NCBI GenBank assembly: GCA_023665865.1
Contig: JAMPDC010000001.1
Span: forward strand, 391,331 to 455,330
Length of the DNA stretch: 64,000 nt
Source: Staphylococcus sp.
Lineage (GTDB): Bacteria; Bacteroidota; Bacteroidia; Bacteroidales; Muribaculaceae
Direction: 5' to 3'
Position 1 is the first letter of the stretch. Each line of letters starts with the position of its first letter. Below the pieces are notes generated by a model that searched no databases, was not told the DNA's origin, and saw only the letters and a list, made by a program, of their open reading frames with translations. The position numbers and the translations under genes are program-made. Below, piece after piece: positions 1 to 64,000 of this stretch.

Positions 1-85
1 GATTATGCTGAGCCAAAAGTGTGGCTATACTGAGCCCGACATAGCCGGTGCCTGCCACGGCAATATTATATTGTCGTTCACACAT
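1..85 (-). CDS. ugd: UDP-glucose/GDP-mannose 6-dehydrogenase, N-terminal fragment cut by window edge
   Basis: Only the first 28 codons lie in the window. After a short MCERQY start they encode the NAD-binding beta-alpha turn IAVAGTGYVGLS, which is characteristic of nucleotide-sugar dehydrogenases of the UDP-glucose/GDP-mannose 6-dehydrogenase family. Members oxidise the C6 hydroxyl of the sugar nucleotide to a uronate for capsule or exopolysaccharide synthesis. The gene starts 51 bp after the recombinase-NusG fusion gene on the same strand, so that fusion probably heads a polysaccharide operon continuing to the left of the window. The family call rests on the glycine-rich motif. The exact substrate (UDP-Glc, UDP-ManNAc or other) cannot be told from this fragment. 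Confidence 0.75.
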   Translation of the reverse strand, partial: MCERQYNIAVAGTGYVGLSIATLLAQHN

Positions 86-136
86 GTTGTTAATATTATT
101 TTTTTGATGATTATGCAATTCAAGAGTCCTGGCGAC

Positions 137-1591
137 TCATACATTTGCAAGCTGATTGTAGCGTTCCTCGGAAATGCGTCTGACAAGGCGTGCATCCGAT
201 TCAACCCTCCATTCAAAGCCATTGTCGCCGACCATAATCAGACGGTAGACAGTAGCCCCGCTGTTTTCATCGGATTCCGGGCTTACTTGAGAATCAAACC
301 ATGCAACTTGCCCGTCAAACATACCGCCGATCACCTCAAGCTTATCGCCACGCTGGAGTTTGATTGCCCCGACGGGATACAGCTCAGTCTCAGACGTAAA
401 ACTACCGATGGCTCTTTGATAACGCATCAATTCCACATTACTGATGACCGCATAGGGACTCGCAGCAGCACGCGACTGCCGGTAACCCCATGCGAGATCA
501 CCGATGTGTCGGAAAAGTGGTGTCAAATCCGAGACCTTGCATCGGAAAAACAGCAATCCGGGCACCACCGGCTTGTTTTCAAACACGAGTTTGTGCCCGA
601 CCCGACGTGCAATCTCCTCCATCGGATAGAATCTCGTCTCCAACAACTTCTCCACCCCGCAACGTCTCGCACGCTCAATCACGTCGTCAAACGACACATG
701 AGGGCGAAACTGCATGGCATACCACTGCGACGGATTGGCTACCAGTGCGGAAATGACCCTATCCATCACCTCGCGTCTCGCCTCGGGAGTGACATCGGCA
801 GGAATGACAAATGAAAAAACCGGATTGCCATGTGGCACACGCCCCATGCAACCGGCCACAACAGATGGCGCAATTCCGCAATGGAGCGCCACAAATCCCC
901 ACAGAGTCCGCGCCGTTTCGGAGGGAATGGACGAAAGCTTCACCCCCACTCTGCCGAGCGCAAGCGTGAACAGCATCTTAAGATGCTCAGTCATCTGCCT
1001 TGGTGTACGCTCAGACTGGCGGAGCGGGAAAAGGTATTTGTTTCGGGGACGCGAATAGCGGCTCACTATGCTGTCAATGGCCTCGCATCCGCTAATCACT
1101 TCCGGTTTACGATATGCGGCAAGCTCCTCAAAGGTCAAGCCGCCCATATAGATTGAAAACAAGACGAGATCCACGGCCAGTTGCCGGTCTGACTCCGTCG
1201 CCGGATCGCTCGCTACCAACTTACGCAAACGCCCGAAAAGCCCCGTGTCAACCTCATCATGGGAAGAGTCTGCACAATCGCGCAGGCGCGATGCCACGAG
1301 GCTGAAAGCGTCCGACGGTCTAACCAACCCATCGGCCACAGCCTTAGAATATAATCCTGAGAGATTTTTAAGATAATAGGCCACGGTCTTCATGCTATAG
1401 CCCTCGGCTAAAAGCCTTGCGACCCAATCGGCCAGCACAACTTCGTCGAAATCGCGCTCCGTCAGCTCCCCACCCTCTCTGAAACGCAGGTAGGAAGCCA
1501 GCGCCTGACGCTGACTGGCTGCGCTACGCTGATTAGACGTCTCCTCTATTCTGACCCGAAAATATTCAGCTGTCAAGACGGGATTATCCAT
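137..1591 (-). CDS. Fusion: degenerate tyrosine-recombinase-like region + NusG/UpxY-like antiterminator region
   Basis: 484 residues in two parts. Residues about 10-105 resemble a SAM-like core-binding domain and 115-285 the catalytic fold of tyrosine recombinases, but the catalytic residues look lost. The box I Arg position reads MGGLTFEE (149-156), the box II His is Glu225 (Arg228 is kept), the LGH motif reads MGR (249-251), and no Tyr sits near 260. Residues about 288-395 look like the NGN domain of NusG paralogues (QWYAMQF, then FYPMEE and PVVPGLLFF), followed by a KOW-like segment (GDKLEVIGGMFDG, 415-427). UpxY-type NusG paralogues head Bacteroides capsule operons and suppress termination in the leader; the downstream ugd fits that role. 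A roughly 230-nt leader precedes the gene. Its ATG overlaps the TAA of a 46-codon ORF. The domain calls are by eye; loss of recombinase activity is an inference. Confidence 0.75.
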   Translation of the reverse strand: MDNPVLTAEYFRVRIEETSNQRSAASQRQALASYLRFREGGELTERDFDEVVLADWVARLLAEGYSMKTVAYYLKNLSGLYSKAVADGLVRPSDAFSLVASRLRDCADSSHDEVDTGLFGRLRKLVASDPATESDRQLAVDLVLFSIYMGGLTFEELAAYRKPEVISGCEAIDSIVSRYSRPRNKYLFPLRQSERTPRQMTEHLKMLFTLALGRVGVKLSSIPSETARTLWGFVALHCGIAPSVVAGCMGRVPHGNPVFSFVIPADVTPEARREVMDRVISALVANPSQWYAMQFRPHVSFDDVIERARRCGVEKLLETRFYPMEEIARRVGHKLVFENKPVVPGLLFFRCKVSDLTPLFRHIGDLAWGYRQSRAAASPYAVISNVELMRYQRAIGSFTSETELYPVGAIKLQRGDKLEVIGGMFDGQVAWFDSQVSPESDENSGATVYRLIMVGDNGFEWRVESDARLVRRISEERYNQLANV

Positions 1592-1731
1592 TAGCCAATC
1601 AGCAGGTTAGGCAGCTCCAACGAAGTTAATAACTTGAATTTTACAGACATTTCTTCCCGTCCCTCCATCTTGCAGATCATCATGTCGGGCAGACAGAGGT
1701 TTTCAATCGTTATGTCCGTGACAATATACAT
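1591..1731 (-). CDS. Small 46-codon ORF, translationally coupled to the fusion gene
   Basis: This minus-strand ORF starts at ATG 1731-1729 and ends at TAA 1593-1591, which shares one base with the ATG of the fusion gene (TAATG). An AAGGA Shine-Dalgarno-like sequence (1745-1741) lies 9 nt before the ATG, unusually good for this phylum. An alternative in-frame ATG at 1749 would add six codons. The product begins MYIVTDITIENL and ends ELPNLLIG; I recognise no family. The start codon lies in an inverted repeat (1724-1741), so access to it could be regulated. It could be a leader peptide that controls translation of the antiterminator, or a small structural protein. No homologue is known to me. 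Confidence 0.5.
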   Translation of the reverse strand: MYIVTDITIENLCLPDMMICKMEGREEMSVKFKLLTSLELPNLLIG

Positions 1732-1741
1732 GACAGTATAT
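1724..1741. repeat. 6-bp inverted repeat overlapping the small-ORF start
   Basis: ATATAC, six bases, then GTATAT: perfect 6-bp arms. On the minus-strand transcript it would form a small hairpin whose loop and 3' arm contain the AUG of the 46-codon ORF, with the Shine-Dalgarno-like AAGGA just 5' of it. It may be a protein-binding site or a translational control hairpin; both are inferences. Confidence 0.4.
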
Positions 1742-1828
1742 CCTTGCATAAGGCGTAACTACTTAACACTCAACATTTCACTAAGATGTATTAATGTCGC
1801 ATAACAAAGCAGTGACGCATTCACGGCA

Positions 1829-1860
1829 CAAATTTAACTAATAATTTTATCAACCGCAAA
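1829..1860 (-). promoter_or_regulatory. Promoter of the fusion gene / polysaccharide operon
   Basis: On the minus strand the sequence reads TTTG (1860-1857), 20 bp, then TAAATTTG (1836-1829), an exact match to the Bacteroidetes -33/-7 consensus. Transcription would start near 1822 and leave a leader of about 230 nt before the fusion gene. A leader of that size is expected if a NusG-like product acts on the locus's own 5' region. Confidence 0.65.
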
Positions 1861-1874
1861 TCGGACCGTGATTT

Positions 1875-1894
1875 TATTTCACAATATTTCACAA
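1875..1894. repeat. Perfect tandem 10-bp repeat just upstream of the promoter
   Basis: TATTTCACAA occurs twice head to tail (1875-1884 and 1885-1894), and a related CATTTCACTAA lies in the leader near 1775. The pair sits 15 bp upstream of the -33 element of the polysaccharide promoter. A period of one helical turn is typical of side-by-side protein binding. The binder is unknown. Confidence 0.4.
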
Positions 1895-2009
1895 CCCATA
1901 TCACATGCCATCTATTGATGCTGACGACAAAAAAATGAGATCTGACAGTAAAATACAACTCCATTGTCACTTTATCAGAATTACTAAGCCAACAGCAACG
2001 GATTTTAGT

Positions 2010-2017
2010 TAACTTTG
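2010..2017 (+). promoter_or_regulatory. -7 element for the double-GNAT gene
   Basis: TAACTTTG matches TAnnTTTG, 115 bp before the ATG. No clear -33 element was seen. The leader contains a possible hairpin (CTCCC 2069-2073 with GGGAG 2080-2084). Confidence 0.4.
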
Positions 2018-2132
2018 CAGACTGTCAGAAGCAATTATATAACTCTGTAGTGCCAACAAAGAATCTCCCTCCCTATATCGGGAGAGACTCAAATTGCCAT
2101 AATAATATTTATTAAACTGAAAATAAATATAT

Positions 2133-2993
2133 ATGATTGAAATAAAGACCTTGTCAAACGTCGGAAGGGAGAAACTTCTCGACACTTTCCTCGAAGCGTT
2201 TTCAGATTATGCCACCAGTTTCACACGAGAGCAACTTGACTCTATGTTAAGGATACGCGGATTCAATCCGTCGCTGTCGTTTGGAGCATTTGACGGAGAC
2301 CGTCTGGTAGCCTTTGTATTCAACGGAATCGGAAAGCATAGAGACGCTCCGACTGCCTACGATACCGGGACAGGTACAGTGAAAGCCTACAGAGGCCGCG
2401 GACTCGTCACCGAAATCCTCCATCATGGAGAAAACATCCTCCGCGAAAACGGCATCTGCGCCTATATCCTTGAAGTGCTTTGCGACAATGCGCCGGCTAT
2501 AGGCATATATCGTAAAGCCGGCTTCAAAACGGTGCGTCAGTTCGCATGCTATTCAATGGACAAACCGTCAATAACAATGCCTCTAAAATCGACCGCAGGG
2601 ATCAGCTTCACGCCTCTTGATCCTGCTCATCTCAGTGAGTTCAGCGGATTTTGCGACGTCGCTCCGTCATGGCAAAACAGCTTTGATTCAATTTCCCGCG
2701 GAAAAGATGAACTTGAATGTATCAGCGCATGTATCGACGATGAAATAGTTGGCTATGTGGTGATTAATCCTTCGCAAGGTGATCTCATGCAACTTGCCGT
2801 CAGCAAACCCAGCAGACGCAAGGGTATCGGGGCCGCGCTTTTCAACAAAGCAGCCGCAACTGTCACCGCACCACGCTTGAAAGTTATTAACGTAGAGGAC
2901 ACCTGCGACAGCCTTGTCTGCTTTCTCCAAAACCAAGGCATGAAGCTGACAGTAAAGCAATTTGAAATGTCGAAAACCTTTGCCGGCATTTGA
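2133..2993 (+). CDS. Tandem GNAT-family N-acetyltransferase
   Basis: 286 residues with two GNAT folds. The first (about 1-150) carries the acetyl-CoA loop as VKAYRGRGLVTEIL and the typical end ALGIYRKAGF-like stretch (AIGIYRKAGFKTVRQF). The second (about 155-286) carries QLAVSKPSRRKGIGAALF. Acyl-CoA dependent transfer is expected; the substrate is unknown. The gene stands alone between its own promoter and a strong terminator, and faces away from the polysaccharide locus. The start was chosen at the only ATG that precedes the N-terminal GNAT strand. Confidence 0.75.
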   Translation: MIEIKTLSNVGREKLLDTFLEAFSDYATSFTREQLDSMLRIRGFNPSLSFGAFDGDRLVAFVFNGIGKHRDAPTAYDTGTGTVKAYRGRGLVTEILHHGENILRENGICAYILEVLCDNAPAIGIYRKAGFKTVRQFACYSMDKPSITMPLKSTAGISFTPLDPAHLSEFSGFCDVAPSWQNSFDSISRGKDELECISACIDDEIVGYVVINPSQGDLMQLAVSKPSRRKGIGAALFNKAAATVTAPRLKVINVEDTCDSLVCFLQNQGMKLTVKQFEMSKTFAGI

Positions 2994-2999
2994 TATGAT

Positions 3000-3049
3000 A
3001 AAACCCAATTACTCCGGAAGACGCACGTCTTCCGGAGTAATTGGGTTTT
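3000..3049. terminator. 50-bp near-perfect palindrome, bidirectional terminator
   Basis: AAAACCCAATTACTCCGG at the left is mirrored by CCGGAGTAATTGGGTTTT at the right; the whole 3000-3049 is palindromic around CA at 3024-3025. With A and T runs at the ends it serves both the GNAT gene (plus) and glgB (minus), which converge here. Confidence 0.85.
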
Positions 3050-3065
3050 ATTCCGGTTGCAAAAT

Positions 3066-5114
3066 TTATTTCTTGGATTTCTTTGCCGGAGCCTTGGGCT
3101 GGGCACGACGCAGACGGAGCACCTGGGCGGAACGGGGAGGCAGATAGAGGCGCAGCCATTCGCGTCCCGAAGGAGCGAAGAGCGGATCGTTCTGTGTGAG
3201 ATGGTTGACAGTCTCGTCAATGTTACCGTAGCCACCGAAACCGGGATTGTCAGTCGACAACACCACTTCATATTCTCCCGCAGGCGCGAGGACGCCATAG
3301 CCGGTAAAGGCCTTTGAGGGGTTGAAGTTGTAGACAAACACAAGATCACCACGCATGTAAGCGAGCACCTGGTCATCATCTTTTTCCCAAAGCTTGACCA
3401 CCGGAAGAGCCTGATAATTGTAGACCCCGGAAATCAGATGGACCATAGCGTTGTCGAAAGCATTCAGGAACTCATATTTAAGCTCCTTGCGGTCCACGAG
3501 ATCCCACTGGCGACGGGCATACTTGTAGCTCCAGCCATTGCCCTCGCGCGGGAAGTCGATCCACTCCGGGTGGCCGAACTCGTTGCCCATGAAGTTGAGA
3601 TAGCCACCGTTGATCGTCGAGGCTGTGACGAGGCGGATCATCTTGTGGAGAGCCATGCCGCGCGCGACGACCATATTGTCGTCATCCTTCATCATGTGCC
3701 AATACATTTCCTTGTCAATCAGACGGAAGATGACCGTCTTGTCACCGACGAGAGCCTGGTCGTGGCTTTCGACGTAGGAAATCGTCTTTTCGTCAGCACG
3801 GCGGTTGGTCAATTCCCAGAAAATTGAGGTCGGTTTCCAATCCTCGTCCTTATATTCCTTCAGGAGCTTGATCCAGTAGTCAGGAATACCCATGGCCATG
3901 CGGTAGTCAAACCCGATGCCACCATCCTTGACAGGGACTGCGAGGCCCGGCATACCGCTCATCTCCTCAGCAATGGTGATAGCGTTGGGGTTGATCTCGT
4001 GGATAAGCTTGTTGGCAAGCGTTAGATATGTGATGGCATTGGTGTCCTGGTTGCCATTGTAATAGTCCTCATAGCTACCGAAAGCCTGACCGAGACCGTG
4101 GCTGTAGTAAAGCATCGAAGTGACGCCGTCGAAACGGAAACCATCGAAACGGAATTCCTGAAGCCAGTATTTACAGTTTGACAGCAGGAAGTTGATCACA
4201 TCGTTCTTACCATAATCAAAACAGAGAGAATCCCATGCCGGATGCTCGCGGCGGGAATCGCCATAGAAATATTGATTGTAGCTACCGTCAAGACGGCCGA
4301 GACCTTCGACCTCGTTCTTGACAGCATGTGAATGGACAATGTCCATGATGACAGCTATACCCAGCTCATGCGCACGGTCGATCAGACTCTTGAGCTCTTC
4401 GGGGGTACCGAAGCGGCTTGAGGGCGCATAGAAACTGGAGACATGATAGCCAAAAGATCCATAGTATGGATGCTCCTGAATGGCCATGATCTGGATGGCA
4501 TTATATCCGTCGGCGGCGATGCGCGGGAGCACAAGGTCGCGGAATTCGGCGTATGTACCGATCCCCTCCTTCTCTTGGGCCATGCCGATATGACATTCAT
4601 AGATGAGGAGCGGACGGGTGTCGGGGCGGAAACGGCGCACCTTCCACTTGTAGGCCTCCGGAGCCCAGACCTGAGCGGAGAAGAGCTTTGTCTGCTCGTC
4701 CTGCACCACTCGGGTAGCATAGGCCGGGATGCGTTCACCCTGTCCACCATCCCAGGTGACAATCATCTTGTAGAAATCACCATGATGGAGGTCCGACGGC
4801 TTCAGTTTGATCTCCCACACACCGTTTTTCTTTGGTTTGAGAGCATATTTCTTCAGTTGTTTCCATTTGGAAAAATCACCTGTAAGAGTTATTCCTGTTG
4901 CGTTCGGAGCCCATTCACGGAACACCCAGCTGCCGTCGGCAAGACGGTGAAGACCGAAAAAGTTATGGGCGTTTGCAAATGAATCGAGGTTACCGTCAGT
5001 TCCGCAGAGCTCTTGCTCTTTGGCAAGCGCTTCGTTGTGACGACCTACAATCGCCTCACTGTATGGCTCAAGCCAGGGATCGTTTTTAATAATGTTGAGA
5101 GTCTTTTTTTTCAT
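3066..5114 (-). CDS. glgB: 1,4-alpha-glucan branching enzyme (GH13)
   Basis: 682 residues. It cuts alpha-1,4 chains and rejoins them as alpha-1,6 branches in glycogen, in the cytoplasm. After an N-terminal CBM48-like domain (about 45-160) the GH13 barrel shows its conserved regions: DIVHSH (258-263), GFRFDG with nucleophile Asp329, AEEMSG with acid/base Glu383 and SHD with Asp452. The C-terminus is a Lys-rich tail. Length and region spacing resemble the eukaryote-like branching enzymes common in Bacteroidetes rather than E. coli GlgB. No other glycogen gene adjoins it; a pullulanase and a half-length glycogen synthase-like gene lie elsewhere in the window. Confidence 0.92.
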   Translation of the reverse strand: MKKKTLNIIKNDPWLEPYSEAIVGRHNEALAKEQELCGTDGNLDSFANAHNFFGLHRLADGSWVFREWAPNATGITLTGDFSKWKQLKKYALKPKKNGVWEIKLKPSDLHHGDFYKMIVTWDGGQGERIPAYATRVVQDEQTKLFSAQVWAPEAYKWKVRRFRPDTRPLLIYECHIGMAQEKEGIGTYAEFRDLVLPRIAADGYNAIQIMAIQEHPYYGSFGYHVSSFYAPSSRFGTPEELKSLIDRAHELGIAVIMDIVHSHAVKNEVEGLGRLDGSYNQYFYGDSRREHPAWDSLCFDYGKNDVINFLLSNCKYWLQEFRFDGFRFDGVTSMLYYSHGLGQAFGSYEDYYNGNQDTNAITYLTLANKLIHEINPNAITIAEEMSGMPGLAVPVKDGGIGFDYRMAMGIPDYWIKLLKEYKDEDWKPTSIFWELTNRRADEKTISYVESHDQALVGDKTVIFRLIDKEMYWHMMKDDDNMVVARGMALHKMIRLVTASTINGGYLNFMGNEFGHPEWIDFPREGNGWSYKYARRQWDLVDRKELKYEFLNAFDNAMVHLISGVYNYQALPVVKLWEKDDDQVLAYMRGDLVFVYNFNPSKAFTGYGVLAPAGEYEVVLSTDNPGFGGYGNIDETVNHLTQNDPLFAPSGREWLRLYLPPRSAQVLRLRRAQPKAPAKKSKK

Positions 5115-5204
5115 GGAGAAAATTGATGATTATCGGGAGAAAGTATGACTGTAGATTGACTGCCATACGATTAAAAAACCACGGAGATGTAGGCTTTGTT
5201 CCCA

Positions 5205-5212
5205 CAAACTTA
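5205..5212 (-). promoter_or_regulatory. -7 element for glgB
   Basis: TAAGTTTG on the minus strand matches TAnnTTTG, about 90 bp before the glgB ATG. A matching -33 element is not evident. Confidence 0.4.
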
Positions 5213-5254
5213 ACAATAATTTTTGAATTCATCGCTATCCGGCAGCTTTTTTTA

Positions 5255-6604
5255 TCAAAGTATGCCGAGACCGACCAGAAATACCAGTCCTATACAGGCC
5301 GGAGCGACGTAGCGCAGGCAACACACTATAGCATTGACCATCCATGGACGCACTCTGCTGCCATTTCTCATCAATTCGCTGCGGACGACGGAGCGGTCAA
5401 GCACCCAACCCACAAAAATCGAGATGATCATGCCGCCGACAGGAAGAAGAATGTTGGACGAAAGATAGTCGAAGAGATTGAACACCGTCAGTCCGCATAC
5501 CGTCCACCCTGACAGTGAGCCGAATGATAGGGCACAGATGGTGCCAAACAATATTGCGACACCTATATTGCACATGGTTGCCTTGCGGCGCGACACATTG
5601 AATTCATCAGTAAGATAAGCGATGCAGATCTCGCTCATGGAAATAGTCGATGAAAGCGATGCGAGGAAGAGCAGGAAGAAAAACAGAGTCGACCAGATCA
5701 TGGCGCCGGGGAGTTGTGAGAATATGGACGGTAGAATCTCAAACACAAGCTTTGGGCCGGCTGCCGGTTCGAGTCCGAATGTGAAGACCGCAGGAAATAT
5801 TATGATGCCCGCAAGAATGGCTACAAGTGTATCGAGCGAAGCCATGATACCGGCAGTGCGCAGCAGAGAAGTCTTTTTATTGAAATAGCTCGAATAGGTA
5901 ATGAGACACCCGAGGCCGAGACTCAGCGAGAAAAACGCCTGCCCCATAGCCCCGAGGAGCACACTCGGTGTCACCTTCGAGAAGTCGGGATTAAACAAAA
6001 ATTTCAGTCCATCGGCTGCTCCGGGCATCATGAGCGAATTGAAACAGAACACGATAAGAATCACGAAGAGCAGGGGCATCATGATGTTTGACATCCGTTC
6101 TATACCCCTCTGCACCCCGCGCGAGAGAATGAAATAGTTAATGAGTAGAAACAACACAGTCCACATCGCAGGTCGCCAGTCGGATGTCGCAAATGAGTCA
6201 AACTGCGCATGGAGCCCGTCTATCGAGCTGACACCACCGAAACCCGACAGCGACCGGTAGATATATTCCATCGTCCAGCCTGCCACCACTGAATAGAAAC
6301 TGAGGATGAGTATCGAAGCGAGTATACCAAGATAGCCCACCATGCCCCACGCTTTGCCGGGAGCAAGCGCACGGAAAGCACCACGGACATTTGATCCGGT
6401 ATGTCGACCTATGATAAACTCGGCACAGACAACAGGGATACCTATTATAAAGATAAAAAACAGATCAATCATTAGAAAGGCTCCTCCACCATGCACTCCG
6501 GCCTCAAAGGGAAAGCGCCAGATATTTCCCAATCCTACGGCCGAACCGACCGTGGTGGCAATCACACCGAGTTTAGTAGTAAAATGTGCTCGCTTTTCAG
6601 ACAT
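5255..6604 (-). CDS. Sodium-dependent transporter, neurotransmitter:sodium symporter (NSS) family
   Basis: 449 residues, about 11-12 hydrophobic segments. Residues about 12-35 read TTVGSAVGLGNIWRFPFEAG, the NSS signature of the unwound TM1 that binds sodium and substrate in LeuT-like transporters. Bacterial members mostly import amino acids with sodium; the substrate here is unknown. It sits upstream of glgB on the same strand with 140 bp between them and a probable glgB promoter in the gap, so it is likely a separate unit. No terminator was seen between the two. Confidence 0.88.
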   Translation of the reverse strand: MSEKRAHFTTKLGVIATTVGSAVGLGNIWRFPFEAGVHGGGAFLMIDLFFIFIIGIPVVCAEFIIGRHTGSNVRGAFRALAPGKAWGMVGYLGILASILILSFYSVVAGWTMEYIYRSLSGFGGVSSIDGLHAQFDSFATSDWRPAMWTVLFLLINYFILSRGVQRGIERMSNIMMPLLFVILIVFCFNSLMMPGAADGLKFLFNPDFSKVTPSVLLGAMGQAFFSLSLGLGCLITYSSYFNKKTSLLRTAGIMASLDTLVAILAGIIIFPAVFTFGLEPAAGPKLVFEILPSIFSQLPGAMIWSTLFFFLLFLASLSSTISMSEICIAYLTDEFNVSRRKATMCNIGVAILFGTICALSFGSLSGWTVCGLTVFNLFDYLSSNILLPVGGMIISIFVGWVLDRSVVRSELMRNGSRVRPWMVNAIVCCLRYVAPACIGLVFLVGLGIL

Positions 6605-6672
6605 ATACCTATATTATTTATTTTAAAATGAATCTATGCAATAGTAGTAGCATCTAAACTATTTAAGTTTGA

Positions 6673-6680
6673 CAAAGATA
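6673..6680 (-). promoter_or_regulatory. -7 element for the sodium symporter
   Basis: TATCTTTG on the minus strand, about 70 bp before the ATG at 6604; no clear -33 element. Confidence 0.4.
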
Positions 6681-6827
6681 CGCATTTTTCACAAGGAAAA
6701 ACTGCGATAATACAAATATGGTTTAATGATATTTGGTAGTCCAGTCATATCAAGCTATATTTCAACATATTACAACAAATCACATAGATAACGGTTGGAT
6801 TTTTCGGATGATTCACTCAATTTTTCG

Positions 6828-6835
6828 TATTTTTG
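6828..6835 (+). promoter_or_regulatory. -7 element for rmlA-rmlC
   Basis: TATTTTTG matches TAnnTTTG, 30 bp before the rmlA ATG. A T-rich stretch (6801-6806) lies near the -33 position but is not a clear TTTG. Confidence 0.5.
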
Positions 6836-6864
6836 CATCACCTCACATTTAGACAAATCGAAAC

Positions 6865-7746
6865 ATGAAAGGAATAGTTTTAGCCGGAGGCTCCGGCACA
6901 CGTCTCTATCCAATCACCAAAGGTGTCAGCAAACAGCTGCTACCCATCTACGATAAACCGATGGTCTACTATCCCATCTCGGCCCTGATGCTGGCAGGAA
7001 TACGTGAGATCCTCATAATCTCAACTCCCCATGACCTGCCCGGCTTCCGTAGATTGCTCGGCGACGGCTCGGATTTCGGTCTGAAACTCGAATATGCCGA
7101 GCAACCATCGCCCGACGGACTGGCCCAGGCTTTCATCATCGGGCGCGAGTTTATCGGAGACGATTCTGTCTGTCTCGTGCTTGGCGACAATATCTTCCAC
7201 GGCGCAGGCTTCTCATCTGTACTGAAAGAATCTGTGAGAACCGTTGTGGAAGACAACAAAGCTGTGGTATTCGGCTATTGGGTCAACGATCCCGAACGTT
7301 ATGGTGTGGCCGAATTCGACAGTGAAGGCAACTGCATTTCAATCAAGGAGAAACCGGTTAATCCTAAATCAAACTATGCCGTGGTCGGACTATACTTCTA
7401 CCCTAACGAAGTGGTCGACATCGCAGCCTCAATCAAACCGTCGGCACGCGGCGAACTCGAAATCACGACTGTCAACCAAACCTTTCTCAACGACAATCGT
7501 CTGAAAGTGCTCACTCTTCCGCAGGGATTTGCGTGGCTCGACACTGGAACTCACGATTCGCTTGCCGAGGCATCAATCTACGTCGAAGTCCTCGAAAAGC
7601 GTCAGGGACTGAAAATCGGCTGTCTCGAAGGGATCGCCTACCGTAATGGCTGGATCAGCAAGGAGAAGATGATTGAACTCGCCCAACCGATGCTCAAGAA
7701 CCAATACGGCCAATATCTCCTCAAAGTCATAGATGAAAAAAGATAG
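6865..7746 (+). CDS. rmlA: Glucose-1-phosphate thymidylyltransferase
   Basis: 293 residues, the usual RmlA length. It joins dTTP and glucose-1-phosphate to make dTDP-glucose, the first step of dTDP-L-rhamnose synthesis. The nucleotide-binding signature GGSGTRLYP is followed by [16 protein letters not shown], and LGDNIFHG is present further on. rmlC follows after 32 bp, but rmlB and rmlD are not in the window. The pathway feeds surface polysaccharide; the ugd-containing locus lies about 6 kb away on the other strand. Confidence 0.95.
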
Positions 7747-7778
7747 AAGTTAACCCACAGAACTGACCGATTTGTAAG

Positions 7779-8327
7779 ATGAATGTTATTCAAACCGATA
7801 TAGAGGGTGTAGTGATCATCGAGCCGCGTGTTTTCACTGATTCCAGGGGATATTTCTTCGAGAGCTATTCCAAAAGGGAATTTGACGAGAAAGTCGGACC
7901 GATCGACTTCGTTCAGGACAACGAGAGTCGTTCGACCCGCGGTGTCATGCGCGGGCTCCATTTCCAACTCCCACCCTACACTCAGGCAAAACTCGTGCGC
8001 TGTGTGGAGGGAGAGGTTCTCGATGTAGCGGTTGACCTGCGCAAAGACTCTCCGACCTACGGGCAACATGTCGCAGTGCGGCTCTCCTCGGAAAATCACC
8101 GTCAGCTCTTCATCCCACGCGGCTTCGCCCACGGTTTCGCCGTCTTGAGCGAGAGCGCCGTGTTTCAATACAAATGCGATAACTTCTATGCCCCTCAGGC
8201 CGACGGCGGTATCTCTATCCTTGACAATAGTCTCGGCATCGACTGGCTGATACCACTGTCCGAAGCGATTCTGTCGGAGAAAGACACCCGCCATCCGCTT
8301 TTCGCAGATTTCTCCTCTCCATTCTGA
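7779..8327 (+). CDS. rmlC: dTDP-4-dehydrorhamnose 3,5-epimerase
   Basis: 182 residues, standard cupin-fold RmlC length. It epimerises C3 and C5 of dTDP-4-keto-6-deoxyglucose. Family motifs are present: FTDSRGYFFESY, then QDNESRSTRGVMRGLHFQ with the active-site His, and PRGFAHGFAVLS. It is co-directional with rmlA (32 bp) and with the lactaldehyde reductase downstream (45 bp), so the three may form one transcript. Confidence 0.95.
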   Translation: MNVIQTDIEGVVIIEPRVFTDSRGYFFESYSKREFDEKVGPIDFVQDNESRSTRGVMRGLHFQLPPYTQAKLVRCVEGEVLDVAVDLRKDSPTYGQHVAVRLSSENHRQLFIPRGFAHGFAVLSESAVFQYKCDNFYAPQADGGISILDNSLGIDWLIPLSEAILSEKDTRHPLFADFSSPF

Positions 8328-8372
8328 CTACTCTCTAAATAATAACCTAATACCACCAACAACTCCAAAATC

Positions 8373-9527
8373 ATGACCCACAGATTTATTCTCAACGAAG
8401 TCTCCTACTTCGGCCCGGGCGCCCGTAAGGAACTGCCCGAAGTCATCAAACGCCTCGGCAAGACCAAAGCACTCATCGTAACTGACGCAGGTCTTGTTAA
8501 ATTCGGGGTTGCAAAGATGGTGACCGACGTCCTCGACGCTGCCGCCATCCCCTACGATATTTTCTCTGATGTCAAACCTAATCCTACAGTGAGCAATGTG
8601 AAAGCCGGCATCAATGCCTATAAGCAGTCCGGAGCCGACTTCATCATCGCTATCGGCGGTGGATCGTCAATCGACACAGCCAAAGCGGTCGGTATTGTCA
8701 TCAACAACCCGGAATTTTCCGACATCGTATCGCTCGAAGGCTGCGCACCGACCGTCAACAAGAGCGTGCCTATCATTGCCCTTCCGACTACAGCCGGCAC
8801 CGCCGCCGAGACAACTATCAACTACGTCATCATCGACGAGGAAAACCAGAAGAAAATGGTCTGCGTGGACCCCAACGATATTCCTGCCGTAGCCATCGTC
8901 GACGCAGAACTCATGTATAGCCTTCCCGCATCACTGACCGCTGCAACCGGCATGGACGCTCTCACCCACGCCATCGAAGGCTACATCACCAAGGGTGCAT
9001 GGGCGCTCAGTGACATGTTTGAGATCGAGGCTATCCGCATGATCAGCCGCAATCTCCCGACCGCCGTCGCAGAACCCTCAAATCCGGAAGCACGCGATGC
9101 AATGGCCGTCGCACAATATGTGGCCGGCATGGCATTCTCTAATGTTGGCCTCGGCCTTGTCCACGGCATGGCTCACCCGATGGGCTCTCTGTTTGATATC
9201 CCCCACGGTGTCGGCAACGCACTGCTGCTTCCGACCATCATGGAGTGGAATATGCCCGCTTGCCTCGACAAGTATCCCGCCATTGCCGAAGCCATGGGTG
9301 TCGACATCTCCGGTATGAGCCGTGAGGAGGCAGCACAGGCAGCCTGTGATGCAGTCAAGGCTCTCGCCATAAAAGTAGGTATCCCCCAGCATCTCTCTGA
9401 CCTTGGCATTGCCGAGAAGGATATTGACGCACTTTCAGCCCAAGCCATCGCCGACGTCTGCACTCCCGGCAATCCGCGCGATGTGACTATTGAAGACATT
9501 GCAGCTCTCTACAAAAAAGTCCTCTAA
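8373..9527 (+). CDS. fucO: Lactaldehyde reductase, iron-dependent alcohol dehydrogenase (FucO/RhaO type)
   Basis: 384 residues, collinear with E. coli FucO as I recall it. It reduces L-lactaldehyde to 1,2-propanediol with NADH, the last step of anaerobic rhamnose or fucose use. The GGGSSIDTAK nucleotide loop is at about 96-105. The Fe(II) ligands read as Asp195, His199, His264 and His278 (MDALTHA, LVHGMAHP, PHG). In B. thetaiotaomicron the equivalent gene sits in the rhamnose operon; here it lies about 19 kb away behind rmlA-rmlC. It is followed by a strong hairpin. Confidence 0.88.
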   Translation: MTHRFILNEVSYFGPGARKELPEVIKRLGKTKALIVTDAGLVKFGVAKMVTDVLDAAAIPYDIFSDVKPNPTVSNVKAGINAYKQSGADFIIAIGGGSSIDTAKAVGIVINNPEFSDIVSLEGCAPTVNKSVPIIALPTTAGTAAETTINYVIIDEENQKKMVCVDPNDIPAVAIVDAELMYSLPASLTAATGMDALTHAIEGYITKGAWALSDMFEIEAIRMISRNLPTAVAEPSNPEARDAMAVAQYVAGMAFSNVGLGLVHGMAHPMGSLFDIPHGVGNALLLPTIMEWNMPACLDKYPAIAEAMGVDISGMSREEAAQAACDAVKALAIKVGIPQHLSDLGIAEKDIDALSAQAIADVCTPGNPRDVTIEDIAALYKKVL

Positions 9528-9561
9528 GCGCACGCACACAACGTCCGCAACAAAAAAAGCG

Positions 9562-9603
9562 ATCACCCTTGGGCTCTCCCGACCGGAGACGCCCAAGGGT
9601 GAT
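9562..9603. terminator. Shared hairpin between fucO and the seven-gene operon
   Basis: ATCACCCTTGGGC (9562-9574) pairs with GCCCAAGGGTGAT (9591-9603), with a further TCTCC/GGAGA stem inside. The A run at 9552-9558 becomes a T run on the minus strand, so it is a good terminator for the leftward operon and probably serves fucO as well. Confidence 0.75.
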
Positions 9604-9631
9604 TCCTTATGCGGATATGCTTTGACAGACC

Positions 9632-10255
9632 TTAGTCCGGATGGATCTCGTAGGAGATGGCTTCAAGATAGTAAAATGACAAGTAGTCCTTACCTTCCTT
9701 CTCCTGACGTGCGGCAATTTTTGCGCGGAAATCATTGATACGGTCTTCGAAAGTCACGAGGTTACGCTGGCCTTTGGCTGTGCGCTCGGTCGAGCAGCCG
9801 CTCTCATTGGTGGCAGTGCTGTCGGCTGTCTCACCGTTTGCGGCAGCTTCCGCTTCAGCATTGGCCTGTGTCTCGGCATTGGCAGCGATCATCTTCTGGA
9901 TGGCAGCCTCATCGACACGCTCTTCGCGGAGGATTCCCTTGACCTGAACCGGACGACGGACCACGTCTTTCGGGAAAGCCTCACCCATCAGGGGGAAAGC
10001 TTCGCAACGGAGCATGATACTGTCGGCTGCGCCGGCGATGAAAGCCTTGCGGCCACCGTGGGCACAGAGGTGGGAGCATACGCCCTCGATCACAATGGTA
10101 TCGCCAACAAGCTGATCGGGATTGGAGAGAACTTCGTCTACGCTGATTGCCTCGGCGACATTGGAGTCAGCCGAACCCTTTGATGAGCCGCCGCAAGACG
10201 AAACGATAAACATGCAAAAAACTGCAAGAAATGCGAGAATGGTTGATTTTTTCAT
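9632..10255 (-). CDS. Lipoprotein with a Cys/His-motif, possibly OB-fold, domain
   Basis: 207 residues. A signal peptide ends in the lipobox VSSC with Cys21 as the lipidated residue. Residues about 35-110 look like an all-beta, possibly OB-fold domain: VGDTIVIEGVCSHLCAHGG contains Cys60, Cys64 and His66, which could bind a metal or act in redox. An Ala/Glu/Asn-rich linker (about 122-155) leads to a conserved end with EDRINDF and YYLEAISYEI. It is the last gene of the receptor/ABC operon, 36 bp after the DUF4857 gene. I know similar uncharacterised lipoproteins in Bacteroidetes but no function. Confidence 0.6.
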   Translation of the reverse strand: MKKSTILAFLAVFCMFIVSSCGGSSKGSADSNVAEAISVDEVLSNPDQLVGDTIVIEGVCSHLCAHGGRKAFIAGAADSIMLRCEAFPLMGEAFPKDVVRRPVQVKGILREERVDEAAIQKMIAANAETQANAEAEAAANGETADSTATNESGCSTERTAKGQRNLVTFEDRINDFRAKIAARQEKEGKDYLSFYYLEAISYEIHPD

Positions 10256-10291
10256 TTTTCGTTTTTATTTTATTGTTATTTGATTATTTAT

Positions 10292-11536
10292 TCAGTCTTT
10301 AATGAGAATAAAGGGGATGAACGTGTAGATACCGAACACGATTGTCACAGCCGATACAACAGCAGTCTCTCCGATCCTCCCTCCGTGACGGCGACGATAA
10401 ACCACAAAGAGTATCAATGCCAACACAAAGTTAAGATATATGGCACGGATTGACAAATTTTCAAACCGGGGCGATGCATAGCAGTCGGTGATGTCGGTAA
10501 ACGACAGAGTATAGGGGAAAATATAGGACGCGACCTTGCCGGCAGCACTCTCCCCGTATTTTTTCGAGAACTCCGCGAGATGTGAATAGTCGTCCGAGTC
10601 AAGAGCCGTCCATCGGCTACCTTCGTCATTGGTGATCTTCACCACCCAGTTGAAGAGATTCTTCACCACGGAAATCTTATCCTTCTCAGGGTCAAATTTC
10701 CCTACCGGCAGAGGAATGAGGCGGTAGCCCTCACGCTCAAGCACATAGAGATTATAGTTCTCGTCAGTGACAAGTCCGAGATGGCGCGTATCTATATTTT
10801 CCATAATGAACACGTGGGCCACATTGATTGAATCCGGTTTACGCACCTTCACCATGTATGGACGGCCCGCTTGCATTTTCATGTGATAGAGACTACCCTC
10901 AGAGTCGACCATAAGATAGCCCTCGTCATAGGGTTTTCGGCTCGTGATGTTGGCTGAGAAAGTCTTCATCGGGAATTTGAAGCCTCGCTTCTCAAAGATC
11001 TCCGAGAAGCGCTTCGACCGCCCTTCGACAACCGAATTTGTCTCTATGTCGAGAAATTCCAGACCTCCGTCGCGGAAACGGAACACCTCCTTGGGATCTT
11101 CAAGATCAAGACGTGCCGGCATCGACTCCATGATCAGATATACATCGGCCATCTCCTTATTGATATCGCGTGGAATAGCCGAGAACACCCACTGGTTGTG
11201 TTTCAGTGCAGCGACCGAAATCTCATATCCGTCGATAGTATCGGGCATAGACTCACGCGCCATCAGCTGGGTGAAATAGATCTGCGGGAGGAGAGAGTCG
11301 CGCTCCTCCTTGGTATATTTCCGTCTCTCCGGCCGACCGTCTCGGTCAAGAGCGTAGATGTAGGGATTCTTACCGTCGCCTGTCTCCGAGACAATCATCT
11401 TGTCGCTGATCGGAGAATAGGCGATGAAAGGGTCTGACACTCCTGTCGGAAACACTATCGAGTAGAGCCATGGTAGAAACCACGACAACACTATGACACT
11501 GAGAATGACGAGCAGAATACTGTAAGCTTTTTTCAT
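10292..11536 (-). CDS. DUF4857-like membrane-anchored protein
   Basis: 414 residues. There is one N-terminal membrane segment (about 6-30, ILLVILSVIVLSWFLPWLY). A large extracytoplasmic domain with beta-propeller-like or sensor character follows (about 35-340), and two C-terminal membrane segments close the protein. The resemblance to DUF4857 proteins, which accompany ABC transporters in Bacteroidetes, is from memory. It starts 2 bp after the permease stop codon, so the two are translated together. It probably forms part of the ABC complex, perhaps as the periplasmic contact to the outer-membrane parts of the operon. Biochemical role unknown. Confidence 0.6.
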   Translation of the reverse strand: MKKAYSILLVILSVIVLSWFLPWLYSIVFPTGVSDPFIAYSPISDKMIVSETGDGKNPYIYALDRDGRPERRKYTKEERDSLLPQIYFTQLMARESMPDTIDGYEISVAALKHNQWVFSAIPRDINKEMADVYLIMESMPARLDLEDPKEVFRFRDGGLEFLDIETNSVVEGRSKRFSEIFEKRGFKFPMKTFSANITSRKPYDEGYLMVDSEGSLYHMKMQAGRPYMVKVRKPDSINVAHVFIMENIDTRHLGLVTDENYNLYVLEREGYRLIPLPVGKFDPEKDKISVVKNLFNWVVKITNDEGSRWTALDSDDYSHLAEFSKKYGESAAGKVASYIFPYTLSFTDITDCYASPRFENLSIRAIYLNFVLALILFVVYRRRHGGRIGETAVVSAVTIVFGIYTFIPFILIKD

Positions 11537-11538
11537 GT

Positions 11539-12219
11539 TCAGTCCTGACGGCCCTCCTTAAACCGTATGATAGAGCCAAATGAAAGTATCGTGAGAACAA
11601 GAGTTGTGATAAGAATGATAAGCATCATGCCATTGTAGGCCTCAAGTGCGGGCTGGAGGAAATAGATCATCAGCACCGCTATGCCGAGCAGGGAGAGAAT
11701 GACACGGCGCGACCATGTCCCTTCGAGGCAAATAGCCGTCACGAAGAGATAGGCGGTGAAGCCGGCAAAATACCAGGGGAGTGTGGTCAGCATCACACGC
11801 CACACCAGCTCTGACGGGAGTATTGTAGCGTCGTAGATGGCGAGTATCGCTCCCTGCACAAGAAAGATGAGAAGAAGTTCGGCCAAGCCTGACAGCAACA
11901 TCAACCCGACGAGCCTCCGTTGCGGATATGGCAGATGGAGAGTTAGTTTCAGCCGTTTCTGAGCCATTTCGGGAGCCATCTGAGCGACTCCGATGGCAAG
12001 CCCGATTACGAGGGGCACATATTTGATAATATCAATAAACGAATTGTCTTTGAGCAGCATGATGAGCCACAGATGGTCAACCCCCTTGAGCTCTATGAGG
12101 CGGTTCATCATCAGCACGGCATAGAGAGCCACGCAGACGGCAAACGCAAGCGAGATGAAAAACACCATGCGTGTCTTCACCCATTCCTTAAATATAAGCG
12201 CTTTTTCCATAAGTTTCAA
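11539..12219 (-). CDS. ABC transporter permease, ABC-2-like, six-helix
   Basis: 226 residues with about six hydrophobic segments, for example FFISLAFAVCVALYAVLMM near the N-terminus and ILIITTLVLTILSF near the end. Its ATG overlaps the stop codon of the ATPase gene by 4 bp, which fixes the start and marks it as the partner of that ATPase. Single-domain permeases of this size usually work as dimers and more often export than import. No periplasmic binding protein of the classical importer type is encoded nearby. The substrate is unknown. Confidence 0.7.
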   Translation of the reverse strand: MKLMEKALIFKEWVKTRMVFFISLAFAVCVALYAVLMMNRLIELKGVDHLWLIMLLKDNSFIDIIKYVPLVIGLAIGVAQMAPEMAQKRLKLTLHLPYPQRRLVGLMLLSGLAELLLIFLVQGAILAIYDATILPSELVWRVMLTTLPWYFAGFTAYLFVTAICLEGTWSRRVILSLLGIAVLMIYFLQPALEAYNGMMLIILITTLVLTILSFGSIIRFKEGRQD

Positions 12220-13118
12220 TATTTACCTGTCAGACCGATGAAAGCATCCTCGAGCGACATCTCGCGGCGTTCGAGACCGTCAGCAGAGACTCCGAGCCGC
12301 AAAAGCTGCGACTTAACCTCGTCGGGAGATTTGAAGGTATAAAATTCCAGTTCATTCTTGATTTTTCCGGGATTGATGAAGATCCCGCTTCCGGCAAACT
12401 TATCGACCGGGGCCTCGGTAGGCAGAGTGTAGCGGGCGAAGTCCCGCAGCAGATCATCGACAGGCATCTGTGTGAGAATCTTACCATAGTCAAGCATGAT
12501 GCAGTCGTCGATCAGACGCTCAAGATCCTGGATGATATGTGAAGTCATGAATACAGTCTTCTCCTCAGCCTTGGCAAACTCACGCAGATAGTCGATGAAC
12601 AGACGGCGGTAGCCCGGATCAAGTCCAAGTGAGAAATCATCGAGCACGAGAAGGTCGGCGTTCTGCGCAAGGATAAGGCCAAGCGCCACCTGCGAACGCT
12701 GTCCGCATGACATCGACGAGATTTTCTGGCCCGGCGACACATGGAGCTTAGCCATCAGCTCATAGTAGGCATCGCGGTTCCATTTCGGATAGAAACTCGA
12801 GTAGAAACGCTCGATCTGACCGATGGTCATGAACGAATACTGCACATGTCCCTCGATGAGCAGCGCTATGCGTGCACGTGTAGCCGGAGAGAGTCCGGTG
12901 ATGTTTTCACCGAATATCCGACATTCTCCCTTCTGAGGACGAAGATATCCCATGAGGATATTGATGGTGGTAGTCTTTCCAGTTCCGTTTTTCCCGAGTA
13001 GTCCAAGGATGCGGCCTTTGGGGACTTCAAAACTCAGGTCGCTGTAAATCACTCTGCCAGTGCCGTAGCGCTGGGTCAGATTCTTCACAGAGATAACAGA
13101 TTCCGAGTGTTGGTTCAT
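12216..13118 (-). CDS. ABC transporter ATP-binding protein
   Basis: 300 residues. Walker A is GKNGTGKT (42-49), the signature is SMSCGQRS (135-142, a variant of LSGGQ) and Walker B is LLVLDD (156-161), followed by the D-loop SLGLD and the switch His in TSHI. The catalytic Glu after the Walker B Asp is Asp161 here, a conservative but notable change. A C-terminal extension (about 215-300) is typical of the drug/lipid exporter or YtrB-like subfamily. It lies 38 bp after the DUF6850 gene and overlaps the permease gene by 4 bp. Confidence 0.85.
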   Translation of the reverse strand: MNQHSESVISVKNLTQRYGTGRVIYSDLSFEVPKGRILGLLGKNGTGKTTTINILMGYLRPQKGECRIFGENITGLSPATRARIALLIEGHVQYSFMTIGQIERFYSSFYPKWNRDAYYELMAKLHVSPGQKISSMSCGQRSQVALGLILAQNADLLVLDDFSLGLDPGYRRLFIDYLREFAKAEEKTVFMTSHIIQDLERLIDDCIMLDYGKILTQMPVDDLLRDFARYTLPTEAPVDKFAGSGIFINPGKIKNELEFYTFKSPDEVKSQLLRLGVSADGLERREMSLEDAFIGLTGKY

Positions 13119-13156
13119 TGAAAGAAATGATTATAAGTTTAGATACTATCGTTTAA

Positions 13157-14701
13157 TCAGAATTTTGCGGCGAGCGTCACGCTTGCGCCGTGACAGATCC
13201 CCTCTCCTACATAATCGGTCAGCATATAAGCTACCGAGAGTGACAGGACAAAACTGTTGACATGACGGGAGACTCCGGCAGAGACATTGAGACTACCTCT
13301 GTCGGCCCTCAGCATGGAGAAATTGGACAGCACACACTGTCCGAGAGCGGTTGACGGGTCAAGATCGGTCAAGACCGGTGTTTCCGCTTCGGCAATGGCA
13401 TACGATCCTCCCACAGAGGCCTCTATCAGATAGCGACCGGAAGAGATTGTAGAGAAATCGGCCTGAAGACCGGGGATAAGATGTCCGGCCGCAAGTTTGC
13501 GATACGGTTCGGTATAGCTCTCTTCACTATGGGTATAGGCAACACCGGGACTAAGAGTTACAAATGATTGCCCGCGCTGCAACTGCAGCGGAAGCGCAAG
13601 GCCAAGATTGATGTCGGTCAGCTTGTAGGGAGTCCGGCTGCCTATCTTGTCGTAGCTCGCGCCGGCTGATGTCCCAAACATGTTTTCCGTGCCTTTGCGT
13701 GTGCGCAGCCCGGCGTTGACCATGGGCCGGAATGTAAGCCTGTCGGAAAACCGGATACGGTATGCGATGTCGGCACCGATGATATCATTATCGGTATATC
13801 CGAGGGTGAGATTGTTGAAATTGCGCAGCTGCTGCTCCATACGATAGGCAGTGTATTTCACATCAGCCGCCAGCCCGACATTGTTTCTGACAGGGAGCCA
13901 TTGCAGTCCAACTGTATAGCCAAACGACGAATAGCCGCTGTTTTTGTTTGTATTCCCCATGAAACGGCGGTAATACGTTCCCATACCGGTCAGCGTATAT
14001 GTATTGATTTCATTTATAGGGTTGTAAAAATCGAGATCGCAACTCTGATCGTAGACATTGATGCCGGCGCTCAGACCAAGGCAATGATCATTGATGCCGT
14101 ATGCACCTCCGAGATTTACATCAAGATCCGACACCACCGTCTTGACGCGTGGATCATGGTTACGATAGGCAATTTCGGCACGATAGGCTGCTTCCACACC
14201 TGCCGACCATCGACCGAAACTGCGACCGTAGCCACCTGAAAACCGGTACCGGCGAGTGCTCAGGTCTCCACCGACCTCATCGCCGAGTATATAGGGAGCC
14301 ACGCGATCATAGTCAATGCAGTCATTCCAACGGATGCTTCTGTAGGAACCGGTCGTGAAATCAGCCTCACCCCAGACTGCACTCATGGAGTCGAGACGCG
14401 TATATGAACCGGCTGCAAACCCTGCTAAATTGTAACCGTCCCCTTTCTGCTCAACCACAGGCTTATCCTCATGGCGTAAATCACCGGTTACGGCAAGTGA
14501 GGAGAGCGATATGCTGTCGCGGTAGACCATAGTCCCTGGATTGGCCGTGAAAGCCGCCTTTTGAGAGACTTCGATCGGCAGAGACAGGCGCTGCACTTCG
14601 CGCAACAATGAAAGCGACTGGGCCATGACACCCATGGAGAGTGTCACGGTCACAGTCATTGTCATCAGACGATAGGTATTTCTCAATTTCGTCGGCATCA
14701 A
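13157..14701 (-). CDS. DUF6850-like outer-membrane beta-barrel protein
   Basis: 514 residues with a signal peptide ending near VMAQ (residue 28). After a short periplasmic stretch the rest is built of alternating amphipathic strands rich in Tyr, Gly and Arg, ending in a Phe (AAKF), as outer-membrane barrels do. The DUF6850 call is by recall of gene order: in Bacteroidetes such barrels sit beside DUF4876 lipoproteins and a TonB-dependent receptor, exactly as here. The gap to the DUF4876 gene is only 6 bp. Function unknown. Confidence 0.65.
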   Translation of the reverse strand: MMPTKLRNTYRLMTMTVTVTLSMGVMAQSLSLLREVQRLSLPIEVSQKAAFTANPGTMVYRDSISLSSLAVTGDLRHEDKPVVEQKGDGYNLAGFAAGSYTRLDSMSAVWGEADFTTGSYRSIRWNDCIDYDRVAPYILGDEVGGDLSTRRYRFSGGYGRSFGRWSAGVEAAYRAEIAYRNHDPRVKTVVSDLDVNLGGAYGINDHCLGLSAGINVYDQSCDLDFYNPINEINTYTLTGMGTYYRRFMGNTNKNSGYSSFGYTVGLQWLPVRNNVGLAADVKYTAYRMEQQLRNFNNLTLGYTDNDIIGADIAYRIRFSDRLTFRPMVNAGLRTRKGTENMFGTSAGASYDKIGSRTPYKLTDINLGLALPLQLQRGQSFVTLSPGVAYTHSEESYTEPYRKLAAGHLIPGLQADFSTISSGRYLIEASVGGSYAIAEAETPVLTDLDPSTALGQCVLSNFSMLRADRGSLNVSAGVSRHVNSFVLSLSVAYMLTDYVGEGICHGASVTLAAKF

Positions 14702-14707
14702 TAGGGA

Positions 14708-15955
14708 TTATTTTGCTGAAACGATATCGAAATCGTTGGCTGAGTCGTTTGTATCCATCAGGATAGTGTTGCCTGCGGCAGAAACTCCTGAATTCTTGCG
14801 GACAAACTTCTTCCCGAAACGATTCTTGTCGGTCTTAGCCTCTGAGATGGCTGCGTGACTTGCATCGACAGCAGTGCTGAGCGCACCGCTTGTCCAGCTT
14901 TCGTCGGGACAGAGGTTGACACCGTCAAGAATCCATTCATACTTTACAAGATAGCACTTGGTACCGTTCATCTCCTTACCCGTAACGGCGTTGACATATT
15001 TATATGTACCGTCATTCTCTGCAAGGAATTTCTCGGCAGTCATACCCTCAGGGAAACGGACGAGAGCATAAGAGCGGTTGCACTGGTTTGAGGGAATCCA
15101 GATTGTTGGTGAGTAGCTATACCATTTGTCAAGGTTGGGGACGCCGGGATTGTCGGTATCCTTCACACTCGCACTGGTCGACTCGTCATACCACTCGAAA
15201 TCCGCGTCAGTGTGGTTGAGCGCGCCGGGAACCTGAGCGTTCCAGTCGATGGCCTGGTCAACTATCTTGATAGACTCACCCGGATTGATGGCCACATCCC
15301 TGCCACTGCCGGGAATAACATATATCGTCTGCACGGTGAAATTATTTTCAGGGAAATTGGCTTCTGTAAGGATCTTGTCTGTGGAGACATTGGTCAACTT
15401 ACTCTCAACTATAGCGAGACCATCGGCATACTGCACCTCATCCGTATTGTTGTAGATAGTCAGGTAAGTATCGTAGAGACCGTTGGTACCGGCAGCGTTG
15501 AGCGAACCGGCAAAATAGATCTCACCAAACACAAGAGTATTCTCCGGATTGTAGAAAAACCATTTGAGATTGACAGTGGCAGCAGTGGCGCTGATCACCT
15601 GCTGGCTTGCCACTGTGCGTAGAGACTGTTCGACTACACTGCCGTTGGCATCGGTATATTTCACTGTCATCACACCGTCGATGTCGTATGTTCCGGCAGG
15701 GAGCTTGTCGGTAGCGGTCATGGGAAGCTCAAAAGTAGTGGAGCGACCGGTATTAAGTTCTGAATAAGTAACCGAACCTGACACGAGGCTCCATGATGCG
15801 GGGAGTTCCGAGGGGACAGTCTCGGTGATGTTCACAGCATAGGTCGGCTCAGCCTTGTCGTCATCGTCCGAGCAAGAAGTAGTGATTGTAGACATACCTG
15901 CTGCAAGGATAGCGCAGAGAAGCAGGCGTTTGAACTGAAACTTGTTGAGTGTCAT
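14708..15955 (-). CDS. DUF4876-like lipoprotein
   Basis: 415 residues. Signal peptide and lipobox TTSC are followed by SDDDDKAEP, an acidic stretch after the lipidated Cys that is common in surface-exposed Bacteroidetes lipoproteins. An Ig-like N-terminal part (about 35-145) precedes a lamin-tail-like beta-domain (GEIYFAGSLNAAG, then YDTYLTIYNNT). It is encoded between the TonB-dependent receptor and the DUF6850 barrel, which suggests a receptor partner at the cell surface that captures the ligand. The ligand is unknown. Confidence 0.7.
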   Translation of the reverse strand: MTLNKFQFKRLLLCAILAAGMSTITTSCSDDDDKAEPTYAVNITETVPSELPASWSLVSGSVTYSELNTGRSTTFELPMTATDKLPAGTYDIDGVMTVKYTDANGSVVEQSLRTVASQQVISATAATVNLKWFFYNPENTLVFGEIYFAGSLNAAGTNGLYDTYLTIYNNTDEVQYADGLAIVESKLTNVSTDKILTEANFPENNFTVQTIYVIPGSGRDVAINPGESIKIVDQAIDWNAQVPGALNHTDADFEWYDESTSASVKDTDNPGVPNLDKWYSYSPTIWIPSNQCNRSYALVRFPEGMTAEKFLAENDGTYKYVNAVTGKEMNGTKCYLVKYEWILDGVNLCPDESWTSGALSTAVDASHAAISEAKTDKNRFGKKFVRKNSGVSAAGNTILMDTNDSANDFDIVSAK

Positions 15956-15989
15956 AATAAGTGGTTTATTTAATTATAACTTATTGATT

Positions 15990-18779
15990 TTAGATCTTCA
16001 GATTGAGTTCCATGCCGAAATAGGGAGTTGAAAAACGGCGGATAGTCACACCATAACGCTCATAGCTTGGCTCAATGGCAATCAGACGGTTGACATAGAG
16101 CGCGAGACCGATTCTCTTCTGCCAGAATGTCTTTGTAGCCTTCAGATTGACAGTAGTCGACGTCGGGACCGTCTGACGCGTGAAAGAACTCTCGGAGAAC
16201 TGGCGGAGAAGCTGTTTGAGATAGGGATCGCTCATGCTTTCCACGGTGAAAGGATGGATCTCTCCGTTGATATCCATATACTCTACGGGAACACCGTCGC
16301 GGAAGAGCGTGCGGCGCGAGGTGAACCATACGTTCTGCACACCGATCGAGAAATTTAGTCCGAGGCGTGGCAGATCGGTATCGAAAAGCACATTGGTGTT
16401 GAAGCTACGGTAATCACTGCCATCAACATCGTCATAGAGACCCACATATTGCAATTCCTTATTATTGACAACTACATTAGGCTTATACCAGAGCGCCTGA
16501 CTGTTGCTGTTGATGGTTTTGAAGTAAGCGCCCGATACTGTCACCCGTGTATTGAGGCGCGGGAAACGACGCGACTGGATGGTATATTCAATACCTTCCT
16601 TATATGTGCGGCTGCCATTGGTGGTCTTGCTTCTGACTGCAAGATATGTCTCTGAAGTAAAAGGAAGTTCTTCGATAGAGGGCGCATGGCCTGTCTCATA
16701 GGGGTTGTAGCCCGAAGCATCGTAACGGTTATAATTATATGTGTGGACAAACCCGCTGTTGCGGAAACCGTCTTTCATGTTTTCCCTGAAATATGTCACG
16801 GAAAAACGGTTGCCACGATAAGTGACATCAGCCCTCACCTCCCATTTGAAATTTCGCGCCGCGCGTAGCGAGTAGTTGGTCATGTCCTCTATATAAGTCA
16901 TGACGTTCATCACACGATAGGCCTCCTCGTTGTGGAAATAGTTGAGCTGCTCGAAGTCGGAATAGAGCTTGTCGGGATACAAATAGGCGGCTACAGGCAT
17001 CTTTGTGTGCCAGCCCGCACCACTGGCAAGTTCAATGGCGAGAGGATAATTCTTTATGTAGGCCGAAGGGAGATTCCACACACCGTTGAAGCGAGGGTCA
17101 AGGTAGGGACGGCCACTCAGAGCATAGCGTCTGTCGAGATGAAGCATCTGTGTCTCGCGCAGACCTGCCTGGAGTGTGAGGGTATTGTGACCTGCATATA
17201 GCTTGGTTTCAGTTTCCAGATAGGCAGACAGGAGATGGATTGCCGGTATGTCGCTGAAAGCACGCGGACGTGTGTTATTGCCGGCTGTGAGCGGACGCTC
17301 AAGATCATAGACGGCTCCACGGCCATAGTTTTTGCTCATGTTCCACTCTACGCCGCCCTTGATGGTCGACGAGAGATGTGAGCCGTCAAATCGCAGGCGT
17401 CCGGCACCTTTGAGCGAAGCGGTGAAAGGATCTCCTTCCACACGATAGTCGGCCAGATAGAGCATCGGGAGATAACCGATGTTGTTGCTGCCGGCGACAG
17501 TCGATACAGGCAGAGGCATGATGCGTGGAGGAGAGACATGTTTCTGCTGGATCAGGCGCTCGTTGGAGTAGCTCAGTCCGGAAGTGAGGCTGAGTTCCTG
17601 AAGAGGGGATGGTGTGGAGGGTGAATATGACAAGCGGTTGTCCCAACGGATGGTGTGCTTTTCATTTTTATAGTAGTCAATCGTGTTGTTGACCGCGAGG
17701 TCGGGATCATTGTCGTCTTTCTCGAACGTGCCACTATAACTTACGTTTGAGTTCCAGTCAATGCGTGCATGAGGGCTGTTCCAACGCATTAGACTGCGGA
17801 CTGAGCCGGTGATGCGTTTGAAATTCTCACGATTGTTGCGTGGATCGATCTTCGAATCAAGATAGTCGGCACCTGTATTTATTATCCACATGTTGTCGCC
17901 CCTGACATCAAAGCCTTTGCCGACATAGAGGAGTTGACTCTGAGTGTCGGCCTTGAAGCGGGCTTCAAAACGGCTCGCTCCACTCTTGCGCTTTATGTTG
18001 ACAAGGCCGGAAGTAAGCTCACCATACTCGACCGACGGGATACCGCGGACAATCTCCACACTCTCGATGTCATCGGTCGATATCGAGCGCATGTCCACAC
18101 CTTTACCGGTGGATATGCGGTTGGCACGATCGGCGTCGGGGGTTGACTGTAGGTCGGCATCGGTGTTGATACGCACACCGTCGACCACAAAGGCTGTACC
18201 CAAAGCGGAGGTGGCATAGTCATCGGCAGGCGTGATGTCACTCGCCTGGCGGAGCGCAATACTGTTGACCGAGCCCATCTCAGGATCTTTAGTCACACCT
18301 CCGGGAAGCAACGCAACAAGATCCGAGAAGCTCGAAGGCTGAAGATGGCGCATGGCTGTCGTGTCGATCAGCGATGCGGAACTTGCATTGTGTGATTCGC
18401 GGGCAGTCACGACAACCTCACCAAGCGACTCTGTGGGTTCGAGAGAGATTGTCAACTCCGAAGATGCGGCAATGTCAAGATTACGGCGGATTGATTTATA
18501 ACCCACCATGCTGACCTCCAATTTCCACTGACCGGAAGCCATAATCATGGATATTTTTCCATCTGTATCGGTATGCCCGCCCTTCAGTGTTCCCTCCGAA
18601 TCGGCAGACAGGGTAACGGCTGCAAATTCGATGGGAGAAGAGTCTGACGAGTCAATCACCCTTATCGCAAGAGTGAAATCATTGTGTGAGGCGAATCCCT
18701 GCATCGTGCCAATCACGATGAGCAGCAGGGATAGAAAATTCTTTTTATTCAGGTCAATATGCCAAAGGCGTTGTGCCAT
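15990..18779 (-). CDS. TonB-dependent outer-membrane receptor with N-terminal carboxypeptidase-like domain
   Basis: 929 residues. Signal peptide, then a CarboxypepD_reg-like beta-sandwich (about 35-112), a plug domain starting at LGEVVVTAR (about 118), and a 22-strand-type barrel ending in aromatic-rich LNLKI. It imports a ligand across the outer membrane using TonB energy. It is the first gene of the operon. Its size and lack of a SusD-like neighbour argue against a glycan SusC; iron, heme, cobalamin, a metal or a peptide is more likely. Substrate cannot be read from the sequence. Confidence 0.85.
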   Translation of the reverse strand: MAQRLWHIDLNKKNFLSLLLIVIGTMQGFASHNDFTLAIRVIDSSDSSPIEFAAVTLSADSEGTLKGGHTDTDGKISMIMASGQWKLEVSMVGYKSIRRNLDIAASSELTISLEPTESLGEVVVTARESHNASSASLIDTTAMRHLQPSSFSDLVALLPGGVTKDPEMGSVNSIALRQASDITPADDYATSALGTAFVVDGVRINTDADLQSTPDADRANRISTGKGVDMRSISTDDIESVEIVRGIPSVEYGELTSGLVNIKRKSGASRFEARFKADTQSQLLYVGKGFDVRGDNMWIINTGADYLDSKIDPRNNRENFKRITGSVRSLMRWNSPHARIDWNSNVSYSGTFEKDDNDPDLAVNNTIDYYKNEKHTIRWDNRLSYSPSTPSPLQELSLTSGLSYSNERLIQQKHVSPPRIMPLPVSTVAGSNNIGYLPMLYLADYRVEGDPFTASLKGAGRLRFDGSHLSSTIKGGVEWNMSKNYGRGAVYDLERPLTAGNNTRPRAFSDIPAIHLLSAYLETETKLYAGHNTLTLQAGLRETQMLHLDRRYALSGRPYLDPRFNGVWNLPSAYIKNYPLAIELASGAGWHTKMPVAAYLYPDKLYSDFEQLNYFHNEEAYRVMNVMTYIEDMTNYSLRAARNFKWEVRADVTYRGNRFSVTYFRENMKDGFRNSGFVHTYNYNRYDASGYNPYETGHAPSIEELPFTSETYLAVRSKTTNGSRTYKEGIEYTIQSRRFPRLNTRVTVSGAYFKTINSNSQALWYKPNVVVNNKELQYVGLYDDVDGSDYRSFNTNVLFDTDLPRLGLNFSIGVQNVWFTSRRTLFRDGVPVEYMDINGEIHPFTVESMSDPYLKQLLRQFSESSFTRQTVPTSTTVNLKATKTFWQKRIGLALYVNRLIAIEPSYERYGVTIRRFSTPYFGMELNLKI

Positions 18780-18817
18780 AGGTCTGGATAGTAGTTTGCT
18801 CTCTGTAATTCAACAAA

Positions 18818-18825
18818 CAAAATTA
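18818..18825 (-). promoter_or_regulatory. -7 element for the receptor/ABC operon
   Basis: TAATTTTG on the minus strand, 39 bp before the receptor ATG. No -33 match at the expected distance, which may mean that an activator is needed. Confidence 0.45.
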
Positions 18826-18927
18826 CCCAGCTTCGGCAAGACCTGAAATACCTACTTTTAATGAATTTTTGTCGCCAGATTGATACAGCGAATACTCACT
18901 TACGGGTATTCGCCGTGATGACAAGAG

Positions 18928-20496
18928 TTACTGATGCTCGAGATATGCAGCGACAGCATCGGCTGCACGGTCTCCGTCGACAGCTGCCGAAACAATGCCT
19001 CCGGCATATCCTGCCCCCTCTCCACAAGGGAACAGTCCGGCGAAACCGACATGCGACAGAGTCTCCGGATCGCGGGGGATGCGCAGAGGGGATGACGTGC
19101 GGGTCTCCGCTCCGATCAATACTGCTTCGTTGGTAAGAAAGCCCTTGTTCTTACGGTCAAAATCCTTGAAGCCTTGCTGGAGACGGCGTGCGATACCTTT
19201 AGGCAAAAGGCGGTCGATACGGGCAGGATGTATGCCCGGTGCATAGGATGTCGCGGGAAGGTCGGCCGACGGACGTGAGGCCACAAAATCGGCCATGCGC
19301 TGCGCCGGTGCATTCTGGGTCTGCCCGGCCTCCATCCAGAAAGCCTTCTCGATGCGTTCCTGATAGGCCATCATCTTCAATACCTCATCCTCCCCTTCAA
19401 GAGCTTTCACATCTTCCGGCAGAATCTCGACAACCATACCGGAGTTGGCCCAACGGGTGCCACGGTTGGAAGGCGACATGCCATTGACCACGAGCTGGCC
19501 CGGTTCGCTCGCCGCCGGGATGATGAATCCACCCGGACACATGCAGAATGAATAGACCGCACGGTCGTCGACACGGGTGAGCATGGTGTATTCAGCTGCC
19601 GGGAGATATTTTCCGCGACCATCTTTCGAGTGATAGCGCAGACGGTCTATGAGCTGCTGCGGATGTTCGAGGCGCACACCTATCGCCAGACCTTTCGGCT
19701 GCATCTCCACTCCGCGTGTGCAGAGCATGCGGTAGACGTCGCGGGCCGAATGGCCTGTCGCAAGAATCACCGGGCCGTCCACACGGTCACCGGCAGCTGT
19801 CAGCACACCTGTGACCTTCTCGCCGTCAGTCACGAGATCCGTCACCCTCGTGCGGAATCGTACCTCTCCGCCACAGGCGATAATGGTCTCGCGCATCGCC
19901 TTGATGACACCCGGCAGTTTGTCTGTGCCTATATGTGGATGGGCATCGACAAGTATATCCTCCGAAGCACCATGTTGTGCGAAAATATGGAGTATCTTAT
20001 CAACCGGCCCACGCTTTTTGGACCGGGTGTAGAGCTTTCCGTCTGAATAGGCTCCTGCCCCACCCTCGCCGAAACAATAGTTCGAGTCCGGATCGACAAT
20101 CCCTTCGCGTGCTATTCCCGCCATGTCCTTCCGGCGTGAGTCAACATCCTTTCCCCTCTCAAGCACTATCGGCTTTATGCCAAGCTCAATCAACCGCAGA
20201 GCGGCAAAAAGTCCGGCAGGTCCGGCGCCGACAATCACTGCCTGGCTGTCGCCTTTGACCGGACGGTAGTCCACAGGCTTGATTAGCGACACGTCAGCCG
20301 GCAGCTCATCAATGTAGACTTTGAGCGAGAGATTGACCATCACCTGTCGCTGACGGGCATCAATCGACCGACGCATTACAGTGATATGCTTTATCGCATT
20401 TGCATCAATTCCGAGCCGGCCTGAAATGTCGACCTTGAGCAGCATAGGCTCGCCTGCGGTCTTGGGAGTTACCCTTATATCTAAAGTTTCCTGCAT
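18928..20496 (-). CDS. FAD-dependent dehydrogenase (COG2509-like)
   Basis: 522 residues. An N-terminal domain (about 1-90) precedes an FAD-binding motif VIVGAGPAGLFAALRLIELG (about 91-110), then LERGKDVDSRRKD, NYCFGEGGAGAYSDGKLYTR and a C-terminal GEGAGYAGGIVSAAVDG loop typical of this uncharacterised flavoprotein family. The physiological substrate is unknown. It follows the MATE transporter gene by 39 bp on the same strand, so the two are probably cotranscribed. A weak inverted repeat downstream (18888-18895 with 18906-18913) lacks a T run. Confidence 0.8.
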   Translation of the reverse strand: MQETLDIRVTPKTAGEPMLLKVDISGRLGIDANAIKHITVMRRSIDARQRQVMVNLSLKVYIDELPADVSLIKPVDYRPVKGDSQAVIVGAGPAGLFAALRLIELGIKPIVLERGKDVDSRRKDMAGIAREGIVDPDSNYCFGEGGAGAYSDGKLYTRSKKRGPVDKILHIFAQHGASEDILVDAHPHIGTDKLPGVIKAMRETIIACGGEVRFRTRVTDLVTDGEKVTGVLTAAGDRVDGPVILATGHSARDVYRMLCTRGVEMQPKGLAIGVRLEHPQQLIDRLRYHSKDGRGKYLPAAEYTMLTRVDDRAVYSFCMCPGGFIIPAASEPGQLVVNGMSPSNRGTRWANSGMVVEILPEDVKALEGEDEVLKMMAYQERIEKAFWMEAGQTQNAPAQRMADFVASRPSADLPATSYAPGIHPARIDRLLPKGIARRLQQGFKDFDRKNKGFLTNEAVLIGAETRTSSPLRIPRDPETLSHVGFAGLFPCGEGAGYAGGIVSAAVDGDRAADAVAAYLEHQ

Positions 20497-20535
20497 TATG
20501 TTTTCTTTGTGCTAAGAGGATGTTTTTAAAAATTC

Positions 20536-21924
20536 TTATCTGTTAAGCCTGGCGTTTTCCTCCATGCGGCGCATCGTGTGTCCCATCCACCACCAGAGAG
20601 TTACGACGGCTACAATAAAGGCTATGATGTCCGAGCCGGCCATCGAGGCCCATACTCCCGGCACTCCCCAGTAGCGCGGGAAGATGATGAGGAAAGGTAT
20701 GAGGAAAAGCAACTGGCGAGTCAGGGAGAGGAAGATCGACATCTGGGGTTTGCCCACACTTTGGAAGAAGTTCTGTATCACGATCTGACATCCGACAACC
20801 GGATAGGCGATAAAGTAGATCCTGAAACCTTCACGGGCGATGCGCGTGAGGGTCTTGTCGGTTGTGAACAGTGACGATACCATATCCGGACATCCCTCAC
20901 TGATGACCCATCCGACAAAAGTGATGGCGACACCGATTAATATGCCGAGACGGAGCACACGCTTGACACGGCTGAAATTGTTGGCACCTATATTATATCC
21001 GAGGATAGGCTGCATACCTTGGGTGACACCGAAGACAATCATGACAAAAAACATAGTCGTCCGGTTGACAATACCATAGGCTCCGACCGCAAGATTACCG
21101 TCGTCACCGCCATAGTCAAGGAGAGCCCTGTTGATGAAGATGACCACCACACAAGCACACACATTCATCAGAAACGGCGAGAGGCCGATGGCATAGATAC
21201 GCTTGACAATACCCCATGCCAGCCAACGGTTGCCACGCTGGAAATGGATGGAGCTTTTCTTCGACAGAAAATGTGACAGCACCCAGATGAAAGCGGAGCA
21301 TTGCCCGCACACAGTCGCAAGAGCGGCTCCGCGTATGCCCCAGTCAAGATAGAAAATGAAGATTGGCGCAAGAATGAGATTGACAAACACCGATATGAGA
21401 GCCGAGATCATGGCCTTGCGCGGATAGCCGGTGGCGCGCATCAGGTTGTTGAGACCGATGAATACGTAGAGCAGCGGTGTGCCGAGCAATATGACCTGCA
21501 TGAACTCGCGCGCATAGACAATAGTCTCGGCTGTAGCGCCGAAAAAATAGAGTATAGGGTCGAGAAACAGCAGTGTGACACCGCCGAAAAGGATAGCGTG
21601 GATGAGACAGAGGGTGAAGACATTGTTGACCACATCCGTGGCTCTCGAATAGTTCTTCTGTCCGAGAAAGATGGAGACAATCGTAGCACCGCCGGCGGCG
21701 ATGAGCATACAGAAGGCTGCCACGAGATTCATAAGCGGGAAGGTGATCGCAAGACCGGCAATAGCCATCGGGCCTACGCCACGACCGATGAAGATACTGT
21801 CGATGATATTGTAGAGCGATGTGGCGACACTGGCGATGATGGCCGGTATGGAATATTGGGCCAGAAGCTTACCTATCGACTTGACGCCCAGATCTTCTGT
21901 GGATGAACTTGCATTTACAGCCAT
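20536..21924 (-). CDS. MATE-family efflux transporter
   Basis: 462 residues with about 12 membrane segments. MATE features include the N-terminal LLAQYSIPAIIASVATSLYN and the repeat counterpart GLSPFLMN in the second half, plus RATGYPRKAM. Members export cationic drugs or metabolites with Na+ or H+. It probably heads a two-gene unit with the FAD dehydrogenase downstream. The substrate is unknown. Confidence 0.88.
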   Translation of the reverse strand: MAVNASSSTEDLGVKSIGKLLAQYSIPAIIASVATSLYNIIDSIFIGRGVGPMAIAGLAITFPLMNLVAAFCMLIAAGGATIVSIFLGQKNYSRATDVVNNVFTLCLIHAILFGGVTLLFLDPILYFFGATAETIVYAREFMQVILLGTPLLYVFIGLNNLMRATGYPRKAMISALISVFVNLILAPIFIFYLDWGIRGAALATVCGQCSAFIWVLSHFLSKKSSIHFQRGNRWLAWGIVKRIYAIGLSPFLMNVCACVVVIFINRALLDYGGDDGNLAVGAYGIVNRTTMFFVMIVFGVTQGMQPILGYNIGANNFSRVKRVLRLGILIGVAITFVGWVISEGCPDMVSSLFTTDKTLTRIAREGFRIYFIAYPVVGCQIVIQNFFQSVGKPQMSIFLSLTRQLLFLIPFLIIFPRYWGVPGVWASMAGSDIIAFIVAVVTLWWWMGHTMRRMEENARLNR

Positions 21925-21972
21925 CTCTATGGTTTCCTTTCTGATTAGATGTTATTAAAAAAGACTTATTGG

Positions 21973-21980
21973 CAAATTTA
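21973..21980 (-). promoter_or_regulatory. -7 element for the MATE transporter
   Basis: TAAATTTG on the minus strand, 49 bp before the ATG; no clear -33 element. Confidence 0.45.
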
Positions 21981-22030
21981 CAAAGTTTCGCCCGTATCTA
22001 TATATTAACGGCTCTTTGCACTGTATTTGT

Positions 22031-23263
22031 TCACTCTTCCGGCAAACGACGGGCTATGAAAAAGCTTCGTGTGAAGAAGATGAGCAGTGAAGTGCCGGCA
22101 AGTTGAGAGACTGCTGCTCCCCAGAAGGCGGCTGAGAAGCTGATATACTCAGCCAGCATACCTCCGATGAGTATTCCGAGTCCCATACCGCAGTCCCAGG
22201 CTGTGAGAATCGATGAGTTGGCCGTCCCTCGCTGATCATGCCGGGCCACACTTATAAACATGTTAAGGAAAGCCGGATACATGCGGCCGTTTCCGAGTCC
22301 GATAAGTAGCGCTGACAGGTAGTAGGCCCATATCCCCGGAGAAATAGCGAAGAGGACATAGCCGACACAGCTGATGAGCGCTCCCTGCAAGGCATTTTCA
22401 GTCAGCTTGCCTTCGCGCAGAGATTTGACTCCGTAGAGACGCGACACAAACAGACCGCCCGAAAGCAGGGCGAAAAACAGACCTGTCCCATCGGTGATGC
22501 CAAGATATTGCTTGCCGTAGAGCGCAACATAGTTGCTCATCACACCCCAGCAAAGACCGAAGAATAGAATATTGATCGCCATGAGCCACGCCTTGCTGAG
22601 AAAGAAATGATCCATACTCAGCTTCGGCTTGTCGGCCACGAGTTGCCGTCCCGGGAGCTTTATGGTGCAGGAGAGGAAGAAGGCGACAAAAGCCACCGCA
22701 AGCGACAGCCAGAAAAGCAACTGAAAATTGTCGGTAATCGAGTAGATATAGATACCGGCCGAGGGGGCTATAGCCATTGCAAGATTGTTGCTCAGTCCAT
22801 AGAAACCGACCCCCTCGTTGCGACGCGAGGATGGAAGAACGTCGATTGCGACTGTACTGTTTGCGACAGTCGTCGCACCAAACGGCAATCCGTGGATCGT
22901 ACGGACGATCGCAAACATCAATATGGTGCCTGCACCTATGTAGCCGGTAAAACAGATGAAAAATGCGAAAAAACAGAGCATCAACACTTTCTTGCGGTTG
23001 AAACTGTCAACAATAAAGCCGCTGAAAGGACGGACTATCAACGCAGCTATCACATAGCCCGACAGCACAAGTCCGATAAGATCCTTGTCGGCCTTGAACT
23101 GCGCGTCAAGATAGACCGGAAGGAGCGGGGTCAGGAGATAAAACGAAAAAAACATCATGAAATTCACTGCCATAGCCTTGCAGTAGTTTGAATTCCATAG
23201 TTTTTCCTTTCCAACCTCGCCATGACCTGTTTTGCAGTCAAGGAGAGTCTCGGAGTCGTTCAT
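22031..23263 (-). CDS. Major facilitator superfamily transporter
   Basis: 410 residues with 12 predicted membrane segments. The loop between helices 2 and 3 reads RPFSGFIVDSFNRKKVL, a variant of the MFS motif A (GxxxDRxGRR). The layout resembles bacterial drug or metabolite exporters. No pathway genes adjoin it: MATE lies downstream with its own -7 element, and mdh is divergent upstream. The substrate is unknown. Confidence 0.85.
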   Translation of the reverse strand: MNDSETLLDCKTGHGEVGKEKLWNSNYCKAMAVNFMMFFSFYLLTPLLPVYLDAQFKADKDLIGLVLSGYVIAALIVRPFSGFIVDSFNRKKVLMLCFFAFFICFTGYIGAGTILMFAIVRTIHGLPFGATTVANSTVAIDVLPSSRRNEGVGFYGLSNNLAMAIAPSAGIYIYSITDNFQLLFWLSLAVAFVAFFLSCTIKLPGRQLVADKPKLSMDHFFLSKAWLMAINILFFGLCWGVMSNYVALYGKQYLGITDGTGLFFALLSGGLFVSRLYGVKSLREGKLTENALQGALISCVGYVLFAISPGIWAYYLSALLIGLGNGRMYPAFLNMFISVARHDQRGTANSSILTAWDCGMGLGILIGGMLAEYISFSAAFWGAAVSQLAGTSLLIFFTRSFFIARRLPEE

Positions 23264-23333
23264 AATTGTTTGCCTTAGAAATTTAAACCTGAAAAATATA
23301 TACGGAAAAATGTACTATATCTTTATGACGGTG

Positions 23334-23341
23334 CAAAGGTA
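23334..23341 (-). promoter_or_regulatory. -7 element for the MFS transporter
   Basis: TACCTTTG on the minus strand, 70 bp before the ATG at 23263; no clear -33 element. Confidence 0.4.
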
Positions 23342-23461
23342 GTGAGTTTTTTTCACCTGACATATTTTATCGCCATCCATTATCAGTATAATAGCCAAAA
23401 CTTTTACTCCTGCTGACACGTTATCCCTTAAACCTATCAATAAATAAAAACCAGAAAAATC

Positions 23462-24475
23462 ATGGAATTTCTTACCAACGAGAAGCTCACACTTGTCGGC
23501 GCCGCCGGCATGATCGGCTCCAACATGGCTCAGACAGCCGCAATGATGAAACTCACTCCTAACATCTGCCTGTATGACCCCTATGCGCCTGCACTCGAGG
23601 GAGTAGCAGAGGAATTGTTCCATTGCGGATTTGAAGGCATCAATTTCACATTTACATCCGATGTCAAGGAAGCCCTCACCGGCGCGGCCTACATCATCTC
23701 GTCCGGAGGTGCCGCCCGCAAGGCCGGTATGACACGCGAGGATCTGCTTAAAGGCAATGCCCAGATCGCAGAAGATTTCGGAAAGAATGTCAAGGAATAT
23801 TGCCCCGATGTCAAGCATATCGTAGTCATCTTCAATCCTGCCGACATCACAGGCCTCATCACCCTGCTCTATTCAGGTCTCGAGCCATCGCGCGTCACCA
23901 CTCTCGCCGCTCTCGACAGCACCCGTCTGCGCAGTGAACTATCAAAATATCTTAAAGTTCCGGCCGACGAGATCGTCAACAGCCGCACATACGGCGGACA
24001 TGGCGAACAGATGGCTGTCTTCGCCTCCACAACCACTGTCGACGGCAAGCCTCTTACCGACATCATCGGCACACCGCGTCTCTCCCTCGACGAATGGATC
24101 GCATTGAAAGAGCGCGTCATCCAGGGCGGAAAGAAGATCATCGAACTCCGTGGACGTTCGTCATTCCAAAGTCCGGCCTATCTGTCGGTTGAGATGATTG
24201 CGGCAGCCATGGGCGGAAAACCCTTCCGCTGGCCTGCAGGTACATACGTCAACAATGACCGCTTCAAACACATCATGATGGCAATGGAGACTACCATCGG
24301 CAAGAACGGTGTCGAATGTAAAGTGGTCAACGGTACCCCCGAAGAACAAAAAGAGCTTGAAAAGAGCTATCAGCATCTTTGCAAGCTTCGTGACGAAGTG
24401 ATTGAACTTGGCATCATGCCTCCGATCGCCGACTGGCACCGGTTCAATCCTTTTATGGAACGTAAGACCTGTTGA
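23462..24475 (+). CDS. mdh: Malate dehydrogenase, lactate/malate dehydrogenase family
   Basis: 337 residues. It interconverts malate and oxaloacetate with NAD(H), part of the reductive branch that Bacteroidetes use to make succinate. The NAD loop is VGAAGMIGSNMA (about 12-23). Substrate-binding Arg residues lie in RKAGMTREDLL, and the proton-relay His in YGGHGEQM. The sequence is close to Bacteroides malate dehydrogenase as I remember it. It forms a single unit ended by a terminator. Confidence 0.9.
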   Translation: MEFLTNEKLTLVGAAGMIGSNMAQTAAMMKLTPNICLYDPYAPALEGVAEELFHCGFEGINFTFTSDVKEALTGAAYIISSGGAARKAGMTREDLLKGNAQIAEDFGKNVKEYCPDVKHIVVIFNPADITGLITLLYSGLEPSRVTTLAALDSTRLRSELSKYLKVPADEIVNSRTYGGHGEQMAVFASTTTVDGKPLTDIIGTPRLSLDEWIALKERVIQGGKKIIELRGRSSFQSPAYLSVEMIAAAMGGKPFRWPAGTYVNNDRFKHIMMAMETTIGKNGVECKVVNGTPEEQKELEKSYQHLCKLRDEVIELGIMPPIADWHRFNPFMERKTC

Positions 24476-24483
24476 GAATTTGC

Positions 24484-24538
24484 CCCCTGAAACAGGGGAC
24501 AAAAAAAATTACTCGTCATCCCGACGAATAACTTTTTT
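24484..24538 (+). terminator. Terminator region after mdh
   Basis: Two hairpins in tandem: CCCCTG-AAA-CAGGGG (24484-24498) followed by A8, and TTACTCGTC-ATCCC-GACGAATAA (24509-24531) followed by T6 (24533-24538). The second is a regular intrinsic terminator for mdh. Confidence 0.75.
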
Positions 24539-24690
24539 ACCTTAAATCTAATACCATGAAAAACTTATTGCAAAAGTAACACATCTCTACTTTGCTACCA
24601 AATAATCGCGCAATAAAAACGCATTAATTAACACTATTTAACCAAATATTTCTTTTTCCGCATTTTTAAGTCTGCAAATGGGACTTATTG

Positions 24691-24721
24691 TTGCGGGATA
24701 AGAAATAATTGGTTAAATTTG
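24691..24721 (+). promoter_or_regulatory. Promoter of der
   Basis: TTG (24691-24693), 20 bp, TAAATTTG (24714-24721). Transcription would begin near 24728, which rules out the upstream in-frame TTG at 24719 as the start codon of der. Confidence 0.65.
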
Positions 24722-24766
24722 CATAGAATAAGCCCTACTTATGGGTTTATAGGCAAATCATCAATT

Positions 24767-26086
24767 ATGGGACAAATGATCGCAATCGTGGGTCGTCCGA
24801 ATGTCGGTAAATCCACACTTTTCAATAGATTGACACAAACTCGCACGGCCATCACCAACGATGAGGCCGGCACTACCCGTGACCGCCAGTATGGCAAAGT
24901 CGATTGGAACGGGAAGGAATTCTCAATCGTCGATACCGGCGGATGGGTTGTCAACAGCGAAGATATTTTTGAAAACGAAATCAACAAGCAGGTGCATCTT
25001 GCCATTGAGCAGGCCGACGAAATCCTCTTTGTCGTCGACGCCACCAACGGTGTCACCGATCTCGACGACAAGGTCGCGCAGATCCTGCGCCGTTCGACAA
25101 AGCCCGTGATTCTCGTGGCTAATAAAGTCGATGCCGGAGACTCGCTCTACAACATAGCCGAATTCTACAGCCTCGGCCTTGGTGATCCTATGGGAGTCTC
25201 GGCTGTCAGCGGCTACGGCACAGGCGACCTCCTCGACGAAGTGGTAAAGAAAATGCCGGTCAAGGACGAAGATGAGGAAGAAAAACTCGACGATATACCT
25301 AAAATCACCATCGTCGGCCGCCCTAACGCCGGAAAGTCATCACTCATCAATGCCTTCATTGAGGAAGAGCGCCATATAGTGACCGACATCGCCGGCACCA
25401 CACGCGACTCAATCTATACCCGCTACAACAAGTTCGGGTTCGACTTCTATCTTGTCGACACAGCCGGTATCCGAAAGAAGACCAAAGTGACAGAAGACAT
25501 CGAGTATTACTCAGTCATCCGTTCGATCCGCGCCATCGAGGCCTCCGACGTCTGCATCCTTATGATCGACGCCACCCGCGGCATCGAAGCGCAGGACGTA
25601 GCTATCTTCTCGCTCATCCAACGCAACAAGAAGGGTCTTGTCGTGGTGGTCAACAAATGGGATCTCGTCCAGGATAAGTCCAAAGAGGCCATCAAGCACT
25701 ACGAGGATGCCATCCGCGAGCGCTTCGCTCCCTTCGTAGACTTCCCGATCATTTTCGCCTCAGCCCTCACCAAGCAGCGCATATTCAAAGTTCTTGAGAC
25801 AGCACTCCAGGTCTGCGAGAACCGTAAGCGTGTCGTGCCTACATCGCAGCTCAACACTGTCATGCTCGAAGCAATCTCCGCATATCCCCCACCTGCCAAC
25901 AAGGGCAAATTTATAAAGATCAAGTATGTGACAATGTTAAAGGGCGCTCCTATCCCTACGTTCATCTTCTTCTGCAATCTGCCACAGTGGGTCAAGGAAC
26001 CATACCGACGCTATCTCGAAAACAAGATACGCGAGAACTGGGACTATCACGGAACCCCTATCAACGTATTCATGCGTGAGAAATAA
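24767..26086 (+). CDS. der: Ribosome-assembly GTPase Der (EngA)
   Basis: 439 residues from ATG 24767 ([16 protein letters not shown]), the normal Der start; an open frame runs further up but overlaps the promoter. Two tandem GTPase domains each have G1 (GRPNVGKS and GRPNAGKS), G3 (DTGG and DTAG) and G4 (NKVD and NKWD), followed by the C-terminal KH-like domain ending GTPINVFMR. Der acts in maturation of the 50S subunit. The secreted GH2 gene follows after 15 bp with no terminator, so read-through is likely. Confidence 0.95.
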
Positions 26087-26101
26087 TACCCCTCCTCATA
26101 A

Positions 26102-28531
26102 ATGAAAAACCTGTCTGGTACCATACTTCTGCTCATCACGTGTCTCTGCGTCTTTGCCTCCTACGGGCGAAGCGTGGAGACATGGAATTTTGGATGGAAA
26201 TTCTGTCCCGGCAACCCTGCCGGGGCCGAGTCGCCCATGACTGACGACCGTGATTGGCAGACTGTCGACCTCCCGCATGATTTCCAGATCTCACAACCGT
26301 GGGTCGAACCGGCACCTGAGGAACGCCCGGATCTGACCAACCAGGTCGCAAACGTCAAGAGCCGTCTCAGCTCCCGGGGTTTCAAGGAAATGGGCACAGG
26401 ATGGTACCGCAAGAGTTTCATAGCCGACAGCTCATGGATCGGCAAGCGCATAATCCTCGATTTCGAGGGCATCATGCTTACGGGCGACATCTATCTCAAC
26501 GGTGAGCGCGTAGGTGGGACAGACTATGGCTATCTCGGTACAGAGGTCGACCTGTCGCCGCTGCTGAAGTATGGCTCGGAAAACCTTATCGCAGTCAAGG
26601 CCGATACCGGCAAACCGGAAAATTCACGTTGGTACACCGGCGGAGGTCTGTTTCGTGACGTGAACCTCATCTTCACAGATAAGAAACACTATTTCACCCG
26701 CAATCCCCTGCGCATCACAACCCCAGTCGCAGATCCGGACTCGTCCACGGTCTGCATTGGAGCTGAGATCGCGTCATATCATCGTCCGGATTCTCTCACG
26801 GTCGGTGTCCGCATCACCGATCCCGATGGCGGCTGCGTCTATGAAGCGACAAAGCGCTTGCGCAACTATCGCGGACAGCGGATCAGAGAATTTCAGATCG
26901 ACAGCATCACAATAGCTGACGCCCGTCTTTGGGATACCGAAAATCCCAATCTTTACACTCTCAATCTCTCGTTGATCAACAGTGACGGCACTGTCGCCGA
27001 CACACATACAGAGAAATTCGGCATCCGAAGCATCGAATTCACACCTGAATCCGGATTCAAACTCAACGGCCGCAAAGTCCTGCTCAAAGGTATAGCCAAC
27101 CATCATACACTCGGAGCCCTTGGTGCCGCAGCCTATCCACGAGCCATAGAGAAACGGATCGCCATGCTCAAAGAGTTTGGGGTCAACCATATCCGCACCT
27201 CACACAATCCCTACAGCAAAGCGTTTCTCGATCTCTGTGACCGCTACGGTATCCTCGTTGTCGACGAACTCTACGACAAATGGAAGCGCCAATATTCAGG
27301 CGACCGCAAGGATTGGACAGAGCAATGGCAACACGACGTGGAGGAATGGGCCCGCCGTGACCGGAATCATCCATCGGTCATCCTATGGAGTCTCGGCAAC
27401 GAGCTTCAGACCATCAGCGACCTTCCCTTCAACGACTGGGGTGTCACACCCTACCGTCTTCAGAAGGCACTGCTCGACCGCTACGACGGCACCCGGCTCT
27501 CGACTGTAGCCATGCACCCACGTGGCAGAAATCATTTCACCGACAGCCTCCCGGCACCTCTTGCGCTGGCGACCGATATTGCATCATATAATTATAGGTA
27601 TATGTACTTTCCCGGTGACTCCCGCCGTTATCCTGATATGATTTTCTATCAAAGCGAGGCCAACACTTCAGGCATGGGGCCAAACTATTTCGACATGGAT
27701 CTTGACCGTGTAGTCGGACTCGCCTACTGGGGCATGATCGACTATCTCGGCGAATCGCAGGGGTGGCCGGCCAAAGGATGGTCGCAGGGAATGTTTGACA
27801 TATCTCTTGAGCCTAAGCCTCTCGCCTATTTTCTTAAGAGCTACCTCAAACCGGAGGAGCCACTCGTCAGGATTGCAATCGCCGAGGGCAGTCAGGACAT
27901 CGAGTGGAATGGTGTGCAGGTCGGCACAACCGACTTCTCATCTCATTGGAACCACCCCGTCGGATCGACACTGCAGATATTCACTTTCACCAATGCTGAC
28001 GAAGTCGAACTTCTTGTCAACGGCCGCAGCCTTGGCCGCAAGACAAACGAAACCTCTGACTCTAAGACACGCAACAGGATCTATTGGGACAACGTCCCGT
28101 ATTCTAAAGGCGAAATCGAAGCCCGTGCATATAAAAAAGGGGATAAGACACCCATTGCCACCCATCAACTCCGGACAGCCGGCGCAGCCGCCCGCCTCTT
28201 GGCGCAGCCTGACAATGGCAGTTGGAAAAGCGACGGCATGGATCTGCAACATGTCCGCATCAGCGCTGTCGACAGCCGCAGCACACAGGTGCCCGACGAG
28301 AAAACCACGTTGAAGTTCGCCGTAGAAGGCCCGGCGGAAATTGTAGGGGTTATCAACGGTGACATTACCTCCGACGAACTCTCGACAGGCCACACCCGGC
28401 GGCTTTATAACGGCACCGCATCGGTCATCCTCCGCTCGACCCGTTCGCCGGGCGAAGTAATCCTGACCGTCACTCCTCAGGGCGGCAGCCGGATGAAACC
28501 GGCGGTAATGAAACTCAAGACTGAACTCTGA
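26102..28531 (+). CDS. Secreted glycoside hydrolase family 2 enzyme
   Basis: 809 residues with a signal peptide (about 1-23, LLLITCLCVFASYG). The GH2 order is: jelly-roll sugar-binding domain (about 25-190), Ig-like domain (about 195-310), TIM barrel (about 320-590) and C-terminal Ig-like/DUF4982-like domains. The general acid/base is the Glu of WSLGNE; the nucleophile is probably the Glu of FYQSEA. Family 2 contains beta-galactosidases, beta-mannosidases and beta-glucuronidases, so specificity is open. It lies directly before the rhamnose operon (57 bp to rhaB), which suggests that it trims a rhamnose-containing plant or bacterial glycan. That link is an inference. Confidence 0.85.
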   Translation: MKNLSGTILLLITCLCVFASYGRSVETWNFGWKFCPGNPAGAESPMTDDRDWQTVDLPHDFQISQPWVEPAPEERPDLTNQVANVKSRLSSRGFKEMGTGWYRKSFIADSSWIGKRIILDFEGIMLTGDIYLNGERVGGTDYGYLGTEVDLSPLLKYGSENLIAVKADTGKPENSRWYTGGGLFRDVNLIFTDKKHYFTRNPLRITTPVADPDSSTVCIGAEIASYHRPDSLTVGVRITDPDGGCVYEATKRLRNYRGQRIREFQIDSITIADARLWDTENPNLYTLNLSLINSDGTVADTHTEKFGIRSIEFTPESGFKLNGRKVLLKGIANHHTLGALGAAAYPRAIEKRIAMLKEFGVNHIRTSHNPYSKAFLDLCDRYGILVVDELYDKWKRQYSGDRKDWTEQWQHDVEEWARRDRNHPSVILWSLGNELQTISDLPFNDWGVTPYRLQKALLDRYDGTRLSTVAMHPRGRNHFTDSLPAPLALATDIASYNYRYMYFPGDSRRYPDMIFYQSEANTSGMGPNYFDMDLDRVVGLAYWGMIDYLGESQGWPAKGWSQGMFDISLEPKPLAYFLKSYLKPEEPLVRIAIAEGSQDIEWNGVQVGTTDFSSHWNHPVGSTLQIFTFTNADEVELLVNGRSLGRKTNETSDSKTRNRIYWDNVPYSKGEIEARAYKKGDKTPIATHQLRTAGAAARLLAQPDNGSWKSDGMDLQHVRISAVDSRSTQVPDEKTTLKFAVEGPAEIVGVINGDITSDELSTGHTRRLYNGTASVILRSTRSPGEVILTVTPQGGSRMKPAVMKLKTEL

Positions 28532-28588
28532 AAACAACATCCTTATATACCAACCAAAATTATCTAATTCTTATAAAGACAAATACCA

Positions 28589-30022
28589 ATGAAAGCTGAC
28601 GAAAAGAACTATTATATTGCTGTCGACCTCGGTGCGACAAGCGGTAGAGTCATCCTTGCGTCATTTGACGGAACTAAAGTGGAGACAGAAGAAATACACC
28701 GCTTCAAGCATCCGATGCTCCCGATCAGCGGACATATTTTCTGGAATCTCCCCGGTCTCTACCATGAGATTCTGACCGGACTCAAAACCGCCTCTGTGAA
28801 GCTGGGCGAAATCGGAGCCGAAGCCCGTTCAATCGGCATCGACACCTGGGGATGCGACGTGGCCTACTTCCATCCCGACGGCACTCTCGCCGGCCTCCCC
28901 TACTGCTACCGAGACCCGCATACCAACGGCGCCGTCGACAAGTATTGCGAAGAAATTCCCCGTGAGAAAGTCTACGAAAAGACAGGAATCCAATTCATGG
29001 ATTTCAACACACTTTTCCAACTCTATACCCTAAGCAAAGAGGAGGGAAACGCTCTGAAGAATGCCGACAAGATCCTCTTCATGCCCGACGCTCTCGCCTA
29101 TATGCTGACCGGAAGCGCTGTGACTGAATACACCGTGGCCTCGACATCACAGATAATCAATCCGACCACCGGTGAGCTTGACGCAGAGCTTCTCGAGAAA
29201 GCCGGTCTTACACCCAACCGCTTCGGCAAACTTGTCAATCCAGGTGCTGTCATCGGAACCATCACTCCCGGCGTGCAGCAATTCACCGGGCTGCCGGCGA
29301 TTCCCGTCGTAGCAGTGGCCGGCCACGACACAGCTTCAGCTGTCATCGGTGTCCCCGCGAAAGACGACAAATTCGCCTATCTGAGCTGCGGCACCTGGTC
29401 GCTGCTTGGCATCGAATCAAAAGGCCCGATCATCAACGACAAAGCCTTTGCCTACAACTTCACCAACGAGGGTGGCATCGACGGCTCAATCCGTTTCCTC
29501 AAAAACATCTGTGGCCTATGGCTCCTCGAGCGCTCGCGCACCGAGCTGAAGGACGCACCCGAAAATATCGCCGACCTCTGCGCGCTCTTCATGGACTCCG
29601 ACATTGACAGCACCATCAACCCCGACGATGTGGCCTTCGCCAATCCTAAGTCTATGACAGAGGCTATCAAAGAATATTGCCGTGAAAGCGGACAGCGTGT
29701 GCCCGAGACCGCCGCAGACTTCATGCGTGTCATCTTCCGCAGTCTTGCCCTCCGCTACAAGGAAGTGCTCGGCTGGCTGCGTGAACTCTCGCCCAACGAA
29801 ATCAACACCCTCCACGTCATCGGTGGCGGATGTCAGAACGCATATCTGATGCAGATGACAGCCGACGCGATCGGTATTCCTGTCGTAGCAGGCCCGTCGG
29901 AATCGACAGCGATGGGCAATATCCTCGTCCAGCTCCGTGCCGACGGCAAGGTCAAGGATCTCAAGGAAATGCGTGAGGTCGCCGTCAACTCAACCAAAAC
30001 CAAGACATATCTTCCGAAATAA
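28589..30022 (+). CDS. rhaB: L-rhamnulokinase
   Basis: 477 residues. It phosphorylates L-rhamnulose at O1 with ATP. The FGGY kinase fold shows the N-terminal phosphate loop VDLGATSGRVILA, the IDTWGCDVAY segment typical of rhamnulokinases, and the C-terminal IGGGCQNAYLMQMTADA. It is the first gene of the four-gene cluster rhaB-rhaA-rhaT-rhaD, the same order as B. thetaiotaomicron rhaK-rhaI-rhaP-rhaA. No AraC-type regulator is next to it. Confidence 0.93.
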   Translation: MKADEKNYYIAVDLGATSGRVILASFDGTKVETEEIHRFKHPMLPISGHIFWNLPGLYHEILTGLKTASVKLGEIGAEARSIGIDTWGCDVAYFHPDGTLAGLPYCYRDPHTNGAVDKYCEEIPREKVYEKTGIQFMDFNTLFQLYTLSKEEGNALKNADKILFMPDALAYMLTGSAVTEYTVASTSQIINPTTGELDAELLEKAGLTPNRFGKLVNPGAVIGTITPGVQQFTGLPAIPVVAVAGHDTASAVIGVPAKDDKFAYLSCGTWSLLGIESKGPIINDKAFAYNFTNEGGIDGSIRFLKNICGLWLLERSRTELKDAPENIADLCALFMDSDIDSTINPDDVAFANPKSMTEAIKEYCRESGQRVPETAADFMRVIFRSLALRYKEVLGWLRELSPNEINTLHVIGGGCQNAYLMQMTADAIGIPVVAGPSESTAMGNILVQLRADGKVKDLKEMREVAVNSTKTKTYLPK

Positions 30023-30066
30023 CAACCAAAAAAACATAATCTTTAAATTTTACCTACCTTATCATC

Positions 30067-31320
30067 ATGAAAGAAGAATCTGTAAAGAAGGCGTATGAAA
30101 TCGCCAAAGAACGTTATGCAACTATCGGCGTTGATACTGACAAAGTCATCGAACAGATGCAGGACTTCCACCTCAGCATGCACTGCTGGCAGGCTGACGA
30201 CGTAGCCGGTTTTGAAAACCAGGGCGGCTCACTCACCGGTGGCATCCAGGTCAACGGCAACTATCCCGGTAAAGCACGCAACATGGACGAGCTCCGCGCC
30301 GACATCCTCTATGCCATGAGCCTCATCCCCGGCAAGCATCGCCTCAACCTCCACGAGATCTACGGAGACTTCGGCGGCAAGTTCGTTGACCGCGACCAGT
30401 GTTCCGTTGAGCACTTCCAGAGCTGGATCGACTGGGGTAAAGCAAACGATATCAAACTCGACTTCAACTCAACTTCATTCTCCCATCCCAAGAGCGGCGA
30501 CCTCAGCCTCTCCAATCCTGACAAGGGCATCCGCGACTTCTGGATCGAGCACTCAAAGCGCTGCCGCGCGATCGCACAGGCTATGGGTGAGGCTCAGCAG
30601 GATCCCTGTATCATGAACACATGGGTTCACGACGGTTCAAAAGACATCACAGTCAACCGCTACATGTACCGCGAACTCCTCAAAGACTCTCTTGACCAGA
30701 TCTTCGAACACAAATATGACTGGATGAAAGACTGCGTGGAGTCTAAAGTGTTCGGTATCGGTCTTGAAAGCTACACTGTCGGCTCAAACGACTTCTATAC
30801 CGCCTACGCATCGAAGCGCGACATGATGATCACTCTCGACACCGGTCACTTCCACCCGACCGAAAGCGTGGCCGACAAAGTGTCTGCAATGCTCCTCTTC
30901 GTGCCCGAACTGATGCTCCACGTTTCTCGCCCCATCCGCTGGGACTCTGACCACGTGACCATCATGGACGATCCCACCCTCGACCTCTTCAGCGAAATCG
31001 TCCGCGCAGGCGCTCTCAACCGCGTCCACTACGGACTCGACTACTTCGACGGCACTCTCAACCGCATCGGCGCCTATGTTATCGGTAGCCGCGCTGCACA
31101 GAAGTGTATGCTCCGCGCTCTCCTCGAACCGACCGAGACACTCCGCAAATATGAGCTCGAAGACAAGAGATTCCAGCGCCTCGCCCTCCTCGAAGAGTGC
31201 AAGAACCTCCCCTGGAACGCCGTCTACGACATGTTCTGCCTCAAGAACAACGTGCCCGTCGGCGAAAACTACATCAAGGAAGTCGAGTCATACGAAACAA
31301 ACGTCACATCTAAAAGATGA
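30067..31320 (+). CDS. rhaA: L-rhamnose isomerase
   Basis: 417 residues, the usual length of the family. It interconverts L-rhamnose and L-rhamnulose using Mn2+ in a TIM barrel. The N-terminal CWQADDV and the stretches LDFNSTSFSHP, TWVHDGSKD and LDTGHFHPTE carry the metal- and substrate-binding His, Asp and Glu residues. The stop codon overlaps the ATG of the permease by 4 bp, showing tight coupling. B. thetaiotaomicron nomenclature would call it RhaI. Confidence 0.95.
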   Translation: MKEESVKKAYEIAKERYATIGVDTDKVIEQMQDFHLSMHCWQADDVAGFENQGGSLTGGIQVNGNYPGKARNMDELRADILYAMSLIPGKHRLNLHEIYGDFGGKFVDRDQCSVEHFQSWIDWGKANDIKLDFNSTSFSHPKSGDLSLSNPDKGIRDFWIEHSKRCRAIAQAMGEAQQDPCIMNTWVHDGSKDITVNRYMYRELLKDSLDQIFEHKYDWMKDCVESKVFGIGLESYTVGSNDFYTAYASKRDMMITLDTGHFHPTESVADKVSAMLLFVPELMLHVSRPIRWDSDHVTIMDDPTLDLFSEIVRAGALNRVHYGLDYFDGTLNRIGAYVIGSRAAQKCMLRALLEPTETLRKYELEDKRFQRLALLEECKNLPWNAVYDMFCLKNNVPVGENYIKEVESYETNVTSKR

Positions 31321-32348
31321 TACTCATCGGTCTACTGATCATCGCAGTAGGAGCCTTCTGCCAATCCAGTTGCTACGTTCCCATCAACAAGATCAAATCA
31401 TGGAGCTGGGAAAGCTACTGGATTGTGCAGGGAGTCTTCGCATGGCTCGTGCTACCATTTTTAGGAGCACTTCTCGCGGTACCCGCAGGCCACTCGCTCA
31501 CCGAACTCTTCGTGCCGGAGCAGTCGTTCAACATCTGGATGACCATTCTCTTCGGCGCACTCTGGGGTGTTGGAGGCCTGACCTTCGGACTCTCCATGCG
31601 CTATCTCGGTGTCGCTCTCGGCCAGTCGATCGCACTCGGCACATGCGCCGGTCTCGGCACCATCATGGGGCCTGTCCTGCTCAACATCTTCTTCCCTGAG
31701 AACGACCCGCTGTCACAACTGACATTTGCCGTCATCCTCGGTGTCATCGTCACCCTCGTCGGTATCGCCATCATAGGCATCGCCGGCTCGATGAAAGCAT
31801 CGTCGCTCAGCGAGGAAGAGAAGAAGGCAGCTGTCAAGGATTTCAACTTCCCGAAGGGTATCACCATCGCCCTCCTCGCCGGCTTCATGAGCGGTTGTTT
31901 CAATGTCGGTCTCGAGTTTGGCAGCGGCATCAACTTCGGCGATCTTACTCCCGACATCTACAAGACTCTCCCGGCCACACTGCTCGTGACGCTCGGCGGT
32001 TTTGTGACCAATGCTGTCTACTGTTTCTACCAGAACTCCAAGAATCACACCTGGAGTGACTACGGCAACGGCAAAGTGCTCTTCAACAACCTGTTTTTCT
32101 GCCTGCTCGCCGGTGCCCTCTGGTACAGCCAGTTCTTCGGGCTCGCTCTCGGCAAGGGATTCCTCACCGATTCTCCCACCCTGCTGACCCTCTCGTTCTG
32201 TATCCTCATGGCCCTGAATGTCGTCTTCTCCAACGTCTGGGGCATCATCCTCAAAGAGTGGAAAGGTTGCTCACCGCGCACAATCACCGTGCTTGTCGTA
32301 GGCATTGTGGTGCTCATCATCTCCTGCTTCCTCCCTCAACTCATCTGA
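31317..32348 (+). CDS. rhaT: L-rhamnose:H+ symporter
   Basis: 343 residues with about ten membrane segments; the N-terminus CQSSCYVPINKIKSWSWE is typical of RhaT. It brings L-rhamnose across the inner membrane with protons. The start overlaps rhaA by 4 bp. Placement between isomerase and aldolase matches the Bacteroides rhamnose operon, where it is called RhaP. Confidence 0.92.
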   Translation: MILIGLLIIAVGAFCQSSCYVPINKIKSWSWESYWIVQGVFAWLVLPFLGALLAVPAGHSLTELFVPEQSFNIWMTILFGALWGVGGLTFGLSMRYLGVALGQSIALGTCAGLGTIMGPVLLNIFFPENDPLSQLTFAVILGVIVTLVGIAIIGIAGSMKASSLSEEEKKAAVKDFNFPKGITIALLAGFMSGCFNVGLEFGSGINFGDLTPDIYKTLPATLLVTLGGFVTNAVYCFYQNSKNHTWSDYGNGKVLFNNLFFCLLAGALWYSQFFGLALGKGFLTDSPTLLTLSFCILMALNVVFSNVWGIILKEWKGCSPRTITVLVVGIVVLIISCFLPQLI

Positions 32349-32391
32349 TATCACCAATCATCTCACACATATTATAAATCTGAATATAATA

Positions 32392-33201
32392 ATGGCATCT
32401 ATCTTAGACAATCGTCCCGCTCTCCGCGAAGAGGTTGAGCGTGTAGCCGAAGTGGCCGGATATCTCTGGCAAAAAGGCTGGGCTGAACGCAACGGCGGCA
32501 ACATCACCGTCAACATCACCGAACATATCGACGACGAGATCCGCAATATGCCCGCAATCGCACCCGCTACCCCCATCGGCCTCACCCTCCCCGAGCTGAA
32601 GGGTTGCTATTTCTATTGCAAGGGTACCAACAAGCGCATGCGCGACCTCGCACGCCGTCCGATGGAAAACGGATCTGTCATCCGCATCCTCGACGACTGC
32701 GCACACTACGAGATCATCGCCGACAATCCCGTGAAGCCCACATCTGAGCTTCCTTCCCACCTTGCAGTCCACAACTATCTCATCTCAAAAGGCTCTACCT
32801 ACAAGGCTTCGCTCCACACTCATCCGATCGAACTCGTAGCCATGAGCCACTGCAAGAAATATCTTGAAAAAGACGTGGCCACCCGTCTCCTCTGGAGCAT
32901 GATTCCCGAAACCAAAGCCTTCTGTCCCCGCGGTCTCGGCATCATCCCCTATCAGCTCCCCTCGTCAAACGCGTTGGCTGAGTCAACCATCAAGGAGCTT
33001 GGTGACTACGACGTGACACTTTGGGAAAAGCATGGCGTTTTCGCTGTCGACAACGACATCATGCAGGCATTCGACCAGGTTGACGTGCTCAACAAATCGG
33101 CTCAGATCTATATCTGCGCGAAGAACATGGGCTTCGAACCCGACGGCATGACCGACGAACAGATGAAAGAAATGACCGTCGCCTTCAACCTCCCGAAATA
33201 A
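32392..33201 (+). CDS. rhaD: Rhamnulose-1-phosphate aldolase
   Basis: 269 residues from ATG 32392 (MASILDNRPALREEV). The frame is open further up, but that part overlaps the end of rhaT and is not conserved-looking. This class II, zinc-dependent aldolase cleaves rhamnulose-1-phosphate into DHAP and L-lactaldehyde. RNGGNITVNIT near the N-terminus, the HTHP zinc motif and EKHGVF fit the family. The lactaldehyde would be reduced by the FucO-type enzyme at 8373-9527. A strong terminator follows. Confidence 0.93.
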   Translation: MASILDNRPALREEVERVAEVAGYLWQKGWAERNGGNITVNITEHIDDEIRNMPAIAPATPIGLTLPELKGCYFYCKGTNKRMRDLARRPMENGSVIRILDDCAHYEIIADNPVKPTSELPSHLAVHNYLISKGSTYKASLHTHPIELVAMSHCKKYLEKDVATRLLWSMIPETKAFCPRGLGIIPYQLPSSNALAESTIKELGDYDVTLWEKHGVFAVDNDIMQAFDQVDVLNKSAQIYICAKNMGFEPDGMTDEQMKEMTVAFNLPK

Positions 33202-33230
33202 ACGGCAATCCCAACCATCTGAAAACAAAC

Positions 33231-33282
33231 AGACTCCCGGACTGCTCACCTCTGAGCGCTACCGGGAGTCTGCTTGTTTTTT
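33231..33282 (+). terminator. Terminator of the rhamnose operon
   Basis: AGACTCCCGG (33231-33240) pairs with CCGGGAGTCT (33262-33271), followed by GCTTG and T6 (33277-33282). Confidence 0.8.
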
Positions 33283-33305
33283 GTATTGTAAACTTCAGAA
33301 ATCGC

Positions 33306-34106
33306 CTATCGTGGCCGGAGTTCCCAGCATGCCACCGCAGCTGCGGCAGCAACATTTAGCGAATCGACACCGTGGGCCATTGGGATGCGCACCGTATAGT
33401 CAGCCTCCTCTATCGTCGATTTTGCAAGCCCGTCGCCCTCCGTCCCCATGACAATCGCCAGACGAGGTTCTGTCTTAATGGCTGCATCGTCAAGCGAAAC
33501 AGACTTATCGGTCAACGCCATCGCCACAGTCTTGAATCCATAATCATGGAGCGAGGAAAGAGGGCCGTCGATCCAACCCCAGGGAACCTGAAAGATCGTA
33601 CCCATCGACACGCGGATCGCACGACGGTTGAGCGGATCGCAGGACTGACGCGTCAGCAGGACGGCATCCATCCCCAGCGCAGCCGCCGACCGGAAGATAG
33701 CCCCGATGTTTGTAGTGTCGACCACACTGTCGATCACCACTATCCGCCTGGCACCTTCAAGCAGCTTTTCGAGAGGCTCGAAAGGCTTGCGGCGCATGAC
33801 GGCAAGCACCCCTCGGGTCAGAGTGTAGCCCGTGAGCGAGGCAAGCAGCTCACGCGAGGCCGTATAGACTGGCATATCCGGAAATCTCGCAATGATTCCG
33901 GCGGCATCGCCGGCAATATGGCGCTCCTCACAGAGCAACGAGAGTGGTTCATAACCACTCCCTATCGCTACATTTATCACCTTGGGACTCTCGGCGATAA
34001 ACATACCGTTTTGCGGGTCAAGCCTGTTGCGCAACTGCGCTTCTGTCAGGGAGCTGTAGGCCTTGACTCCCGGATGGTCAAGAGATTCAATACGTATAAT
34101 AGGCAT
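33306..34106 (-). CDS. TrmH/SpoU-family RNA 2'-O-methyltransferase
   Basis: 266 residues. An N-terminal L30e-like substrate-binding part (about 1-100) precedes the trefoil-knot SPOUT domain with the three family motifs: motif 1 as DSVVDTTNIGAIFRSAAALG, motif 2 as IVMGTEGDGL, and motif 3 as IPMAHGVDSLNVAAAAAV. These enzymes methylate a ribose in rRNA or tRNA; the target here is unknown. It is a single gene, divergent from fabI. Confidence 0.88.
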   Translation of the reverse strand: MPIIRIESLDHPGVKAYSSLTEAQLRNRLDPQNGMFIAESPKVINVAIGSGYEPLSLLCEERHIAGDAAGIIARFPDMPVYTASRELLASLTGYTLTRGVLAVMRRKPFEPLEKLLEGARRIVVIDSVVDTTNIGAIFRSAAALGMDAVLLTRQSCDPLNRRAIRVSMGTIFQVPWGWIDGPLSSLHDYGFKTVAMALTDKSVSLDDAAIKTEPRLAIVMGTEGDGLAKSTIEEADYTVRIPMAHGVDSLNVAAAAAVACWELRPR

Positions 34107-34128
34107 AATCGCATTTCGTAAAACAGCA

Positions 34129-34159
34129 CAAAATTAAGTCTATATGACCGATTATCCAA
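34129..34159 (-). promoter_or_regulatory. Promoter of the TrmH-type methyltransferase
   Basis: On the minus strand TTG (34159-34157), 20 bp, TAATTTTG (34136-34129), just before the ATG at 34106. Confidence 0.65.
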
Positions 34160-34211
34160 CTGTTTTGCCCTAAAATTGGTCCGGGATACCTGTTTTCACG
34201 CGAAATCTGCG

Positions 34212-34219
34212 TATCTTTG
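34212..34219 (+). promoter_or_regulatory. -7 element for fabI
   Basis: TATCTTTG matches TAnnTTTG, 29 bp before the ATG. The -33 region is not clear. It forms a divergent promoter pair with the one at 34129-34159. Confidence 0.5.
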
Positions 34220-34248
34220 CACCCGGAAACAATATTAAAGTAATTACT

Positions 34249-35106
34249 ATGTCTTACAATCTTCTGAAAGGAAAGCGCGGCATCATCTTCGGCGCGCTCA
34301 ACGACATGAGTATTGCCTGGAAAGTGGCTGAGAAAGCCGTAGAAGAAGGCGCCACAATCACTCTGTCGAATACACCCGTAGCAGTCCGCATGGGTGACGT
34401 CAGCAAACTTGGCGAGAAGCTCAACGCTGAAGTTATTCCCGCAGATGCCACCAACCTCGAAGACCTCGAAATGGTCTTCGCCAAATCAATGGAAATTCTC
34501 GGAGGCAAGATCGATTTCGTCCTCCACTCAATCGGCATGTCGCCCAACGTACGCAAGAAGCGCCTCTACGACGACATCGACTACGATCTGCTCAATAAGA
34601 CCCTCGACATCTCGGCTATCTCATTCCACAAGATGATCCAGGCAGCCAAGAAGCTCGATGCAATCGCTGACCACGGCAGCATTGTCGCCCTCAGCTATAT
34701 CGCAGCACAGCGCACCATGTTCGGCTACAATGACATGGCCGATGCCAAGGCGCTCCTCGAGTCAATCGCACGCAGCTTCGGATATATCTACGGTCGTGAG
34801 AAATCTGTCCGTATCAACACCATCTCTCAGTCACCCACCCAGACCACTGCCGGAAGCGGCGTGAAGGGTATGTCGTCGCTCATGGACTTTGCCAACCGCA
34901 TGTCACCTCTGGGCAACGCCACTGCCGACGAGTGTGCCGACTACTGCATCGTCATGTTCAGCGATCTCACCCGCAAGGTGACCATGCAAAACCTCTTCCA
35001 CGACGGCGGTTTCTCAAGCATGGGTATGAGCCTCCGCGCCATGGACCAGTATGAGAAGAGCTTTGACCTCTACCGCAATCCCGACGGAACCATCCAGTAT
35101 GGTTAA
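34249..35106 (+). CDS. fabI: Enoyl-[acyl-carrier-protein] reductase (NADH), FabI type
   Basis: 285 residues. It reduces trans-2-enoyl-ACP in the last step of each fatty-acid elongation round. This short-chain dehydrogenase has the FabI-specific N-terminus GKRGIIFGALNDMSIAWKVAE, the VLHSIGMSP loop, and the catalytic YNDMADAKA stretch in which Tyr and Lys are the active pair. It is a single gene between its own promoter and terminator. Confidence 0.93.
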   Translation: MSYNLLKGKRGIIFGALNDMSIAWKVAEKAVEEGATITLSNTPVAVRMGDVSKLGEKLNAEVIPADATNLEDLEMVFAKSMEILGGKIDFVLHSIGMSPNVRKKRLYDDIDYDLLNKTLDISAISFHKMIQAAKKLDAIADHGSIVALSYIAAQRTMFGYNDMADAKALLESIARSFGYIYGREKSVRINTISQSPTQTTAGSGVKGMSSLMDFANRMSPLGNATADECADYCIVMFSDLTRKVTMQNLFHDGGFSSMGMSLRAMDQYEKSFDLYRNPDGTIQYG

Positions 35107-35142
35107 TCACACCTGACGCGACTACGTCACAACATATACTGC

Positions 35143-35192
35143 CGCCGGACGATGAGCTGCCTGAAAAGAGCCATTGTCCGGCGCTATTTTTT
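35143..35192 (+). terminator. Terminator of fabI
   Basis: CGCCGGACGATGAGCT (35143-35158) pairs, with two G-T wobbles, with AGCCATTGTCCGGCG (35169-35183), followed by CTA and T6 (35187-35192). Confidence 0.75.
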
Positions 35193-35534
35193 CGGAGAAT
35201 ATTTAGCCTTGACTATCTGATAGGAGCGCTCCACAAGACCAAGTATCTCATCATCGGAAATATCACCGCCAAATTGCAGTTCAATCCAATATTTCGCACT
35301 CATGTTGCGATGGCTGGAGCAGTATGAGCGCGTGGCGTGAAGTTCAGCGATAGTCTCCGGATTCCCCTTGACAGTCACACCGGTGAAAGAGTTAATGTCT
35401 AACAGACAGAACATGTGACCACAGACATAAAACACGAGGATCGAATCAAACCTCGCGGCAAATTTCCCGAAAGGAGTCTTCTCAGTCACACCTTCCATCG
35501 ACAGGCAATATTCCCTGAAACACTCAATATCCAT
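35184..35534 (-). CDS. MmcQ/YjbR-family protein
   Basis: 116 residues. The N-terminal FREYCLSMEGVTEKTPFG and the later SYCSSHRNMSAKYWIEL are the two conserved stretches of the MmcQ/YjbR family, a small fold sometimes described as DNA-binding with no settled function. It is a single gene convergent with fabI; its 3' end overlaps the fabI terminator hairpin. A -7 element lies upstream. Confidence 0.85.
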   Translation of the reverse strand: MDIECFREYCLSMEGVTEKTPFGKFAARFDSILVFYVCGHMFCLLDINSFTGVTVKGNPETIAELHATRSYCSSHRNMSAKYWIELQFGGDISDDEILGLVERSYQIVKAKYSPKK

Positions 35535-35567
35535 CTTGATTCCGCTTATAGATTAACACAACTGTTG

Positions 35568-35575
35568 CAAAGTTA
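35568..35575 (-). promoter_or_regulatory. -7 element for the MmcQ/YjbR gene
   Basis: TAACTTTG on the minus strand, with a TTG at 35600-35598 (22-bp spacer); 34 bp before the ATG. Confidence 0.5.
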
Positions 35576-35651
35576 CAAAATATAAACACATAAAGCCCAA
35601 TCTTAAAATATTTTCAATTATTGAACGTCTATTCTATAGAAAATACATCAA

Positions 35652-36845
35652 ATGAATCCAGTTAAAATCGATAATATGCTTATAGTCTATCCTGAAAGAT
35701 TCATTCAGTCAAGCGGCGGAATACTCGATGAGGATACAGATATTATATTCCCGAAAGGAGAAAAGGTCAGGACATTTTTCAGTGTTGGAATGGGGCTTTT
35801 TGCTGTTGAAAAAATCAATGACGTCAGCATCGTCTATGATTGTGGGAGTTTACCGAAAATACAGAGAGTCAACAATGCAGTTAACCGTATCAAGGGACCA
35901 TTTCACAATCTACCGCTTGTGGCTGCCACTCACGATGGCACACCCAAAATAGACATTCTGTTCATCTCTCATTTTCATCTTGACCATATCAATGGCATAA
36001 AGGCGCTTCTGACTACATGCAAAGTCAGCTGTGTCATACTACCTATGTTGCCGACTCTGTCAAGATTCATGAATTATATCATAAACAGGGGAAATGATCG
36101 GATGCGTGATTTTTTCGTCGACCCTGTCAGCTATCTCCACAACCTGTCACCATCGTCAAAAATTATTACTGTTGAGATGCCTGACGATGACATCTTACCT
36201 GACCACCGAATGGACAATGACGAACCAAAAGAAAGAAAAATTGATGAGCGCGCCACGACTATCCAAGAACTGAAAGAAACAATAAGCCCGATTTATTCTT
36301 TCAGTCTCAATGCAAATCCGGAATGGATATATCGTATCTTCAACCCAAAACTTCTTAGCATCCATGAAGAGCAACAGATCTTGACATCGCTTGGATTGGA
36401 CAGTGGGGCTAAGTTCTCAGACCTTGAAAAGAAATGGATAAGCGATCCGACTGCCTTTCCCCGTGCCCTGAATGCTGTCGGAATAGAAAATAGCAAATTT
36501 AATGAATATAGCATGTGTCTTTGGACCGGTACCGGATGTGCCACAGACGGCTGTCTGTTTCTTGGCGACTATAATGCAAAAATCCGAGATAAAATGGCAG
36601 CCTTAAAATCTGCGTATGCCGATGTGTGGGAGAAAACAGAAATAGTGCAGTTGCCCCACCACGGATCCACACTTAACTTTTCAAAGGATCTTGTAATCAA
36701 AGGCGCAGCTCACCTGATCTCTCATGCCGATCAGCCATACAGCCGTAATCAGCCAAAACCTGCTGGCGTTATGGATAAAATAAAGCAAATGTACGAGACC
36801 GTCTATACGACGTTCGAACATGATGTCATATTCTCTGTAGGATAA
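35652..36845 (+). CDS. Metallo-beta-lactamase-fold hydrolase, lone and AT-rich
   Basis: 397 residues, no signal peptide. The first metal motif is SHFHLDH (about 109-115); later ligands are likely the Asp of FLGDYN and the His pair of LPHHGS, an arrangement as in ComEC-like or nuclease-type MBL proteins. An insertion of about 120 residues separates the halves. The substrate is unknown. The DNA is visibly richer in A and T, and uses AT-ending codons more, than the flanking genes. The gene sits beside tRNA-Thr, so it may have been acquired by transfer. Related MBL proteins occur in some multi-gene defence modules, but no partner gene is present here. Confidence 0.75.
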   Translation: MNPVKIDNMLIVYPERFIQSSGGILDEDTDIIFPKGEKVRTFFSVGMGLFAVEKINDVSIVYDCGSLPKIQRVNNAVNRIKGPFHNLPLVAATHDGTPKIDILFISHFHLDHINGIKALLTTCKVSCVILPMLPTLSRFMNYIINRGNDRMRDFFVDPVSYLHNLSPSSKIITVEMPDDDILPDHRMDNDEPKERKIDERATTIQELKETISPIYSFSLNANPEWIYRIFNPKLLSIHEEQQILTSLGLDSGAKFSDLEKKWISDPTAFPRALNAVGIENSKFNEYSMCLWTGTGCATDGCLFLGDYNAKIRDKMAALKSAYADVWEKTEIVQLPHHGSTLNFSKDLVIKGAAHLISHADQPYSRNQPKPAGVMDKIKQMYETVYTTFEHDVIFSVG

Positions 36846-36857
36846 TTATCTTAATAT

Positions 36858-36901
36858 AAAAGAAGATAGGCAGCTACAAATTGGGCTGTCTATCTTCTTT
36901 T
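36858..36901 (+). terminator. Terminator of the MBL-fold gene
   Basis: AAAGAAGATAGGCAGC pairs, with one G-T wobble, with GCTGTCTATCTTCTTT; the right arm runs into a T-rich stretch. Confidence 0.8.
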
Positions 36902-36907
36902 CTTCTG

Positions 36908-36980
36908 AGCCGCGAGCGGGGCTCGAACCCGCGACCTTTTCGTTACGAATGAAATGCTCTACCAACTGAGCTATTGCGGC
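36908..36980 (-). tRNA. tRNA-Thr (anticodon CGU)
   Basis: 73 nt without encoded CCA. The D-arm reads AGCTCAGTTGGTAGAGC, the anticodon loop TTCGTAA (CGT, threonine ACG codons) and the T-arm GCGGGTTCGAGCCCCGC; the discriminator is T. The acceptor stem GCCGCAA/TCGCGGC has one A-C mismatch at the sixth pair, and the anticodon stem TTTCA/CGAAA has an A-C at its loop end. The cloverleaf is otherwise complete. Confidence 0.9.
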
Positions 36981-37080
36981 TGATTACTAAATACAAATAT
37001 AATTCAAATTGTCATTGTGACTCCAGTCGGCTATCTTTATGGGAAAGAAGGTTTGATTGACCGACCGGTTTTTACGGATG

Positions 37081-37111
37081 CAAAGGTAGCAATTTTCTTA
37101 TTTTCCACCAA
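37081..37111 (-). promoter_or_regulatory. Probable promoter of tRNA-Thr
   Basis: On the minus strand TTG (37111-37109), 20 bp, TACCTTTG (37088-37081). It overlaps the 3' end of the DUF4270 gene. A second -7 match, TATATTTG, lies at 37001-36994, closer to the tRNA but with no -33 element. Confidence 0.5.
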
Positions 37112-38522
37112 GAGTCTGCTTGGAGAAAGTGAATTTTATCTTTGCTTTGTCAAAGTCGAGCGTAGCCATCACGGGTTCTGTCACATAGGGGGTGATTGAA
37201 CTTACGGTTGAGCTTGTAGAACCATAACCATAGCCATAGCCCCACCATGAATTAGACGACGAACTGTTGACATAAAACGAAACCAAAGCGGGACAGATCA
37301 CAAACTCCTCATCCTCCGCGTCAACATCTCCACGCTCCATGATATCTACGATATATTCGCGCATAGACGAGAAGGTGTAGCTTTTGGTAGTGGAGTTGTA
37401 GGATGCATAAAACGATGATATGTCATCGTTGATCTGTGTTCCGGAGAAAAATTTCTCCTTGTCTTTCTTCTTGACCAGAAGGACGTAGGGGGGAGGTGTC
37501 AGTCCATAGTCATTTTCAATTTCCTTGACAGGTATTGAGAATGAAAGCGAGTTGATGACCGACAGCGAACCGCTCTGAGCCTTGTAGCGCGAGATGATTT
37601 CTGATGCCGGGAATTTAAACTCTACCTCATAGCCGATGGGGCCTACGAGCAACGACTCTCCGGCGTTGGCCATCTGACGGAGATCGTCGGCCATGGTGTA
37701 GGAGATATTGTTGTTAGAGATGATCTCAGGGGTCACCGCAAGATAGGTTTTCGACTTGTCGATGATGGTGTCGCGTGTGGTACCCTCGATCTTGGAGACG
37801 GTGTGGTAATACACATTGATCATATTACGCACTACGCGAGTGACGCGGCCTGAACCAAACGAGTTGGCGATGTAGAGTCCCGGAAACCATTTTGCAAAAG
37901 CCTGAGGAGTTTCGAAAACGGAAGGGTCGGTGTCGTATTGGGTGATGAGACTGCGGCCGATCTCATTGGGGAGCTTGACGTAGATATCCTTATAGATATT
38001 GCCCGATTCGTCGGCCGAGACACCCGCTGCGCCATCAATAAGGCCGGAATATGTCACCGAGCCGATAGGATTGGCGCTGTCATAATAGCCGGCAGGATTG
38101 AAGTCGCTGTAGATGGGCGATGGAAGCGCTTTGACAAGCGGGTAGACAGTGATCCCCATCGGGACGATGGAGTCGCCGGCGAAACCATTCTTATACATCG
38201 ATAGCACGAGCTTGACCGAATCGACATAGTCGGGTTTCACATTGACTGTATCAATAGTCGCAGCCGGCATATACTGGCAGACGACATCACTGTTGAGAGC
38301 GCCGTAGCCCTTGGCGTCAATGGCTCCGAGAAGCTGAAGGACAGTGCGCGAGGGCACAAAATCATTCCTTACAGCGTGGCCCGACACTGTATATGTCGAG
38401 TCAATCACGATTTCCACCTCGTCCTGGACCAGACTGCTGCCGGTAGTGGTGACAGACTCGTCACACGATACCATACAGGTCGCAGCCAGAAGTCCGGCAG
38501 AGAGCAGAGCTGTTTTTTTCAT
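37098..38522 (-). CDS. DUF4270-family lipoprotein
   Basis: 474 residues. A signal peptide ends in the lipobox VSC near residue 20, with DESVTTTGSSL after the lipidated Cys. The body matches DUF4270 proteins as I remember them: repeated VDSVKLVLSMY-like and GSVTYSG stretches and a late block with SSWWGYGYGYGS. Function unknown; it is expected at the outer membrane. It lies 29 bp after the glycogen synthase-like gene, an arrangement also found in Bacteroides, so the two are probably cotranscribed. Confidence 0.8.
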   Translation of the reverse strand: MKKTALLSAGLLAATCMVSCDESVTTTGSSLVQDEVEIVIDSTYTVSGHAVRNDFVPSRTVLQLLGAIDAKGYGALNSDVVCQYMPAATIDTVNVKPDYVDSVKLVLSMYKNGFAGDSIVPMGITVYPLVKALPSPIYSDFNPAGYYDSANPIGSVTYSGLIDGAAGVSADESGNIYKDIYVKLPNEIGRSLITQYDTDPSVFETPQAFAKWFPGLYIANSFGSGRVTRVVRNMINVYYHTVSKIEGTTRDTIIDKSKTYLAVTPEIISNNNISYTMADDLRQMANAGESLLVGPIGYEVEFKFPASEIISRYKAQSGSLSVINSLSFSIPVKEIENDYGLTPPPYVLLVKKKDKEKFFSGTQINDDISSFYASYNSTTKSYTFSSMREYIVDIMERGDVDAEDEEFVICPALVSFYVNSSSSNSWWGYGYGYGSTSSTVSSITPYVTEPVMATLDFDKAKIKFTFSKQTLGGK

Positions 38523-38551
38523 TTATTTGTCTATGGGGGTTAGAGAGCGTT

Positions 38552-39376
38552 TTAATCCTCTTCCTCGCCAAGGAGAGAACGATAGAATTCTGTATATTGC
38601 GCCGATCGTCCCTTCTCACCGTTATAGGGAAGGAAAGGCTTTCCGGAAGCTTTGGCATAGTCGACCAGTGCCGGATCAACATCGTCAGTGACCTGGATTA
38701 TGGCGTCGGCATAGTCCATGGCCAGACGGTTGAGAGTGGCGAAATCAACCGGCTCGTCGCCAAGCGCTGCAAGATCCTCCTTGGCAAACTCGCTCATGAG
38801 CAGTTTCTCAACGAAACGCGGGTCAAGTGTGCCTTCGAATTTTTCAGGCTGAAGCGCATAGACGATCTTGGAGTCGCGGAAAGTGGGATCGTCGGCATAC
38901 TTGCGGCGCAGATATAACGGCGCGAGAGCCGCCACCCAGCCGCTGCAGTGAATCACCGCAGGCTGCCATCTGAGCTTCTTGACTGTTTCGGCAACACCCA
39001 TGGTGAAAAACATCACGCGCTCGTCGTTGTCGGCAGCGAGCAGATCCGTCTCAAGACCTTTGACCGACATCGGCTGGAAATAGTCGTCGTTATCAATAAA
39101 ATAGACCTGCATCCTCGAGGGCAGAAGTGTGGCCACTTTGATGATGAGGGGATGGTCTGTGTCATCAATGATAAGATTCATCCCCGAAAGCCGTATGACC
39201 TCGTGAAGCTGGTTGCGGCGCTCGTTGATGCAACCATATTTCGGCGTGAAGGTTCTCACTTCGAATTCTTTGCCGTGAATGCCTTGGGGAATGTCACGAC
39301 CAAGCACCGACATAGACGTGTCCGGCAGATAGGGCGCGACTTCCTGTGAGATGAATAGAACTTTTTTTGACTCCAT
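38552..39376 (-). CDS. Half-length glycogen/starch synthase-like protein (GT5 N-terminal domain)
   Basis: 274 residues, about half of a GT5 synthase. It has the N-terminal Rossmann fold (VLFISQEVAPYL, then FIDNDDYFQ and VIHCSGWVAALAPLYL, related to the synthase HxHDWQ region) but not the C-terminal GT-B half. The ADP-glucose-binding KxGG loop near the N-terminus is missing: the protein reads PDTSMSVLGRDIPQ instead. It is therefore unlikely to make glycogen alone. Similar short proteins occur widely in Bacteroidetes next to DUF4270 genes. The role is unknown. Confidence 0.8.
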   Translation of the reverse strand: MESKKVLFISQEVAPYLPDTSMSVLGRDIPQGIHGKEFEVRTFTPKYGCINERRNQLHEVIRLSGMNLIIDDTDHPLIIKVATLLPSRMQVYFIDNDDYFQPMSVKGLETDLLAADNDERVMFFTMGVAETVKKLRWQPAVIHCSGWVAALAPLYLRRKYADDPTFRDSKIVYALQPEKFEGTLDPRFVEKLLMSEFAKEDLAALGDEPVDFATLNRLAMDYADAIIQVTDDVDPALVDYAKASGKPFLPYNGEKGRSAQYTEFYRSLLGEEED

Positions 39377-39470
39377 GCAGGGGTTAGTTAGTCTTAGCGA
39401 ACTCTTCCGGTCAAAGTGCCCTGACGGGGCGAACTCTGCGGGGAGGTTCTTTGTTATGTGATTTGGATTG

Positions 39471-39478
39471 CAAAGTTA
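39471..39478 (-). promoter_or_regulatory. -7 element for the GT5-like/DUF4270 pair
   Basis: TAACTTTG on the minus strand, about 95 bp before the ATG. A TTG at 39507-39505 is too far for a standard -33 element. Confidence 0.45.
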
Positions 39479-39583
39479 CGAATTATTTTTCATTTTTCCC
39501 ACCCCAAGCGTGCTTTAAGAGCAACTTTTCGACCAAATGCCACTAAATATCCGCGTGAGCGCAGGCTTTTAGGCATCTAAAAT

Positions 39584-39614
39584 TTTGAAATCAGCCGGAA
39601 AATTACTACCTTTG
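39584..39614 (+). promoter_or_regulatory. Promoter of rpoD
   Basis: TTTG (39584-39587), 19 bp, TACCTTTG (39607-39614), 26 bp before the ATG. Confidence 0.7.
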
Positions 39615-39640
39615 CACGAATTATCTGCTATAAGTAGAAC

Positions 39641-40501
39641 ATGAGACAATTAAAAATCACAAAATCAATCACCAACCGTGAAAGCGCCTCGCTCGACAAA
39701 TTCCTTCAGGAAATAGGTCGAGAAGAGCTCATCTCCGTCGAGGAGGAGGTGGAGCTCGCCCAGCGTATTCACCAGGGAGATCAAAGAGCTCTCGACAAGC
39801 TCGTCCGTGCCAACCTCCGCTTCGTTGTGTCAGTAGCAAAGCAATACCAGAACCAGGGACTCAGCCTCCCCGACCTCATCAACGAAGGCAATCTCGGCTT
39901 GATTAAAGCGGCACAGAAGTTTGACGAGACCCGTGGTTTCAAGTTCATCTCCTACGCGGTGTGGTGGATCCGACAGTCAATCCTCCAGGCACTCGCAGAG
40001 CAGAGCCGTATTGTCCGCCTGCCACTCAATCAGGTCGGCTCGCTCAACAAAATCAGTAAAGCCCTCTCTAAGTTTGAACAGGAAAACGAGCGTCGCCCCT
40101 CTCCCGAAGAGCTCGCCGAAAAGCTCGATGTTCCCGTCGACAAGATCGCCGACACTCTCAAGGTGTCGGGCCGACACATCTCTGTCGACGCTCCTTTCGT
40201 TGAGGGCGAGGACAATAGCCTCCTCGATGTGCTTACAAACGACGACTCCCCTATGGCCGACGCGACTCTCACACAGGAATCACTCTCGAAAGAAGTGGAA
40301 CGCGCCCTCAAGCAGCTCCACGACCGCGAGCGCGAGATCCTCAAGATGTTTTTCGGCATAGGTTGTCAGGAAATGACCCTCGAAGAAATCGGAGCCAAAT
40401 TTGATCTCACACGCGAACGCGTACGTCAGATCAAGGAAAAGGCAATCCGTCGGCTCAAAGGTCAGAAAAGCCACTTGCTCAAAGCCTATCTCGGCCAGTA
40501 A
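39641..40501 (+). CDS. rpoD: RNA polymerase primary sigma factor, sigma-70 family
   Basis: 286 residues, much shorter than E. coli RpoD because region 1.1 and the non-conserved region are absent, as in other Bacteroidetes. Region 1.2 begins [14 protein letters not shown]; region 2 has the core-binding and -10-reading stretch [17 protein letters not shown]...[15 protein letters not shown]; region 4.2 ends with [28 protein letters not shown]. It directs transcription from the TTTG/TAnnTTTG promoters seen throughout this window. It is autonomous, with its own promoter and a hairpin downstream. Confidence 0.95.
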
Positions 40502-40545
40502 CCCTCCGGGATTACAATCAAAGGCTACAAAAAGACAACAACACC

Positions 40546-40576
40546 TAAGGCCGCGGGGCGTTTCCTCGCGGCCTTA
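40546..40576 (+). terminator. Hairpin after rpoD
   Basis: TAAGGCCGCG (40546-40555) pairs with CGCGGCCTTA (40567-40576). No T run follows, so termination may be partial and the DUF4861 gene may be read through. Confidence 0.5.
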
Positions 40577-40609
40577 AATCTAAACCATAATCACTATCCC
40601 ACATCTTTT

Positions 40610-41773
40610 ATGCTCGCGCTTTCACTATTGCTATCGCTGACAGTGACCGTCAGCAACCCAAGCCCGACTCCACGCGAGGCTGTCCCGGTCGTGGTTCCTG
40701 TCGGCCAAAATGGAAAAGAAATCAACTCAGTCACCATCAAGGGCCGCCCCGACATCCCCTGGCAGCTCGACGACCTGAACGACGACGGTATCGCTGACGA
40801 ACTCGCATTTCTCGTCGATCTGAAGCCAAATGCCACCGAGACCTACACCATCAATCTCTCATCGGCGCCTTCAACAAGCTCATTCACCCCGGGAACATAC
40901 GCCTACATCCGTCTCAACGACAAAGGCAAAAAATATCCCAAGATACAGGCCATAGCCTTCCCCGGTGACACCGACAACAAGCAGATGTATGGAAGCATCT
41001 ACGGACATGGTGCAGTGCTTGAAGGCCTCTACAACGCCATACGCGTCTACATGGACAACCGCCAGAGCGTAGACCTCTACACAAAACAGACTCCTAAGCT
41101 CGAACTCGCCACGACAGCCTTCTACACCACGCGCCAGCAGCTTGACGAAGGCTATGGCCGCGACGTCCTCTGGGCAGGCTCATCGGTCGCACTCGGATCA
41201 TTCAGAGGCTATCAGCAAGGCAATCCGGTGACTATCGACACCGTCACCACCCGCTCCCAACGGCTTCTGACCACCGGTCCGGTCCGCTCCATTATCGAGA
41301 TACAGGACCGTGGCTGGGTTTACAACGGCCGCCCCATCGACATGCGCCAACGCTACACCGTCTATGCCGGTCACCGCGACTATGACGTTGAGGTCAAACT
41401 CTCCGGCGCCTCCGCCTCCGATATCTTCTGCACCGGCATACAGAAACTTGCTGAAAACAACGAGGGCTTCCTGACTCCGCAGGGTCTCGCCGGAAGCTGG
41501 GGTGAGAATACCCCCGACAAAAACATGGCAGATATCACCGACACAGTCGGACTCGGTATCTTCGTGGCTTCCCCCTATCTTAAATCGGTAAAAGAAGACG
41601 AACTCAACTACCTCACGCTCCTGAACCCTGACAAAAACGGCATCATCCGCTATAGCTTTATCGCCGGAGGCAAGCGTGACACCACCTCGCCGCAGTCGGC
41701 CGACGAATGGTTTAAATATCTCCGTTCATGGCAGAAGGAGAAAGCCAGTCCTGTGAAAATACGAGTGAAATAA
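40610..41773 (+). CDS. DUF4861-family protein
   Basis: 387 residues with a short hydrophobic N-terminus (MLALSLLLSLTVTVS) that may be a signal peptide. The body matches DUF4861 as I remember it, a beta-sandwich family often found near polysaccharide-utilisation genes. Stretches such as QLDDLNDDGIADELAFLVDL, YGHGAVLEG and VYAGHRDYDVEVKLSG look like carbohydrate-active-enzyme folds. No catalytic role is established to my knowledge. It has rpoD upstream and its own terminator downstream. Confidence 0.7.
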   Translation: MLALSLLLSLTVTVSNPSPTPREAVPVVVPVGQNGKEINSVTIKGRPDIPWQLDDLNDDGIADELAFLVDLKPNATETYTINLSSAPSTSSFTPGTYAYIRLNDKGKKYPKIQAIAFPGDTDNKQMYGSIYGHGAVLEGLYNAIRVYMDNRQSVDLYTKQTPKLELATTAFYTTRQQLDEGYGRDVLWAGSSVALGSFRGYQQGNPVTIDTVTTRSQRLLTTGPVRSIIEIQDRGWVYNGRPIDMRQRYTVYAGHRDYDVEVKLSGASASDIFCTGIQKLAENNEGFLTPQGLAGSWGENTPDKNMADITDTVGLGIFVASPYLKSVKEDELNYLTLLNPDKNGIIRYSFIAGGKRDTTSPQSADEWFKYLRSWQKEKASPVKIRVK

Positions 41774-41803
41774 TCACATAGGCCACCATTACCATCACCC
41801 ACC

Positions 41804-41844
41804 ACACCCGGCACCGCGTCTGAGACGCAGCGCCGGGTGTTTTT
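41804..41844 (+). terminator. Terminator after the DUF4861 gene
   Basis: ACACCCGGC (41804-41812) pairs with GCCGGGTGT (41832-41840) around an inner GCGTC/GACGC stem, followed by a T run. Confidence 0.85.
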
Positions 41845-41864
41845 CATCGCACCGGTCAAATATA

Positions 41865-41896
41865 TTTGCATTTTCCATAGCAATGACTTAACTTTG
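41865..41896 (+). promoter_or_regulatory. Promoter of the thiamine operon
   Basis: TTTG (41865-41868), 20 bp, TAACTTTG (41889-41896), a full consensus match. The transcript would start near 41903, immediately before the riboswitch. Confidence 0.75.
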
Positions 41897-41905
41897 CAGC
41901 GACAA

Positions 41906-41982
41906 AGGGGTGCGTCTCCCTCAACGGGAACGCTGAGATGATACCCTCCGAACCTGATGCGGTTAGTACCGCCGAAGGGATT
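41906..41982 (+). promoter_or_regulatory. TPP riboswitch (THI element)
   Basis: The conserved THI-box core is present in order: GGGGTGC, CTGAGATGATACCC, GAACCTGAT, GGTTAGTACC and GAAGGGA. It binds thiamine pyrophosphate in the nascent mRNA and lowers expression of the thi genes that follow. Confidence 0.93.
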
Positions 41983-42172
41983 GCATTAGACTGTATGGCA
42001 GCCGTCAGAGCTTTCTACGTGAGAAGAAACGCAAGTCCGGCGCCAACATTCGCCGGATTTCCATCGGGCACCGTGCCTCAACGGCACCACATTGTTGCCA
42101 ACCAATCAAGTCCGGACACGTGTTATCTCCATCGCTTTGTCGCAGAATCTTTTTTTCTAACGCACGACATCG
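41983..42172 (+). promoter_or_regulatory. Expression platform of the TPP riboswitch
   Basis: 190 nt between aptamer and thiD. AGTCCGGCG (42034-42042) can pair with CGCCGGATT (42051-42059) in a terminator-like hairpin with a weak T run. The 9-mer CAAGTCCGG occurs twice (42032-42040 and 42107-42115), so the CCGGATT arm has two possible partners. A second hairpin CGTGCC/GGCACC lies at about 42070-42087. No gene is seen here. Confidence 0.45.
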
Positions 42173-43003
42173 ATGAGAACATATTACCCAACACTTACAA
42201 TAGCCGGCTCCGACAGCTCAGGAGGCGCAGGCATCCAGGCCGACATCAAGACCATGTCAGCCATCGGTTGCTACGCGATGTCGGTAATCACATCCATCAC
42301 CGCCCAAAACACCACAGGCGTCCGCTCCATAATGCCGGTCTCAGCAGATATCGTGGCCGACCAGATCGACATGGTGATGACCGATATCCCTCCCCTGGCA
42401 ACTAAAATCGGCATGCTCTGCAATGCCGCCGTTGCAACAGCCGTGGCCGACCGTCTCGCCCACTACAATCCTGCAAATCTTATTGTCGACCCTGTGATGA
42501 TGTCGACCTCCGGCACCATGCTTCTTGAAGAAGATGCCGTCGAGGTGCTTGTCAAAAAAATCTTCCCCCTCGCCCTGCTGATCACACCCAACCGCATGGA
42601 GGCCGAAGCCCTCACGGGAGAGACAGATCCCGACCGCCAGATCAAACGCTTCCGCGAACTGACTCCGGCAAATATCTTGCTGAAAGGGGGCGACTCCGAC
42701 AGGACCGATTTCAAAATAGACATCCTAAGCATCAGTGCCACCGGCGACCTAATGGAACTGAAAGCCGACGCCATCACAACCTCCAACACCCACGGCACCG
42801 GATGCACACTCTCTTCAGCAATAGCCTCATATCTGGCCCTCGGCAATAGCCTGACCGATGCCGTCAGACTCGGCAAGCTCTACATCACCCGCGCGCTCGA
42901 GGAGGGCTCATGGGTAACAACCGGAAAAGGCCATGGTCCGGTCAACCACTTCTTCTCGCCTCGCCGACTCAAAAACTTCAACCCTAACAGGAAGAAAATA
43001 TAA
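42173..43003 (+). CDS. thiD: Hydroxymethylpyrimidine/phosphomethylpyrimidine kinase
   Basis: 276 residues. It phosphorylates HMP and then HMP-P to give the pyrimidine diphosphate half of thiamine. The ribokinase-fold signatures are TIAGSDSSGGAGIQADIKT at the N-terminus and TSNTHGTGCTLSSAIASYLALG, the ATP-binding and catalytic loop, near the C-terminus. It is the first gene after the riboswitch, whereas Bacteroides thi operons as I recall them start with thiS. Confidence 0.93.
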   Translation: MRTYYPTLTIAGSDSSGGAGIQADIKTMSAIGCYAMSVITSITAQNTTGVRSIMPVSADIVADQIDMVMTDIPPLATKIGMLCNAAVATAVADRLAHYNPANLIVDPVMMSTSGTMLLEEDAVEVLVKKIFPLALLITPNRMEAEALTGETDPDRQIKRFRELTPANILLKGGDSDRTDFKIDILSISATGDLMELKADAITTSNTHGTGCTLSSAIASYLALGNSLTDAVRLGKLYITRALEEGSWVTTGKGHGPVNHFFSPRRLKNFNPNRKKI

Positions 43004-43027
43004 GGACACCTCTAATTTCCAACAAGC

Positions 43028-43228
43028 ATGGAAGTCACCATCAACGGACTCACACTCCAACTCCCGACCGGCTCCACTCTCAGCGACGCTCTCGATGCCC
43101 GTTGCATCCCATCTACCGGCATAGCCACAGCGGTCAACGGCAAGGTTGTCCCGGCGGTCAACCGCAGTTCATGTCTGCTCGCCGAAGGGGACAACGTCGT
43201 AATCATCAAAGCCTTCTACGGAGGCTGA
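43028..43228 (+). CDS. thiS: Sulfur carrier protein ThiS
   Basis: 66 residues, ubiquitin-like, ending in the Gly-Gly (KAFYGG) that is adenylated and turned into a thiocarboxylate to feed thiazole synthesis. ATAVNGKVVPAV and LAEGDNVVIIKAF are typical. It lies 24 bp after thiD. The adenylating partner ThiF is not encoded in this operon or elsewhere in the window. Confidence 0.93.
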   Translation: MEVTINGLTLQLPTGSTLSDALDARCIPSTGIATAVNGKVVPAVNRSSCLLAEGDNVVIIKAFYGG

Positions 43229-43268
43229 GACCACGCTCCATTAACCTCCACCACACAGACATCCCGAC

Positions 43269-43850
43269 ATGATCAGAATAGCAATCACCCCGGAATATCC
43301 CGACGAGACAAGCGAGCCACTTCTCGTGCGTGAAATCCTCGATGCCGGCTGGGACCGCGTGCATCTGCGCCATCCCTCGGCCTCACTCTCCGATATGCGA
43401 CGTCTGATCGAAGCTATCCCTCAGAGACTACATGCCCGCCTCGTCATCCACGGTCATTTCGATCTCTGCAACCACTTCAACCTCGGTGGCCTCCATCTCA
43501 ATCGCCGTTGTCCGACGCCTCCGCCACTCTACCGCGGTCCTCTCAGCCGTTCATGCCACAACGTCAGGGAAATAATTGAGAACCGCGGCCTCTCCTATGC
43601 GACCCTTAGTCCTATCTTCGACAGCATCTCGAAGTCGGGCTACTCTTCTCCCTTCACCCCCGACGACCTCAGCAGACTCACCGATGCGTCTATACCGGTG
43701 ATTGCACTCGGAGGTGTCACGACCGAACGCTTACCACTCCTCAAACGTTACAATTTCAGCGGATTTGCCATGCTCGGCGCTCTGCCTTGGGGAGAGACTC
43801 CCGCCGCGATGCGCAGATTTGCCCGATCTGTCATCTCAATAAATCAGTAA
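43269..43850 (+). CDS. ThiE/TenI-like protein, divergent thiamine phosphate synthase paralogue
   Basis: 193 residues, TIM-barrel fold of the ThiE/TenI family. The ThiE pyrophosphate-binding pattern is degraded: RVHLRHPSAS replaces the QLRxK region and IHGHFDLC replaces INDxxDLA. GLHLNRR, ATLSPIF and VIALGGV are kept. TenI of Bacillus is a thiazole tautomerase rather than a synthase; this protein is better placed there, which is an inference. The true ThiE follows 24 bp downstream. Confidence 0.75.
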   Translation: MIRIAITPEYPDETSEPLLVREILDAGWDRVHLRHPSASLSDMRRLIEAIPQRLHARLVIHGHFDLCNHFNLGGLHLNRRCPTPPPLYRGPLSRSCHNVREIIENRGLSYATLSPIFDSISKSGYSSPFTPDDLSRLTDASIPVIALGGVTTERLPLLKRYNFSGFAMLGALPWGETPAAMRRFARSVISINQ

Positions 43851-43874
43851 AATAAACATAACACCTATATATCT

Positions 43875-44507
43875 ATGCTTCAGTTCATAACCCATCCCTC
43901 AGACCGCTATTCAATCCCTGAAGAAGTCCAGATGGCCCTCGAAGGAGGCTGCAAATGGATCCAGCTCCGTCTCAAGGACGCTACCGATGAGCAATTCCGT
44001 CAGATTGCGCTCGAAATCATACCCATGTGTCAGGAAAACGAAGCCTTTCTTGTGTTTGACGACCGCGTCGAGCTTGCGATGGAGATGTCGGTCCACGGCG
44101 TACATCTCGGCAAGAAAGACATGAATCCTCTCCTTGCCCGTGAGACAATGGGCGCAGAAGCCATCATAGGCTGTACCGCCAACACGGCCGCCGATATCAT
44201 AGCTTTCCGCGGATGGGATGTGGACTATGTAGGTCTCGGGCCTTTCCGCTACACCACAACCAAAGAGAAACTCTCACCCGTCATCGGTCTCGAGGGCTAC
44301 CGCTCCATCGTCAGTGAAGTCCGTAAAGCAGATATCCTACTCCCGATCGTGGCTATCGGAGGTATCACAATCGAAGACATTCCCGCGCTCATGCAGACCG
44401 GCATCAACGGCGTGGCCATGAGCGGTGCGATAATCAATGCCGACGATCCTGTCGACTACACACGCCGCACACTCGAAGCTCTCCACGAGGCCGCGCAGAA
44501 ACTGTAG
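43875..44507 (+). CDS. thiE: Thiamine phosphate synthase
   Basis: 210 residues. It joins HMP-PP and thiazole phosphate carboxylate to form thiamine phosphate. The family signatures are intact: WIQLRLKDA near the N-terminus, FLVFDDRVELAMEMSVHGVHLGKKDM, GCTANT, YVGLGPFRYTTTK and VAIGGIT. Length and motifs distinguish it from the degenerate paralogue just upstream. Confidence 0.93.
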   Translation: MLQFITHPSDRYSIPEEVQMALEGGCKWIQLRLKDATDEQFRQIALEIIPMCQENEAFLVFDDRVELAMEMSVHGVHLGKKDMNPLLARETMGAEAIIGCTANTAADIIAFRGWDVDYVGLGPFRYTTTKEKLSPVIGLEGYRSIVSEVRKADILLPIVAIGGITIEDIPALMQTGINGVAMSGAIINADDPVDYTRRTLEALHEAAQKL

Positions 44508-44550
44508 CCTCAATACCCTAAACACTAATCATTACACATAACTAAATCAC

Positions 44551-47063
<2,513 letters not shown>

Positions 47064-47080
47064 ACAATCGGATTAACATC

Positions 47081-48190
47081 ATGTTTTCGGACGAACTAAA
47101 GAAATATGACTGGGATGAGACCACAAGGTTCATCCAATCGCGGACGACAGCCCACGTCGAGGCTGCGCTACGGAAAGAAAATCTTAGCGTCGAGGACTTC
47201 ATGGCCCTCATCTCCCCGGCAGCCGAACCATATCTCGAACAGATGGCCCGGCTGAGCCACCGCTATACTCTCGAACGTTTCGGCAAGACCATCTCGATGT
47301 ATATCCCCATGTATGTCTCCAACGCCTGCACCAACCACTGCGTCTACTGCGGCTTCAACCATAGCAATCCATTGGAGCGAGTGACCCTGACCATGGAGCA
47401 GGTCAAGGCCGAATGTGAGGCCATCCGCAGGCTCGGCCCCTTCGAGAATCTGCTGATCGTCTCCGGAGAGTTTCCTACGCTCAACGGTGTTGACTATCTT
47501 GAAGAGGTGCTCCACGTATGCCGCCCCTACTTCAATAATCTGACGATCGAAGTGATGCCAATGAAAGCCGAGAGCTATGCCCGCCTCGTCGGCAGCGGTC
47601 TCAACGGTGTGGTCTGCTTCCAGGAGACCTACAACTCCGCCAACTACCGCAACTATCATCCAAAAGGGATGAAATCGATCTTCGACTGGCGCGTCAACGG
47701 CTTCGACCGCATGGGACAGGCCGGTGTCCACAAGATCGGCATGGGGGTGCTCATCGGGCTTGAGGACTGGCGCACGGATCTCACCATGCTTGCCCGCCAT
47801 CTGCGTTATCTCCGCAAGAACTACTGGCGGACACGCTACAGTGTCAACTTTCCGCGCATGTGTCCCGCCGAAGGTGGCTATCAGCCAAAGGTCATCATGA
47901 CCGACCGCGAGCTCGCACAAGTCACCTTCGCCTTCCGCATCTTTGACCACGATGTCGATATCTCCTACTCCACGCGTGAAGACCCGACATTCAGAGCCAA
48001 CATGATGAAGCTCGGTGTGACTTCGATGAGTGCCGGGAGCAAGACAGAGCCCGGCGGCTACGTATCCACCCCCGATGCCCTCGAGCAGTTTGAAGTCTCC
48101 GATCCGCGCTCGCCCGAGGCAGTCGCCGCCGACATCCGCAGGCTCGGCTATGAGGCTGTGTGGAAAGATTGGGACAAAATATTTGACTGA
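47081..48190 (+). CDS. thiH: 2-iminoacetate synthase
   Basis: 369 residues from ATG 47081 (MFSDELKKYDWDE); the frame is open upstream only within the end of thiC. This radical-SAM tyrosine lyase produces dehydroglycine for ThiG. The cluster motif is CTNHCVYCGF (CxxxCxxC) at about residue 84-91. Use of ThiH rather than the oxygen-dependent ThiO fits an anaerobe. It is the last recognised thi gene. Confidence 0.94.
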   Translation: MFSDELKKYDWDETTRFIQSRTTAHVEAALRKENLSVEDFMALISPAAEPYLEQMARLSHRYTLERFGKTISMYIPMYVSNACTNHCVYCGFNHSNPLERVTLTMEQVKAECEAIRRLGPFENLLIVSGEFPTLNGVDYLEEVLHVCRPYFNNLTIEVMPMKAESYARLVGSGLNGVVCFQETYNSANYRNYHPKGMKSIFDWRVNGFDRMGQAGVHKIGMGVLIGLEDWRTDLTMLARHLRYLRKNYWRTRYSVNFPRMCPAEGGYQPKVIMTDRELAQVTFAFRIFDHDVDISYSTREDPTFRANMMKLGVTSMSAGSKTEPGGYVSTPDALEQFEVSDPRSPEAVAADIRRLGYEAVWKDWDKIFD

Positions 48191-48243
48191 GAGACTCCAA
48201 CCGTCATTTTTTCAAGCCTTAGACAAAACTTTTTCATAGACCA

Positions 48244-48264
48244 ATCCTTTATATATTAAAGGAT
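48244..48264. repeat. 8-bp perfect inverted repeat between thiH and the small membrane-protein gene
   Basis: ATCCTTTA, five bases, TAAAGGAT. There is no T run in either direction. It could be an operator for the 98-residue gene or a weak mRNA 3' hairpin. Confidence 0.4.
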
Positions 48265-48299
48265 AATTATTAAAAACTCACATATTAACTGTTTGTATT

Positions 48300-48596
48300 A
48301 TGAAATCGTTTGGAAAAGGCCTCTTTTGGATAGGCTTCATCATTTTGATGGGTGTAGTCATCGCCTATATGATCACAATGTTTGTCGGCACCATGGCATT
48401 TGCCTCTTGGGTCACCGCACTGACTTTCTCCGGATTCATCATCCTCGGTGGACTCTTCATGCTCATCGGCCGCTCTTCAGAACGCAAAGGCGAACTAAAA
48501 GAGCAGAAAAAGGAGTTTGATAAAACCCTCAATGAGATAGACAGCACCTACAACAAAGCTACCGACACCACTACCACTTCAGGGACACAAGCATAG
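48300..48596 (+). CDS. Small two-helix membrane protein
   Basis: 98 residues: two hydrophobic segments (about 8-32 and 36-58) with a short loop, then a charged, coiled-coil-prone tail (RSSERKGELKEQKKEFDKTL) and a Thr/Ser-rich end. I recognise no family. It lies 109 bp after thiH with an inverted repeat between them and a strong terminator behind, so it may be either the end of the thi operon or a separate unit. Confidence 0.6.
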   Translation: MKSFGKGLFWIGFIILMGVVIAYMITMFVGTMAFASWVTALTFSGFIILGGLFMLIGRSSERKGELKEQKKEFDKTLNEIDSTYNKATDTTTTSGTQA

Positions 48597-48660
48597 AGAC
48601 ATACCGTCCTCATCTTCCGGACAACAGGAAACGCCCGTCCCGGCCACTACAAAAAAACAG

Positions 48661-48699
48661 CGCTCCGGATCAGATGTCTATTCTGATCCGGAGCGTAAT
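48661..48699 (+). terminator. Terminator after the small membrane-protein gene
   Basis: CGCTCCGGATCAGA (48661-48674) pairs with TCTGATCCGGAGCG (48682-48695), with T-rich sequence after it. It may also serve asnS, which converges from the right. Confidence 0.8.
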
Positions 48700-48723
48700 T
48701 TTTATATTTAGCTTCCGCTACGT

Positions 48724-50121
48724 TTAGAACTCAGCCTTACCCGGAGTACGCGGGAAGGGGATGACGTCGCGGATGTTGGTCATACCGGTTACGAAAAGCA
48801 CAAGGCGCTCGAAACCGAGGCCGAAACCGGAGTGAGGCACTGTACCGAAACGGCGGGTGTCGAGATACCACCACATATCCTTCATCGGGATGCCGAGTTC
48901 CTCGATACGGGCAAGGAGTTTGTCATAGTTCTCCTCACGCTCTGAACCTCCGATAATCTCACCGATGTGGGGAAAGAGGACATCCATCGCGCGGACAGTC
49001 TTGCCGTCCTCGTTCTGCTTCATGTAGAAAGCCTTGATCTCCTTCGGATAGTCGGTGAGGATAACCGGCTTCTTGAAGTGCTCCTCGACGAGATAACGCT
49101 CATGCTCGCTCTGAAGATCTGTGCCCCAATGTACCGGGAATTCAAATTTCTTTCCGGAAGCCTCGAGGATCTTCACACCCTCGCCATAGCTCAGGCGCAC
49201 GAAGTCATTGTCGACCACAAATTTCAGACGCTCGATGAGGTCCTTGTCATACATGTCCTGGAGGAAGGTGATATCGTCAAGCGAGTGTTCGAGAGCGTAG
49301 TTGATACAATATTTCACGAACTCTTCGGCGAGATCCATGTTGTCGGTGATGTCGTAGAACGCCATTTCCGGCTCGATCATCCAGAACTCCGAGAGGTGGC
49401 GAGGAGTGTTGGAGTTCTCGGCGCGGAAAGTCGGGCCGAAAGTGTAGATCTGACCGAGGGCGGTCGCACCGAGCTCACCTTCAAGCTGACCTGAAACTGT
49501 CAGAGCTGTCGGTTTGCCGAAGAAGTCCTGCGAATAGTCAGTCTTTCCTTCCTCATCCTTGGGAAGATTGTTGAGGTCAAGAGTGGTCACCTGGAACATC
49601 GCTCCGGCACCCTCGCAGTCACTTGCGGTGATAAGCGGAGTGTTGAGATAGCAGAACCCTCTTTCATTGAAAAATTTGTGGATAGCGAAAGCGAGAGTGC
49701 TGCGCACACGAAGTATGGCACCGAAAGTGTTGGTGCGCGGACGCAGATGGGCAATCTCACGGAGGAATTCAAGAGTATGGCCCTTCTTCTGGAGCGGATA
49801 GGTCTCGACATCGGCCGAACCATAAACGAGGAGAGTATCTGCCTGCACTTCGCAAGTCTGGCCTTTGCCCTGCGACTCTACAAGCTTACCCTTGACGCAG
49901 ATGCTGGAGCCGGTGGTGACAGGCTTCAGATCCTCGTCGGTAAACTTGGCCATGTCAAAGACTATCTGGATATTCTTGATTGTCGAACCGTCATTGAGTT
50001 GCACAAACTGTACATGTTTGTTGCCTCGGCGGGTGCGCACCCAGCCTTTGGCCTCAACTTCAGTACCGATGAGTGAGGCGTCTTTGAGCAAATCGACTAC
50101 TTTAGTTCTTTTCATTTGCAA
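48724..50121 (-). CDS. asnS: Asparaginyl-tRNA synthetase
   Basis: 465 residues (the next Met, two codons in, is an equally possible start). It charges tRNA-Asn with asparagine. An N-terminal OB-fold anticodon-binding domain (about 15-120) precedes the class II core with motif 2 [22 protein letters not shown] and motif 3 [10 protein letters not shown]. It lies between two hairpins: the one behind the pseudouridine synthase gene upstream and that at 48661 downstream. I saw no clear promoter in the 79 bp upstream. Confidence 0.95.
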
Positions 50122-50143
50122 GATATGTAAGAGTAGATATTAT

Positions 50144-50191
50144 AAAAGGCCGGTTCAAGCTATCTCTGAGGCGACACCGCTCAAACCGGCC
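50144..50191 (-). terminator. Terminator of the RluB-type gene
   Basis: GGCCGGTT with AGC (50148-50160) pairs with GCT and AACCGGCC (50179-50191). On the minus strand the stem is followed by TTTTAT (50147-50142), between the gene's stop codon and asnS. Confidence 0.75.
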
Positions 50192-50200
50192 ATAATTTTT

Positions 50201-51769
50201 TTATTCAAATGAACCCATCTTGAGGAAGTTGACCTCTTCCTGAGTCAGATAGCGCCAGCGGCCACGGGGAAGATTCTTCTTGGTAAGGCCGGCGAAATAG
50301 ACGCGGTCAAGCTTGGTGACATGGTAACCGAGGCTCTCGAAGATTCGGCGCACGATGCGGTTGCGGCCGGAGTGGATCTCGATACCTGCCTGATTGCGGT
50401 CTACGTCGGTAGCATAAGAGATGGCATCGGCGTGGATGGGACCATCTTCAAGCTCGATACCGTCGGCGATACGCTGCATGTCTTCCTCGGCGATATCCTT
50501 ATCGGTCCAGACGTGATAGATCTTTTTCTTCACAAATTTCGGGTGAGTGAGCTTTGAAGCGAGGTCACCGTCATTGGTGAGAAGGAGCACACCGGTGGTG
50601 TTGCGGTCGAGACGGCCTACAGGATAGATGCGTTCCTCGCACGCGCCCTTGACAAGATCCATGACAGTCAGACGTCCATTGGGGTCATCGCTGGTGGTCA
50701 CGCAATCTTTCGGCTTGTTGAGGAGGATGTAGCACTTGCTTTCGAGTGTGACAACCTTGTCATTGTATTCAACCACATCATTGTGTGAGATCTTGGTTCC
50801 GAGCTCGGTGACAACCTCGCCGTTGACCTTGATGAGTCCTTTCTGGATAAACTCGTCAGCCTCACGGCGCGAGCAGAGACCTGCGTTGGCCATGAACTTG
50901 TTGAGACGGATCTGCTCATTGGGATCGGGAACGGGTACCTCATACTCGATGCGGCGGGGACGCGGGATGAAGCTGCGGCCACCTTGCGGCATGCCATACT
51001 GATTCTGGCGGGGAGCCTGTTTCTTGAATCCCTGCTGACGGTTATTGTTGTAGCCACCCTGCTGACGGTTGTTGTTATAGCCGCCCTGCTGACGGTTGTT
51101 GTTGTAGCCACCCTGCTGACGGTTGTTGTTGTAGCCACCCTGCTGACGGTTGTTGTTATAGCCGCCCTGCTGACGGTTGTTGTTGTAGCCGCCCTGCTGA
51201 CGGTTGTTGTTATAGCCGCCCTGCTGACGGTTGTTGTTGTAGCCGCCCTGACGGTTGTTGTTATAGCCACCCTGACGGTTGTTGTTATAGCCGCCCTGGC
51301 GGTTGTTATTATAGTGGTTGCCGTTGTTATAACCACCCTGGTTGTTGTAGCGGTTATATGAGGGACGGGGCTGATATGTGGGGTTCTCGCTGTCTGTACT
51401 ACCGGTGGTTGCACCTTCGGCTGCTGCCTGAGGCTCACCTTCAAGCTGCGGATTGGCCTGCTGGCGGGGCTGGTAGTTGTTGTTGTAGCGATTATTGTTA
51501 TTATACCGGTTGTAGCCGCCCTGATTGTTATAACGATTGTTGTTATAGCCACCCTGCTGACGGTTGTTGTTGTAGGGACGTGGCTGATAAGGACGGTTGT
51601 TGCCATAGGAATTGTAGGAATTCTGATGGCGTTCCTGAGAGTCGGTGTGAAGGCCACCACCCTCATGTGTGTTGAAATCGCTGTTCTCGCTGCGGTTCTC
51701 GGCACTGTCTGCGTTCACCGGGCGCACTCCGATGCGCGGGCGTTTGCTTTTCTTTTCGTTGCTGTCCAT
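50201..51769 (-). CDS. rRNA pseudouridine synthase (RluB/RsuA type) with long repeat-rich N-terminal tail
   Basis: 522 residues. The C-terminal 240 or so form the enzyme: an S4 RNA-binding domain (IRLNKFMANAGLCSRREADEFIQKG) and the RsuA-family catalytic core with the Asp in GRLDRNTTGVLLLTNDG. It makes a pseudouridine in rRNA, probably 23S; the site cannot be told. The N-terminal 270 residues are low-complexity, rich in Asn, Gly, Tyr, Gln and Arg, including about eight tandem GGYNNNRQQ and several GGYNNNRQ units. Such a tail is predicted to be disordered and RNA-binding, like an RGG region. It is preceded by a roughly 250-nt AT-rich leader. Confidence 0.88.
   Translation of the reverse strand: MDSNEKKSKRPRIGVRPVNADSAENRSENSDFNTHEGGGLHTDSQERHQNSYNSYGNNRPYQPRPYNNNRQQGGYNNNRYNNQGGYNRYNNNNRYNNNYQPRQQANPQLEGEPQAAAEGATTGSTDSENPTYQPRPSYNRYNNQGGYNNGNHYNNNRQGGYNNNRQGGYNNNRQGGYNNNRQQGGYNNNRQQGGYNNNRQQGGYNNNRQQGGYNNNRQQGGYNNNRQQGGYNNNRQQGGYNNNRQQGFKKQAPRQNQYGMPQGGRSFIPRPRRIEYEVPVPDPNEQIRLNKFMANAGLCSRREADEFIQKGLIKVNGEVVTELGTKISHNDVVEYNDKVVTLESKCYILLNKPKDCVTTSDDPNGRLTVMDLVKGACEERIYPVGRLDRNTTGVLLLTNDGDLASKLTHPKFVKKKIYHVWTDKDIAEEDMQRIADGIELEDGPIHADAISYATDVDRNQAGIEIHSGRNRIVRRIFESLGYHVTKLDRVYFAGLTKKNLPRGRWRYLTQEEVNFLKMGSFE
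51031..51310. repeat. In-frame tandem 27/24-bp repeat within the pseudouridine synthase gene
   Basis: Nearly identical 27-bp units (GGYNNNRQQ on the minus strand) are repeated about eight times, then 24-bp units (GGYNNNRQ). Unit differences are mostly synonymous (gta/ata, cca/ccg on the plus strand). The number of copies is likely to vary between strains; each change keeps the reading frame. Confidence 0.85.
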
Positions 51770-52098
51770 GAATGAATTAAGTTTTTGAGTTGAGATACGG
51801 GGTTGATAATTTTAATTGCATGCCTCGCGGCTGTTGTTATTGTTTCCTTACGGTTGATTATTTTTCCTTTTTTCTTAACTTTTAGAGTTTTTGACTGACT
51901 CAGTTGTCTTTTTGTTTAGATTTTTGTTCCTATAACTTTTTTCGTCGAAAAAATTTGATCATAATAATCCAATTTTCCTATCGGATAGAGTTGAGGGTCG
52001 AGACAATAAGCTCCCGGCCTAACTCATCTGCAAATTTAGATATTATTTTTTTCTTTTCCTATATTTTATTCTAAAACAGAGCCAAAAAAATTCAAAAA
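51770..52098 (-). other. AT-rich leader region of the RluB-type gene
   Basis: 329 bp without a recognised gene. With the -7 element at 52038-52031 it would give a leader of about 250 nt. It holds a perfect 17-bp palindrome TTTTTTCG-T-CGAAAAAA (51937-51953). On the minus strand a 10-codon reading frame MIKFFRRKKL (51962-51930) spans that palindrome. Nothing else is evident. Confidence 0.4.
52031..52038 (-). promoter_or_regulatory. -7 element for the RluB-type gene
   Basis: TAAATTTG on the minus strand; no -33 match. It is the only good -7 element in the intergenic region. Confidence 0.45.
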
Positions 52099-52968
52099 TC
52101 AATTAAATACCACGGTTTTATTGTTGTGGGTAAGAATCTTTCGCTGTATATGCTTCCCGACGGCTCTCGAGAGGACTATTTTCTCAATATCACGCCCCTT
52201 TTTCACAAGTTCGTCGACAGTGTCCTTGTGGCTGATTCGGGCCACATCCTGCTCGATGATAGGGCCTGCATCCAGGTCGGCAGTGACATAGTGGCTCGTG
52301 GCGCCGATGAGTTTCACGCCTCGCTCATAGGCTTGATGATAGGGCTTCGCTCCGACAAAGGCGGGGAGAAACGAATGGTGAATGTTGATGATACGGTTGG
52401 GATAGCGGCTGATGAACTCTTCGGAGAGCACCTGCATATAGCGCGCAAGCACTATGAAATCAATCTTGTAGCGGTCAAGAATCTCAAATTCCACCTTCTC
52501 CATCTCAGCCTTGTTGTCACGGTTGACAGGCACATGCTCAAATGGAATCCCGAAGCGCTTGCCTGCCTCGGCAAGGTCAGGATGATTGCTGATGATGACG
52601 GGAATCTCCACGTCCCACTCTCCGGCCACATATCGCGCGAGCATATCGTAGAGACAATGTGACATCTTGCTCACAAAGATTGCCATCCGCTGTTTGCGAC
52701 GTGAGAAACTGATGCGGTAGGTCAGATCATAACGCTTGGCATAGAGAGTGTTGAAATACTCATCGATTTTTTCAGTGGGAATCAGAAAATCATTCAGCTC
52801 CCACTCGACACGCATGTAGAAGATTCCGTCCTCACGGTCAACATACTGGTCGAGATAGATGATGTTGCCACGGTTTGTCGTGATAAATTCAGTGATGACG
52901 GCTATGATACCAGGACGGTCGGGACAATACATCCTCAATATTGCTGTCGGTTTCTTTTTGCTTTCCAC
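52099..52968 (-). CDS. purU: Formyltetrahydrofolate deformylase
   Basis: 289 residues from a GTG at 52968 (MESKKKPTAILRMYCPDRPG). It hydrolyses 10-formyl-THF to formate and THF. An N-terminal ACT domain (ILRMYCPDRPGIIAVI) is followed by a formyltransferase fold with IINIHHSFLPAFVGAKPYHQAYERGVKLIGATSHYVT, the catalytic Asn-His-Asp region. The frame stays open 40 codons further up, but that part would start before the promoter and has no family similarity; 289 fits the usual 280-290. Confidence 0.88.
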   Translation of the reverse strand: MESKKKPTAILRMYCPDRPGIIAVITEFITTNRGNIIYLDQYVDREDGIFYMRVEWELNDFLIPTEKIDEYFNTLYAKRYDLTYRISFSRRKQRMAIFVSKMSHCLYDMLARYVAGEWDVEIPVIISNHPDLAEAGKRFGIPFEHVPVNRDNKAEMEKVEFEILDRYKIDFIVLARYMQVLSEEFISRYPNRIINIHHSFLPAFVGAKPYHQAYERGVKLIGATSHYVTADLDAGPIIEQDVARISHKDTVDELVKKGRDIEKIVLSRAVGKHIQRKILTHNNKTVVFN

Positions 52969-53005
52969 TTCGTTATTACTATATCTTTTTGTTATAATTT
53001 CCCGG

Positions 53006-53013
53006 CAAAAATA
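53006..53013 (-). promoter_or_regulatory. -7 element for purU
   Basis: TATTTTTG on the minus strand, 38 bp before the GTG start; no -33 element. It supports the downstream start. Confidence 0.5.
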
Positions 53014-53066
53014 ATCACTTTTGTCTAAAACTCCATACATTTCAGACAAAAAAGGCGTTTTCATGC

Positions 53067-53121
53067 AAAAAACGCGGCCGGAACCCATGCCGACAGTATG
53101 TTGTCGTCACGGCTTCCGGCC
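53067..53121 (-). terminator. Terminator of the pullulanase gene
   Basis: GGCCGGAA (53076-53083) pairs with TTCCGGCC (53114-53121); on the minus strand it is followed by GCG and T6 (53072-53067). Confidence 0.7.
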
Positions 53122-53152
53122 GGAATGTTTCCTGACTGTATGGTAATTGCGC

Positions 53153-55153
53153 TTACTTCGTGCGGGCGAGGATGAGAGCGCTACGGGGAGCGACGGTCAT
53201 CTTGCCACCCTTGCTCGTCGAGAGACCGGCAGCCTTGATGCGACCATCCTCAGCTATGACTGTCCAGTCACCCTTGGCGATTTTGACATTACGGGCATCA
53301 TCGGATCCATTGAAAACAAGCTTGATCTCTTTCCACTCGTCACCATTGGCATTGTCAATGAGCGAATAGGAAATAAGATTGGGCTCAGTGACTTTGTCAA
53401 ACTTCAGGTGACGGCTGACATCGTCCGCTGTCGTCATGCGGAAGGCAGGATGCTCCTTTCGGAGTTTGATAAGCTCCTTATAGTATTCAAACTGCTCTGC
53501 ATTGCTGTTTTTGAGACTCCAGTCGATAGCATTGATGGAATCGGGCGAATTGTAGGAGTTGTGGACTCCCTTCTTGTCGCGGAAGATCTCTTCGCCGGCA
53601 AAGATAAACGGTGTGCCCTGCGATGTGAAGATAATGGTCTGCGCGAGACGGGCAGCACGCTGACGCTCGGCGTCGGTGGCATCGGGCATCGACTTGCGGA
53701 GCTTATCGGTCAGCATGAGGTCGTCGTGACAAGACACGTAGTTGATGATCTGAGTCGGAGCGGCGGCATAGGGGAATTTTGAGTTGTTGCCCTTGCTGTA
53801 ATCAACCTGCGGATGGGCCGTAGCTCCGACGATACCGATCTTTACCGTCTCTTCGAGTCCGGGTTTGCCGGTAGCGAAACCGCGGTCGGAAGCGTCGGTA
53901 TAATGTCCCTTGATCGCATCCCTGATATCATCGCTGAATACGGCGATCTGCGGCATCTTGGCCACATTTTCCTTGAGTGCGCGCCGCTCGACCGGCAGAG
54001 GAGAGTCGCCTGCGGTCCAGCCCTCGCCGTAGACGAAGATGTCGGGATTGATTTCCTTGAGCGCCGCAGCTACCTCGTTCATAGTCTCTATGTCGTGAAT
54101 GGCCATAAGGTCGAAGCGGAAACCGTCGATATGATATTCCTTGGCCCAATATTTGACAGAATTGATGATATAGTCGCGCATCTGCTGGCGGTCCGAGGCA
54201 GTCTCGTTGCCACATCCCGAAGCATCGCTGTAGCTTCCGTCGGGACGGTGGCGGTAGTAATAGCCGGGAGCTGTCAGCGAGAAGTTTGAGTCATCGTTGT
54301 TGGCCGTATGGTTATAGACCACATCCATGATGACACCGATGCCGTTGTCATGGAGATTCTTGACCATTTCTTTCATCTCGATGATGCGGGTAGAGGGATC
54401 GGCGGGATTTGTCGAGTAGGAGCCTTCCGGAGCGTTGTAGTTATACGGGTCATAGCCCCAGTTGTAGGTGTTGGAGGGTAGATTTGACTCATCGACACTA
54501 TTGTAGTCGTACGACGGAAGGATATGCACGTGAGTGACACCGAGTTCTTTCAGATGGTCAATACCCGTCGCAGCTCCACGGCCGTTAGTGGTCGCAGGCT
54601 CTGTGAGAGCAAGAAATTTACCCTTGTTGACTATACCCGAACTGCTATGTTCGGAGAAATCACGGTGGTGCATCTCATAGATGACGGCATCATTGATATG
54701 AGAGATGGCCGGCCCCTTGTCAGTAGCCCAGCCTTCGGGATCGGTCTTTGAAAAATCAATGATCGCCGCACGCTTCCCGTTTGTCCCGACAGCCTTGGCC
54801 CATACACCCGGAGTCTCATCAAGCCATTTTCCCTTGTCGAGGATAGAGAAGGTGTAAAATTTTCCGTAAAGACGCTCCGGCACACTGGCCACCCATGTTC
54901 CCTTCTCGGAACGGGTCATGGCTATGGTGTCGGTTGCGGCGGTGTTGAGACCTGTCGGATAGAGGATCACACGCGCAGCCTCGGCGGCGGGCGACCACAG
55001 GCGCCAGTGAGTTCCCTTATTGTCAACAGTAAGTTCGAGATCTTCACCCGCATAAGTCGGGTATGTCTGATAGACGGCATCAACATCCTGAGCTGATGCA
55101 GAGGCCGCAGCGCTGAGAGCAAGCATTGTCACGATAGATAATCCTTGGTTCAT
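53153..55153 (-). CDS. pulA: Type I pullulanase, secreted
   Basis: 666 residues with a signal peptide (about 1-21, ALSAAASASAQ). It hydrolyses alpha-1,6 branch points of pullulan, starch or glycogen. A CBM48-like domain (about 35-130) precedes the GH13_14 barrel with the type I pullulanase signature YNWGYDP (230-236), DVVYNH, nucleophile Asp348 in GFRFD, acid/base Glu377 in YGEGW, and SCHDD. It is single-gene, between hairpins on both sides. No Sus-type partners adjoin it. Confidence 0.93.
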   Translation of the reverse strand: MNQGLSIVTMLALSAAASASAQDVDAVYQTYPTYAGEDLELTVDNKGTHWRLWSPAAEAARVILYPTGLNTAATDTIAMTRSEKGTWVASVPERLYGKFYTFSILDKGKWLDETPGVWAKAVGTNGKRAAIIDFSKTDPEGWATDKGPAISHINDAVIYEMHHRDFSEHSSSGIVNKGKFLALTEPATTNGRGAATGIDHLKELGVTHVHILPSYDYNSVDESNLPSNTYNWGYDPYNYNAPEGSYSTNPADPSTRIIEMKEMVKNLHDNGIGVIMDVVYNHTANNDDSNFSLTAPGYYYRHRPDGSYSDASGCGNETASDRQQMRDYIINSVKYWAKEYHIDGFRFDLMAIHDIETMNEVAAALKEINPDIFVYGEGWTAGDSPLPVERRALKENVAKMPQIAVFSDDIRDAIKGHYTDASDRGFATGKPGLEETVKIGIVGATAHPQVDYSKGNNSKFPYAAAPTQIINYVSCHDDLMLTDKLRKSMPDATDAERQRAARLAQTIIFTSQGTPFIFAGEEIFRDKKGVHNSYNSPDSINAIDWSLKNSNAEQFEYYKELIKLRKEHPAFRMTTADDVSRHLKFDKVTEPNLISYSLIDNANGDEWKEIKLVFNGSDDARNVKIAKGDWTVIAEDGRIKAAGLSTSKGGKMTVAPRSALILARTK

Positions 55154-55183
55154 CGTAATAAAAATATGGTATTAATGATAGTG

Positions 55184-55214
55184 AAAAGAATCGGGGGCCG
55201 GAATAGCCCCCGAT
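55184..55214 (-). terminator. Terminator of the coiled-coil lipoprotein gene
   Basis: ATCGGGGGC (55190-55198) pairs with GCCCCCGAT (55206-55214); on the minus strand the stem is followed by TCTTTT. Confidence 0.8.
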
Positions 55215-55302
55215 ACGTAAGTATGAAATATAGAGAGACTGACTATATAACGTCGAGTCTGTCAGATTTATTCGATGAAGAGTGATGTTTTTTTACTTAA
55301 TT

Positions 55303-56181
55303 TCAGTCAACTTCTACGACGAGGAAGTTGGAGAGCTGCCAGAATTTGGCAGGATTGGTGATGTTGATGACCTTCTGTCCGTTTTCATCATCAATAGTGT
55401 ACGAATCAGCCGGCTGCGAGGTCTTGATCTTTGCCTTCTTGCTGTGGGTAGGGATCTTGGTGAGATTGCGGCGGTCGGCGGCAGTGAAATAGCTCATGTC
55501 AAAATCGCCTTTCATCACTTTGGTCTTGCGGAGGAAGCCTGACTGGAGGATTTTCTTTTCCTTGAGTTCCTTGCCTGTACCGATGGCATAGTAGACGGTG
55601 TTGAGTTCATTTGAAGCAGCGATGGCAGCCTCTTCGGCAGCCTCTTTCTGGGCACGCTCCTCAGTCAGACCGGTAGCGAGCGAGTCGTTGGCGACATTGA
55701 GATTGTTGACGGTAGCGCTGAGCTCCTCAATCTTGATGTTGGCGCTGGCAAGCTGATTAGTGAGAGTGCCGATTTCAGTCTGCTGCTCTGCAATCTGGGC
55801 TTTAAGATTGGAGATCGTACGCTTGAATGTGGCGCTTTCGCCATCGAGGCCGGCAAGTTTCTTCTCGAGTTCCTCAAGGCGCTGACGGCGTTCCTGAAGA
55901 GCCTGCTGTATGGCGATCATATCGTTTTTGATCTGCTCCTTGCGCGATGTCGATTCACCGAGTGCGCCCGGAGTGGCGATGATTTTTTCAAGATCCTTGA
56001 TCTGCGACATCCCGTCGGAAATATCATTGACAAGAATAAGGAGGCTATCCTGGGTGGCAAGTGTTTCACGCAAATCACCCTTGAGCTGTTCATTCTGTGC
56101 TTCTGCATCGCGGAGCTTCTCCCCGTTACATGCACTTAGCATTGCAGTCGCAATGACTGCGAGAGTCATGATTTTTTTCAT
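55303..56181 (-). CDS. Coiled-coil lipoprotein
   Basis: 292 residues. The signal peptide ends in the lipobox LSAC (Cys18). Residues about 20-190 are a long coiled coil (heptads around LEELEKKLAGLDGE, TISNLKAQIAEQQTEIGTLTNQL). A C-terminal globular part follows with AIGTGKELKEKKILQSGF and a final beta-rich stretch. Many Bacteroidetes encode such proteins; some are named Cbp1-family collagen-binding adhesins, a resemblance I recall but cannot verify. It follows rsmI by 38 bp and ends the operon with a terminator. Confidence 0.7.
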   Translation of the reverse strand: MKKIMTLAVIATAMLSACNGEKLRDAEAQNEQLKGDLRETLATQDSLLILVNDISDGMSQIKDLEKIIATPGALGESTSRKEQIKNDMIAIQQALQERRQRLEELEKKLAGLDGESATFKRTISNLKAQIAEQQTEIGTLTNQLASANIKIEELSATVNNLNVANDSLATGLTEERAQKEAAEEAAIAASNELNTVYYAIGTGKELKEKKILQSGFLRKTKVMKGDFDMSYFTAADRRNLTKIPTHSKKAKIKTSQPADSYTIDDENGQKVINITNPAKFWQLSNFLVVEVD

Positions 56182-56219
56182 ATACTTGATAGTTGTGATG
56201 TGAGTCGTGACGTAATTTC

Positions 56220-56930
56220 TTAAGATTTGAACTTGTTCTTATGTATTTTCGGGCCGGAATTTTCCTGTGCACCTACGATAATAACAATCTCTCCCCTCGG
56301 TTGGTTCTCGCTAAAAAATCCAATAAGTTCGCCGAGAGTTCCATTGACAGTAGTATTATGGATCTTTGAAATCTCGCGGGAGACGGATGCCGGACGTTCC
56401 AATCCGCATTGTTCGGCCAACTGCTCAAGAGTCTTGACAAGACGCAGCGGCGACTCATAGATAATTGACGTGCAGTCGCTCGCAGCAATTTTCTCGATGC
56501 GCGATTGCCGTCCTTTCTTCGGAGGCAGAAATCCCTCGAAGGTAAAGCGGTCGGTGGGAAGACCGGAGTTGACAAGCGCGGGGACAAAGGCTGTAGGTCC
56601 CGGCAATGTCTCCACCTCTATCCCCTCGCGCCGACATTCGCGTGTGAGCAGAAAGCCGGGATCGCTGATGCCCGGCGTGCCGGCATCCGAGATCAGAGCT
56701 ATCGTCTCGCCGGCGAGCAACTGCTCGATGATCGGACGGACTGTCGAGTGCTCGTTAAACTTGTGGTGGCTTGAACAAGGTGTCTGTATCTCAAAATGGC
56801 GCAGCAATACCCCGGACGTGCGCGTATCTTCAGCATAGATACGTTCGCATGCCTTCAACACCTCAACCGCACGCGGAGTCATATCGGCCATATTGCCGAC
56901 AGGAGTAGGTACGATATACAGCTTTCCCAT
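56220..56930 (-). CDS. rsmI: 16S rRNA (cytidine(1402)-2'-O)-methyltransferase
   Basis: 236 residues. It methylates the ribose of C1402 in the decoding centre. Family motifs: LYIVPTPVGNMADMTPRAVEVL, CERIYAEDTR, ALISDAGTPGISDPGF and LPGPTAFVPALVNSGLPTDRFTFEGFLP. It is encoded 13 bp after the 207-residue gene in the large minus-strand housekeeping run. Confidence 0.94.
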   Translation of the reverse strand: MGKLYIVPTPVGNMADMTPRAVEVLKACERIYAEDTRTSGVLLRHFEIQTPCSSHHKFNEHSTVRPIIEQLLAGETIALISDAGTPGISDPGFLLTRECRREGIEVETLPGPTAFVPALVNSGLPTDRFTFEGFLPPKKGRQSRIEKIAASDCTSIIYESPLRLVKTLEQLAEQCGLERPASVSREISKIHNTTVNGTLGELIGFFSENQPRGEIVIIVGAQENSGPKIHKNKFKS

Positions 56931-56943
56931 ATATATACAGGGA

Positions 56944-57567
56944 TTAGAAGTGCTTTCCTACAATAGCCATGAACTCCTTGACTTCTTCCTTGGCGGGATC
57001 CCAGCACAAGTCGTTGAAGAAGTAGTCCTCAGCTTCTTCCATGCTCGACATCGAACCGATGACTTCGAGAGTCTCCTTAAACTCCTCATCGGAGTTTCTG
57101 AAAAGCTCACGGAGGAAACGGAAGCGGTCATTGATGGTGAAAGCTTTTGAAATATCGGCCGCACGCTCGCGCGCCAACCGCTCGTCGAGAGTGATGGTCT
57201 CGCTGTTCAGAGTATCGTTGATCGTAGCCGGGATTTCAGCATCGGGCTCGGCATCCTCAGCCTCCTCCTCCATCGCACTCTCGGCGATTTCAGCGGCCTC
57301 TACGGTCTCAGCCGGAGTTTCGGCGGTAACTTCAGCAACCGCAGGAACGGCCACCGGAGCTGCAACCGGCGCCACTACTGCAACAGGCTCTTCAGTCTCC
57401 GCAGTCAAATCCTCAGCTTCCAGGCCGGCAAGAAGTCGGGTAGCTTTGCCGACAAGGAGGTCATTCATCTCACGGCTTGTCTCTTCGCCGCGCGATATGC
57501 GCAGCATCAGCAGTCCCTCGATCTCATAGGCGAGATTCAACAATCCTTTCAAATTATTGTCAGTCAT
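56944..57567 (-). CDS. Conserved-type protein with Ala/Glu/Val-rich linker
   Basis: 207 residues, cytoplasmic, not recognised by name. An N-terminal helical part (MTDNNLKGLLNLAYEIEGLLML, to about 55) is joined by a low-complexity Ala/Glu/Pro/Val linker (about 56-118) to a C-terminal helical part (ISKAFTINDRFRFLRELF, then EAEDYFFNDLCWDP). The two ends look conserved, and similar proteins exist in Bacteroidetes as I recall. Its start overlaps the end of dacB by 8 bp and rsmI follows after 13 bp, so it is translated with cell-wall and rRNA-modification genes. No function is proposed. Confidence 0.65.
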   Translation of the reverse strand: MTDNNLKGLLNLAYEIEGLLMLRISRGEETSREMNDLLVGKATRLLAGLEAEDLTAETEEPVAVVAPVAAPVAVPAVAEVTAETPAETVEAAEIAESAMEEEAEDAEPDAEIPATINDTLNSETITLDERLARERAADISKAFTINDRFRFLRELFRNSDEEFKETLEVIGSMSSMEEAEDYFFNDLCWDPAKEEVKEFMAIVGKHF

Positions 57568-58969
57568 ATTCTTGATTTTCGTCGTGATTCTCTGTGTCAG
57601 CTGTCTGACTTTCGGAATGCAAACTTACATTAAATTTTTCTAATAACAAACGCTCGATACCTTTTTTCAGAGCCGCACGGCTACACTTGAAATTATTGAC
57701 AAGAAAAACTATAGCGTGGGTCGGATAGCCATTCTCATCAAAAAGATAGCCTCCATAGCTCTGCACTCCCTTCATCGAACCTGTCTTCATGGCAATCCTG
57801 CCGGCCAGTGGCGACTCGGAAAGAAAAGTGCGCATGGTCCCGTCGAAACCGGCTCGCGGAAAGAGTGTCATGTATTCCGGAGAGGCGAAGTCTGACGACA
57901 TGTACTGATATATATCGCCGAGAAATCGTGCTGTCAGACGATTGTCACGCGAGAGCCCACTGCCATCGACGATCTTGACGCCATGTGCACTGATACCGGC
58001 CATTGACCAGACAGCGTTCTCCTCCATGATGGCATCTGCACGGGTTCCTCCGGGAGTCAGCGCACGCAACATTCCCTCGGCCATAAGATTGTCGGAACGG
58101 AACATCAGACTGCGCATGATCTCACCAAACTCCGGAGAATGGTGGACATAGATCTCTCTCTGCTCCGGGCCGGATGCAAGTTTGGCGCCACCTACCGTGA
58201 TCCCCTCACGCTTAAGGGTGCTCACGATCTCATGGCGCATCACCTTATATGGATAAGGGGTTGCAAACATGTCGCTCAATCCGCGCTTGGGGCTACCGCT
58301 GATGACAAATGTCTCCGATCCGTCCTTACGGTCAATCTTGACTCCGCGTCTTTTAGCGGCTATATATTTAAACTTCAAATCGGGCACGACCGGATCGGTC
58401 TGCTTCGAGGGGAGACGCAGACGGAAACGGTTGTCACGGAAATTGGCACCCTGGAGACGGGCACCATAATACCAGGGGATATCCTCTTCCATCCATCCCG
58501 GCGGAGTGGTGGCATCGGGAAAATCCGACTCGTCTATTATCACTTGTCCACGTATCTCACTTATGCCGAGCCGACGCACTCCGGCCGCTATACTATCGGC
58601 AAAGCCTTGTGATCCCGGCAGGAACTGAGACTCTATTGTCGGATCGCCGCATACCTTCACTATCAGGTTGCCGTCGAGCACACCATCGCGGATCTGCCCG
58701 GCAGCGATGACGGGAGTCAAGAAACACTCGGAAGTATCGGCAAGATTGAGCAGCGAGGCCACGGTGACAGACTTCATCACCGATGCCGGGATGAGCGAAC
58801 GGTCGATGTTTTCAGCCACAAGATCGTGGCCGAAACGGAGATCGCGGATAAGTATGGCAGTGTTGAGCGTGTCGAGTCCCGCTATTTTCAGAGGGAAAGC
58901 GTGGGCGACGGCCGAGAACGCGATGACAGCTATGGCCAACATCGCGCGAAGGTTCAGCGCCACTCTCAT
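57560..58969 (-). CDS. dacB: D-alanyl-D-alanine carboxypeptidase/endopeptidase, PBP4 type (S13)
   Basis: 469 residues with a signal peptide (about 1-24). This periplasmic enzyme removes the terminal D-Ala or cuts peptide cross-links in peptidoglycan. Penicillin-binding motifs are intact: SVMK (63-66, catalytic Ser63), SDN (292-294) and KTG (395-397). The start overlaps the GNAT gene by 4 bp. The C-terminus is a short charged tail. Confidence 0.9.
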   Translation of the reverse strand: MRVALNLRAMLAIAVIAFSAVAHAFPLKIAGLDTLNTAILIRDLRFGHDLVAENIDRSLIPASVMKSVTVASLLNLADTSECFLTPVIAAGQIRDGVLDGNLIVKVCGDPTIESQFLPGSQGFADSIAAGVRRLGISEIRGQVIIDESDFPDATTPPGWMEEDIPWYYGARLQGANFRDNRFRLRLPSKQTDPVVPDLKFKYIAAKRRGVKIDRKDGSETFVISGSPKRGLSDMFATPYPYKVMRHEIVSTLKREGITVGGAKLASGPEQREIYVHHSPEFGEIMRSLMFRSDNLMAEGMLRALTPGGTRADAIMEENAVWSMAGISAHGVKIVDGSGLSRDNRLTARFLGDIYQYMSSDFASPEYMTLFPRAGFDGTMRTFLSESPLAGRIAMKTGSMKGVQSYGGYLFDENGYPTHAIVFLVNNFKCSRAALKKGIERLLLEKFNVSLHSESQTADTENHDENQEYD

Positions 58970-59535
58970 TTATCTACGTATTGCAGATGATCCATCATGA
59001 CAAAGCAGAAAGGACGCTCTCCTACCTGACGGAATCCGATCTTCTCATAGAGACGACGGGCACCATGGTTGGTTTTCTCCACAAGCAGACCGGCAGGCTT
59101 GCCACACTCACGCGCACGGCCCACGGAGGCTTTGAGCAGCTCACCGGCTATGCCTTGCCCTCTGTATTCGGGTTTGACGGCAAGTGTGTCGAGATAAAAT
59201 TCCTCTCCGTCAGTCTCATCACCGACCTTACCGAGTTCGAGTCCGAGAAGCTCTCTCGCAGCTTCGAAAAACGGCTCTCTGAGTTCATGAAGCCTGGCGC
59301 CGTCATAACCGACACACACACCGACAACCTCACCATTGTCATCGACAGCGGCAAGGGTGTTCAGATAGCTGTATTGCGAATCCTCGCGGGCAGCAAGACG
59401 GGCGAAAAGGTCTATGATATCATCTGTCGTGTGGTTTTCACCGGCAAGTCCGGCGCAGACCTCTTCGCCCACAGCCCAGACTATACACTGCGCTATGAAC
59501 GGCGCATCTTCTTTTCGTGCTTTTATGATCTTCAT
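58966..59535 (-). CDS. GNAT-family N-acetyltransferase
   Basis: 189 residues. The acetyl-CoA loop is VKPEYRGQGIAGELL with LETNH-like VEKTNHGARRLYEKIGF after it. The substrate is unknown. Its start overlaps ribD by 4 bp and its end overlaps dacB by 4 bp, so it is an integral member of the operon. Confidence 0.8.
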   Translation of the reverse strand: MKIIKARKEDAPFIAQCIVWAVGEEVCAGLAGENHTTDDIIDLFARLAAREDSQYSYLNTLAAVDDNGEVVGVCVGYDGARLHELREPFFEAARELLGLELGKVGDETDGEEFYLDTLAVKPEYRGQGIAGELLKASVGRARECGKPAGLLVEKTNHGARRLYEKIGFRQVGERPFCFVMMDHLQYVDK

Positions 59536-60500
59536 TTAGTATAAGTTATGATTTTGTGACCGTCAATGGTCTCGATATTTGGAACTATTTCAGTCTGCGG
59601 CAGTTCAGGAGCTTTGACTTTACCTTCAATAGCCTCCGTACCGACCTCCACACGGATAGCATCCCAGAGATCGTCATTGATAAAAGCCCGGAGGACATCA
59701 CGGCCACCCTCGACCAGCAGCGAAGTGACACCCCGGTCATAGAGCTGCCCCATGGCTTCGCCAAGCGACCCATAGCCTTTCATCACGAGGCTTTCACCCG
59801 ACTCGTTCAATCTGAGCCGGCATCCGTCGAGACGTCCACGCCGGTCAAGCACGACCTTCAGAGGTGACTTCCCGGCATAGTGACAGGTGTCGAGCGACGG
59901 ATCGTCGGCAAGAGCCGTACCGCTCCCGACGAGGATAGCGTCATGGGTAGCCCGCAGCCTGTGGACCGTCATGGATGTCAGCGGTGTGGAGATATGTCCG
60001 TCAATAAAGCCATCGGCACTCTGAGCCCACTTTAGTGTGATGTAGGGACGGTGAAGACTGTGGGCCGTCATGAACTTGCGGTTCAGCTCCCGACATTCTC
60101 TCTCCAGCATACCGACCTCGACCTCAACGGACGCTTCACGCAGACGGGCCACACCGCGGCCCGACACCCGTGCAAAAGGGTCGAGCGTACCGACCACCAC
60201 CCGGGGGATCCCCTTGCTGACTATCAGTTCGGCACAAGGCGGAGTCTTGCCATAGTGGGAACAAGGCTCAAGTGTGACATACATGGTGGCGTCTCGCAGC
60301 AGCCCCTGATCCTTCACAGAAGCCACAGCATTGACCTCGGCATGTCCCTCGCCGCAACGGCGGTGCCACCCCTCACCTATTATCCGCCCCTCCGGATCGA
60401 CAATGACCGCCCCCACCATGGGATTGGGCGAGGCATCGAGCTCTCCGTGACGGGCAAGTTCAAGCGCACGGCGCATGTATCTCACATCTGTTTCCATCAT
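59532..60500 (-). CDS. ribD: Bifunctional riboflavin deaminase/reductase
   Basis: 322 residues. The N-terminal deaminase has the zinc site HAEVNA and PCSHYGKTPPC. The C-terminal reductase (about 150-322) begins YITLKWAQSADGFIDG and contains the NADPH-binding LLVEGGRDVLRAF. It carries out two steps from the GTP-derived pyrimidine to ribitylaminouracil phosphate. It overlaps ispG and the GNAT gene by 4 bp each; no other rib gene is in the window. Confidence 0.93.
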   Translation of the reverse strand: MMETDVRYMRRALELARHGELDASPNPMVGAVIVDPEGRIIGEGWHRRCGEGHAEVNAVASVKDQGLLRDATMYVTLEPCSHYGKTPPCAELIVSKGIPRVVVGTLDPFARVSGRGVARLREASVEVEVGMLERECRELNRKFMTAHSLHRPYITLKWAQSADGFIDGHISTPLTSMTVHRLRATHDAILVGSGTALADDPSLDTCHYAGKSPLKVVLDRRGRLDGCRLRLNESGESLVMKGYGSLGEAMGQLYDRGVTSLLVEGGRDVLRAFINDDLWDAIRVEVGTEAIEGKVKAPELPQTEIVPNIETIDGHKIITYTK

Positions 60501-62164
60501 TGCTCTGACTCTGTCCAGTCTCCGTTTTCTTTAATCAAGGCTATGAGATGGCTGATAGCATCCTCCGCCGGAATATTTTTCTCGATGCACTCCTTACCCT
60601 TGTAGAGGCTGATCTTACCTACACCGGCGCCGACATAACCATAATCAGCGTCTGCCATCTCTCCCGGGCCGTTGACAATGCAACCCATCACACCTATTTT
60701 CAGACCTTTCAGGTGAGATGTGGCGGCCTTGATCTCCCGCAGGGTTGACTGTAGGTCATAGAGAGTGCGCCCGCAACCGGGACAGGATATGAACTCTGTC
60801 TTAGAGATGCGCAGGCGGGTTGCCTGGAGAATATTGAGCGCGATAGCATTGAGCCGCTCGCGGTCAACAACGTCTGAATCCAGCCAGACACCATCGGCAA
60901 ATCCGGCCAAAAGCCATGAGCCGAATTCAATGGATGAGGCAATGATCAACTCTTCTTCGGTCATAGCGCCATAATTGCGGCGGATGATCACCGGATTGAC
61001 GAGCGAACGGTTCATCATCGAGAACATGAACGATTTGATGTGGCCGATGGCCGCCTTATCTTCAGAACTCAACACAAGCGGACGCAATGGCTCGGCAGCA
61101 AGCGTGACGGCAAGCTCTTCGGAGAGCCCTTCCTCAGCTACAGCGGTGAGAGCACCACTCAACATGGATGGCTCGACATCGAGACCAACAACCTGTGGCA
61201 CCTTTCCGCTCCAGGAACTGTGGCGACGGTCGGGGTTGAAGCGATTATAGCCGTCAGGCAGCACGGCCTCCCTGACGCGGCTTCCCTCTTTCAGAGAATC
61301 AATAAAACCGCTTATAGCACGTGCGACAGGAATCTCACACTCAGGCTCCTCGCTCAGCGAGACGCGGATAGTATCACCGATACCATCGGCAAGCAGACTG
61401 CCGATGCCGACAGCCGATTTGATGCGGCCATCTTCGGCATCTCCGGCTTCGGTCACTCCAAGATGAAGCGGGAAAGCCATCTCTTCATTGTCCATCGCGT
61501 CGACCATACGGCGGACAGTCTCGACCATCACCCCGACATTGGAAGCTTTGATCGAAATCACCACATTCATGAAGTTGTGCTTACGGCAGACGCGCAAAAA
61601 CTCCATCGCACTCTCGACCATACCGGCCGGAGTGTCACCATAGCGGCTCATGATGCGGTCAGAAAGCGATCCGTGGTTGACACCGATGCGTAGGGCCGTC
61701 GAATGTTCACGGCAGATGTCGAGCAGCGGCACCAGAGCCTCCTCTATCTTCAGGATCTCTGCGGCATATTCTTCGTCGGTGTAGTCGATTTTCTTAAACA
61801 CACGTCCCGGATCGACAAAATTACCCGGATTGATGCGCACCTTCTCGACTCTCGACGCGGCGGCAAAAGCTGCACGTGGGTTGAAATGGATGTCGGCAAC
61901 GAGAGGCACATCGACACCTCCGGCCCGCAGACGGGCTGAGATGTCAGCGAGATTCTCGGCCTCGCGGACACCCTGGGCGGTCAGGCGCACAATCTCTCCT
62001 CCGGCGTCGACTATGCGCTTTATCTGCGCGACGGAGCCTTCGCTATCCATAGTGCTGGTCGATGTCATCGACTGGAGGCGTATGGGGTTGGTCGCGCCAA
62101 GCTCCACCCGGCCGACTTTGACCGGCCAGGTGAAACGACGCTTGTAGTTTAAATCCATGATCAA
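60497..62164 (-). CDS. ispG: 4-hydroxy-3-methylbut-2-enyl diphosphate synthase
   Basis: 555 residues, longer than the roughly 370 of E. coli because of an inserted domain, as in plants and other Bacteroidetes. It reduces MEcPP to HMBPP in the MEP isoprenoid pathway. VLGATNPIRLQSMT-like VELGATNPIRLQSMTSTST begins the TIM barrel; the Fe4S4 half ends with CPGCGRTLYDLQ and MGCIVNGPGEMADADYGYVG. Start overlaps nothing; one base separates it from purE. ribD overlaps its end by 4 bp. Confidence 0.94.
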   Translation of the reverse strand: MIMDLNYKRRFTWPVKVGRVELGATNPIRLQSMTSTSTMDSEGSVAQIKRIVDAGGEIVRLTAQGVREAENLADISARLRAGGVDVPLVADIHFNPRAAFAAASRVEKVRINPGNFVDPGRVFKKIDYTDEEYAAEILKIEEALVPLLDICREHSTALRIGVNHGSLSDRIMSRYGDTPAGMVESAMEFLRVCRKHNFMNVVISIKASNVGVMVETVRRMVDAMDNEEMAFPLHLGVTEAGDAEDGRIKSAVGIGSLLADGIGDTIRVSLSEEPECEIPVARAISGFIDSLKEGSRVREAVLPDGYNRFNPDRRHSSWSGKVPQVVGLDVEPSMLSGALTAVAEEGLSEELAVTLAAEPLRPLVLSSEDKAAIGHIKSFMFSMMNRSLVNPVIIRRNYGAMTEEELIIASSIEFGSWLLAGFADGVWLDSDVVDRERLNAIALNILQATRLRISKTEFISCPGCGRTLYDLQSTLREIKAATSHLKGLKIGVMGCIVNGPGEMADADYGYVGAGVGKISLYKGKECIEKNIPAEDAISHLIALIKENGDWTESEQ

Positions 62165-62165
62165 T

Positions 62166-62672
62166 TCAATCTACCTTAAAATCATATTTGACAGCCTTGA
62201 GTTCCTCATTGGCCTTCACGATTTTCTGCGAGAGAGTAGCGCGGTAGCCACGGTAGCGTTCGGCGAGGGCTGTGTCGCTGAGAGCGAGAATCTGCACAGC
62301 CATGACAGCCGCGTTGAGGCCAGCATTGATGCCGACAGTGGCAACGGATATGCCCGGAGGCATCTGGACTATTGAATAGAGAGCGTCCATGCCGTCGAGA
62401 CTTGAATTGACAGGAATACCGATGACGGGGACAGGAGTCATGGCGGCGATCACTCCGGGGAGGGCGGCGGCCATTCCTGCGGCTGCGATGATGACCTTGA
62501 TGCCACGCTCTTCAGCTCCACGCGCAAAGGCCTCGACTTCGGCCGGGGTGCGATGGGCTGAGAGGGCGTTCATCTCAAAGGGTACTTCCATCTGATTGAG
62601 GAAATCAGCAGCCTTCTTGAGGATGGGAAGGTCGCTTGTACTTCCCATGATTATGCTTACTGTTGGTTTCAT
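62166..62672 (-). CDS. purE: N5-carboxyaminoimidazole ribonucleotide mutase
   Basis: 168 residues, class I PurE. It moves the carboxyl group of N5-CAIR to C4 in purine synthesis. [23 protein letters not shown] with the catalytic His, and [17 protein letters not shown] are the family signatures. It lies 41 bp after the PAP2-like gene and just before ispG. No purK is seen. Confidence 0.95.
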
Positions 62673-62713
62673 GACAATTATGGTTAGATTATATTAAATA
62701 AGGAGTTGACAAG

Positions 62714-63325
62714 TCAATAATGTATCATTGAAAGCAGATAGACCCAGAGGAATCCGTTGGCACATCCTGTGAGCACCTGCCAGAGTGTGTGGCGCTGCAG
62801 ATAGACTCTCGCGGTCATCACGAGACCCGCGGCTATGATGACTGCCGACAGCCACAGGTTCATATTGAAGATCGCATAGTGCGACGCCACAATCCTGAAT
62901 ATGAGTGCGACGAGGCCTCCCATGGCTGCTCCGTGGGCACTGATCTTCCACCACCGGTTGACGACGGCGTTGACCACTGTCGCTCCGGCTGCGCCGGCAT
63001 AGAACATAGGCAGCCACAACGGGGCGGCAGCCTTGAAAAAGAAAAATGCACATCCGAGATAGCACACCACCACTACGATATATGGTATGAGCCTCTCAGT
63101 GCGGTCGTTGAGGCCGGGGTCTTTGATCATTCCAGAGCGGTAGAGGGCAATGATGGCTGAGACGGGCACCAGACAGGTGATGACAAAGGTGATCCCTATC
63201 GCTGTCCAGAGCAGATTGGTCGGCAACAGACGCAGGATGGTGAGAAACGCTACCATTATCATACCGTAGGTCGGCACAAGCAATGGGGAGAAAAGCGCTG
63301 ATATTATTTCGGAAAATTTCTTCAT
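62714..63325 (-). CDS. PAP2-like integral membrane protein
   Basis: 203 residues with about six membrane segments. Three stretches resemble the phosphatidic acid phosphatase type 2 motifs in degenerate form: NDRTERLIPY, KISAHGAAMGG and ARVYLQRHTLWQ (Arg, His, then Gln where Asp is usual). It may be a lipid or undecaprenyl-phosphate phosphatase or a non-catalytic relative. It is 44 bp after rpoN and may be cotranscribed with it. Confidence 0.65.
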   Translation of the reverse strand: MKKFSEIISALFSPLLVPTYGMIMVAFLTILRLLPTNLLWTAIGITFVITCLVPVSAIIALYRSGMIKDPGLNDRTERLIPYIVVVVCYLGCAFFFFKAAAPLWLPMFYAGAAGATVVNAVVNRWWKISAHGAAMGGLVALIFRIVASHYAIFNMNLWLSAVIIAAGLVMTARVYLQRHTLWQVLTGCANGFLWVYLLSMIHY

Positions 63326-63369
63326 ATTATTCTAACAATCGTTGGATGACTTTTGACGCACGCTACCAT

Positions 63370-64000
63370 TCAAATCTCCTTACGCAACCGTGCCACCGGG
63401 ATGCCGAGACGCTCACGATATTTTGTGACCGTGCGCCGCGCGATCTCATAGCCCTTCCCGGCAAGCAGCTTCATCAAAGCATCGTCGCTCAGAGGATGGG
63501 CCGGATCCTCACTCTCCACTATCTCTTTAAGGATTGCGAGAACCTCGCGCGTGGACGACTCATCATCGTTGCCGACACTCTCATTGAAGAAAAATTTCAA
63601 TGGATAGACTCCCAGAGGGGTGGCCACATATTTTCCGGCCGTGGCGCGCGAGATAACAGAGAGGTCATAGCCGGTCTCCCGTCCGACATCCTTCAGGATC
63701 ATCGGGCGCAGTTTCGTATCATCCTCGCTCACGAAAAAATCATGCTGCAAGCGGACGATGGCCGACATGACTTTATAGAGTGTCTCCTGACGCAGCCGTA
63801 GCAAATCAATAAACTCCGTTGCATCGTCGCGCTTGCGTGTGATAAATGACTCGGCATCTTTGCGCGACTGCTCCGAGGTGCCGGCAGTGAAAGCTTGCCC
63901 GTCGCTTATGAAACTGCTCTCGATGGTAAGGTCGGGGATATTATTGAGAAGAGTGAGGGTCACGCGGTTTCCGTCGACCTCGACGTTGAAATCGGGGACT
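63370..64000 (-). CDS. rpoN: RNA polymerase sigma-54 factor, C-terminal part (runs off window)
   Basis: The visible 209 codons encode the C-terminal half of sigma-54 from PDFNVEVDGNRVTLTLLNN onward: the core-binding end, the helix-turn-helix and the RpoN box ARRTVTKYRE that reads the -24 promoter element. The frame is open to the window edge, and the internal GTG at 63963 is not a real start. It heads the minus-strand run that continues into purE and ispG. Confidence 0.93.
   Translation of the reverse strand, partial: VPDFNVEVDGNRVTLTLLNNIPDLTIESSFISDGQAFTAGTSEQSRKDAESFITRKRDDATEFIDLLRLRQETLYKVMSAIVRLQHDFFVSEDDTKLRPMILKDVGRETGYDLSVISRATAGKYVATPLGVYPLKFFFNESVGNDDESSTREVLAILKEIVESEDPAHPLSDDALMKLLAGKGYEIARRTVTKYRERLGIPVARLRKEI

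Follow-up and report, generated by a model that had tools for sequence, protein, structure and literature searches.

A UpxY-like protein carrying a predicted dead tyrosine recombinase at its front, and the leader hairpin that accompanies its gene

Why would a tyrosine recombinase that appears to have lost its active site share one reading frame with a transcription antiterminator? The question is raised by an intact open reading frame of 484 amino acids at positions 137-1591, minus strand, of the window, the whole 64-kb stretch of DNA analyzed here (it begins at base 391331 of a contig of 2.63 Mb). Its product, as delimited by the frame, by comparison with its family and by profile-profile alignment, consists of a recombinase-like half (residues ~8-285; 737-1570, minus strand), with a SAM-like core-binding part and an eroded catalytic part without the beta2-beta3 hairpin, and a UpxY-type half with NGN and KOW domains (residues ~287-472; 176-733, minus strand). 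By analogy with UpxY and LoaP, and with a probability of roughly 0.68, we read the protein as an antiterminator that would load at a hairpin in the leader, with the dead recombinase as a docking or regulatory module. As the fusion is present in many independent assemblies, an artefact of frame calling or assembly was rejected. A gene of mobile elements was rejected as well: none of 34 candidate stretches of viral contigs encodes a relative, and the four plasmid records matched were all integrases, none covering 80% of the query.

The C-terminal half of the window protein matches the NCBIfam antiterm_UpxY model at E 7.6e-10, with 39 bits against a cut-off of 100, and in a profile-profile comparison twelve UpxY-like proteins that stand alone aligned with its residues 279-475 (99.5%, E 3.6e-22). 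The same model (NF033644) is matched at E 0.01 or better by all 28 fusions compared, Pfam NusG at E 0.01 by 8 of the 28, and the NCBIfam LoaP model by 10. The top PDB sequence match, covering NGN and KOW at E 1.2e-6, is the NusG protein 8f5g_A, which we take to be LoaP. Searching the window's own genome (88.75% complete) with the UpxY model yielded the fusion, the housekeeping nusG, identified by its tuf-nusG-ribosomal-protein setting, and a third match at E 0.065.

For the N-terminal half, the Pfam model Phage_int_SAM_5 matches residues 8-92 (E 6e-4, 20.5 bits against a cut-off of 22.3) and is found at E 0.01 in 12 of the 28 fusions, and a PDB sequence search matched Cre in this half at E 1.3e-4. 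Between window residues 18 and 261, a profile of the 28 fusions aligned with ten active tyrosine recombinases from Bacteroidales (99.4%, E 5e-21), and this match, together with that of the UpxY side, bears out the first-pass annotation in its claim that a recombinase-like and a UpxY-like half are joined. The same annotation held that the active site is lost with only Arg228 kept, and a residue-by-residue comparison of the window protein confirmed this: the box I arginine is replaced by glycine, the lysine hairpin is absent, the histidine of ARH is threonine, the histidine of GH is arginine, the tyrosine is serine, and the arginine of ARH (R228) is the sole residue kept. This position is arginine in only 6 of the 28 fusions and is therefore no family feature. 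Across the family, the first catalytic arginine is kept in 3 fusions, the lysine in none, the second arginine in 6, the histidine of ARH in none, the histidine of GH in 4 and the tyrosine in none, and no fusion keeps more than two of the five residues of the catalytic set (Arg I, Lys, Arg II, His, Tyr), which is complete in all ten stand-alone recombinases compared. A tryptophan neighboring the catalytic site is present in 28 of 28 fusions, and the beta2-beta3 hairpin is absent in 27. The computed net charge of the recombinase half ranges from 11 to 28 in the ten recombinases and from -8 to 10 in the 28 fusions, with no overlap. Much of the catalytic part is gone in L058 and L060, and all of it in L063. 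By homology and by the loss of these residues, the N-terminal half is predicted to be a catalytically dead tyrosine recombinase. A separate observation concerns PDB chain 9i5v_14 (401 aa, named RaiA), whose residues 3-180 match the recombinase-like half; either a ribosome hibernation factor carries a recombinase-like domain in this case too, or the chain is mislabelled, and a literature search on it gave nothing.

A search for proteins with both domains and a tabulation of the genes next to them, as the first-pass annotation had suggested, revealed a conserved family that is mostly followed by polysaccharide genes. The fusion is present in 31 of 198 genomes of the same family (probably Muribaculaceae), 29 of which hold 37 copies that cover both halves, while the other two have a match in two pieces. 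In a scan of 393 genomes of the order, a few of which belong to the family and in each of which up to four candidates were scored, none of the matches listed outside the family joins both halves; those matches are recombinases or UpxY. The relatives were reduced to 45 non-redundant loci, with L054 and L057 left out as no fusion frame was found in them; simple reading frame calling over-extends some starts, and the start of the fusion is unsure in several loci. In a tree of 65 C-terminal halves, the 28 fusions fall on one side of a branch (91/91; 92% of bootstrap trees), which is consistent with a single fusion event, a plausible origin judging by these sequences.

A stand-alone recombinase lies directly before a stand-alone UpxY gene on the same strand in L084, L107, L119, L121, L122, L123 and L124, and this order is a plausible ancestral arrangement of the fusion. 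It is a minority arrangement, seen in 1 of 16 UpxY loci in one set and in 4 of 18 loci of the family in another, and L123 and L124 were fetched for having a recombinase beside UpxY and hence are no random sample. We infer that an invertase gene adjoining upxY was the most likely source of the recombinase half. The Bacteroidales tyrosine-type DNA invertases resemble the fusions in the homology of the N-terminal half, and they sit directly before some upxY genes; compared with them, the aligned fusions lack the arm domain, the catalytic tyrosine and lysine, and the strong positive charge. To our knowledge, NusG paralogues are small two-domain proteins. One branch of them would here have taken a whole eroded DNA invertase aboard, in a setting where invertases and UpxY act side by side.

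The genomic position of the window copy differs from that of most relatives. The window fusion points leftwards out of the window, and a convergent 285-aa gene lies ~450 bp past its stop codon, followed by a 233-aa gene and then mutS; on the upstream side there is a divergent acetyltransferase-like gene at 2133-2993. Reading through the list of open reading frames gave no polysaccharide cluster in the 64-kb window. The only candidates were rmlA (6865-7746, plus strand) and rmlC (7779-8327, plus strand), situated behind the fusion on the other strand, and since the fusion points away from them, a polysaccharide locus in the window was rejected. Behind the fusions of L100 and L103 lies an rmlA with 83-87% identity to the window rmlA, so the rml genes of the window may once have belonged with such a locus. 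Among the relatives, the claim that the fusion stands at the head of a polysaccharide locus fared better: it failed for the window copy, which is followed by a convergent gene, and it held for most others, as polysaccharide genes lie downstream of the fusion in 37 of 42 informative loci, judged by reading the first downstream genes. The exceptions are the window, L102, L058, L060 and L104, and L034, L045 and L047 end too soon to be counted among the 42. In L040 and L053, a spurious reading frame on the opposite strand had hidden the downstream operon in the gene table.

Pfam assignments of the neighbors agree with this picture. Among 135 second-to-fifth genes, the commonest families are flippases, epimerases and glycosyltransferases (the leading ones with 13, 11 and 8 proteins), with sugar-nucleotide enzymes also among the commonest. 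The 41 first genes include nucleotidyl transferases and export proteins (four each) and gidB (three), the last of these behind the fusions of L058, L060 and L104. Upstream genes, of which 75 were tallied after 5 of 80 frames had been left out as likely spurious, are mixed, with two integrases, and polysaccharide families are not the commonest among them. L058, L060 and L104 form a subgroup of short fusions (407-420 aa) without nearby polysaccharide genes or a match to the leader element described below; gyrase-B-like genes lie upstream of the fusion in L058 and L060.

The window copy is thus an orphan member, with its frame and its leader kept and no operon behind it. It could be a relic that lost its function along with its operon, a reading that we regard as somewhat unlikely. 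A convergent neighbor and the absence of an operon, a partner gene, an inverton and a second leader element are what such a relic would show. On the other hand, the 484-aa frame is intact, the leader has the fifth-highest score among all loci (the model used was, however, trained on it), and a monocistronic, trans-acting NusG paralogue is reported in E. coli RfaH (PMC7593976).

The leader contains the element that we call R1, a hairpin, CCTCTGTC/GATGGAGG, with a conserved purine-rich tail at 1644-1702 (minus strand), which ends 52 nt before the start codon and was defined by a covariance model and by covariation. The model was built from 14 leaders, two of them (L042, L091) picked by eye and 12 taken from a script that demanded a stem, so that covariation within the training leaders is biased; the window leader, itself one of the 14, scores 43.9 bits (E 1e-10). 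R1 was found at the 5' end of the fusion on the same strand in 31 of 45 loci, window included, and no match was found in the other 14. Seventeen of the 31 lie outside the training set, 13 of them at E 0.15 or better and four at 0.62-1.7, and elsewhere in the 1.01 Mb of loci there are five matches, all at E 0.78 or worse. From the end of R1 to the earliest possible in-frame start there are mostly 22-62 nt; relative to the reading frames as called, R1 lies inside the frame in L035, L037, L063, L094 and L095 and across the start in L039, L040 and L091. A search of Rfam with window positions 1560-2140 gave no match at E 1. Further upstream, at 1829-1860 (minus strand), a putative promoter TTTG-N20-TAAATTTG was picked out by eye as resembling the Bacteroidales consensus. 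A reading frame of 46 codons (1591-1731, minus strand) runs across the leader hairpin and closes with TAATG, where it overlaps the fusion start codon; it was rejected as a conserved feature, its frame being interrupted in the three relatives read.

R1 marks fusion genes and was not convincingly found before the stand-alone UpxY genes examined. Across L105-L124 (20 loci), no R1 was detected at a UpxY leader. Another 20 loci, L070-L089, lie outside or at the edge of the family, and 16 of them have UpxY; they gave five matches (E 0.0067-0.27), four of them not before UpxY, with the best (E 0.0067) behind its UpxY gene; the one leader-like match, before UpxY in L089, is weak (E 0.1). At E 0.005 or better, the 198 whole genomes gave 28 matches, 17 of which lie just upstream of fusions, one at L142 and ten elsewhere, five of these ten being a dispersed repeat in two genomes. 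That repeat (L143-L147; G033 and G103, of one genus) is a hairpin that resembles R1 by sequence. At L142:6000-6052 (minus strand), R1 scores 30.5 bits and heads a polysaccharide operon with no fusion or UpxY gene in the stretch read, which may reflect either a lost gene or a target in trans. In the window's own genome (88.75% complete), the window leader is the sole match below E 0.01; the next two (E 0.012 and 0.047) have unrelated genes around them and are not followed by a polysaccharide operon, and trans targets in this genome were rejected on that basis, three of the seven matches with E above 0.4 having been looked at.

Several measures bear on whether R1 is a structured RNA. In 14 non-training leaders, which had been fitted to the R1 model, 94% of cells are paired and the covariation score is 0.466, compared with 0.262 +/- 0.037 for shuffles and 0.045-0.199 for slides. 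The number of pairs changed on both sides (5 versus 4.0) is not unusual in these leaders, with 166 of 500 shuffles as high, and neither are the further pair types in the training leaders (150 of 500 shuffles). Wobble (G-U) pairs make up ~18-19% of R1, about one in five, which points to RNA or a displaced strand, probably a single-strand structure, rather than to a duplex palindrome. The folding of seven leaders is modestly better than that of shuffles (z -1.4 to -3.6), and L036 folds otherwise.

Two known systems suggest what the hairpin may do. UpxY proteins reportedly keep transcription from ending prematurely in the leaders that precede upxY (PMC7819879), and LoaP is reported to need a leader RNA hairpin of the UNCG type (PMC12691694). 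By analogy with these, we infer antitermination and hairpin loading for the fusion. In most relatives the fusion gene comes first in a polysaccharide operon. During transcription of the leader by RNA polymerase, the hairpin with its tail would recruit the fusion protein through the NGN-KOW half, and the recruited protein would ride with the polymerase and allow read-through of the long operon. The N-terminal half would then be a regulatory or protein-docking module and not an enzyme or a general DNA-binding tether; such a module is the role we favor, followed by that of a mere structural remnant. Like LoaP, the fusion is a NusG paralogue with a conserved leader hairpin; it differs in that LoaP has no fused domain and uses a UNCG-type hairpin (PMC12691694), which R1 is not, and in that binding of the fusion to R1 is putative. 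If this reading is correct, R1 offers a specific means by which a UpxY-type factor could locate its operon. Alternatively, the hairpin might control the translation or stability of the fusion mRNA and have no part in loading, which we think unlikely. Its place shortly before the first in-frame start, its purine-rich tail and its presence even before the orphan window copy would suit such a role, but the polysaccharide operon headed by R1 without a fusion (L142) and a near-constant distance to the right inverted repeat, as described next, suggest a transcriptional feature.

UpxY, UpxZ and invertible promoters are already known from capsule loci (PMC12632263), UpxY and invertase genes have been reported near invertons (PMC11892184), and Muribaculaceae (S24-7) genomes have been reported with UpxY capsule loci (PMC4936053). 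Upstream of the fusion, inverted repeats 137-241 bp apart were found in 13 of 41 loci, compared with 7 of 558 controls from the same loci, indicating an invertible promoter in front of about a third of the relatives' fusions. Twelve of the 13 share a core like ATCTCTTnnnAAGAGAT, some copies being imperfect, and where a TANNTTTG motif lies within 15 bp of a repeat, it is directed towards the gene in six loci and the opposite way in four. L035 and L037 carry one 215-bp segment in opposite orientations. Between the end of the right repeat and the hairpin there are 67-72 nt in nine of the 13 loci and 60, 63, 64 and 96 nt in the others. No inverted repeats of 14 or more flank the promoter region of the window, and the window genome has one TCTCTTNNNAAGAGA core site only. 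Inverted repeats were found just as commonly before the stand-alone UpxY operons of the family (15 of 16, 13 of these with a CTCTT-N3-AAGAG core), so that they are a property of the loci and not of the fusion; invertons as a feature specific to fusions were rejected accordingly.

These repeats bear on the proposal of the first-pass annotation that the dead recombinase half is a DNA tether, binding a specific duplex site in its own locus and thereby delivering the antiterminator. The SAM-like core-binding part is kept even in the shortest member, L063, 12 of 41 loci have the palindromic repeats upstream, mostly at a near-fixed distance to the hairpin, and the rows of R161, R178, R183, K185 and R272 hold a basic residue in 69-81% of the members having them, all of which would suit a tether. 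The proposal nevertheless did not survive well, and we now judge it quite unlikely: the positive charge is lost, the beta2-beta3 hairpin is gone in 27 of 28 fusions and the lysine in all 28, L058, L060 and L063 have lost much or all of the catalytic part, the leader hairpin tracks the fusion, the window copy lacks such repeats and heads no operon, and similar repeats precede unfused UpxY operons, where the fused domain is thus not needed. That the N-terminal half modulates promoter inversion, pairing with an invertase or occupying its sites so as to lock the promoter, is very improbable, as 28 of 41 upstream regions have no inverton by the test used, unfused UpxY operons have invertons without the domain, the window genome has a single core site and the charge is lost, in spite of the enrichment of inverted repeats, the segment inverted between L035 and L037 and the active recombinases directly upstream of the fusion in L034 and L047. 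As a long shot, the dead half could read the phase switch, sensing or holding the invertase or a ATCTCTTnnnAAGAGAT-type site while the NGN-KOW half loads ~70 nt further on; if true, this would couple promoter orientation and antitermination in one protein.

On the reading that we prefer, an antiterminator with a docking or regulatory module, the fusion is best compared with UpxY of Bacteroides capsule loci. Both have the NGN-KOW half and, in most relatives of the window copy, the first place in a polysaccharide operon, with promoters flanked by inverted repeats in some loci and often a small helper gene directly behind. The difference is that UpxY stands alone (169-366 aa in the loci called) and no convincing R1 hairpin was found before those of its genes examined, whereas the fusion adds a dead recombinase of ~280 aa in front. 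The first-pass annotation knew of no description of such a protein; in the limited collection of literature searched, no description of the fusion, the leader hairpin or the partner family was found, in agreement with it.

The partner family brings a new gene family into the position that UpxZ, an inhibitor encoded behind upxY, occupies elsewhere. Nine of the 41 first genes behind fusions form this family (A6, 174-312 aa); in a leave-one-out test, six seeds gave E 3e-17 to 1e-31. Among the 198 genomes, 25 contain a match, 30 matches in all. Judged by position, 10 of the matches stand behind a fusion and 17 behind a stand-alone UpxY, and one, broken, lies behind the UpxY of L122, with 2 of the 30 outside this count of positions. 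The partner family therefore occupies the UpxZ slot behind fused or stand-alone UpxY. Pfam gave no match for 8 of 10 first genes tested, six of the ten being members of the partner family, and for A6 there was no PDB match and only E 0.08 and 0.12 in NCBIfam. Unlike UpxZ, A6 was not matched by the Pfam model PF06603 at E 1 or better in any of ten genomes, where the control also scored only below the cut-off, and the assignment of the partner as Pfam UpxZ was rejected with that limit. No partner gene was found in the window genome (88.75% complete).

Two loci are of note in their own right. L122 contains a 293-aa recombinase with its catalytic residues kept ~300 bp before a stand-alone UpxY gene, with inverted repeats upstream of UpxY and the broken partner gene behind it. 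The fusion relatives at L102:280-2433 and L103:7947-9821, 717 and 624 aa as called, carry similarly worded repeated inserts in the linkers that separate the conserved blocks; they look as though the frame had taken in a dispersed DNA repeat.
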